Part shown: positions 1-33,887 of the stretch, piece by piece
How positions within the stretch are numbered: the first letter of the stretch is position 1
How the letters are laid out: each line of letters begins with the position of its first letter
Assembly (NCBI GenBank): GCA_021129655.1
Contig: JAJOLC010000017.1
Location: forward strand, 1 to 33,887
From: Minisyncoccota bacterium
GTDB taxonomy: Bacteria; Patescibacteriota; Minisyncoccia; Phycocordibacterales; UBA918
Reading direction: 5' to 3'
DNA: 33,887 nt
Translations under genes and position numbers: made by a program
The notes under the pieces: model-generated
The model's input: the letters and a program-made list of their open reading frames with translations, nothing else
Database searches by the model: none
Told to the model about the DNA's origin: nothing

Positions 1-3000
1 CTCCAATATTTACTTTCGTAACCACCGATCCACAGTTGGATGATTTAGAGTATGAAATTTCTTACGGGACAGATATTACATTCGTTAGCAGCACTACTAT
101 AAACTCAACTACAACTCCGGCCGATTGGGCTAATGTGACTACACCAGCTGATATTGGGCCGTTCAATTCTGGCGATACTGTTTCGTATACGATTCCAGGT
201 GGTTCAGCTCTGACAGATGACACAACCTACTGGTGGAAGGTGCGTGCAAAAGACCCAAATGGTGCAAACTCATGGTCGCCGTGGTCTGATGCTGATTCAT
301 TTACGATTGATACTACAACGTTGGTTTCAACATGGTTCCAGACAACTCAGGAGCAGTTTGAACAGGGAACATTGAGTGGATTAGTGGCATCAACTTCGGA
401 CTCAGTAGAAGTCAGTACTCAAGTGGGTGAGTACGGTAAGGTGATAGTTACTGATGAAGATTGGTCAGAAATTACAACTCAAGTCCAATATAATAATCCA
501 GTCGTGGTGGCATCTTTGCGGTACAGTCCAACTGGTGATGTTCAACGGTCAGTTAGAGTGAGAAATAAAACTGGAAGCACTTTTGAAATTAAAGCTGATG
601 ATCCTAATGGCCTTCTCTCTGGAACTACTACTGTTGACTACATGGTTATGGAGGCTGGTACCTGGACAATTGAAGATGCATCTGGCGGTACACAAGTAAT
701 TGCTGGAACATACTCTGATGTAACTGACGTACAGGGTGGTAATAGTTATGCTGCTAGCGGGTATGGGGCTGACGTTACATTTTCTCCGGCCTTCAGTACG
801 CCACCAGCTGTTATTGCAACAGTATCAACTGAAAACGACAGTTCGTGGGTGGTTGCACACTTAAATGACGGTAATACAAGGAATAATCCACCAACTGTGT
901 CAGCTATGGGCTTATATCTGGGTAGAAGTGGACTCTCAGCAGTTCATGACCCAGAAGATATTGATTATGTTGCGTTTGAGCCTGGACATGGAACAAACAA
1001 TGGAGGAGAGTTTGATGCTGATTTTGGAGCGGATGCTCATAACCAAGCACCAGCTACTGCTGAAGCTTTCAACGCTCCCTTTGGTGCAGCACCGGAGGTT
1101 ATATTGACTATGCAGGGTGCAGAGCAGGGAGGAAATGGTGCATGGATGTCAATATATGCAGCCTCTACTATGACTGGGTCCAATTATTTTCCAGTCAGTG
1201 ACGAATCTGGTGACCGTAATCACACGCTAGAACCTACCTTAACGATTTCTTTTGAAAATAGTTCTGGAATTTTATTGAGAGACCAGTCTTCAGGTGGTGA
1301 CCTCTCCGGTACAATTTACAGTGAGCCTATCCTGTTTAGTGATGGAGCTGGACCGAAATTTGAGCAATTACTATGGACAGATGATGAGGTTGGAACTAGT
1401 ACTGCAGTCTATCAACTACAATATTTCACCAGCACTTCGTCATGGGCATTTATCCCTGATGTAGATTTGCCAAATAACAGTACCGGTACAACTACTTCTC
1501 CAATTGATTTAACAGGGTTGAATGTTTCGACTTACGATACTTTACGTATTCTTGCCACACTACAATGTGCCAGTTCAAACTGTCCAGAATTAGATGATTG
1601 GACTATTGAATGGTCTGAAGGTGTGACTATGAGCGGTACTTTGAAACAATATGACCGTAGCACAAATGTTGCAGCTGGAACTGTAACAGTATCAATTAAC
1701 GGTGGTATTCCTGTTCCAACCGGTTCAGTCGCAGCCGGGGTTTGGAGTATAGATAATGTGACTGCCTTTGAAGGAGACATTCTGACAGTCTTCGTTGATG
1801 GCGCCAATGAAGCAAATGAGGCGGTGGCTGTGTTCCAGTACGACGGTCTAGGTGATATTACAAATGTGAATATGTTTGAGGGACACCTATCACTCACTTC
1901 AGATGAACTAAGTACCACAACAATGGCCGAATTGGCCTTAGGAGATAATAGTGTAATTGGCGACGAGGATGTCTTCTTCGATGTTAGTGGTGGAGATCTG
2001 ACAGTTTGTGCAGTAGGTTCCTGTGAGGCAGCTAATCTGTATATTGATACTGGAAATATATTTATCCCAGCTTCCTCTACCAGTCAAAGTCTAACGACTC
2101 ATGACTTCCTTAATTACGGAACTGTAGAGCTTGATGGAACGACATTCAGAGTTTCTGGTTCTTGGGATAATCAGGGTTCAGTATCAACTGATATTTCCAG
2201 TCTTATATTCACCGCCACCTCAAGCGCTGAAACCGTTGATGATTTGGCTGGCACTTTGCCTTTCTATAATTTAACTTTTGGTGAAACTTCAGGAACAGCT
2301 ACTTGGACAACTAAAGACCCGATGGATATAGATGGTGATTTAGCCGTTACTTACGGAACTCTGGCTCGGGCATCTTCTACCATTACTGCAGCTAAAGCGA
2401 TTGCTACCGGAGTGAACGGTTATTGGACTGGGATTTCTACCACCACATTTGATGGGTCAGGAGCAGCTAACTGGTCTGATGCAAATCCTACTTCTCAAGA
2501 TATTGGAAGGGTGCTGGTTGATGGCGCTGTGCGTACTGTAAACGTAGCATCAGATGTGCGAGCTGATTCCATTGTGATTGGTGCTAATGATACTTTGAAT
2601 GGAGGAGGTAGTTACGATATCCAAATCGCTGGTGACTTTACGAACAATAATGTATTTGTACCAAGTACTAGTCGAGTTGTAGTATTGGGTGATTCAACAT
2701 TGTCTGCCATTACAATTGGAGGCAGTAACCTATATGCACTGCGGGCCTCAACTACCAATGGATCAGTTTCATTTACCGATGTTAGTGTTTCTTTGCTTGA
2801 TAATTTTGAATTAGCAACTGGTACAGTCACACTGCCAACGGCACTTCTTCAGGTTGGTGGTTCGTTCCTAAATACGGGTGGTGATTTTGCCCACAATAAT
2901 GCTGAAGTTAGGTTTAATGGTTCTGGTGTAGAAATAATTGAGCAGCAAGGAACCAATTTCCTAAATGCTTTTTATGATGTTTCTTTCACCGGTTCTGGAG

Positions 3001-6000
3001 CCTGGAGCTTTAATGATACGATTGCTACGACCACAAATGACTTCGAAATTCAAAGTGGAGCCGTAACTCTTCCCTCATCCGAACTAACTGTTGGCGGACT
3101 CTTTAGTGTCTCAGGCTCCGGTGTGTTTATACACAACAGCGGCGAGGTTATTCTTTTGATTCAAGATGGTAATACTGTATTAACAAATGGGTCTGATTTT
3201 AACGACATACGTATTCGTTCAGAAGGAGGTGCTGGAGCTTGGTATGACAATAATTGGGGGTACCGTAAAGCAGTAACTATTTCAGCATCTGCTGTTGATG
3301 CGACACTTACTGATTTCCCTGTGTATGTTGATGTGAGTGACTTTGACTCGGGATTCTTTGCTGAAGTAACTGCAAGTGGTGGTGATATTCGGGTGACACA
3401 AGGTGACGGCATGACTGAGTTGGCTCGTGAAATTGTTTCTATTGATACAGGAGCTGAAACTGGTGAGCTGTATTTTAATGCTAATAGTATTTCAAGCACC
3501 ACAAATACAACATTCTACCTCTATTACGGCAATAGCGGCGCTTCTGACTATGCAACTACAGACCCCTATGGTGCAGAGAATACTTGGAGCAACAGTTACG
3601 AAGGTGTTTGGCACATGAATGATGTTGGCACCACAATAACTGACAGTACTTCAGGAGGGTACACCGGGACCAAGGGTGGTGGTTCAGCCGCTCCAACTGA
3701 AGTTGATAGTCCACATGGTAAAGCTCAGAGCTTTGATGGTGGTGATTACATTGACCTTGGAGACGTTCTCGATGTCGGTTCTAATTCATGGACGATAGAT
3801 GTTTGGTATAGCCCAACTGCTGTTGGTGTGTCGCGAGCAGGGATTCTTTACAATAAGGAAAATAGCTACGAAGCTTCGGCAGGGGGTAATAATAGTCAGT
3901 ACGCATGGCGGCCGGCATGGGCATGGTATGGTGCGGGTACATTTACTACGAGTATCAATAATTGGTATTTTCACTCAGTTACCTTTGATCACATAACACA
4001 ACGTCTTTATAAAGACGGTTCAGAGGTATTTAGTCGTGCACAAACTGGTAATGTAGGTTCAAACACTGAACGTCTTCAGTTTGGTGCGCGTGGGAATACT
4101 GGGCACACATCACTCTTTACTGGGGAGATGGATGAAGTTCGTATGTCTTCTGCGGCACGTAGTCCTTCATGGCTAAAGTCAACTCATATTAACTTTGCAA
4201 CAACTTCAGATTTTTATAGTATTAGCACCTCAGAATCAGCATTTGTACGAACTTTTAGTGATGTAAATACATCAGTTCTTGGGAATTTTGTAATTGAAAG
4301 TGGGGAAGTTGTGTTTCCAACGGGAGTATTGTCAGTCGGAGGCTCGTTCGATAATGACGGTACGTTCAATTCAAACAGCGGTACAGTCGAATTTGATTCA
4401 ATAGCTGGTGCAGAAACAATCGCGGTCGGCAGCTCCACTTTCGCTACTCTTGCCTTCGATAGTTCTGCTGGTGATTTCACTATTATAGAAAACGCTACAG
4501 CAACTGTTGCTGTCGAGTTAACTGATGCTTCATCCTTCACTCTCAATTCAGGGTTCGTACTTGAGTCTATTGGAACTTTCTATACTGAGTTGGCAAACGC
4601 CACAACTACCTGGACTGGTTCAACTCTACGTTTAAGTAGTGGAACCGATTATGCGATCAACAGCAAAACAAATAGTGGTGATACATATGCAATTTTGTAT
4701 CTAACAGACGATACGGATATTAGTATATGGAACTCTACTGCTGGTACATATGCCACCAATGATACAGCTTCAATTTACTCGCAGGATCACGCTGCAACAG
4801 ATGGTGATTTGTATGTGTTTGGTGATTATGTTCGAGCGTTAGGAACGGAACATTGGAGCTATGAAACTGACTTCGACGGTGCAGATTTAGTAGCTTCTAG
4901 TACTGAACGACAAGTAAATGTCCGAGTGGTTAGTGGTGGCTCAGTCACCGCTAGCTCCTCAATACTATCTATAGCAGGCTCTTCAACAGCGACCACTACG
5001 ATTGATTCTCAGTCTGGTACTTTCACTCTGCTTGCTCAGACAGCTACAGTTACTGCCTCATACTTTGAAATGACTGGGACAGACGCCGACGGATTTAATC
5101 TAACTAGTTCCTCAACTGTTACGCTGCTAGACAATGCTTTGTTCACTATTGGTGCAGGTGTGTCTGCAATTACAGTTGATGCAACTACCATCGACACGAG
5201 TCCTGGTGCTCAGTTCTTTAACACAGACTTCGTGACTGGCGGCGGTTCAGCGAACGTTACGCTAAGCGGTGGTCCGACTTCGTACTGGTGGTTCCGTGAT
5301 GGTGCCGGTGATAGGTATGGTGAAGCTTTCGATAATGCAGATGGCGACCCTGGTTCAATTCGTTGGGACGATAGTAGTTATACTATTAATATTTCCGGCA
5401 CAGTTTATTCTGATGACGGGGCTACCGTTATGGGTGGTCCGACATGTGATGGTTTGACAACAAATGTACGAATAGTTGTTGATGGTGGTGTTTACACTGA
5501 TTCTGCAAGTTGTAGCGGGGTTGACGGCTCGTATAGTTTTGCTGGAGTGGCTTATGTCGGTGACCCTAACATTGTTGTTTATCTGAATACGAATGGAGGG
5601 GAGAATGGAACAGTCGTCACCAAGACTCCGACTGCGGATGTTACAGATTTAGATATTTATGCCGATAGGGTAATGACTCGACATGAAGATACGGCCCCTC
5701 TAACTATTGCTGACATGGTTAGTTATGATGAGACTGACGACACCGACATTAAATTTGTGGCAGCTACTGGAACTCCCGATACTCTGATAGTGAGGCAAGA
5801 CACTGAGTTGATTGTGGCATCTAGTACCATTTTCTCTCCAGGAGGGAATTTGACTCTAGAGTCAAACGGAAGCGGAAATGCTTGGGACGGTTCATTGCAT
5901 ATTGATGATGGGGCCACATTTACTGCCGCAGGAACAGAAGCTCATCTTATTGGCGGTAGTTTCTTCAACGACATAAACAGTTCATTTACTGCTGCATCAT

Positions 6001-9000
6001 CAACCTTTGAATTTACTGCTACCACTAGTGGTAAGGGTATTACTAATGCCGATGCCGGTACATTAGATTTTAATGAAGTTCAGTTCACCGGTGTAGGAGG
6101 AGGTTGGAACATAACTGCCGATATAAAAGCCGAATCAGACGTTACTGTTGCGACTGGTACAGTAACTGGTACTGGTGATATAACAATGACCTACGGTGCA
6201 ATTACTGGTAACGGTTTACTATCGATGGGCGGAGGAACTACAACTATTCTGACCAGTACAACCCTTGGGGGTAGTTCCGCTTGGACGTTTTACGACCTTG
6301 TTCTGGGTGATGGGGCAACTATTAGTACAACAACCCGCAGCGACAATGCGACTACAACAATTTCTGGTCAACTAGTTATCGAAGGTGCTCATTATCTAGA
6401 TACCGGTTCTTCAGTCTGGAGTCTCGCTGGTACAGGAGACGTTATTGTTGAAAATGGAACTATTCTTGAAGATACAAGTACCTTTGTTTATTCTGGTGGT
6501 ACCGGTTCAAATGTTCTTTCAACCAATTATTACAATCTGCAATTTGCAGCAGCCGCGGGAACTCCAACATACACTTTCCCTGTTCTCGGTGTTCTGGTTA
6601 ATAACAATTTCAATGTGCTCGGTTCAGTCACTACTACCGCTGATATAAATTCAAACGATACAGTAGTTGCTGTGCTCGGAGATGTGAATATTGGTGTGAA
6701 TGGAGTATTGCTGGCAAGTAACAACACAGCTTTGACGGTCTCTGGAAGTTACGATAATGATGGAACGTTCACCAGCAATGCAGGGGAAATAGTGTTCGAT
6801 AGTGTTGACGCCTACACCATTGCAGCCGGTTCTTCATCATTAGCTGATGTGACTCTGAATGGTGCTGGTGCGGTTACTATTACTGAAAATGCCACGTCAA
6901 CTGGCCTATTCACAATTGCTTCTGCTTCAGACTTTACACAACAGGCAGCTACCGTTCTGGCAATTGGTGGACAGTTGGATATACAGTCAGCTACTACAGA
7001 TTGGCTAGGTTCAACTTTGTCACTATATGGCGGAGGCGATTATTTAGTGAATCCAAAGACTGTTGTTGAAGAGTTTGAAAACATAGTTGTTGGAGCTAAT
7101 ACTGAAATAAGACTTTGGAATACTACAGCCACTACTACAACAGTAGATGCAGCCGGTTCCTTGTACTCTCAAGACCATAATAATATTGCTGGAGACTTGT
7201 ATATATTCGGTCTGTACCAAGAAGAAACTCGGGCTGACTACTGGAGTTACGAGACTGATTTTGATGGTGTCGATTTGAGTGGTGGAAGCGAGCGACAAGC
7301 TGATATTTATCTTGAATCATCAGCATCTGCAACTTGGACTGGAGGAAGTCTGTCAGTGATAGGTAGTTCTACTGCTAGCTCCACCGTTCAAAATCAAGGT
7401 TCTGGCACTTATTCATTGACGATTGGCGGCACAGCTACAACCGACTGGGATTATCTGTCAGTCCGTGACATAGATAGTAATGGAATTACCTTCACCGGCA
7501 CTCCAACCGTGACAGGCTTTAACCGGGCTGATTTGTTGGTAGAAATAAACAGTGCCTCAGCAATGACTGTCGGCGGCACAGCTATAAATGCAAGTCCAGC
7601 CCGAACCTTCACCGGAGTAATAATAAATGATGATATTGCTGTAACAGGAGCTGTGAACGTGACTGCAACAGGAACTTCAATTAGTGGATGGAGGTTCACT
7701 GCTCATACTGGAGATGTTTCTGGCGAAGCCTTTGATAGTGACCCAGCCGGTGACCCTGGTTATGTTATTTGGGATGACTCTGCCGCTATTATTTCCATCT
7801 CTGGAAATGTGTATGAATCAGATACATCTTCTGTTTCGAGCGCTTGTGATGATTCGACTACTAATATCGTTCTTTCAATTGCTGGAAGTATCGCTCAAAA
7901 TGCATCGTCAAGCTGTTCTTCTGCAGATGGTTCCTACTCAATCAGTGGAGTTTCATTTGGCTCGCTTGATGAATTGATGATTTACATTGATGGTAATGCT
8001 GCTAAAGGTGTTGTTGTTACAAAGGATCCCGTATCTTCCATTTCTGATATGAACATTTACGAAAATCACGTGATTGTCAGGCATGAGAACACAGCAGCTA
8101 TTAGTATCGCTGATATGTCAATTTGGGATAGTTCAGATGATGCAGACATCCAGTATACTGCTGTGACTGGTTCTCCGGACACTATAACTCTGCCAGCTGA
8201 CACCAAGCTGATTGTTTGGACTAATAAAGAATTCGAGCCGTTAGGTGATGTTGTTTTGGCAGGAGGTGGTGCTGGAGCAGCGTACGATGGAACATTAGAA
8301 TTGCTCGTTAATGCAATCTGGACTGGGCAGGGAACAGAAGCTTTGTCAGTAGGAGGCAGTATGACTCTCGGTGCAGGTGCGACATTCGCAGCTAGTAACG
8401 GCACAACCACATTTACCACGACTGGAGCAGCAAGAATAATTGATACTAACGAAGATGCCTTCAATAACGTAGCCTTCACAGGCAGTGGCAGCTGGACTAT
8501 GGCTGATACTAATGCAAACATTAATGGCGATGCAGAAATTTCCAGCGGAGTACTGACATTGTCTACCGGTACGTCTACATTCGGTGGCTCGTTCATAAAC
8601 TTAGGTGGAAGCTTCAATGCGAGTAACGGATTAGCTTTCTTTGTTGGTAGTTCAGAAACTGTAACTATGGGAGGCTCTGACCTGGCAGAGGTTGAGTTTG
8701 CTGGAGGAGATTATGTCTTTAGTGATACAAATGCTACTACAACAGAATCATTTACTATCTCTAGTGGAGATGTGACTTTACCGAGCGGAATTATGTCAGT
8801 TGCGGGAGACTTCCAAAACACCGGCGGTACTTTTACTCATAACACCTCTGAATTAGTGCTTACTAACGCGGTGTCTGGCACTGTTTTAGCTTCTAGTTCA
8901 GATCTTTATGCAGTAACCTTTAATGGCGGTGGTTCTTACATTTTTGATGATGAGAACCTAACACTACTAGATAGTTTGTTCATCCTTAATGGTACGACTA

Positions 9001-12000
9001 CACTAGCCTCCGGAACTCTGGCTATTGGTGGAAGCTTTGATTCAACTGGCGGAACATTCATTCACTCTTCCGGTACAGTTCTGTTCAACTCTGGTGATGC
9101 TGGAGAATTTATCGATGCAGACACTAGTCATTTCTATAACGTACAAATCAGTTCACCAGCTGGCGGATATACTTTGTTGTCAGATGCGACAACAACTAAT
9201 AATTTCGTGCTGGCGAGCGCTGGTGACTTCACTGCCCAAACTGGCTCAGTCTTGGTGGTAAATGGTGTCTTCCAAAATACGGTTTCTGGAGCAAACACAA
9301 CATGGTTAGGCAGTACTTTGAAGTTGGATGGAGTTAACGCCTATACTGTAAATACAAAAATATCTGGTGATGACAGGTATGACACACTTATTGTTGGAGA
9401 TGATAGTGATATTCGACTATGGAATTCTTCCGCAACGACTACTTCCGTAGCTTCTTCGAGTTCGCTTTATTCACAGGACCACGCTGCTGTTGATGGAGAC
9501 TTGTACATATATGGAGACTTCGCAATTGCTACTACATCTGAATATTGGAGCTACGCCTCAGACTTCGATGGAGCTTCCTTGACCGGTGGCAGCCGGAGAG
9601 CAGTAACTGTTTCATTGGCTTCTTATGCTACAACAACAGTGACTACGGCTGGTAGCTTAGCAATATTAGGAGAAGCTGGTGCAACTACCACGATTCAAAA
9701 TCAAGGAGCCGGCAATTATACATTTATTGTAGATGATGGTTCTCTAAATATGGAGTACTACGCACTAAGGGATATGGATATAAACGGATTGAACTTGTCT
9801 GGTAGTCCGGTTATTACTTCACTTTCATACGGTGATTACGAGTTATCAGTTGATACCGGAAGTTTGATTACCTTGGAGCAATTAACTCTTGATTCGAATC
9901 CTTCATTCACAATACTGAACACAAGATTTGCAACCTCAGCTCCTGCCACTACTGGAACTAACGTTAACCTAAGTGCCACCACAACTAATAGCTGGACTTT
10001 CAGAAATGAGTACGGCCCGCTCTCAGGAGAAGATTATGATATAGATGGAGACACAAATTGTGATTCTATCCGCTGGGATGATAGCTCATGTCTTTTGACC
10101 GAACAGACAGAATACCGATGGCGTTATGATGATGGCGGTATCGATGTTCCTGATGGAGAATGGCTTAACGCCAGTTGGGCCAAGAGGACTCGTGTTCGAG
10201 TAGCTAATAACGATAATGTCGCTTATTCAAACGCTGTAACATTAGTTACAGTAGCCTACGACTCAGATATGCAGGCTGACTTTGACGACCTACGATTCAC
10301 TTCCAGTGATGGAGTAACTGCTATAGATTTCTGGGTAGAGAAGTTCACTTCTAGTATCTCGGCTGATGTCTGGGTAGAAGTGCCAGCCTTAGCAGCTGAT
10401 GATGCTGAGTCTTTGTTCATGTATTACGGAAATGTTGGAGCAGCCTCAATCAGCTCAAGCACGGCAGTGATGATTGTAGTAGATGATTTTGAAGACAACA
10501 ATATAACTGAGTATTCTGGTGATACTTCACTTCTGACCACTGCTGCAGCTTCAGCTTATGGTGGTTCATATGGACTAGAACTAACTTCTGGTAACGAGGG
10601 CACTAGATTAACCGACGGTATTGCTCGGTTTGGTCAAACCTCAACTACTAGTCAAGGTGAAACGATTCGATATAAGCAATACGTAGATACTGGTTCAGGA
10701 AGTTCCGATGAGGCTTGTACTATGTTCGGTGTTCAGCTGCCTGTAACAGCTAACCAAAACTACGGTGTTTGTCTGGAGCTGTTTGGTACCGACCGTATTT
10801 CATTAGTTAAGGATGTTGAAAGTACTGACACCTACGGCGGGGTATCAGTCCTTGCTTCAAGTACTTTGACATACTCAACTGGCTGGTACGAAGTTGAGAT
10901 TGATTGGTTGACTGACAATACAATCTTTGTTTCTTTGTACGACAATACTGATACTCTTGTTGCTACAACAACTGCAACTGACAGTACTTACACTTCAGGT
11001 GGATTTGGATTTACATCATGGGGTCAAAATGGAGGTTGGGATAGCTTCACATCTCGTACCTATATGGAAACTGACCCAACAATATTCCTAGGAGCTGAAC
11101 AGATTGGCGGGGGAGCAACCTACGCTGCAGCTCAAAACACTCAATCACCAAATTTCCAGGTTGGCGATGTCGCTAGGTTACGATTAGCTATTGAGAACAC
11201 CGGGCTAGATATTACTGGTCAACTGTTTGCTCTAGAGTATGCCGCCAAAGGTGTCGCGCCTAGCTGTGCGGCAGTTGATCCTGGTAATTATGTTGCTGTG
11301 CCAGTTGATGCATCATGTGGTGTTAATGCGATATGTATGGCGACGTCAACTAGTGTAGCCAATGGAGTAGCTACTACTGACTTGCTGGATGTAAACAGAA
11401 ATACATTTACTGCCGGTGAGTTTGTTGAGGATCCATCAAATCAAACTTCTGGAATTGATGTTAATCAAAACTTCTATACTGAGTTAGAGTACGCTATCTC
11501 AGTAACTGCCAACGCATCAGATCAGAGCTATTGCTTCAGAGTTACTGATAACGGTTCTGCTTATGATTCATACGTAAATGTGCCTGAAATAACACTTAAG
11601 TTCGATCCAGTAATGAGTGCTATCACCTTTAATGAAGGGAATGATATTACCTTGCTACCGGGAGCCACTACCACCGTATATGCAACAGGTACAGCTACTG
11701 ACTTAAATGGCTATGCAGATTTAACTTACGCTAGTTCTACTATGTACAGAAGCGGTGTGGCTGGAGGAGCAGCTTGTAGCGCAGACAACAATGATTGTTA
11801 TATCTCAACAACCGCTTCTACTTGTTCCTTTACTAACTGTTCTGGCAATAGTTGTACTGTAGAGTGTTATGCAGATATATACTTCCATGCTGATCCGACC
11901 GACACCGGCAGTACTTATGATGGTCAGGAGTGGCTGGCGTTCGTAGAAGTTGAAGACTCAGCTGCCGGTTATGATTTTGCTTCTGCTATAGGGATTGAGT

Positions 12001-12404
12001 TGATGACTCTACGAGCAATCGAAGTGAGTGGAGCGATTGACTACGGAGCACTGGCTGTAAATGCTGATACAGGGGCATTCAATGCTTCTACTACAATAGC
12101 TAATTTCGGTAACGTAGAGTCAAACCTTGAAATTACTGGTACAGACTTATCTGACGGTGTTACTTCAGTTATTCCAGCCCCGCAGCAAATATTTGCTACA
12201 TCCAGCTTCACATATTCGTCTTGCGGAGCGACTTGTGACCCACTTTCAAGCACTACACCAATAAGCCTAGATGTTGATCTGGCAAAACCAGCAGTCGATA
12301 CACCACCGGTCGAAGATGAAGTTTATTGGGGAATTGCGATTCCGTTCGGTACTAATAGTGCAGCTCACCAAGGAGTTAATATCTTTACGGCAGTTAGTCC
12401 GTAA
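1..12404 (+). CDS. Giant modular surface protein, 5'-truncated (DUF2341, lectin-like and beta-repeat modules)
   Basis: The reading frame is open from base 3 with no stop before the TTG at 36, so the true start and any signal peptide lie upstream; more than 4,130 residues are present. Visible modules in order: an FN3-like domain (to about nt 330); two related beta-sandwich segments, possibly H-type-lectin-like (330-1260); a discoidin-like sandwich (1330-1630); many 50-60-residue units of the pattern GGSF-N-GG-F-HN; a DUF2341 domain starting near WGYRKAVTI (3240-3540) followed by a LamG-type segment (3600-4200); three copies of a core with SQDH, WSYETDFDG and IRWDDS motifs; two carboxypeptidase-regulatory-like domains (ISGTVY, ISGNVY); a second DUF2341 (10158-10440); a YCFRV module; and a C-terminal module ending in YWGIAIP and NIFTAV. 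No LPXTG motif, dockerin or C-terminal helix is visible. An adhesin or surface-fibre role is inferred. The next gene starts 9 nt downstream. Confidence 0.9.
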   Translation, partial: PIFTFVTTDPQLDDLEYEISYGTDITFVSSTTINSTTTPADWANVTTPADIGPFNSGDTVSYTIPGGSALTDDTTYWWKVRAKDPNGANSWSPWSDADSFTIDTTTLVSTWFQTTQEQFEQGTLSGLVASTSDSVEVSTQVGEYGKVIVTDEDWSEITTQVQYNNPVVVASLRYSPTGDVQRSVRVRNKTGSTFEIKADDPNGLLSGTTTVDYMVMEAGTWTIEDASGGTQVIAGTYSDVTDVQGGNSYAASGYGADVTFSPAFSTPPAVIATVSTENDSSWVVAHLNDGNTRNNPPTVSAMGLYLGRSGLSAVHDPEDIDYVAFEPGHGTNNGGEFDADFGADAHNQAPATAEAFNAPFGAAPEVILTMQGAEQGGNGAWMSIYAASTMTGSNYFPVSDESGDRNHTLEPTLTISFENSSGILLRDQSSGGDLSGTIYSEPILFSDGAGPKFEQLLWTDDEVGTSTAVYQLQYFTSTSSWAFIPDVDLPNNSTGTTTSPIDLTGLNVSTYDTLRILATLQCASSNCPELDDWTIEWSEGVTMSGTLKQYDRSTNVAAGTVTVSINGGIPVPTGSVAAGVWSIDNVTAFEGDILTVFVDGANEANEAVAVFQYDGLGDITNVNMFEGHLSLTSDELSTTTMAELALGDNSVIGDEDVFFDVSGGDLTVCAVGSCEAANLYIDTGNIFIPASSTSQSLTTHDFLNYGTVELDGTTFRVSGSWDNQGSVSTDISSLIFTATSSAETVDDLAGTLPFYNLTFGETSGTATWTTKDPMDIDGDLAVTYGTLARASSTITAAKAIATGVNGYWTGISTTTFDGSGAANWSDANPTSQDIGRVLVDGAVRTVNVASDVRADSIVIGANDTLNGGGSYDIQIAGDFTNNNVFVPSTSRVVVLGDSTLSAITIGGSNLYALRASTTNGSVSFTDVSVSLLDNFELATGTVTLPTALLQVGGSFLNTGGDFAHNNAEVRFNGSGVEIIEQQGTNFLNAFYDVSFTGSGAWSFNDTIATTTNDFEIQSGAVTLPSSELTVGGLFSVSGSGVFIHNSGEVILLIQDGNTVLTNGSDFNDIRIRSEGGAGAWYDNNWGYRKAVTISASAVDATLTDFPVYVDVSDFDSGFFAEVTASGGDIRVTQGDGMTELAREIVSIDTGAETGELYFNANSISSTTNTTFYLYYGNSGASDYATTDPYGAENTWSNSYEGVWHMNDVGTTITDSTSGGYTGTKGGGSAAPTEVDSPHGKAQSFDGGDYIDLGDVLDVGSNSWTIDVWYSPTAVGVSRAGILYNKENSYEASAGGNNSQYAWRPAWAWYGAGTFTTSINNWYFHSVTFDHITQRLYKDGSEVFSRAQTGNVGSNTERLQFGARGNTGHTSLFTGEMDEVRMSSAARSPSWLKSTHINFATTSDFYSISTSESAFVRTFSDVNTSVLGNFVIESGEVVFPTGVLSVGGSFDNDGTFNSNSGTVEFDSIAGAETIAVGSSTFATLAFDSSAGDFTIIENATATVAVELTDASSFTLNSGFVLESIGTFYTELANATTTWTGSTLRLSSGTDYAINSKTNSGDTYAILYLTDDTDISIWNSTAGTYATNDTASIYSQDHAATDGDLYVFGDYVRALGTEHWSYETDFDGADLVASSTERQVNVRVVSGGSVTASSSILSIAGSSTATTTIDSQSGTFTLLAQTATVTASYFEMTGTDADGFNLTSSSTVTLLDNALFTIGAGVSAITVDATTIDTSPGAQFFNTDFVTGGGSANVTLSGGPTSYWWFRDGAGDRYGEAFDNADGDPGSIRWDDSSYTINISGTVYSDDGATVMGGPTCDGLTTNVRIVVDGGVYTDSASCSGVDGSYSFAGVAYVGDPNIVVYLNTNGGENGTVVTKTPTADVTDLDIYADRVMTRHEDTAPLTIADMVSYDETDDTDIKFVAATGTPDTLIVRQDTELIVASSTIFSPGGNLTLESNGSGNAWDGSLHIDDGATFTAAGTEAHLIGGSFFNDINSSFTAASSTFEFTATTSGKGITNADAGTLDFNEVQFTGVGGGWNITADIKAESDVTVATGTVTGTGDITMTYGAITGNGLLSMGGGTTTILTSTTLGGSSAWTFYDLVLGDGATISTTTRSDNATTTISGQLVIEGAHYLDTGSSVWSLAGTGDVIVENGTILEDTSTFVYSGGTGSNVLSTNYYNLQFAAAAGTPTYTFPVLGVLVNNNFNVLGSVTTTADINSNDTVVAVLGDVNIGVNGVLLASNNTALTVSGSYDNDGTFTSNAGEIVFDSVDAYTIAAGSSSLADVTLNGAGAVTITENATSTGLFTIASASDFTQQAATVLAIGGQLDIQSATTDWLGSTLSLYGGGDYLVNPKTVVEEFENIVVGANTEIRLWNTTATTTTVDAAGSLYSQDHNNIAGDLYIFGLYQEETRADYWSYETDFDGVDLSGGSERQADIYLESSASATWTGGSLSVIGSSTASSTVQNQGSGTYSLTIGGTATTDWDYLSVRDIDSNGITFTGTPTVTGFNRADLLVEINSASAMTVGGTAINASPARTFTGVIINDDIAVTGAVNVTATGTSISGWRFTAHTGDVSGEAFDSDPAGDPGYVIWDDSAAIISISGNVYESDTSSVSSACDDSTTNIVLSIAGSIAQNASSSCSSADGSYSISGVSFGSLDELMIYIDGNAAKGVVVTKDPVSSISDMNIYENHVIVRHENTAAISIADMSIWDSSDDADIQYTAVTGSPDTITLPADTKLIVWTNKEFEPLGDVVLAGGGAGAAYDGTLELLVNAIWTGQGTEALSVGGSMTLGAGATFAASNGTTTFTTTGAARIIDTNEDAFNNVAFTGSGSWTMADTNANINGDAEISSGVLTLSTGTSTFGGSFINLGGSFNASNGLAFFVGSSETVTMGGSDLAEVEFAGGDYVFSDTNATTTESFTISSGDVTLPSGIMSVAGDFQNTGGTFTHNTSELVLTNAVSGTVLASSSDLYAVTFNGGGSYIFDDENLTLLDSLFILNGTTTLASGTLAIGGSFDSTGGTFIHSSGTVLFNSGDAGEFIDADTSHFYNVQISSPAGGYTLLSDATTTNNFVLASAGDFTAQTGSVLVVNGVFQNTVSGANTTWLGSTLKLDGVNAYTVNTKISGDDRYDTLIVGDDSDIRLWNSSATTTSVASSSSLYSQDHAAVDGDLYIYGDFAIATTSEYWSYASDFDGASLTGGSRRAVTVSLASYATTTVTTAGSLAILGEAGATTTIQNQGAGNYTFIVDDGSLNMEYYALRDMDINGLNLSGSPVITSLSYGDYELSVDTGSLITLEQLTLDSNPSFTILNTRFATSAPATTGTNVNLSATTTNSWTFRNEYGPLSGEDYDIDGDTNCDSIRWDDSSCLLTEQTEYRWRYDDGGIDVPDGEWLNASWAKRTRVRVANNDNVAYSNAVTLVTVAYDSDMQADFDDLRFTSSDGVTAIDFWVEKFTSSISADVWVEVPALAADDAESLFMYYGNVGAASISSSTAVMIVVDDFEDNNITEYSGDTSLLTTAAASAYGGSYGLELTSGNEGTRLTDGIARFGQTSTTSQGETIRYKQYVDTGSGSSDEACTMFGVQLPVTANQNYGVCLELFGTDRISLVKDVESTDTYGGVSVLASSTLTYSTGWYEVEIDWLTDNTIFVSLYDNTDTLVATTTATDSTYTSGGFGFTSWGQNGGWDSFTSRTYMETDPTIFLGAEQIGGGATYAAAQNTQSPNFQVGDVARLRLAIENTGLDITGQLFALEYAAKGVAPSCAAVDPGNYVAVPVDASCGVNAICMATSTSVANGVATTDLLDVNRNTFTAGEFVEDPSNQTSGIDVNQNFYTELEYAISVTANASDQSYCFRVTDNGSAYDSYVNVPEITLKFDPVMSAITFNEGNDITLLPGATTTVYATGTATDLNGYADLTYASSTMYRSGVAGGAACSADNNDCYISTTASTCSFTNCSGNSCTVECYADIYFHADPTDTGSTYDGQEWLAFVEVEDSAAGYDFASAIGIELMTLRAIEVSGAIDYGALAVNADTGAFNASTTIANFGNVESNLEITGTDLSDGVTSVIPAPQQIFATSSFTYSSCGATCDPLSSTTPISLDVDLAKPAVDTPPVEDEVYWGIAIPFGTNSAAHQGVNIFTAVSP
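4336..5390 (+). repeat. Core module copy 1 of the giant protein
   Basis: First of three protein-level repeats of about 350 residues. Landmarks are ENATATVAVE, a TTWTGSTL motif, the SIWNSTAG anchor (tgg at 4728), SQDH, WSYETDFDG and the closing GSIRWDDSS. A carboxypeptidase-regulatory-like domain follows. Boundaries are approximate. DNA identity to the other copies is low by eye, so the duplication is old. Confidence 0.75.
6730..7785 (+). repeat. Core module copy 2 of the giant protein
   Basis: Second copy with the same landmark order: ENATSTGLFT, TTDWLGSTL, RLWNTTA (tgg at 7116), SQDH, WSYETDFDG, then a GE-D-DPG-IWDDS closing motif. The WN anchor lies 2,388 bp after that of copy 1. A second carboxypeptidase-regulatory-like domain (ISGNVY) follows. 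Boundaries are approximate. Confidence 0.75.
9030..10092 (+). repeat. Core module copy 3 of the giant protein
   Basis: Third copy: SDATTTNNFV, TTWLGSTLKL, RLWNSSA (tgg at 9420), SQDH, WSYASDFDG and SIRWDDSSC. The WN anchor lies 2,304 bp after copy 2. Unlike copies 1 and 2 it is not followed by the ISG-VY domain but by a YRWRYDDG module that carries the second DUF2341 segment. Boundaries are approximate. Confidence 0.75.
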
Positions 12405-12413
12405 GTTGATGAT

Positions 12414-13976
12414 ATGATTACCTTAATGTTTAGAAGCGTTCTTGCTACCTTGGTCCTGTCACTAGTATTTGGTAGTTTTGGTGTTGTTAATGCTGCTGAC
12501 CAGGAAGCACCAGTTATTAGTGGAGTCCAAATTTCTGAAGTGTCAGAATCTAGCGTAACGGTGTCCTGGACTACTGATGAAAATTCAGACTCTGCAGTAA
12601 ACTATGGTCTTCAGCCCGATTATGGAATAGTTCGTATTCCTGTAGCTGAGCGGACTACCCACTCAATTACGCTAGATGACCTTGAGCCAGGTAGGGTGTA
12701 TTACTTTCGAGTAGTATCGGCTGACGATAATGGTAATCAGGGTATCTCAGCTGATTACCGAGTTCAAACCTCGGGGACACCCCAAACAGGTGATGGTAGT
12801 GCCGATGGAAACTCGTCAGCTCAAGGTGATGGCGCAGGGGCAGCGGCTGGTGACAATGCTGGTCAGGGGCAGCAGGCTACTCAATCAACTTCTCAGTCTG
12901 AATCTCAAACTGAGTCACAGGCAACTCAGGAAATTGTCGAACAAATCAATCAGATAACCAATCCTCAACAGCTGAAGGAGATTTTGAATGAAACAGTCAA
13001 GGCTGTGAAGGGTATTACGGAAGATCTCACAATTGTTGGTCCGCCGACAGTAATTCCAGAGACAACTACAGCAATTGTGAAATGGACCACCGACCGTGAA
13101 GCTTCATCAGAAGTTGTTTTCTCACCAGAAAATGGTTTCGATGGTACGAATTACGCATTTTCTCAGCAATCTACAGGAGGTAATACTACAGATCACGAAA
13201 TTCAACTTATTGGTCTTAATCCTTTTACTAATTACAATTTCAAGGTTATTTCGACAGATACTTTCGGTATTACTGGCACAAGTCGTAATTTCACTTTTCA
13301 AACAAAGGCCACTGCCCCAGGTATTCGTAACTTGAGAGTAGTAAAAGTAGAAGAGAATGCCGCTACTCTGGCCTGGGACACCAATGTACCAGCCAAGGCA
13401 TTGGTTGAATACCAAGACCTCACTACCGGCGCACAAAACTCAGTTGGACGACCAACTCTTTCAACTACTCATCAAATGCGTTTAGCTGACCTTACTTTAG
13501 GTACTCGTTACGTTGCTTTTGTGACAGCAGAAAACTCTGGCGGAGATAGAATCAGAAGTCAGCCAATCCAGTTTATTACGGTGCGAGATATCGCAGCACC
13601 TATTATTACAAATGTGACCAACGAGTCTACATTGTTCCCGGGTGGTGAGTCTCGGGTTCAGACTATTGTTGAATGGGATACTGATGAACCTTCAAGTTGC
13701 CTCATGACATATCAAGAAGGTGTGGCTGGAGGTACTGATCCATTTACTATTGAAAGAGAGCAGGTTTCGTATGTTCAAAGTCACGTAGAGGTGATTGTCG
13801 ATTTTGCTCCCGGTACTGTTTATCAGTTCTATGTTACTTGTACCGATGAGGCAGGGAACAGTCTCCAATCTGAAAACTTCGTACTCTTTACACCAATCCA
13901 GGAAAAGAACATCATCGATTTGATTCTAGAGAACTTTGAAAGTACGTTTGGTTGGGTTAAGAATATTGGAGCCTAG
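12414..13976 (+). CDS. Exported four-FN3-domain protein
   Basis: A 520-residue protein with an N-terminal hydrophobic segment and a likely signal-peptidase site after VNA (about residue 27). Four fibronectin type III-like domains follow, each starting with an APxI- or PP-type strand and carrying WTTD or WDTD plus a Y-F-V closing strand: about residues 30-118, 205-300, 300-390 and 395-495. The first is separated from the rest by a Gln/Ser/Gly-rich, partly helical linker (about 120-205). The C-terminal 25 residues look amphipathic, with no clear membrane helix. ATG 12414 lies 9 nt after the giant gene's stop and lacks a clear Shine-Dalgarno site, so co-transcription with the giant gene is likely. 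An ATG at 12426 is an alternative start. FN3 domains suggest a spacer or adhesive role; no catalytic residues are apparent. Confidence 0.88.
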   Translation: MITLMFRSVLATLVLSLVFGSFGVVNAADQEAPVISGVQISEVSESSVTVSWTTDENSDSAVNYGLQPDYGIVRIPVAERTTHSITLDDLEPGRVYYFRVVSADDNGNQGISADYRVQTSGTPQTGDGSADGNSSAQGDGAGAAAGDNAGQGQQATQSTSQSESQTESQATQEIVEQINQITNPQQLKEILNETVKAVKGITEDLTIVGPPTVIPETTTAIVKWTTDREASSEVVFSPENGFDGTNYAFSQQSTGGNTTDHEIQLIGLNPFTNYNFKVISTDTFGITGTSRNFTFQTKATAPGIRNLRVVKVEENAATLAWDTNVPAKALVEYQDLTTGAQNSVGRPTLSTTHQMRLADLTLGTRYVAFVTAENSGGDRIRSQPIQFITVRDIAAPIITNVTNESTLFPGGESRVQTIVEWDTDEPSSCLMTYQEGVAGGTDPFTIEREQVSYVQSHVEVIVDFAPGTVYQFYVTCTDEAGNSLQSENFVLFTPIQEKNIIDLILENFESTFGWVKNIGA

Positions 13977-14084
13977 TTATAAAGATCTAAGCTTACCTGT
14001 AAATTATGACTGGGTAGAGAAAATGAGACATGATTCAAATGCTCATTAAAAAAGGTCTTATTCAATGAATTCTGAGGCATAAAA

Positions 14085-14110
14085 AAAGACCACCCGGGAG
14101 GGTGGTCTTT
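14085..14110 (-). terminator. Rho-independent terminator, mainly minus strand
   Basis: A perfect 11-bp stem (AAAGACCACCC with GGGTGGTCTTT) closes a GGGA loop. On the minus strand it is followed by a run of T (A-run 14081-14087 on plus), just past the stop of the minus-strand membrane protein. It may also stop plus-strand transcripts from the FN3 gene, though the T tract on that side is only three bases. Confidence 0.85.
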
Positions 14111-14120
14111 ACGTAATGAA

Positions 14121-14657
14121 CTATTGGTTCTGTATAGCTACTTTTGCGTCAAAATTATTAACTTGTTGCTTAAGGACTTCATTAGGATGAAGTGGAGTTA
14201 CTGCGAGAAAAAAATCTCCTATAATTTCAAATGAAATATATAAGGCCCCTATAAGTATGGCTGGAGTACCAAGTGCAAAATACCAAACGAAAGTAACGGT
14301 TGAATGTAATGCTACTGATACAAGTAAATCCTTAAGAATTCGTATTTCAACCGGATTTCTGCATCCTTGCCTAATAGCTTCGTAGGTTATAGCTTCAACG
14401 AATTTAATATAAAAATTTCTAAGAAGATATGATGACTCTGCAATAATTGGTGTGACCAATATAGTGATTACTACTCCAGATTCAGAAATCTTATCTAGAA
14501 GTATCAGAAGCAGTAAAGCAAATGATAGGCTGATGTACAGCTTGTACCTGCTTATTATTCTGACTAGCCAAAAATTATCTCTATCATAATTAATTTGGAA
14601 CCAGTGTGTTACTGTCTCACATTTTTCCAAGAACAAATAAATTTTTTCTTTAAACAT
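14121..14657 (-). CDS. Small four-helix integral membrane protein of unknown function
   Basis: A 178-residue protein, the only clear minus-strand gene in the window. I chose the ATG at 14657 because GGGGAGG lies 4-5 nt upstream; the frame stays open to a TTG at 14684 that has no such site. Four hydrophobic segments are visible: one after RYKLYIS, one starting GVVITILV, one in SVALHSTVTFVWYFALG and one in PAILIGALYISFEIIG. The loop between helices 2 and 3 is charged (EAIRQGCRNPVEIRILKD). The region around helices 3-4 weakly resembles small DUF2061-type membrane proteins, but I would not assign that family. It has its own terminator and differs from its neighbours in orientation and in lacking surface-protein composition, so it looks functionally separate from the surface locus. 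Confidence 0.7.
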   Translation of the reverse strand: MFKEKIYLFLEKCETVTHWFQINYDRDNFWLVRIISRYKLYISLSFALLLLILLDKISESGVVITILVTPIIAESSYLLRNFYIKFVEAITYEAIRQGCRNPVEIRILKDLLVSVALHSTVTFVWYFALGTPAILIGALYISFEIIGDFFLAVTPLHPNEVLKQQVNNFDAKVAIQNQ

Positions 14658-14789
14658 AACGCCTCCCCAGACGAAATATGCCAAAATTAGCTATTACAAT
14701 AATAACATACATGGATAGTTTGTTAATGCTATTTTGCGTGTTTATTACGGGTTGGGGATAGGTGTGACGTATGCTTAACGGTAAGGTGT

Positions 14790-14795
14790 CATAAT
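14790..14795 (+). promoter_or_regulatory. -10 box (CATAAT) for the ABC transporter genes, near-leaderless
   Basis: CATAAT ends 7 nt before the ATG at 14803, so transcription would start at or within a base or two of the start codon. The 11-nt string GTGTCATAATA (14786-14796) is repeated exactly before the permease gene. No convincing -35 box is seen. Confidence 0.55.
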
Positions 14796-14802
14796 ACACA
14801 CA

Positions 14803-16125
14803 ATGGCAAAACCGCTCATTGTGTGTCGGGATTTATCTATTATCTATAACCAGGGTAAACCGAACGAATTTAAGGCTCTTTCCGGCGTAAGTACCGATAT
14901 TTTTGAGGGTGAATACATCATTCTCTTTGGTGCATCAGGTTCAGGAAAGTCTACTCTCATGTATTCAATTCAAGGTTCTTTGCCACCTGGTGAAGGAACT
15001 TTGTTGATTAAAGGAGATGATATTTATTCGTATCCACCATCTGAGCGAGTTTACTTTCAGCGTTACGTGATGGGAATTATCTTCCAGCAGTTTAACTTGA
15101 TACCTTCTTTGACAGTGCTGGATAATGTAGCCTTACCGATGATTTTTTGTGATGCTGACAAAGCAACTCGTGATCGTCGAGCACAGTCTCTCTTGGATAG
15201 GTTTGGCGTAGGGCATGTGTCGCACAAAATTACTCCCATGCTTTCTGGTGGGCAGCAACAACGTGTATCGGTGTCTCGGTCAATGGTTAATGACCCGAAG
15301 ATTTTGCTGGCTGATGAACCGACTGGTAACCTCGACTCCGTATCAACTCAGCAGGTGATGGACAAGATTGACGAAATTAATACTTTCGATAGGCGGACAG
15401 TTATTATGGTGTCCCACAACGCAGCTCACCTTAGTTACGCTCATCGAGTGTATTACTTGAAGGACGGTAGGGTAGTGCGTGAAGTCGTTAATCCGCAAAG
15501 AAAACAGATAAAGCCAGTACGAGAAGGGGAGACGATTGTGACAGAGCTTGAGGAGTTAGCTCGGCTGTTCCCTTATGATTCAATCGAAACCTTGCGCGTG
15601 AAAAGTCTGGTTAATTTCCTAACTCAGGACTATTCATTCAGCCAACTAACCAGACTCGAACACGCATCTTCCTTGTTTTTACAAGGACGCATGGAAAGAG
15701 AAGCTTATATCAAGAGTCTAATTCTACCAATCGAGAGAGGCGGTATAGAGATTGGTGAAAAAGAGGCTAGACGAATGGCTGGCGTGGCTGACAAAATGAT
15801 TAGCCGCTCAGATGATATTAGACGTTTCCGGGCCAAAAAAGATAACGACGGAGTATTCTTCAGTCAGCATAAATTAGCAGAGAGACTGAAGGAGTATTTG
15901 GTAAAAGAGTACAATATCAGTCTTTCAAAGGAACAAAATACCAATATGGTGGAGAGTATCGCTGATCGAGTTACTGGAGTGGTTGATGATAATGAGATGA
16001 ATAAACGAATGATGAAAGGTATTCGCGCTGGCGGTCTTGCTTTCAGTGAAAAAGAGGCTGATCAAGTGTCCCGTTATTTTGAAAAATTAATCGCTCAGGG
16101 GGTAGATGTGAGTTATAAGAGTTAA
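14803..16125 (+). CDS. MacB/LolD-type ABC transporter ATP-binding protein with duplicated C-terminal extension
   Basis: A 440-residue protein; the first ~235 residues are a standard ABC ATPase. Walker A is GASGSGKST (43-51), the Q-loop is in FQQFNLIPS, the signature is LSGGQQQRV (about 147), Walker B is [12 protein letters not shown] (about 167-178) and the switch histidine is in MVSHN (about 204). The pattern fits the MacB/LolD/FtsE group that drives FtsX-like permeases. MacB or LolD ATPases are usually about 220-250 residues; the extra ~200 residues are charged, helical and seem duplicated, with [10 protein letters not shown] and [10 protein letters not shown] each in a similar context. The adjacent permease supports a two-gene transporter. 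The substrate is unknown; export of surface proteins or lipids, or regulation of wall enzymes as in FtsEX, are all possible. Confidence 0.92.
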
Positions 16126-16139
16126 TCGTATGGCTGTGT

Positions 16140-16145
16140 CATAAT
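16140..16145 (+). promoter_or_regulatory. -10 box (CATAAT) for the permease gene, near-leaderless
   Basis: CATAAT ends 8 nt before the GTG at 16154, within the 28-nt gap after the ATPase gene. It lies in the same 11-nt string GTGTCATAATA (16136-16146) as the upstream gene's box, so the permease may have its own leaderless transcript as well as read-through from the ATPase gene. Confidence 0.5.
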
Positions 16146-16153
16146 ATATAAAC

Positions 16154-17368
16154 GTGAGAATTCAAGATTTAGCACAATTGTCGACCAGAATGTTTAAGAC
16201 CAATCCATTACGTACCTGGCTGACGATTTTGGGTATGGGTGTAGGAACTGGAGCGGTAGTAGTTCTGGTGGGTCTAGGTTTTGGGTTGCAGCAGATTATT
16301 CTTGAGCAAATTGTGTTCGGAGAAACTCTCCTTTCGCTAGGCGTCTCTTCTACTGGAGCACAAGGTTTGCGTCTAACTCCTGAAACAGTAACTGATTTTG
16401 AAGATAATGATAATGTTCTTGACGCTGCACCAATGGCTCGTTTTCCGGCACTGGTCACCTATAAAGGACTCACCGGTAACGTGTTTGTTCAAGGTGTCGA
16501 ACCCCCTTATCTACGATATGCTGGAGTCGTTGCTTTGGCCGGTGAAGTTTTTCTTGAGGAAGATATAGATGACACAAATTCCCTTATGCTTTCTCCCGCA
16601 ACCCTAAAGCTTTTTGGTATTCCAGATGAAGAGATGGATAATTTTATCGGTGAAAAGGTAGCTTTGAGATTACTAGTGCCAGCTGATGACGGTACTGAAG
16701 ATGTAAATGAGATTATTATCGACAAGGAATACATAGTGCGAGGAATCACTAAAGAGGAAGGAGTTCTAAATGCTATGATGATGCTTCCTGAGCTACGTAA
16801 CTACGTAGGTATTGAAGAGTACGAGCGTATTCAAGTGCGAGTGACTTCCAACGAAACTCTCCCAATTGTAGAAAATGAACTTATCGAGGCAGGGTATAGA
16901 GTGTCAGCTTTATCAAAGACTGTAGAACAAGCTTCAAAAATCTTCCAAGGTATTCAGGCCGTATTGGCTACCTTCGGTGGTATTGCGCTCATTGTGTCTG
17001 CGATAGGGATGTTTAATACCATGACAGTGACTCTGCTTGAGCGTACTAAGGAAATTGGAATTATGCGTACAATTGGAGCATCGCCGAACGACGTTAAATA
17101 TCTCTTTGTGTCTGAATCAGTAATTGTAGGATTTCTTGGGGGAGTAACAGGCATTATGATGGGTGTAGCTTTAGGTATGTCTGTTAATCTATTTTTGAAT
17201 ATTGTAGCCAGCCAGTTTGGGGGCCAATCTGTTAGTTTGTTCTCATTTCCACTAGACTTCCTTGCTTTTATAACCTTGTTCTCTGCAGCAGTGGGCTACT
17301 TAACTGGAATTTTTCCAGCTCGACGAGCCTCAACTCTGAACCCTTTGGACGCAATTCGATACGAATAG
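16154..17368 (+). CDS. MacB/FtsX-type ABC transporter permease
   Basis: A 404-residue protein starting with GTG. It has the MacB arrangement: an N-terminal membrane helix after NPLRTWLTILGMGVG, a large extracytoplasmic (MacB_PCD-like) domain at about 50-260, then three C-terminal helices of the FtsX core. Family motifs include FNTMTVTLLERTKEIGIMRT, IGASPNDV in the coupling region, and a C-terminal PARRASTLNPLDAIRYE. Length matches MacB-type permeases that lack a fused ATPase. It lies 28 nt after its ATPase partner. In didermic bacteria MacB works with an outer-membrane channel; none is encoded here, so a monoderm-type exporter or mechanotransmission role is inferred. The substrate is unknown. 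Confidence 0.93.
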   Translation: MRIQDLAQLSTRMFKTNPLRTWLTILGMGVGTGAVVVLVGLGFGLQQIILEQIVFGETLLSLGVSSTGAQGLRLTPETVTDFEDNDNVLDAAPMARFPALVTYKGLTGNVFVQGVEPPYLRYAGVVALAGEVFLEEDIDDTNSLMLSPATLKLFGIPDEEMDNFIGEKVALRLLVPADDGTEDVNEIIIDKEYIVRGITKEEGVLNAMMMLPELRNYVGIEEYERIQVRVTSNETLPIVENELIEAGYRVSALSKTVEQASKIFQGIQAVLATFGGIALIVSAIGMFNTMTVTLLERTKEIGIMRTIGASPNDVKYLFVSESVIVGFLGGVTGIMMGVALGMSVNLFLNIVASQFGGQSVSLFSFPLDFLAFITLFSAAVGYLTGIFPARRASTLNPLDAIRYE

Positions 17369-17370
17369 GA

Positions 17371-17420
17371 AGAGTTATCCACAAGCTTTCAGTTTGTTGT
17401 GTATAACTCCAAATTTTTTT
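17371..17420 (+). terminator. Rho-independent terminator after the ABC genes
   Basis: Arms AGAGTTATCCACAA (17371-17384) and TTGTGTATAACTCC (17397-17410) pair at 12 of 14 positions and are followed by AAATTTTTTT (17411-17420). Both arms also match the DnaA-box consensus TTWTNCACA (see findings). Confidence 0.75.
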
Positions 17421-17432
17421 CTAAAGACTCGG

Positions 17433-17438
17433 TACAAT
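17433..17438 (+). promoter_or_regulatory. -10 box (TACAAT) for the 17468 gene
   Basis: TACAAT lies just after the terminator and 29 nt before the ATG, predicting a leader of about 23 nt without a Shine-Dalgarno site. The GTACAAT string recurs at 21848-21854 before the 22064 gene. Confidence 0.45.
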
Positions 17439-17467
17439 GTAATAAAGTTTGTTAGTTATTTATTGAT

Positions 17468-19342
17468 ATGTCGTACAACAATGTAGAATTCCCACAATAC
17501 GTGAAGACCGCCGGTAAGGTCACTGTGCTAACAGCCATCTCAGGGCTCTTAGTTTTTATGGTAGCCTTCATTTTTGATGTGGGAACCCAAGAGTTTAATC
17601 GAGTCTCGGCTCAATCAGCCTCAACAACACTAACTGTGCTTAACACTCCTCCTTCCTTCACCCTCAATCCGTACGAGGTAATTGAATCATCTACATCAAC
17701 TCCAACAAACTCAGGTGTAGTTCAGCAGTGGTCAGCTATTGGTACTGACAGTAATAATGCCCCTTACTTTTTGCTAATCTGTAGTACAGATGCGACACCA
17801 ACTGCTAATGCAGCAGTCAATTCCTTCAGTCTAGGTACAGCTCCTCCAGATTGTGACGCTGGAGCTATCCAGTGGGGAGTGTCTGCAAGCACCACTAGTG
17901 GGGCTTTAGCCTCAGTGTCTACAACTACTGAAGAGGCAGGTACTGGTCAATTCCTTGAGATTCAGGATTGGTATGCATGGGTATGTGACGATGACCCAAT
18001 CATTCCAGCTTGTAACCTAACTCCTGAACAAGGTGATTACGCTACCAGCTCATCACCCTTCAATGTAAATAACCGACCAGTGCTTACGAACTTCTACAAT
18101 GATGCCCCAGCCGACCCTGGTGCTACTTTCAACTTCCTCTCTACGTCAACTGACCCAGATATTGTGGGTGGTGAAGACGATATATTCTTGATAATTTGTA
18201 ACTCAAACACCGACTACAATACTGTTACTAACACCTGCCCTAACGACTTCATTGCGTCTACAACAGTAGGAGTTGTTGCCACAGCTACTGCTGCTTATGC
18301 TCTACCTTCCGTCATTAGGGATGATGTCTACCCAGCGTATGGATATCTTGTTGATGAGCATGGTCACGAGGCATTAGCTAATGCTCAGTTGTTTAACTTT
18401 GTCGTGAATAATGTTGCCCCGACTATTGTTTCTGGTGACATTGACCTTAATGGCGGAACAGATATGATAGTCAGTGTCGAGGCTGGTGAGACAACAGGCT
18501 TCACTTTAGACTTTACCGCTAGAGATGCTAATAGTTGTAATGATTCAGGTTCATCTACAGAAATGGAGCTAGCTAACTTCGGAATATCAATATTTAGGTC
18601 AGGAGTAGGCTCTAGCACATGTGATGCTACCGGAACTAACTACGACCCGAATAATTGTTACGATAATGCTATTGGTTCAGGAACCTGGAATTTGTCTTGC
18701 TCAGCTTCAACAACTTGTATGAATGCTACTCAGGATCATATGGAATATGCCTGTACGTTCCCGTTGTGGTTCGTAGCAGACCCAACTGACCCTGGTACAC
18801 CTGAAGCTCTTGATGATTGGAGTGCCGCTGTTTTCATTGGTGATAACAATTTTGCTACTAGTAGTTACGCGACAAGCTCAATCCGAGACATCGATGTTAT
18901 CAGCTTCGCAGCGATTGATATTTTGGCGGCAGATATTGCTTACGGTGGGATTGCTCCTGGTTCAGATAGTGGAACTTTGACTGCTACGTCAGTACTACAA
19001 AATGTTGGTAACACAGGACTCGATGAAGAAATTCGTGGTGAATCAATGTGTGGAACTTATTCCTTAGCTACTGAATGTCCAGTTTCTGCAACATCAACCA
19101 TACCTGCTTTTCAGCAAGAATTCGCTTCTACAAGCGGTATATTTTATGGCTCAGGACAAGATTTAGCCTCAACAACAGACTTTGAGCTTGAATTGAACGC
19201 AAATAAGACGACTTCAACCTCCACTCCGTTACAAGCTACGACTTACTGGGGTATTGCAGTTCCAGCATCGATTACTTTATCTGGTAGCTATACAGGACTC
19301 AACACGTTTACTGCCGTTGTTGCGGAACCTGCTGATTGGTAG
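17468..19342 (+). CDS. Membrane-anchored or exported Ser/Thr-rich surface protein sharing the giant protein's C-terminal module
   Basis: A 624-residue protein with a short cytoplasmic start, a hydrophobic helix at about 17-38 (signal peptide or anchor), then an all-beta, Ser/Thr/Asp-rich extracellular region. Two related Ig-like segments follow the helix (about 55-210 and 210-320; landmarks YAWVCDDDPI and YPAYGYLVDEHGHEA). The last ~270 residues (from about nt 18500) resemble the end of the giant protein: a Cys-rich part with ISIFRSG, WFVADPTDPG and DDWSA matching MYRSG, YFHADPTDTG and EWLAF, then a final domain with IAYGGIA, NVGNTG, QQEFASTS, TYWGIAVP and LNTFTAV. Paired cysteines suggest disulfides. 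The promoter and terminator flanks indicate a single-gene unit. The function is unknown; a shared export, anchoring or assembly signal is one reading of the common C-terminus. Confidence 0.87.
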   Translation: MSYNNVEFPQYVKTAGKVTVLTAISGLLVFMVAFIFDVGTQEFNRVSAQSASTTLTVLNTPPSFTLNPYEVIESSTSTPTNSGVVQQWSAIGTDSNNAPYFLLICSTDATPTANAAVNSFSLGTAPPDCDAGAIQWGVSASTTSGALASVSTTTEEAGTGQFLEIQDWYAWVCDDDPIIPACNLTPEQGDYATSSSPFNVNNRPVLTNFYNDAPADPGATFNFLSTSTDPDIVGGEDDIFLIICNSNTDYNTVTNTCPNDFIASTTVGVVATATAAYALPSVIRDDVYPAYGYLVDEHGHEALANAQLFNFVVNNVAPTIVSGDIDLNGGTDMIVSVEAGETTGFTLDFTARDANSCNDSGSSTEMELANFGISIFRSGVGSSTCDATGTNYDPNNCYDNAIGSGTWNLSCSASTTCMNATQDHMEYACTFPLWFVADPTDPGTPEALDDWSAAVFIGDNNFATSSYATSSIRDIDVISFAAIDILAADIAYGGIAPGSDSGTLTATSVLQNVGNTGLDEEIRGESMCGTYSLATECPVSATSTIPAFQQEFASTSGIFYGSGQDLASTTDFELELNANKTTSTSTPLQATTYWGIAVPASITLSGSYTGLNTFTAVVAEPADW

Positions 19343-19358
19343 ACTTGAAATATCTACT

Positions 19359-19401
19359 AAAGCAAACAGCCACTGTTATACAGCAGTGGCTGTTGCTTTT
19401 T
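19359..19401 (+). terminator. Rho-independent terminator after the 17468 gene
   Basis: Arms around CAGCCACTG (19367-19375) and CAGTGGCTG (19384-19392) extend outward through GC/AAA pairs with a one-base bulge. The loop is about 8 nt and the right arm ends in TTTTT. Confidence 0.85.
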
Positions 19402-19415
19402 GTCTCAAATAAAAC

Positions 19416-19421
19416 GATAAT
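19416..19421 (+). promoter_or_regulatory. -10 box (GATAAT) for the 19437 operon
   Basis: GATAAT ends 15 nt before the ATG at 19437, with a possible -35 (TTGCTT, 19394-19399) about 16 nt upstream inside the terminator's right arm. The predicted leader is under 10 nt. Confidence 0.5.
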
Positions 19422-19436
19422 AGACTAAACATCCAC

Positions 19437-20390
19437 ATGAGTTTAACCCTTAAAAAGTTGGCTGTATTTACAATGCTGATCCCGGTGTTTTTTTTGAGCA
19501 CCGGAGCGGCTGATGTGCTGGCTGGGTTTGGTATTACGCCACCCTATGTTCGTAATTCTAGCTTGACCCGAAACTCTGTTTACGAGCAACAGATTCTACT
19601 AGTTCGTGGAGATGCTAACGTGGCCCAGAAAGCTGAAGTTAGCATAGATGCTCCTGAAATTGAGGGTTGGCTATACCTTGTAGAAGGTCAAGAAATAATT
19701 ATGGAGAAAGGCGTTCAGAAAGTACCTATGACTGTTCGAGTGACAGTCCCCGATGATGCCGACTTTGGTGACTATAGAGGAAAGATTCGCATCAGAACTC
19801 TACCTGCTGATGGTGAGGTTGCAGCTGGTGCTGTAAGTATTTCTTTAGGTGCGCTAGTCGATGTGTACTTATCTGTGATAGACCGAGAAATCAGAGACTT
19901 CAGAGTTCGTAGAATTTCAGCTGCAGACCTGAATGAAGGTTCAAAAGTAGGTTGGTTATTTTTCCCTGGAAAGATAAATTTCTCAATGCTTATCGAGAAT
20001 ACTGGTAACGTTGACATATCTCCTTCAAAAGTAGAATTTAGTATTTTTGATCGAACAGGAAAAATACTCCTCGAAGAAACTAAAAATATAGGAAAAATAG
20101 AAAAAGTTCTTCCTTATGGAACTGAGACAGTAACGGCGGAGATACCAACTAGATTACCAGCTGGTAGCTATATTGCTCGTTACACTGTTTATAATGACGA
20201 GGACATTAAACAGGAAGGTGACATTACATTTAATATCGTAGCTGAGGGCACCTTACAGACAGCAGGATTTGGCTTTAGTGGCTTGTCTATATCTCACAAA
20301 ATTTCTGTATTATTACCAGTCTTTGCTGTCATGATTGCAGCTCTCTATATTTGGAGTGCAAAGCGTAAATATAAAGTTATTAGGCAATAG
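19437..20390 (+). CDS. Exported Ig-like protein with C-terminal membrane anchor (DUF916/WxL-interacting-protein-like architecture)
   Basis: A 317-residue protein with a signal peptide (basic LKK, hydrophobic core, likely cut near residue 24-30), two beta-sandwich domains (about 30-140 and 150-275), a membrane helix at about 289-308 and a short basic tail (KRKYK). The first domain starts with GFGITPPYVRNSSL and has a DADFGDYRGKIRIR strand pair; the second contains FSMLIENTGNVDI and LPAGSYIARYTVY. The order signal, two Ig-like domains, helix, basic tail recalls WxL-interacting (DUF916/DUF3324) proteins of Gram-positives, but sequence-level membership is uncertain. It starts a two-gene operon, 2 nt before a dockerin protein, and lies about 1.7 kb before a protein whose C-terminus looks WxL-like. 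A role in holding other surface proteins at the membrane is inferred. Confidence 0.85.
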   Translation: MSLTLKKLAVFTMLIPVFFLSTGAADVLAGFGITPPYVRNSSLTRNSVYEQQILLVRGDANVAQKAEVSIDAPEIEGWLYLVEGQEIIMEKGVQKVPMTVRVTVPDDADFGDYRGKIRIRTLPADGEVAAGAVSISLGALVDVYLSVIDREIRDFRVRRISAADLNEGSKVGWLFFPGKINFSMLIENTGNVDISPSKVEFSIFDRTGKILLEETKNIGKIEKVLPYGTETVTAEIPTRLPAGSYIARYTVYNDEDIKQEGDITFNIVAEGTLQTAGFGFSGLSISHKISVLLPVFAVMIAALYIWSAKRKYKVIRQ

Positions 20391-20392
20391 TT

Positions 20393-21499
20393 ATGAATAA
20401 ATTAGGACTTTTCCTGATATTTCTATTTTCGGCTGTTCCATCATTTACCCAGGCAGCAACTATTGGCTACGCATCCACAACCCTGACTCTGAGTATTTGT
20501 GGAAACATGCTAGTGGATGATGGTGAGGAATGTGATGTGCCAGGCGAAACTGGTGTTTACAGTCAGACTATCATTGGCAGACAGTGTTCAGCTCAGTGTC
20601 TTTTTGGTCCATATTGTGGTGACGGTATTTTACAAACCATTCACACCGAAGAATGCGATGATGGTAATAACGACAACGGAGATTTTTGCTCAGCTACTTG
20701 CAAGATTGAGCCGGCTGGTTCTGGGGGCGGCGGTTCGTCCGGTGGAGGTTCTAGTGGCAGCGGCGGCAGCACGGTAGATTTAGGGGACACAATCATTAAC
20801 ATTATTGGACGCGGCTATCCTTCTCAAACTATTAATTTTTTGCTCGATACAGTCTCGGTTGGTTCAGTTCGCTCTGATAGTTCTGGAGACTTTGAGTTCG
20901 CGACTGATGCATCACCAGGAACGGCCACTCTAGGTATCTGGGCTAATGATAGCGATAGTAATCGCTCTATTACTCTAAACAGTACCTTTGATGTCACTCA
21001 AGGTGCAGTTACTAACCTTAACGGCATACTGTTGCCGCCAACTTTGACTGTGCTGAGTCAGAATATCAACCCTGGAGATCAAATTACAATTTCGGGTGAA
21101 GGTGTTCCGAACACCACGTTGGAATTACATATTGACGACAGTGTCATTATCGAAGAAACTACTACCGATGAGGAAGGTAAGTGGTCTCTCATTTTTGATA
21201 CTAGCAAGGTGACCGTGGCTGAACATATAATAAGAGCCAGAACAGTTATTGGTAGTCCACCGCTTACCACCGAGAGTACCTTTAGTACATCCGTACAACT
21301 CTTTATTGGAGTTGAGGGTCAGGCATCTTTGTCTTCTGACTTGAATCGTGACGGCTTTGTTAATCTTATCGATTTCTCTATTTTGATTTTCTGGTGGCAA
21401 ACAGATGGTGGTACCTCTGACCCACCTGCCGACATTAACTTGAATGGTCGAGTGAGTCTGGAAGATTTTTCCATTTTGCTATTTAATTGGACAGGTTAG
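20393..21499 (+). CDS. Secreted dockerin protein with Cys-rich DUF4215-type repeat and Ig-like domains
   Basis: A 368-residue protein with a signal peptide cut probably after TQA (about residue 22) and no lipobox. Next is a Cys-rich segment (about 35-105) with CGNMLVDDGEECD and CGDGILQ, EECDDGNNDNGDFC, which matches the Myxococcus-type disulfide repeat (DUF4215). A Gly/Ser-rich linker (about 108-125) leads to two Ig-like beta domains (about 128-210 and 215-305). The last ~54 residues are a type-I-like dockerin: two calcium-loop segments, DLNRDGFVNLID (from residue 316) and DINLNGRVSLED, each followed by an FSIL-rich helix. In the second loop position 5 is Asn rather than Asp. The ATG lies 2 nt after the upstream stop. 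The likely partner is one of the three cohesins encoded 2-7 kb downstream. No enzyme domain is visible. Confidence 0.9.
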   Translation: MNKLGLFLIFLFSAVPSFTQAATIGYASTTLTLSICGNMLVDDGEECDVPGETGVYSQTIIGRQCSAQCLFGPYCGDGILQTIHTEECDDGNNDNGDFCSATCKIEPAGSGGGGSSGGGSSGSGGSTVDLGDTIINIIGRGYPSQTINFLLDTVSVGSVRSDSSGDFEFATDASPGTATLGIWANDSDSNRSITLNSTFDVTQGAVTNLNGILLPPTLTVLSQNINPGDQITISGEGVPNTTLELHIDDSVIIEETTTDEEGKWSLIFDTSKVTVAEHIIRARTVIGSPPLTTESTFSTSVQLFIGVEGQASLSSDLNRDGFVNLIDFSILIFWWQTDGGTSDPPADINLNGRVSLEDFSILLFNWTG

Positions 21500-21597
21500 T
21501 AGTATAAACAAAGACCTAAAGTGCCTATTGCGCGCCCTAATTTCTAAGGAGGCTTTTGCCGACTGTAAAAATGGAAGTACTCTTAGGGTGAATGAAT

Positions 21598-21633
21598 CGC
21601 GGACATTTTCCTTTCCAAAGGAAAATGTCCGCG
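21598..21633. repeat. Perfect 17-bp inverted repeat with 2-nt loop
   Basis: The left arm (21598-21614, starting CGCGGACATTTT) is an exact reverse complement of the right arm (21617-21633), separated by CC. No T tract follows on either side, so it is not a classical terminator. It could be an RNA-processing or mRNA-stabilising hairpin or the remnant of a small mobile element. Confidence 0.8.
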
Positions 21634-21686
21634 GGTAGAAACAAAACTCTAAAACGGTAGTAACCAAATGCATCTCGAGCATGATC

Positions 21687-21709
21687 GTCCCGAGGTCGGA
21701 CCTCGGGAC
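21687..21709. repeat. 11-bp palindrome (GTCCCGAGGTC arms)
   Basis: GTCCCGAGGTC and GACCTCGGGAC flank a single G. It is GC-rich in an AT-rich spacer, has no T tract, and could be a protein-binding palindrome or an RNA hairpin. Confidence 0.65.
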
Positions 21710-21756
21710 AGTTAGACTGAACTACTTATCTAGCTAACTACTACGATTAAGAATTT

Positions 21757-21783
21757 AAAAACTCCCCAGTTGGGTGTTTTTTT
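21757..21783 (+). terminator. Rho-independent terminator closing the 19437-21499 operon
   Basis: AAAACTCCC pairs with GGGTGTTTT with one T-T mismatch, followed by a run of T to 21783. Confidence 0.7.
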
Positions 21784-21848
21784 AAAAGATATTCACAGCT
21801 TTTCCACAGAAATTTGACCCTATTTTAATTTTAGTTTTGTAAGCACCG

Positions 21849-21854
21849 TACAAT
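21849..21854 (+). promoter_or_regulatory. -10 box (TACAAT) upstream of the 22064 gene
   Basis: TACAAT at 21849-21854 follows the terminator and predicts a start near 21861, giving an unusually long leader of about 200 nt for this window. No well-spaced -35 box is seen (a TTGACC at 21814 is 29 nt away). Confidence 0.45.
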
Positions 21855-21868
21855 AGGTAGGTACTTGC

Positions 21869-21877
21869 AAAGGAGGT
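21869..21877 (+). promoter_or_regulatory. Strong Shine-Dalgarno sequence AAAGGAGGT
   Basis: AAAGGAGGT followed by AATC matches the anti-Shine-Dalgarno end of 16S rRNA almost fully (AAAGGAGGTGATC). No ATG, GTG or TTG lies at a suitable distance; an ATT codon lies 6 nt past GGAGG. Confidence 0.6.
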
Positions 21878-21882
21878 AATCA

Positions 21883-22071
21883 ATTAGCATTACTGCACGC
21901 GCATTTTTTATGTACGTGGACACTTCAGCCGGTGTTACTTTGCTCGTATACTTACGGTGCAATTTTGAGTCCGGAGTGGAGACCGTGGCTCAGTACGAGA
22001 CGTATGTCTTGTCTGTATCCTCAAATATAAATACAGGCCGTGAGGTAAACAACGTAGAGTACTATGATTAG
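21883..22071 (+). CDS. Possible leader peptide with ATT start, overlapping the 22064 start
   Basis: If ATT 21883 is used, a 62-residue peptide (starting ISITARAFFMYVDTSAG when ATT is read as Ile) ends at TAG 22069-22071, overlapping the ATG of the next gene (ATGATTAG). An in-frame ATG at 21910 would give 53 residues but lacks a Shine-Dalgarno site. The strong site with ideal spacing to a rare start codon resembles the infC arrangement, but the peptide matches nothing I recognise. It could act in translational coupling, or the Shine-Dalgarno may be fortuitous. Confidence 0.25.
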   Translation: MSITARAFFMYVDTSAGVTLLVYLRCNFESGVETVAQYETYVLSVSSNINTGREVNNVEYYD

Positions 22072-23017
22072 AACGTCCAACTCGTTCTCAGTACTCCGAG
22101 CAACCGCAGCAATTGCCGGTCTAGCTGTCCTATTGTGGTCACTAGGTTTGTCATCATTTCACTTTGTGAATGCTGCAAATGTCACAACTATTAGCGATAC
22201 TCTGTCGGACTCAGCTCCAGCAGTTGTATCAAACCACACCATCACGTTCACTACTCCAACTGGAGTGGCGGCAGGTGAAGATATCGTTATTACTTTCCCC
22301 GCTGGATTTACAGGAATCGGCAGTCTAGTAGCAGCCGACCTTGACCTCCTTAATGGAGCTACTGACGAAGATCTGATTGATGGTGCTGCCTCAGCCGCTA
22401 ACTGGAATGTTACTGCTGCTGGTCAGGTAATCACTATTACTAGTGGAACTGACACTATACCGGGAGCAACAACGGTTACCATTGAAATTGGTACCAATGC
22501 AACATTCCCAGGAGCAGGTACTAACCAAATCACTAATCCAGCAACAGGTTCATATCAAGTTGAGATAACTGTTGGTTCTGGTAATGATACTGGTGCGATG
22601 AATTTAGCTATTGTAGACAACGTTACAGTTAATGCTTCTGTCGATACCCTTTTCACTTTTACAGTGACTGGAGTAGCATCAGCGCAGACTGTGAACGGTA
22701 CCACCACTGGTGGAGCTACAACAGCTACGAACATTCCGTTTGGTGCGCTTGATGCAAACACAGCTAGTACAGCTGCCCAAGACTTAAGTGTTACAACAAA
22801 TGCAGCTAATGGATTTGTCGTAACAGTTACAGCCAACGGACAGCTAAACTCAACTACTGGTGCAGATATCGATGGTTTCCGAAATGGAAACTTCGACACA
22901 ACATCTGTGCAGTGGGAAAGCCCTGCTAGCACACTAGGATCAGAAGAGACGTATGGTCACTGGGGTATTACTTCAGATGATGCAACGCTTACTGCTGGTG
23001 CTGCTACTGACTTGTAA
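22064..23017 (+). CDS. Exported beta-rich surface protein, ended by a premature in-frame TAA
   Basis: 317 residues up to TAA 23015-23017. The N-terminus has a basic start and a hydrophobic helix (about 11-33) with a likely cut after VNA. A first beta domain (about 38-180) has ITFTTPTGVAAGEDIVITF and a GNDTGAMNLAIVDN closing strand; a second domain (about 190 onward) includes FTFTVTGV, IPFGALDANT, QDLSVTTNAANGFVVTVT and TYGHWGITSDD. The second domain is cut short: the same frame continues past TAA for 67 codons with family-like sequence (next entry). From memory, Patescibacteria have proteins of this kind in which the two parts are continuous. Whether it is a broken gene, a read-through gene or a sequence error cannot be told from one sequence. 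It has a long leader with a strong Shine-Dalgarno far upstream. Confidence 0.8.
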   Translation: MIRTSNSFSVLRATAAIAGLAVLLWSLGLSSFHFVNAANVTTISDTLSDSAPAVVSNHTITFTTPTGVAAGEDIVITFPAGFTGIGSLVAADLDLLNGATDEDLIDGAASAANWNVTAAGQVITITSGTDTIPGATTVTIEIGTNATFPGAGTNQITNPATGSYQVEITVGSGNDTGAMNLAIVDNVTVNASVDTLFTFTVTGVASAQTVNGTTTGGATTATNIPFGALDANTASTAAQDLSVTTNAANGFVVTVTANGQLNSTTGADIDGFRNGNFDTTSVQWESPASTLGSEETYGHWGITSDDATLTAGAATDL

Positions 23018-23218
23018 GATGTTGGGGGTGATGGACAGAACTATGTGTCCGCCTCAACAACAGCAGTAGAAGTCTTCCGACACGACGCTGTCGCAGACGG
23101 TACTGTGCAAGGTGAAGGTTTTGCTCGTGTAGGTTACACAGTTGAAATTGGCTCTTTGCAAGAAGGAGCCGAAGATTACACCGCTATACTGACATATATA
23201 GCAACGCCAGTGTTCTAA
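23018..23218 (+). pseudogene. In-frame continuation of the 22064 gene after the TAA
   Basis: Directly after TAA and with no frame change, 66 sense codons run to TAA 23216-23218. They encode NYVSASTTAVEVFRHD, ADGTVQGEGFARVGYTVEI and LTYIATPVF, which completes the second beta domain; the final strands recall the WxL-like or surface-domain ending. The full frame 22064-23218 would give 384 codons before the final stop, with the stop at codon 318. A single base change from a sense codon such as TAC or TAT (Tyr) would explain it. A terminator follows 35 nt downstream, as expected for the original gene end. Confidence 0.85.
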
Positions 23219-23252
23219 AGAATATTGGCTCCAAGCTTGGAGTTAACAACGC

Positions 23253-23288
23253 AAAAAACCCTATCTCCCACCACGAGACGGGTTTTTT
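23253..23288 (+). terminator. Rho-independent terminator after the interrupted gene
   Basis: AAAAAACCC (23253-23261) and GGGTTTTTT pair across an inner CTC/GAG stem with a small internal loop. The symmetry of A and T runs suggests it could work both ways. It lies after the distal stop (23218), not after the premature one. Confidence 0.8.
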
Positions 23289-23323
23289 GAATGAGAAAAG
23301 GAGCCAAAGGCGACTATTTCGAA

Positions 23324-23361
23324 TTTAGGCAGACGCTTAGCATATTTCGACCCCGAAGGGA
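23324..23361. repeat. 38-bp element, copy 1
   Basis: Begins TTTAGGCAGACGCTTAGC and ends CCCCGAAGGGA; identical to copy 2. On the minus strand it contains CCCTTCGGGG, a UUCG-type mini-hairpin. Here flanking TATTTC (23343-23348) and GAAATA (23362-23367) enlarge the hairpin. Confidence 0.85.
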
Positions 23362-23410
23362 GAAATAGGCTGAAGCGGGCTGCAAGAAACTCCACATAAC
23401 CACGAAATCT

Positions 23411-23448
23411 TTTAGGCAGACGCTTAGCATATTTCGACCCCGAAGGGA
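23411..23448. repeat. 38-bp element, copy 2
   Basis: Identical to copy 1, 87 bp downstream and in the same orientation. Its right end runs into a perfect 14-bp hairpin. Confidence 0.85.
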
Positions 23449-23477
23449 TGAAAAGCAAACTTCTTTGCTTTTCATCC
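23446..23477. repeat. Perfect 14-bp hairpin adjoining copy 2
   Basis: GGATGAAAAGCAAA (23446-23459) and TTTGCTTTTCATCC (23464-23477) flank a CTTC loop. No T tract follows. Confidence 0.75.
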
Positions 23478-23586
23478 GGTTCTGGCACTAGCTAGAAGTT
23501 TCCGATATTCATGAGGAAATAGGTGGGACCCAACGTTAAATATCTCACTCTGTGCAGCAGAATTTTGTCTTTAGAAAATATGTAGT

Positions 23587-23597
23587 GTCTGCCTAAA
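23587..23597. repeat. Inverted 11-bp fragment of the 38-bp element
   Basis: GTCTGCCTAAA is the reverse complement of TTTAGGCAGAC, the first 11 bases of the 38-bp element. With copies 1 and 2 it could mark the far end of a small non-autonomous element, though 11 bp may be chance. Confidence 0.4.
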
Positions 23598-23690
23598 GTT
23601 CCCTCTATCCACCAAGTCAAGAAGCTCTAGACAGTCACCACTTTAGTAGTGCTCACCGTGTGTACAGAACGTTTTTTGTACTTTCAATAT

Positions 23691-23699
23691 TGTTATACT
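23691..23699 (+). promoter_or_regulatory. Extended -10 (TGTTATACT) for the cohesin operon
   Basis: TG at 23691-23692 and TATACT at 23694-23699 form an extended -10. The box ends 9 nt before the ATG at 23709, so the mRNA would be leaderless or nearly so. This also supports the start chosen for the first cohesin gene. Confidence 0.6.
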
Positions 23700-23708
23700 G
23701 AATACATA

Positions 23709-24815
23709 ATGAAACGTTTTAGCGCCTTATTCTTATTTGCGGTTTTTGTACTAGTCAGTCTCCCGACTGTAACCAGCGCTGCTTCCTTATACATTGACCC
23801 AGGCATGTCATCACTGAACCGAGGTGACTCGATTTCAATGAAGGTCCGCCTTGATACAGATGAGGAGGCTGGTGAATGTGTGAATGCTGCTGACGTTGTT
23901 TTGACTTATTCAGATAATATCGAACCGGTCGATATATCAATCGGATCCTCCATTTTTAACATGTGGGTTGAGAAGCCCACTATTAACAAAGTTGACCGCA
24001 CAATTACTTTTGCTGGGGGTATACCAAATGGTTATTGTGGTCGAGTGATTGGTGACCCTCGTCTATCAAATATTCTTACTGAAATTATATTCCGTTCGCC
24101 AGGCTTCACTGTTGGTGGCTCAGATTCAACTACTGCTGTTATAGAATTCACTGATGCTAGTACAGCTTATTTGAATGATGGTAGAGGGACAAAGGCAAAA
24201 CTGACAACCTTCGGTTCATTAATAGAGCTCAGTTCGTTACCTAGCAATATTCCAATCAATCCCTGGAAAGAGCAGGTGACAGCTGACGATATCCCCCCTG
24301 AGGAATTTTCGATTTTGCTACAGAAAGATGAAAAAGCCTTTTCTAGAAAATGGTACATAATCTTTAACACCTCTGACAAACAGACAGGTATCGACCATTA
24401 CGAAGTAATTGAAGAACCATTGGCCCAGTTCGGATCCTTCAAGTGGGGAAGGGCAGATGCTCCATGGTTAGTACAAAGAAGTCCCTATATCCTAAATGAC
24501 CAGTCCTTGAACAGTGTTATTCGAGTTAAGGCTATAGATAAAGCCGGTAATGAGTATATTGCTACTATCATTCCTGACGAAACTAATCGTAGTTATTCAA
24601 CCAATCAGATTCTGACAGTCTTTGTTAGCGCAAGCTCAGTATTAATATTGCTTACAATAATTTTCTTACTGTACCGTTTGTACAGAAGTAGAAAAATGAC
24701 AGCTGTATCAAACGAAGGTAAAGAAGGTGAAATTAATACCGAGGACGATGATACTCAAAATCAGGATTATACTCAGACAAATAATGAAGTAAATGATTAT
24801 GATCAACACATATAG
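23709..24815 (+). CDS. Membrane-anchored cohesin protein (first cohesin)
   Basis: I start at ATG 23709 rather than the upstream in-frame ATG 23649, because the latter lies before the promoter and the signal peptide begins at MKRFSALFLF. The 368-residue protein has a signal peptide (cut near TSA, residue 24), a cohesin-like domain at about 25-165, an Ig/FN3-like domain at about 190-295 (GIDHYEV, VKAIDKAGNEYIATI), a membrane helix at about 301-323 and an acidic cytoplasmic tail. Cohesin landmarks shared with the next gene are the SIFNMWVEKP strand, FAGGIPNGY and LNDGRGT. Cys57 and Cys110 within the cohesin could form a disulfide. It probably displays a dockerin-binding site at the cell surface. 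It overlaps the next gene by 23 nt. Its ligand is inferred to be one of the two dockerins encoded nearby. Confidence 0.85.
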   Translation: MKRFSALFLFAVFVLVSLPTVTSAASLYIDPGMSSLNRGDSISMKVRLDTDEEAGECVNAADVVLTYSDNIEPVDISIGSSIFNMWVEKPTINKVDRTITFAGGIPNGYCGRVIGDPRLSNILTEIIFRSPGFTVGGSDSTTAVIEFTDASTAYLNDGRGTKAKLTTFGSLIELSSLPSNIPINPWKEQVTADDIPPEEFSILLQKDEKAFSRKWYIIFNTSDKQTGIDHYEVIEEPLAQFGSFKWGRADAPWLVQRSPYILNDQSLNSVIRVKAIDKAGNEYIATIIPDETNRSYSTNQILTVFVSASSVLILLTIIFLLYRLYRSRKMTAVSNEGKEGEINTEDDDTQNQDYTQTNNEVNDYDQHI

Positions 24816-26568
24816 CTCTCTAACAGTAAAGTTTGTGCAGTTGTTTATGGCGACTCTGCTTGGATTCACCCTGTACCTATCTTCAGCAATTATTGCTGAA
24901 GCGGCTTCTCTGGCACTGTCCCCAAGTACTGGTGTCTATACTAGCAATAGCACCTTTACGGTTAGGGTTGTTGTGAATACCTCCGGCCAGTCTGTTAATG
25001 CTTCCGAAGGTTCGTTGTCTTTTAATCCTAGTGAATTATCGGTAGTTTCGGTTAATCGGACAGGCTCTATATTTAGTCTTTGGGTAGCTGAGCCATCTTT
25101 TTCAAATAGTGCAGGAACTATTAGTTTCAGTGGTGGTTTGCCTTCTGGCTACTCAGGCATGGTGGGAACTATCATGAATGTAACCTTCAGAGCTAAAGGG
25201 TCTGGTGCAGCTAAGGTTAATTTTAACAGCGGATCAGTGCTTGCGAATGATGGCAGAGGAACAAATATTTTAACCTCAATGAATGGTGGTACTTATACTA
25301 TTCAGGCAAAATCCTTAGCACCACAACCCGAGATTATTGAGTATGTCGCTCCGGCTAACACCCCAGCCGCGCCCAAAATAACATCCCCAACTCATCCCGA
25401 TTCCAGTAAGTGGTATTCGAGCAATGTAGCAGAATTGAGCTGGTCTCTACCAAGCGGAGTTACCGCAGTGAGAACTTTACTGAATGAAAATCCGACATCA
25501 GTCCCAACAAAAGTTTACGATAATCCAATCGAGTCGATTTCTATAAACGAATTAGATGAGGGGGTATCTTACTTCCATCTACAGTTGAAGAATTCTGATG
25601 GGTGGGGAAGAGTCACTCACTATCGCTTAGGAGTTGATACAGCTAATCCTTCGAGTATTCAAGTATCTACAGTAGAAGGGTCTGATTTAGCTAATCCTAT
25701 ACAGACTCTGAAGGTTGATGTGGTAGATGAAACTTCGAATGTTTTGAGATTTATGGTGAAGTTGGATTCTGACGAACCTTACGAGTTTATTGATGTGACA
25801 GGGTCAAGTACTATTGAGATGCCTTCACTTGAACCAGGTTATCATTCCGTGATTATTGAAGCTTTCGATCAAGCAGGAAATAGCATTGTTGGAACCTATT
25901 CATTTACTATTCTAGCTTTTGATAAACCAATTTTTACGGATTACCCAACTGAAATTAATGAAGAAGTAATTCCTGTCATTAAGGGTATAACACGTCCGAA
26001 CTCTGATGTTGAAGTTACTATCACTAAGGTGGGAGGCGAGCCGACAGCCTACTCGGTTACTAGTGATGCTGATGGACAATTTATATTTATTCCGGAAGGC
26101 ACATTTTCAAACGGAGTTTACGAGTTAGTAGCTCAGGCATCTGATGCCTTTGGTGCTAAGAGTGAATTCTCAGACACTGTGCGGATTGCTGTGCAGCAAC
26201 CAGGGTATCTGAGAGTTGGTTCTCTGATTGTTAGTGTACTCTCTGTTCTTATTCCACTACTTGTACTGCTGTTTATTCTGATAATTGGTGGTTGGTACAT
26301 GTTTGTTTACGCACGTCGCTTTAGGAAGCGAGTGCGAGTAGAATCTGCTGAAGCTTTACAGATTCTCAATAGCGAATTTGCTTATCTTAAGAGAACGCTA
26401 AGCGAGCAGGAAGCCATTATTCAAAGTACCAGAAAGACCAAAAAGCTTACAAAGGCAGAAGCTGAAATGATTGAAGTTATGAATACCGCATTGCAGGCAT
26501 CAAGACAAAAAGTTGAAAAAGAGATTGAAGATGTTGCAGACTTAGCTCGAAAAGAAAATAATAAATAA
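24793..26568 (+). CDS. Membrane-anchored cohesin protein with Ig-like domains and cytoplasmic coiled coil (second cohesin)
   Basis: A 591-residue protein. A signal segment (about 8-36, ending AEAAS) precedes a cohesin domain (about 37-165) with SFNPSELSVVSV, SIFSLWVAEPSFSNSAG, SFSGGLPSGYSGMVG and LANDGRGTN. Three or so Ig/FN3-like domains follow (about 190-290, 290-375 and 380-465; AFDQAGNSIVGTYSF, YELVAQASDAFGAKSEF). A strong membrane helix at about 476-504 leads to a basic stop-transfer (YARRFRKRVRV) and an 80-residue charged, helical cytoplasmic tail that looks like a coiled coil. The start codon lies inside the previous gene, and the stop is 1 nt before the next start, so expression is surely coupled. 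The long cytoplasmic coiled coil is unusual for a scaffold anchor and hints at oligomerisation or signalling. Confidence 0.87.
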   Translation: MIMINTYSSLTVKFVQLFMATLLGFTLYLSSAIIAEAASLALSPSTGVYTSNSTFTVRVVVNTSGQSVNASEGSLSFNPSELSVVSVNRTGSIFSLWVAEPSFSNSAGTISFSGGLPSGYSGMVGTIMNVTFRAKGSGAAKVNFNSGSVLANDGRGTNILTSMNGGTYTIQAKSLAPQPEIIEYVAPANTPAAPKITSPTHPDSSKWYSSNVAELSWSLPSGVTAVRTLLNENPTSVPTKVYDNPIESISINELDEGVSYFHLQLKNSDGWGRVTHYRLGVDTANPSSIQVSTVEGSDLANPIQTLKVDVVDETSNVLRFMVKLDSDEPYEFIDVTGSSTIEMPSLEPGYHSVIIEAFDQAGNSIVGTYSFTILAFDKPIFTDYPTEINEEVIPVIKGITRPNSDVEVTITKVGGEPTAYSVTSDADGQFIFIPEGTFSNGVYELVAQASDAFGAKSEFSDTVRIAVQQPGYLRVGSLIVSVLSVLIPLLVLLFILIIGGWYMFVYARRFRKRVRVESAEALQILNSEFAYLKRTLSEQEAIIQSTRKTKKLTKAEAEMIEVMNTALQASRQKVEKEIEDVADLARKENNK

Positions 26569-26569
26569 T

Positions 26570-27262
26570 ATGACAAATACCCAAACATCTGAACCATCAA
26601 AAATTAAAACTATCGCACTACTGATTGTTGTGGTAGTTGCTGCTTATTTTCTCGTCACAACTCTAGTCAATAATAAATTTAGTGAGATTGAAGATTCTGT
26701 AATGGTACAAGTTTATGATCAGGAAGAATTACTTAAGGCTATTGTCAAAATTGTCTATGCTGATAGTACTGACCTAAAAATTGAATCAGTAATCACTGAC
26801 TGCAACACATCCGAACGTACTCAATTCCACGATTCGCTTGACCGTCTTAATCAGAATTTATCTATCCAAGAACTAAAGGAGCTAGAGCTCCTCTTTAGTC
26901 GTTGTGGTAGTTTTGACTCAGAAAGTAAATTGATTTTGATAGCAAGACTAACTAGAGAAGTTGAGGTTTATGAAACATACGTTAGTACCCTAAGTGTCAT
27001 TACAGGGGGGGATGTGTATTCTGAATTTTCGGTTGATAAGTGGAAAGGTTTAGCAGCAGAGGAACAAAGACAGGCACTTCTGTATTCTAATTTGGTTAAC
27101 CTTCAGGGTGAAATTATCACTAGCTTATTATCTGGCAAGGATCAAGCGTCACCAGAAATTAATAAAATACTACAAGAAGTGTCAGAAGTTAAAGGTAATT
27201 TAATCGTACTTAACCAGCAGACTGAAAAAGTTCGTACAGAGCTTGTTCCTATACAGAATTAG
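26570..27262 (+). CDS. Single-pass membrane protein with extracytoplasmic helical domain, unknown function
   Basis: A 230-residue protein: a short polar N-terminus, a membrane helix at about 13-33 (IALLIVVVVAAYFLVTTLV), and a mostly helical, charged outer domain with heptad-like stretches (EELLKAIVKIVY, LDRLNQNLSIQELKELELLF, EINKILQEVSEVKGNL). Two cysteines (TDCNTSE and SRCGSFD, about 34 residues apart) may pair. I recognise no family. It sits between two cohesin genes, 1 nt after one and 7 nt before the next, so it is very likely a component of the same surface assembly, perhaps a spacer or membrane organiser. Confidence 0.75.
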   Translation: MTNTQTSEPSKIKTIALLIVVVVAAYFLVTTLVNNKFSEIEDSVMVQVYDQEELLKAIVKIVYADSTDLKIESVITDCNTSERTQFHDSLDRLNQNLSIQELKELELLFSRCGSFDSESKLILIARLTREVEVYETYVSTLSVITGGDVYSEFSVDKWKGLAAEEQRQALLYSNLVNLQGEIITSLLSGKDQASPEINKILQEVSEVKGNLIVLNQQTEKVRTELVPIQN

Positions 27263-27269
27263 CTAATCT

Positions 27270-28016
27270 ATGAACCAGTTACTTCATTCGATTAAATTAT
27301 TCTTTAAATTCCGAAATCGGGGCGGTACGGTTCGTTATATGTTTTCAGCCGTGCTTTCATTTGCAGTCTTGCTTGGTGCCGCTGTTATCACATCCAACGA
27401 TTCTTCGTATATCAGGCTGCAGTCGTCAGCTGCAACGATTGAGCAAGGAAAACCCTTTTATGTTGATGTTTTCGCCTATGCTCATGTTCCTGTCAATGCT
27501 GTTGATATCACTATTAATTTTGATCAAGAAGCTGTGTCGGTAACAGGGGTTGATACAGGCCAGTCTGTGCTAACTATCTGGACAGAGGAACCGATAATAG
27601 AATCAAAGAAGGTAATCCTGCGAGGAGGCACTTTCCGTAAGGGATTTGTTACTGAACACAAGATCGCTACAATTAAACTAAAGGCAAATAAAACTGGAAA
27701 TAGTTCAGTTAGTGCTTCCGACGTAATTCTTTTGGCAGGTGATGGTGCTGGTACACCCGTGACAGTGACAGAATCTGTAGATAATTACGTTAATTTATAT
27801 GTTTATGACCAAAATTCTGAACCCGGTAGTATCGGAGTGAATGTTTCAGTTAGCATCGTTACTGACATAAACCGTGACGGCAAAGTGAGCCTTCAAGATA
27901 TTAGTATATTCATGTCAGCCTGGGGTACTAAAAGTCAGATCTTTGATTTTAATAATGACGGCAAGATGACATTTAAAGATTTCTCGATTATCTTATCTGA
28001 TTTCTTTACTAGGTGA
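27270..28016 (+). CDS. Cohesin-dockerin protein (third cohesin, second dockerin)
   Basis: A 248-residue protein with a basic N-terminus and a hydrophobic segment at about 23-42. The cohesin-like domain (about 46-165) has VNAVDITINFDQEAVSVTGV, SVLTIWTEEP, LRGGTFRKGF and a GDGAGT motif parallel to NDGRGT of the other cohesins. The C-terminal ~50 residues are a type-I-like dockerin with two complete calcium loops, DINRDGKVSLQD (from residue 199) and DFNNDGKMTFKD, each followed by an ISIF or FSII helix. Both halves in one chain allow head-to-tail assembly or linkage of a dockerin protein to an anchored cohesin. Whether the N-terminal helix is cleaved or stays as an anchor is unclear. It is the last gene of the operon and the only one in the window ending with TGA. 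Confidence 0.9.
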   Translation: MNQLLHSIKLFFKFRNRGGTVRYMFSAVLSFAVLLGAAVITSNDSSYIRLQSSAATIEQGKPFYVDVFAYAHVPVNAVDITINFDQEAVSVTGVDTGQSVLTIWTEEPIIESKKVILRGGTFRKGFVTEHKIATIKLKANKTGNSSVSASDVILLAGDGAGTPVTVTESVDNYVNLYVYDQNSEPGSIGVNVSVSIVTDINRDGKVSLQDISIFMSAWGTKSQIFDFNNDGKMTFKDFSIILSDFFTR

Positions 28017-28103
28017 TTATAAAAGTTATAAAACTGTTGATAATAAAGCGTCTAGTATTATGATTAGCTGGTATTATTGACGTGTGGTGTGTAGCCAGCG
28101 CCG

Positions 28104-28130
28104 CATAATTCGTACGACGTAGAGTGTAAT
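28104..28130 (+). promoter_or_regulatory. Promoter region for the 28142 gene
   Basis: CATAAT (28104-28109) has a TTGACG (28077-28082) upstream at a longish 21-nt spacing. A second candidate, TGTAAT (28125-28130), ends 11 nt before the ATG and would give a leader of about 5 nt. I cannot choose between them. Confidence 0.4.
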
Positions 28131-28141
28131 TCATCTAATGA

Positions 28142-30043
28142 ATGCACTCTAATCTCAATTTAAATAATTCGCGAGGTAACAGCCGGGTTGGTTTGTATGC
28201 CTTTGTTTTTGCAAGCAAAATCTCACTGATTGTTGTGGTATTTTTGTTTTTTTCATTTTCAATACAGCCTGTACATTTGGCTTATGCTAATGAGGCCGAA
28301 GCAGTTGCTGAGGCCGCTGAAGCTGCAGAGTTTGCTGAGAAAGTTGTTCCTCATGAAGCTGTAGAAAAAGACCTAGAGGTAGTAGAGGAAGTTATTACTG
28401 AAGAAGTTGCTGTCGAGACTGCAACTGAATCTCCGGCAGCTGAAGATGTTGAGACTGTTACAGATGATGGGTCTGTTGATGCAGTCAGCAATGAAGAGAT
28501 AGATATAGACGTTGACGTTATGTCTCCTGATGCTCAGATTTCTGACATCAGCAGCTCAACTGATGAATCTGTTGCTGCTACGTCCGAAGAAACTACCGCC
28601 TCAACCACGGCTCCTATAAGCGATAGTACTGATTCTGAAGCAACAGCGTCTACAACAGATACTGCAAACATTCCTGATGATTCAACCGCAAGCTCAACAG
28701 ATGAGTCTTCTGATACTGCCTCTAGCACTGACGAATCAGTTGACGCGACGGGCGTAGCTTCCTCATCTTCATCTTCTAACTCTGGCAACGAAGCTTCTTC
28801 TGATGAAGGTTCTGGCTCTGATGCAAATTCTAATACTAATACTAGTGACAGCTCTCCCAGTGATGGTAGTAATGTGTCTGATGAGAACGATACTGCTGCC
28901 CCTGTTGACCCCGCCGATACAGCTGCCGAAACTGCAGGGTCAGAAATCACAACAGCCACCTCTGCACCAACTGCTGAAAATGTTAGTAAAGTACAGACAA
29001 TTGTTACTGACGACAATTTTTACCAGTTTGGTAAACAAGCTTGTGTTTCAGTAGGGGAAGGTTCCTATCACTGTAGTGTTACTGATGGCGATATCGTTGG
29101 CTCTCAGGCAGTAGTTTATTCAGAAGTTGGCCCAAGTGGAAGTCCTGAGATTTTTATCCAGACATCACTAGGAGAAGTTAAGCAGGTTACTGATAATAAT
29201 TTTGAGGATTCATCACCTCACTATGATGCTGAGTCTCAAAAAATTGCTTGGCAGCGTTTAATTCAAGGTCGGTATCAAATTGTTATTTATGATATCGATA
29301 CTGGTAAAGAGAAACAATTGACCTTTTCTCGAACCAATAACATGGAGCCAGCTGTGACCATTGATGGAGTTGTGTGGCAAGCTTGGGATAATAATGACTG
29401 GGAAATAATGTATTACGATGGAACTTACACAGACCAGCTAACATCTAATAATGTTCAGGATTTAGCTCCTGTAATGGAGGATGATTACATAATTTGGACT
29501 GTAATTGGCGGAGGTTCCCAATATGCCCAGGTCTATTCTTTTGATACAAAAGAAGCTGTGACTATTAATAATCACGAAGGAGGCTCTATTGTTAACCCCC
29601 GCTTCGTTCTGGTCTATGATACTAAGTTTGATAATGGTGATGTTATTACTCAGAGGTTTGACCCTGAAACTGGTTTTGCGGAAGCAATTGCTGCGCAGCC
29701 TGCTGAGGCACCGTTAGAAATTCCTGACGCTGATAGCACTCTTGAGATTAAGGCTTTGATTCAGACTAAGTCAACCTCGAAGCAGACTGTGGTAATTGAT
29801 ACTGATGGAAATAATTCAACAGGAGGTGCTACTGGTACATCCGATACACTCAATCTATTTGAACCCGATTCTGACCTTACTCAGGAGACAGTGTCTACAT
29901 CAACTGACGGCGTGATAGATGCTGATGAAGAAATAGGTAATGATGACTACCTCGAGCTGAACGAATACGACTTGATTCTTCCGCCAACACAGCCAGTAGA
30001 AGCAACAATTTCTGTCTCAGTCTCTAACGCTTCTAGCACCTAG
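28142..30043 (+). CDS. Exported protein with acidic Ser/Thr/Asp stalk and TolB-like beta-propeller
   Basis: A 633-residue protein. A hydrophobic segment (about 24-46) ends with a possible cut after AYA. Residues about 50-285 are low complexity: first Glu/Ala-rich (AEAVAEAAEAAEFAEK), then a long Ser/Thr/Asp-rich stretch with SSTDES repeats, which should be an extended, highly acidic stalk. From about 286 to 510 come repeated blades of the WD40/TolB-like type (SPHYDAESQKIAWQRL, YQIVIYDIDTGKEKQLTF, AVTIDGVVWQAWDNNDWEI, YAQVYSFDTKEA). The C-terminal 120 residues are again acidic and disordered-looking. No anchor is seen at the C-terminus. A surface-displayed propeller for binding is inferred; the ligand is unknown. 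The next giant gene starts 15 nt downstream. Confidence 0.85.
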   Translation: MHSNLNLNNSRGNSRVGLYAFVFASKISLIVVVFLFFSFSIQPVHLAYANEAEAVAEAAEAAEFAEKVVPHEAVEKDLEVVEEVITEEVAVETATESPAAEDVETVTDDGSVDAVSNEEIDIDVDVMSPDAQISDISSSTDESVAATSEETTASTTAPISDSTDSEATASTTDTANIPDDSTASSTDESSDTASSTDESVDATGVASSSSSSNSGNEASSDEGSGSDANSNTNTSDSSPSDGSNVSDENDTAAPVDPADTAAETAGSEITTATSAPTAENVSKVQTIVTDDNFYQFGKQACVSVGEGSYHCSVTDGDIVGSQAVVYSEVGPSGSPEIFIQTSLGEVKQVTDNNFEDSSPHYDAESQKIAWQRLIQGRYQIVIYDIDTGKEKQLTFSRTNNMEPAVTIDGVVWQAWDNNDWEIMYYDGTYTDQLTSNNVQDLAPVMEDDYIIWTVIGGGSQYAQVYSFDTKEAVTINNHEGGSIVNPRFVLVYDTKFDNGDVITQRFDPETGFAEAIAAQPAEAPLEIPDADSTLEIKALIQTKSTSKQTVVIDTDGNNSTGGATGTSDTLNLFEPDSDLTQETVSTSTDGVIDADEEIGNDDYLELNEYDLILPPTQPVEATISVSVSNASST

Positions 30044-30058
30044 AATTAATACTCAATC

Positions 30059-33000
30059 GTGCTTACTCATCATGAAAAATTCAAGCATATACTAACAACG
30101 TGGCGACTAAGCTTTGGTCAATTTGTGAACACCTTCCCTCGAAAGACTAAGAAAACCCTCACCGTATTGGCTGTACTTTCACTAGTATTTACTGACATAT
30201 TCACCGTCCTGACCCAACCATTCTCTTTTTTGGATGATTTTACTGGTACTGAAACCGCTAGAGCTGCCACTGGTGATTTTGCGACTTTTTCTGAAAACGG
30301 TGGAGGGGAGTCTGTTAATTCTAACGGAACTCCTTTTGATGTTACTTGGGATAATACTGTAGACAGTAATTCAAATATTACTTTACAAGCTAATACGTCT
30401 GACATTGATTTAGCTGACGGAGGTAAATATTTAGTTCTTTACAACACCTGGGTGCACGAAGGTGGTTCCGGCGGTGCTAACAGGCGAGGAGTAGATTCAT
30501 ACCTAACTCTGGCTGGCACACAGTTACCCTACGGTCGCAGTGCGGGATACATTAGAGACAATGAGTCTTTAACCACAGCTTGGATTAATGGCTCGACTAT
30601 TATTGATGCCACTGCTGGTGATGATTTACAATTGCATGTAAAAAGAAACGATGGTAATTCTACAGCCGGTACAGAAATGGCTGCGGGAGAAAATGGTGTT
30701 TCTATTATTAAATTACCAGACGGGAATGATTACTTGCGAGCCATTCTGGCTGCTACCAGCAGCAGCATAAATGGTAATACTACCTTTACTGATGTGCAGT
30801 GGGATACAGTTGATGAAATCGACACAGATTCTTTTGCTTTAACTCCTACTTCGGCAAACATCACGTTAAAGGGGGCTGACGGTGACTATTTTATTGTTAA
30901 TGCAAACGTGGGTTTGTATGTAACAGCTGGTGGGTCTACTCGGCAGAATTACGAAATGATCTTGACTTTAGATGGTGCAGAAATACCTGGAACTGCTGTC
31001 ACTTCGTATTTACGTGGTACCAATGATACATGGGAAGGTCAGCTAGTTTACACTGGCTTAATTGCAAAAGACGCTGCCGGTGATCAGACTCTTAATGTTG
31101 AGGTGCGCCGGGAATCAAGTGCTGGTGCCACGACTGTAGTAATGGGAAACAAGACATCTCTCAGTATAATGTCCGTCCCAACTACGGCTGAAGTGGTGCG
31201 TTTGTCAGATGGCTCGGGCACTCAAACTTTAGCTGATACTAGCAAAGTTCTGACTTTTGACACCGAGGATGAAATAAATTCCAATAAATTTTCTCATTCT
31301 TTAGTTTCAAATACCGACCGAATTGAAATTGATAGTGCGGATGACTATCTCTTTTTTGCCACTGCCTACACCGAGACTACTGTCAACAGTAACGACCGTG
31401 AACCTTTTGATATTACTTGGAATCTCACTGGGTCAGATGTTAGTCGTGGATCGTTCGCTTCTTTTAATCGGGACAACAACGCCTTCACGGCTGGAGCATC
31501 TGGTGCCTTATTGTTAAGTGGTTTGACTGCCAGTGACTATGTTGCCATGTCACACGTGAACGCTAGTACTGACACTGTTGACGATGCGACATTTGCTGCC
31601 GACAGAGTCGCTGTGCAAGGTATTGCTTTGAATGATAATTTCTATGGACTCGATACGGTGGTTAGTGTGAGTGGTGCTCATGTGACAGCCGCTGATATAT
31701 CAACTACAGGTTTCTACACCGGTGGACAGTTCGCAATCGTTGAGAGTAGTGCTTCTAGAAATGTTACGGGTTTAACAATTGATGAATCCGGAACAGTAGA
31801 TGGCTCTACAGGTATTTCAAATGTAGAACTCTATTATGATTTAGATACTTCCGCTCCTTATGATTGTGCTAGTGAATCTTATGGTGGAGCTGAAAGCCAG
31901 TATGGCTCTACAGATAGTAATGGCTTCTCAGGTGCTGATGGAAGCTCCAGTTTCACTGATTCAGTTGTAATTTCTCCTACTCAAGCTTTGTGTGTTTATC
32001 CAGTTATGGACATCGTCGGTGGCGCACTAGATGGAGATACTCTTATTGTATCTATTGATACTCCGCTAACAGATATTGTAGTAACGGGTGGGGCGTCCAT
32101 CGGACCGTCTGATAGTTTACTAATAAGTGGTTCGACAGTGTTAAGAAATGCAGAGTTGACACAGATTCACTACCAATGGTTGAACGACGACGGGGTTGAA
32201 GGGTCGGCTACTTCTATCGAAGGTGGCGAGGACTTACCTGCAATCGGTTTTGCCAATGGCACAATCAGGCGGTTGCGAACACAAATTTCAGCTGAAGGTT
32301 CAACATCTTCAGTGTCCACCGCTTTCCGTTTAGAGTATGGGCAAAAGGTAACAACCTGTTCTGCTATTGCTGTCTGGACAGATGTAGGAGCAGTAGGAGG
32401 TGATTGGGATATGGCCAATTCTGCCTTTATTACTGATGGTAATGATTCATCGGACTTAACTGTAGCTAATGGCGGTACAACAAATGAAAACACCACTCAC
32501 TTGCCCACTAATGGTGCACTCCGTGATACTAATTCTCAAACTGGATCGTTAATTTTTGCAACCACTAATTTTCTTGAACTAGAGTATGCTTTTCAGCCAA
32601 CTGCCACAGCACCTCAAGGTAATACCTACTGCTTCAGACTTTCGGACGCCGGAACGGCTCTTCGTAATTATGATATTTATCCTGAAGGTACTATCTCGGC
32701 TGATGTTGATGTTAGTGCCACTAGTACTCACGTTGCTAATTTAGATGTTGGTAGTAATGCTCAGTATTTGGGCGGAGGTTTTGTTATTGAACGGCCTGGT
32801 ACTGTTAGAGCAGTAACGTCGGTGACACTAACTGAGGTCGGCACAGTTGATGCTTCCACAGATTTGGCCGATATAGAATTATTCTATGATTTGGATACAA
32901 CTGCTCCTTATGACTGTACCGGTGAATCGTATGGTGGTGGAGAAACTCAGTTTGGCAGTACAGACACCGACGGCTTTTCTACTGCCAACGGCACCTCAAC

Positions 33001-33887
33001 CTTTACTGGCTCCGAAACCATCTCGAGCACCCGGAGTATGTGTTTATATGTCGTGCTAGATGTGAGCGCTACTGCTGTAGATGGAGAAACAATTGAGGTG
33101 CAAATAGCTGACCCTTCTACGGAGGTGGTTGTTACATCGTCAAGTGTGGGACCAAGTACCGCTGTTTCACCAACTTCAAACACAACAATAGCCGGACCAG
33201 TACTAACACAAACTCACTATCACTGGAGAAATGATGACGGTAATGAAGCTGGGGCTACATCAGCGAGTGGAGATGCTGAAGATACCGGTCTCTTGAATAT
33301 TGCGAAGGAGACTACCTATAGACTGAGGTTGCAAGTATCTAATGAAGGCTCCGTTTCTAGCCCGGCTACCACTTACAGACTAGAGTATGGAACTAAACTT
33401 ACTACCTGTGGGGGTGTTGTCTCGTGGACAGATGTTGGAGCTGTCGGCGGTGCTTGGGACATGTCGCTAAGCTCTAATATTGCTGACGGTAATACAACTG
33501 ATATTGCTTTGGCGAGCTTGGGGGCCATGACTGATGAGAACACTAACTTCATTGGCACTGGAGCTCTGCGAGAAACCACTTCAGATTCTGGCTCAATAAC
33601 TCTAACTAGTACTCAATTTACTGAGTTGGAATATTCCATTGAAGCTACGGTGGATTCTGGATACGATACAGATTATTGTTTTCGGGTATCTGATGCAGGT
33701 GCAGACTTAAATTCGTATACAACTTATGCCGAGCTAACTACTATGGAAAAACAAGATTACTTCATCCAGCGTGGTAATGAAACTGTGTCTGGAACAGGAA
33801 TTACCTTGACGGCCGGTGTCGACTACACAGCACCAGCCTCAACCTCAACAGCCTTTGTAAGGATTACAAATTCACAACTTACTGGTG
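30059..33887 (+). CDS. Giant jelly-roll/Ig-type surface protein, 3'-truncated
   Basis: An open frame from GTG 30059 to the window end (1,276 codons, no stop), beginning 15 nt after the previous stop. In-frame TAA just upstream of GTG fixes the 5' limit; the GTG includes the basic stretch RKTKK and the hydrophobic segment at about 34-53, with a possible cut after ARA (about residue 69). Three jelly-roll/C1q-like domains follow (about nt 30280-30760, 30780-31190 and 31240-31640; GKYLVLYNTWV, GDYFIVNANVG, DDYLFFATAY). Then come tandem ~350-residue modules with YYDLDTSAPYDC, HYQWLNDDG, FRLEYG and YCFRLSDAG landmarks. The last of these motifs also occurs near the end of the first giant protein. 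The final bases begin another domain (DYFIQRGNETVSGTG). A surface adhesin or fibre is inferred. Confidence 0.88.
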   Translation, partial: MLTHHEKFKHILTTWRLSFGQFVNTFPRKTKKTLTVLAVLSLVFTDIFTVLTQPFSFLDDFTGTETARAATGDFATFSENGGGESVNSNGTPFDVTWDNTVDSNSNITLQANTSDIDLADGGKYLVLYNTWVHEGGSGGANRRGVDSYLTLAGTQLPYGRSAGYIRDNESLTTAWINGSTIIDATAGDDLQLHVKRNDGNSTAGTEMAAGENGVSIIKLPDGNDYLRAILAATSSSINGNTTFTDVQWDTVDEIDTDSFALTPTSANITLKGADGDYFIVNANVGLYVTAGGSTRQNYEMILTLDGAEIPGTAVTSYLRGTNDTWEGQLVYTGLIAKDAAGDQTLNVEVRRESSAGATTVVMGNKTSLSIMSVPTTAEVVRLSDGSGTQTLADTSKVLTFDTEDEINSNKFSHSLVSNTDRIEIDSADDYLFFATAYTETTVNSNDREPFDITWNLTGSDVSRGSFASFNRDNNAFTAGASGALLLSGLTASDYVAMSHVNASTDTVDDATFAADRVAVQGIALNDNFYGLDTVVSVSGAHVTAADISTTGFYTGGQFAIVESSASRNVTGLTIDESGTVDGSTGISNVELYYDLDTSAPYDCASESYGGAESQYGSTDSNGFSGADGSSSFTDSVVISPTQALCVYPVMDIVGGALDGDTLIVSIDTPLTDIVVTGGASIGPSDSLLISGSTVLRNAELTQIHYQWLNDDGVEGSATSIEGGEDLPAIGFANGTIRRLRTQISAEGSTSSVSTAFRLEYGQKVTTCSAIAVWTDVGAVGGDWDMANSAFITDGNDSSDLTVANGGTTNENTTHLPTNGALRDTNSQTGSLIFATTNFLELEYAFQPTATAPQGNTYCFRLSDAGTALRNYDIYPEGTISADVDVSATSTHVANLDVGSNAQYLGGGFVIERPGTVRAVTSVTLTEVGTVDASTDLADIELFYDLDTTAPYDCTGESYGGGETQFGSTDTDGFSTANGTSTFTGSETISSTRSMCLYVVLDVSATAVDGETIEVQIADPSTEVVVTSSSVGPSTAVSPTSNTTIAGPVLTQTHYHWRNDDGNEAGATSASGDAEDTGLLNIAKETTYRLRLQVSNEGSVSSPATTYRLEYGTKLTTCGGVVSWTDVGAVGGAWDMSLSSNIADGNTTDIALASLGAMTDENTNFIGTGALRETTSDSGSITLTSTQFTELEYSIEATVDSGYDTDYCFRVSDAGADLNSYTTYAELTTMEKQDYFIQRGNETVSGTGITLTAGVDYTAPASTSTAFVRITNSQLTG
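31780..32829 (+). repeat. 350-residue tandem module, copy 1, in the 30059 protein
   Basis: Begins near ESGTVDGST and contains ELYYDLDTSAPYDC, HYQWLNDDG, RLEYGQKVTTC, WTDVGAVGGDWDM and YCFRLSDAG. The TATGAT encoding YD recurs exactly 1,050 bp later. Boundaries are approximate. Confidence 0.75.
32830..33760 (+). repeat. 350-residue tandem module, copy 2, in the 30059 protein
   Basis: Begins near EVGTVDAST and contains ELFYDLDTTAPYDC, HYHWRNDDG, RLEYGTKLTTC, WTDVGAVGGAWDM and YCFRVSDAG in the same order as copy 1. A different domain follows at the window end. Confidence 0.75.

Follow-up and report, generated by a model that had tools for sequence, protein, structure and literature searches.

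What does a single short protein bind when a cohesin and a dockerin are both part of it? Pairs of these two modules are familiar as links between different proteins, and a natural single protein that pairs with itself would, if this is true, represent a compact, calcium-controlled polymer module. Such a protein, here called CohDoc, is encoded within a 33,887-nucleotide stretch of DNA from a Minisyncoccota bacterium. This stretch, referred to as the window, is an entire contig of a 722-kb genome that is 97% complete. On the basis of sequence comparisons, we put the probability that the membrane-anchored CohDoc binds copies of itself, either as a head-to-tail chain or as a reciprocal dimer, at around one half.

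Architecture of CohDoc

The CohDoc gene (27270..28016, forward strand, as are the 20393, 23649, 24793 and 26570 genes below) is an uninterrupted 248-codon open reading frame. The original prediction that its 248-residue product contains a hydrophobic segment, a cohesin and a dockerin is borne out by Pfam, by AlphaFold and Foldseek, and by 21 relatives of the same architecture. The N-terminal part holds a predicted membrane helix (residues 22-41, 27333..27392), which is indicated by the AlphaFold model, hydropathy and alignment; the top 19-residue Kyte-Doolittle window begins at residue 24 with a mean of 2.09. Upstream of the helix, the alignment displays a basic N-terminal tail and a conserved TVRxxF motif. 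The helix is predicted to be either a signal anchor or a signal peptide, and we infer that the protein stays anchored in the membrane as opposed to being cleaved.

The cohesin module (residues 46-180, 27405..27809) is recognized by a profile match (27405-27794, E 1.8e-47), by Foldseek matches to the PDB, and by Pfam Cohesin matches in relatives. Pfam returned no Cohesin match for the window copy at E<=0.1, and in the search of its own genome PF00963 scored 16.1 bits, below the curated cut-off of 24.1; the family matches 12 of the 26 aligned relatives, at best with 2.7e-7. The AlphaFold model has a mean pLDDT of 80.8, with the cohesin module mostly above 90, and has the cohesin beta-sandwich fold in this module. 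Among the 50 Foldseek matches listed, 49 are cohesins or cohesin-containing chains, the sole other match being an adhesin domain. The closest structures are 2jh2, 5lxv and 2vo8, the top E value is 6.6e-9, and the TM scores reach at most 0.82 by target length.

A linker (residues 181-196, 27810..27857), in which model confidence is low at 187-195, leads to a type I dockerin with two F-hands (residues 197-246, 27858..28007). Pfam Dockerin_1 (PF00404) covers residues 198-241 with 26.9 bits against a curated cut-off of 22.9, the profile match is 2.2e-26, and all 26 relatives are matched by Dockerin_1 at E<=0.01. The dockerin is a duplicated F-hand with calcium residues at positions 1, 3, 5 and 12, and its calcium loops are DINRDGKVSLQD (residues 199-210) and DFNNDGKMTFKD (residues 226-237). 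A sequence search of the structure database with CohDoc also found the dockerin (2y3n, 2.9e-5) and, weakly, the cohesin. The whole architecture occurs in 21 other genomes at 42-62% identity, 20 of the same genus and one of a neighboring genus, which excludes its origin by chance; with that of the window, 22 genomes keep a cohesin and a dockerin in one protein.

The gene cluster around CohDoc

The cluster begins with genes for an ABC transporter, a surface protein and a NEW3-like protein, followed by a dockerin protein (20393), a secreted protein (22064), two anchored cohesin proteins (23649 and 24793), a 230-residue membrane protein (26570) and CohDoc (27270). On the 3' side of CohDoc lie a TolB-like propeller protein (28142) and then a large surface protein. 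Other members of the genus keep the same order, apart from a rearrangement in G017 and interruptions where contigs end. The dockerin protein is a secreted DUF4215/Ig-like protein (20393..21499) with a C-terminal dockerin of another class (21335-21493). One of the anchored cohesin proteins is encoded by a 388-residue open reading frame (23649..24815), which probably starts at residue 21, and has a cohesin at 23781-24209 and a C-terminal membrane helix. The other, of 591 residues (24793..26568), has a cohesin at 24904-25305, an Ig-like domain, a membrane helix and a cytosolic helical tail. The single-pass membrane protein gene (26570..27262) is directly upstream of CohDoc, and a gene for this 230-residue protein holds that position in all 21 related loci with CohDoc; of the 19 loci in which the gap between the two genes was measured, 18 have a value of -11 to +9 and one has 237.

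A second locus in the same genome, on contig C40, encodes a fourth cohesin in a 512-codon frame (the 511-residue anchored cohesin protein) and a third dockerin in a 672-codon frame (the 654-residue dockerin protein). Between these dockerin and cohesin genes is a small heat-shock (Hsp20-like) gene (L066 1715-2182), and such a gene takes this position in all of the second-locus stretches compared. A search of a plasmid collection gave no match. No hydrolase and no carbohydrate-binding or carbohydrate-degrading family was found in the 13 window proteins scanned, and with neither an enzyme nor a carbohydrate-degrading module among them the locus does not qualify as part of a cellulosome.

The genome G039 has the dockerin-cohesin-cohesin core of the cluster without the window's type of CohDoc, termed CohDoc1, and without the gene for the 230-residue protein; the standalone dockerin encoded there belongs to the same class as other standalone dockerins. 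The core cluster does not, therefore, need CohDoc1, which looks like an addition to it.

Several smaller features of the cluster can be described. The 317-residue frame of the secreted protein (22064-23017) ends at an in-frame stop (23015-23017), beyond which the same frame runs on for 66 codons (DVGGDGQNYV...TYIATPVF, to 23218), and this extension matches the ends of longer relatives; the stop may represent either a truncation or a sequence error. The C40 dockerin protein (L066 2321-4285) has an N-terminal part similar to this secreted protein, including a DTLSDS...SNHT motif; the part is a separate gene in the window locus and is joined to a dockerin on C40. The region that separates the 22064 and 23649 genes, otherwise poor in open reading frames, contains two copies (at about 23280-23500) of a short stretch that reads RRLAYFDPEG in one frame. 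The G030 version of the cluster (L057) has several broken genes. Joint decay was considered as a cause and rejected, since the dockerin gene of its second locus (L070) is also broken and frameshift errors in the assembly are likelier.

Dockerin classes, the cohesin branch and genomes with a lone CohDoc

The dockerin of CohDoc belongs to a different class from the standalone dockerins, by which we mean those of the 20393 type and of the second locus across the genus, and the two classes diverge in the region used for recognition. Standalone dockerins of both loci are near-symmetric and have Phe18 and Trp20 in both F-hands. Phe18 is found in 32 of 34 (hand 1) and 30 of 34 (hand 2), against 0 of 21 and 1 of 21 in CohDoc1, and Trp20 of hand 2 is found in 32 of 33, against 0 of 21. 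The spacing between the hands is 19 residues in 33 of 34 standalone dockerins and 15 in both 20/21 CohDoc1 proteins and 13/13 of CohDoc2, a second family introduced below. CohDoc1 dockerins have Ala, Ser, Gly or another non-Phe residue at position 18, Trp20 in hand 1 only, often Lys or Arg at position 11, and Phe10 in hand 2. The differences at position 18, hand-2 Trp20, position 11 and hand-2 position 10, together with the spacing, are consistent across about 20 genomes, and other CohDoc families, with sequences compared by eye, likewise lack the Phe18/Trp20 signature in both hands. Near-symmetric hands are a feature of dual binding, and the asymmetric hands of CohDoc1 suggest a single binding orientation.

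The similarity of the helix segments DISIFM and DFSIIL in CohDoc to DFSILI and DFSILL in the 20393 dockerin had been taken to indicate a common specificity. The motifs are real. However, they belong to the conserved helix core of the F-hand, as positions 12 and 14, and also 15 and 17 in hand 2, are common to both classes; the resemblance is hence uninformative on specificity, and the argument from it was rejected. A different dockerin class does not, equally, prove a different partner.

The cohesins divide along similar lines. In a tree of 106 cohesins, a quick build with few columns and several long branches, CohDoc1 and CohDoc2 lie together on one side of a branch with an SH-aLRT of 100 and a length of 1.36, and all of the anchored cohesins fall outside this side. 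The positions that separate CohDoc1 from other cohesins include residues 80, 117, 121-123 and 126, in a region that we take to correspond to the face through which cellulosomal cohesins contact dockerins (beta-3 and beta-5/6). For the dockerins, a joint group of CohDoc1 and CohDoc2 is not rejected (p 0.83, 54 columns).

The CohDoc2 gene stands on its own, and its product has the architecture of the window protein, to which it is 25-28% identical when the entire proteins are compared. In the genome G031 (98% complete, 1% contamination), one cohesin and one dockerin are detectable, both in one CohDoc2 of 244 residues, and Pfam recovers the same single dockerin. The single dockerin of G013 (91% complete) is in an open reading frame with a divergent cohesin upstream; this cohesin was missed by the cohesin profile, showing that divergent cohesins can escape detection. 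The argument from lone genes draws on these two incomplete genomes and on the CohDoc2 family; G025 was left out, as its single dockerin match is a 107-residue frame without a recognized cohesin. As far as such gene inventories go, the two genomes favor self-pairing for CohDoc2, with partners on other cells also possible, and the argument may be transferred to CohDoc1, the family of the window. Genomes with a lone CohDoc reduce the question of self-pairing to one short protein.

CohDoc proteins are spread more widely. Matches to the CohDoc2 profile, mostly to anchored cohesins, were found in 131 of 397 genomes in an order-level search and in 99 of 384 in a class-level search. Full cohesin-dockerin proteins are also present in G173, G224, G257, G278, G381, G561 and G566. 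The protein of G566 (L135 1297-2745) is a 483-residue frame in which a long hydrophobic N-terminal part, probably multi-pass, precedes a cohesin, and a dockerin follows the cohesin with hardly any linker between them.

Possible binding partners of CohDoc and known systems

From these comparisons we infer binding as such, its partner and its geometry. The N-terminal helix would keep CohDoc close to the membrane, at the cell surface, with the cohesin directly above the membrane and the dockerin above the cohesin on a short linker. The dockerin, being of its own class, would most likely fit the cohesin of another CohDoc copy, in a homotypic and calcium-dependent pairing between molecules. Within the membrane plane, the copies would be joined either head to tail as chains or reciprocally as dimers. 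CohDoc and the upstream 230-residue membrane protein would have been added to an older surface cluster, in which a different specificity would bring the secreted dockerin protein together with the two anchored cohesin proteins.

The main alternative, itself rather unlikely, is that CohDoc acts as an adaptor, whose dockerin enters an anchored cohesin (of the 388-, 591- or second-locus 511-residue protein) and whose own cohesin takes a dockerin of the 20393 type or another. The genes for a dockerin protein and for anchored cohesins lie in the same cluster as CohDoc1, whose dockerin has in hand 1 the hydrophobic L10 and the W20 of the other dockerins, and adaptors that combine a single cohesin with a dockerin of a second specificity have been described (PMC4959524). 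Of the 30 same-genus genomes searched for both genes, 15 have the 20393 orthologue and these same 15 have CohDoc1, although this association is confounded because the two genes sit in one cluster. Against an adaptor, both the dockerin class and the cohesin branch of CohDoc are unlike those of its neighbors, the cluster of G039 manages without CohDoc1, and an adaptor requires further partners, none of which was detected in G031. A chain of CohDoc copies fits better than an adaptor because of the lone-CohDoc genomes (G031, and G013 with its divergent cohesin) and the separate cohesin branch. Together, these features suggest that the dockerin is matched to other CohDoc copies rather than to the neighboring cohesins, and that chains could form at the surface.

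It is improbable that the dockerin instead closes onto the cohesin of its own molecule, or that the modules bind proteins of a host or a neighboring cell. The linker of the window protein, at about 16 residues, could permit folding back, whereas in the families of G257, G278, G561 and G566 only 22 residues separate the DGxG motif from the first calcium loop; with almost no linker, folding back is disfavored in these four families. AlphaFold monomers of CohDoc1 and CohDoc2 have no confident domain arrangement (pTM 0.56 and 0.55), and the former does not provide a confident closed form. Genomes with a lone CohDoc are equally compatible with a partner on another cell, and a dockerin-domain protein was scored as essential in a cultivated epibiotic patescibacterium, for which the authors speculate on glycans of the host cell (PMC10633639). 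Very improbable is a structural relic, in which the folded modules no longer bind and the work is done by the membrane part and the neighboring 230-residue protein. Some CohDoc2 copies have half a dockerin, as those in G024 and G030 (L087 4185-4850 and L088 4036-4650) end after one F-hand; on the other hand, each of the 26 relatives has aspartate at positions 1, 5 and 12 in the two calcium loops, and the cohesin motif residues are retained. More tentatively than self-binding itself, we suggest that anchored CohDocs form a homotypic linker, in which a co-evolved plug and socket from one gene would connect identical neighboring molecules at the cell surface and so produce a calcium-controlled two-dimensional polymer, independent of enzyme complexes, in very small bacteria.

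Self-recognition has a precedent in Archaeoglobus fulgidus, where ORF2375 combines a cohesin with the single dockerin of the organism, and this dockerin binds both of its cohesins. The ORF2375/ORF2376 pair resembles CohDoc in being noncellulosomal and in having few modules, and the A. fulgidus cohesin structure 2xdh is among the Foldseek matches listed. In contrast, the pair is archaeal, uses one dockerin for both cohesins, and differs in size and anchor, whereas here one locus combines two dockerin classes. The ORF2375 dockerin and the ORF2376 cohesin are cited as a strong pair in PMC9705933.

Open-access literature matches for Patescibacteria, CPR and Parcubacteria included no paper describing cohesin-dockerin systems of the lineage. 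In comparison with known cohesin-dockerin proteins, what appears to be new, as judged from sequence, is that CohDoc is anchored, has a single cohesin and is probably self-matched. ScaC of Ruminococcus flavefaciens is a monovalent adaptor scaffoldin, and its cohesin structure, 5lxv, is the second Foldseek match for CohDoc. Such scaffoldins have one cohesin and one dockerin per protein (PMC4959524), a composition that CohDoc shares, but they join two specificities and serve cellulosomes, whereas the evidence on CohDoc points to one shared specificity. The proteins of ANME archaea are also noncellulosomal, and some combine a dockerin with cohesins; unlike CohDoc, they carry multiple cohesins (up to 5) in a scaffoldin-like arrangement, and the ANME passage of PMC9012536 gives no case of self-pairing. 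Finally, the noncellulosomal cohesin modules of Clostridium perfringens (2jh2, 2vo8 and 2w1n) are among the closest folds in the Foldseek matches listed, but these modules belong to glycoside hydrolases, whereas CohDoc is an anchored single-cohesin protein.
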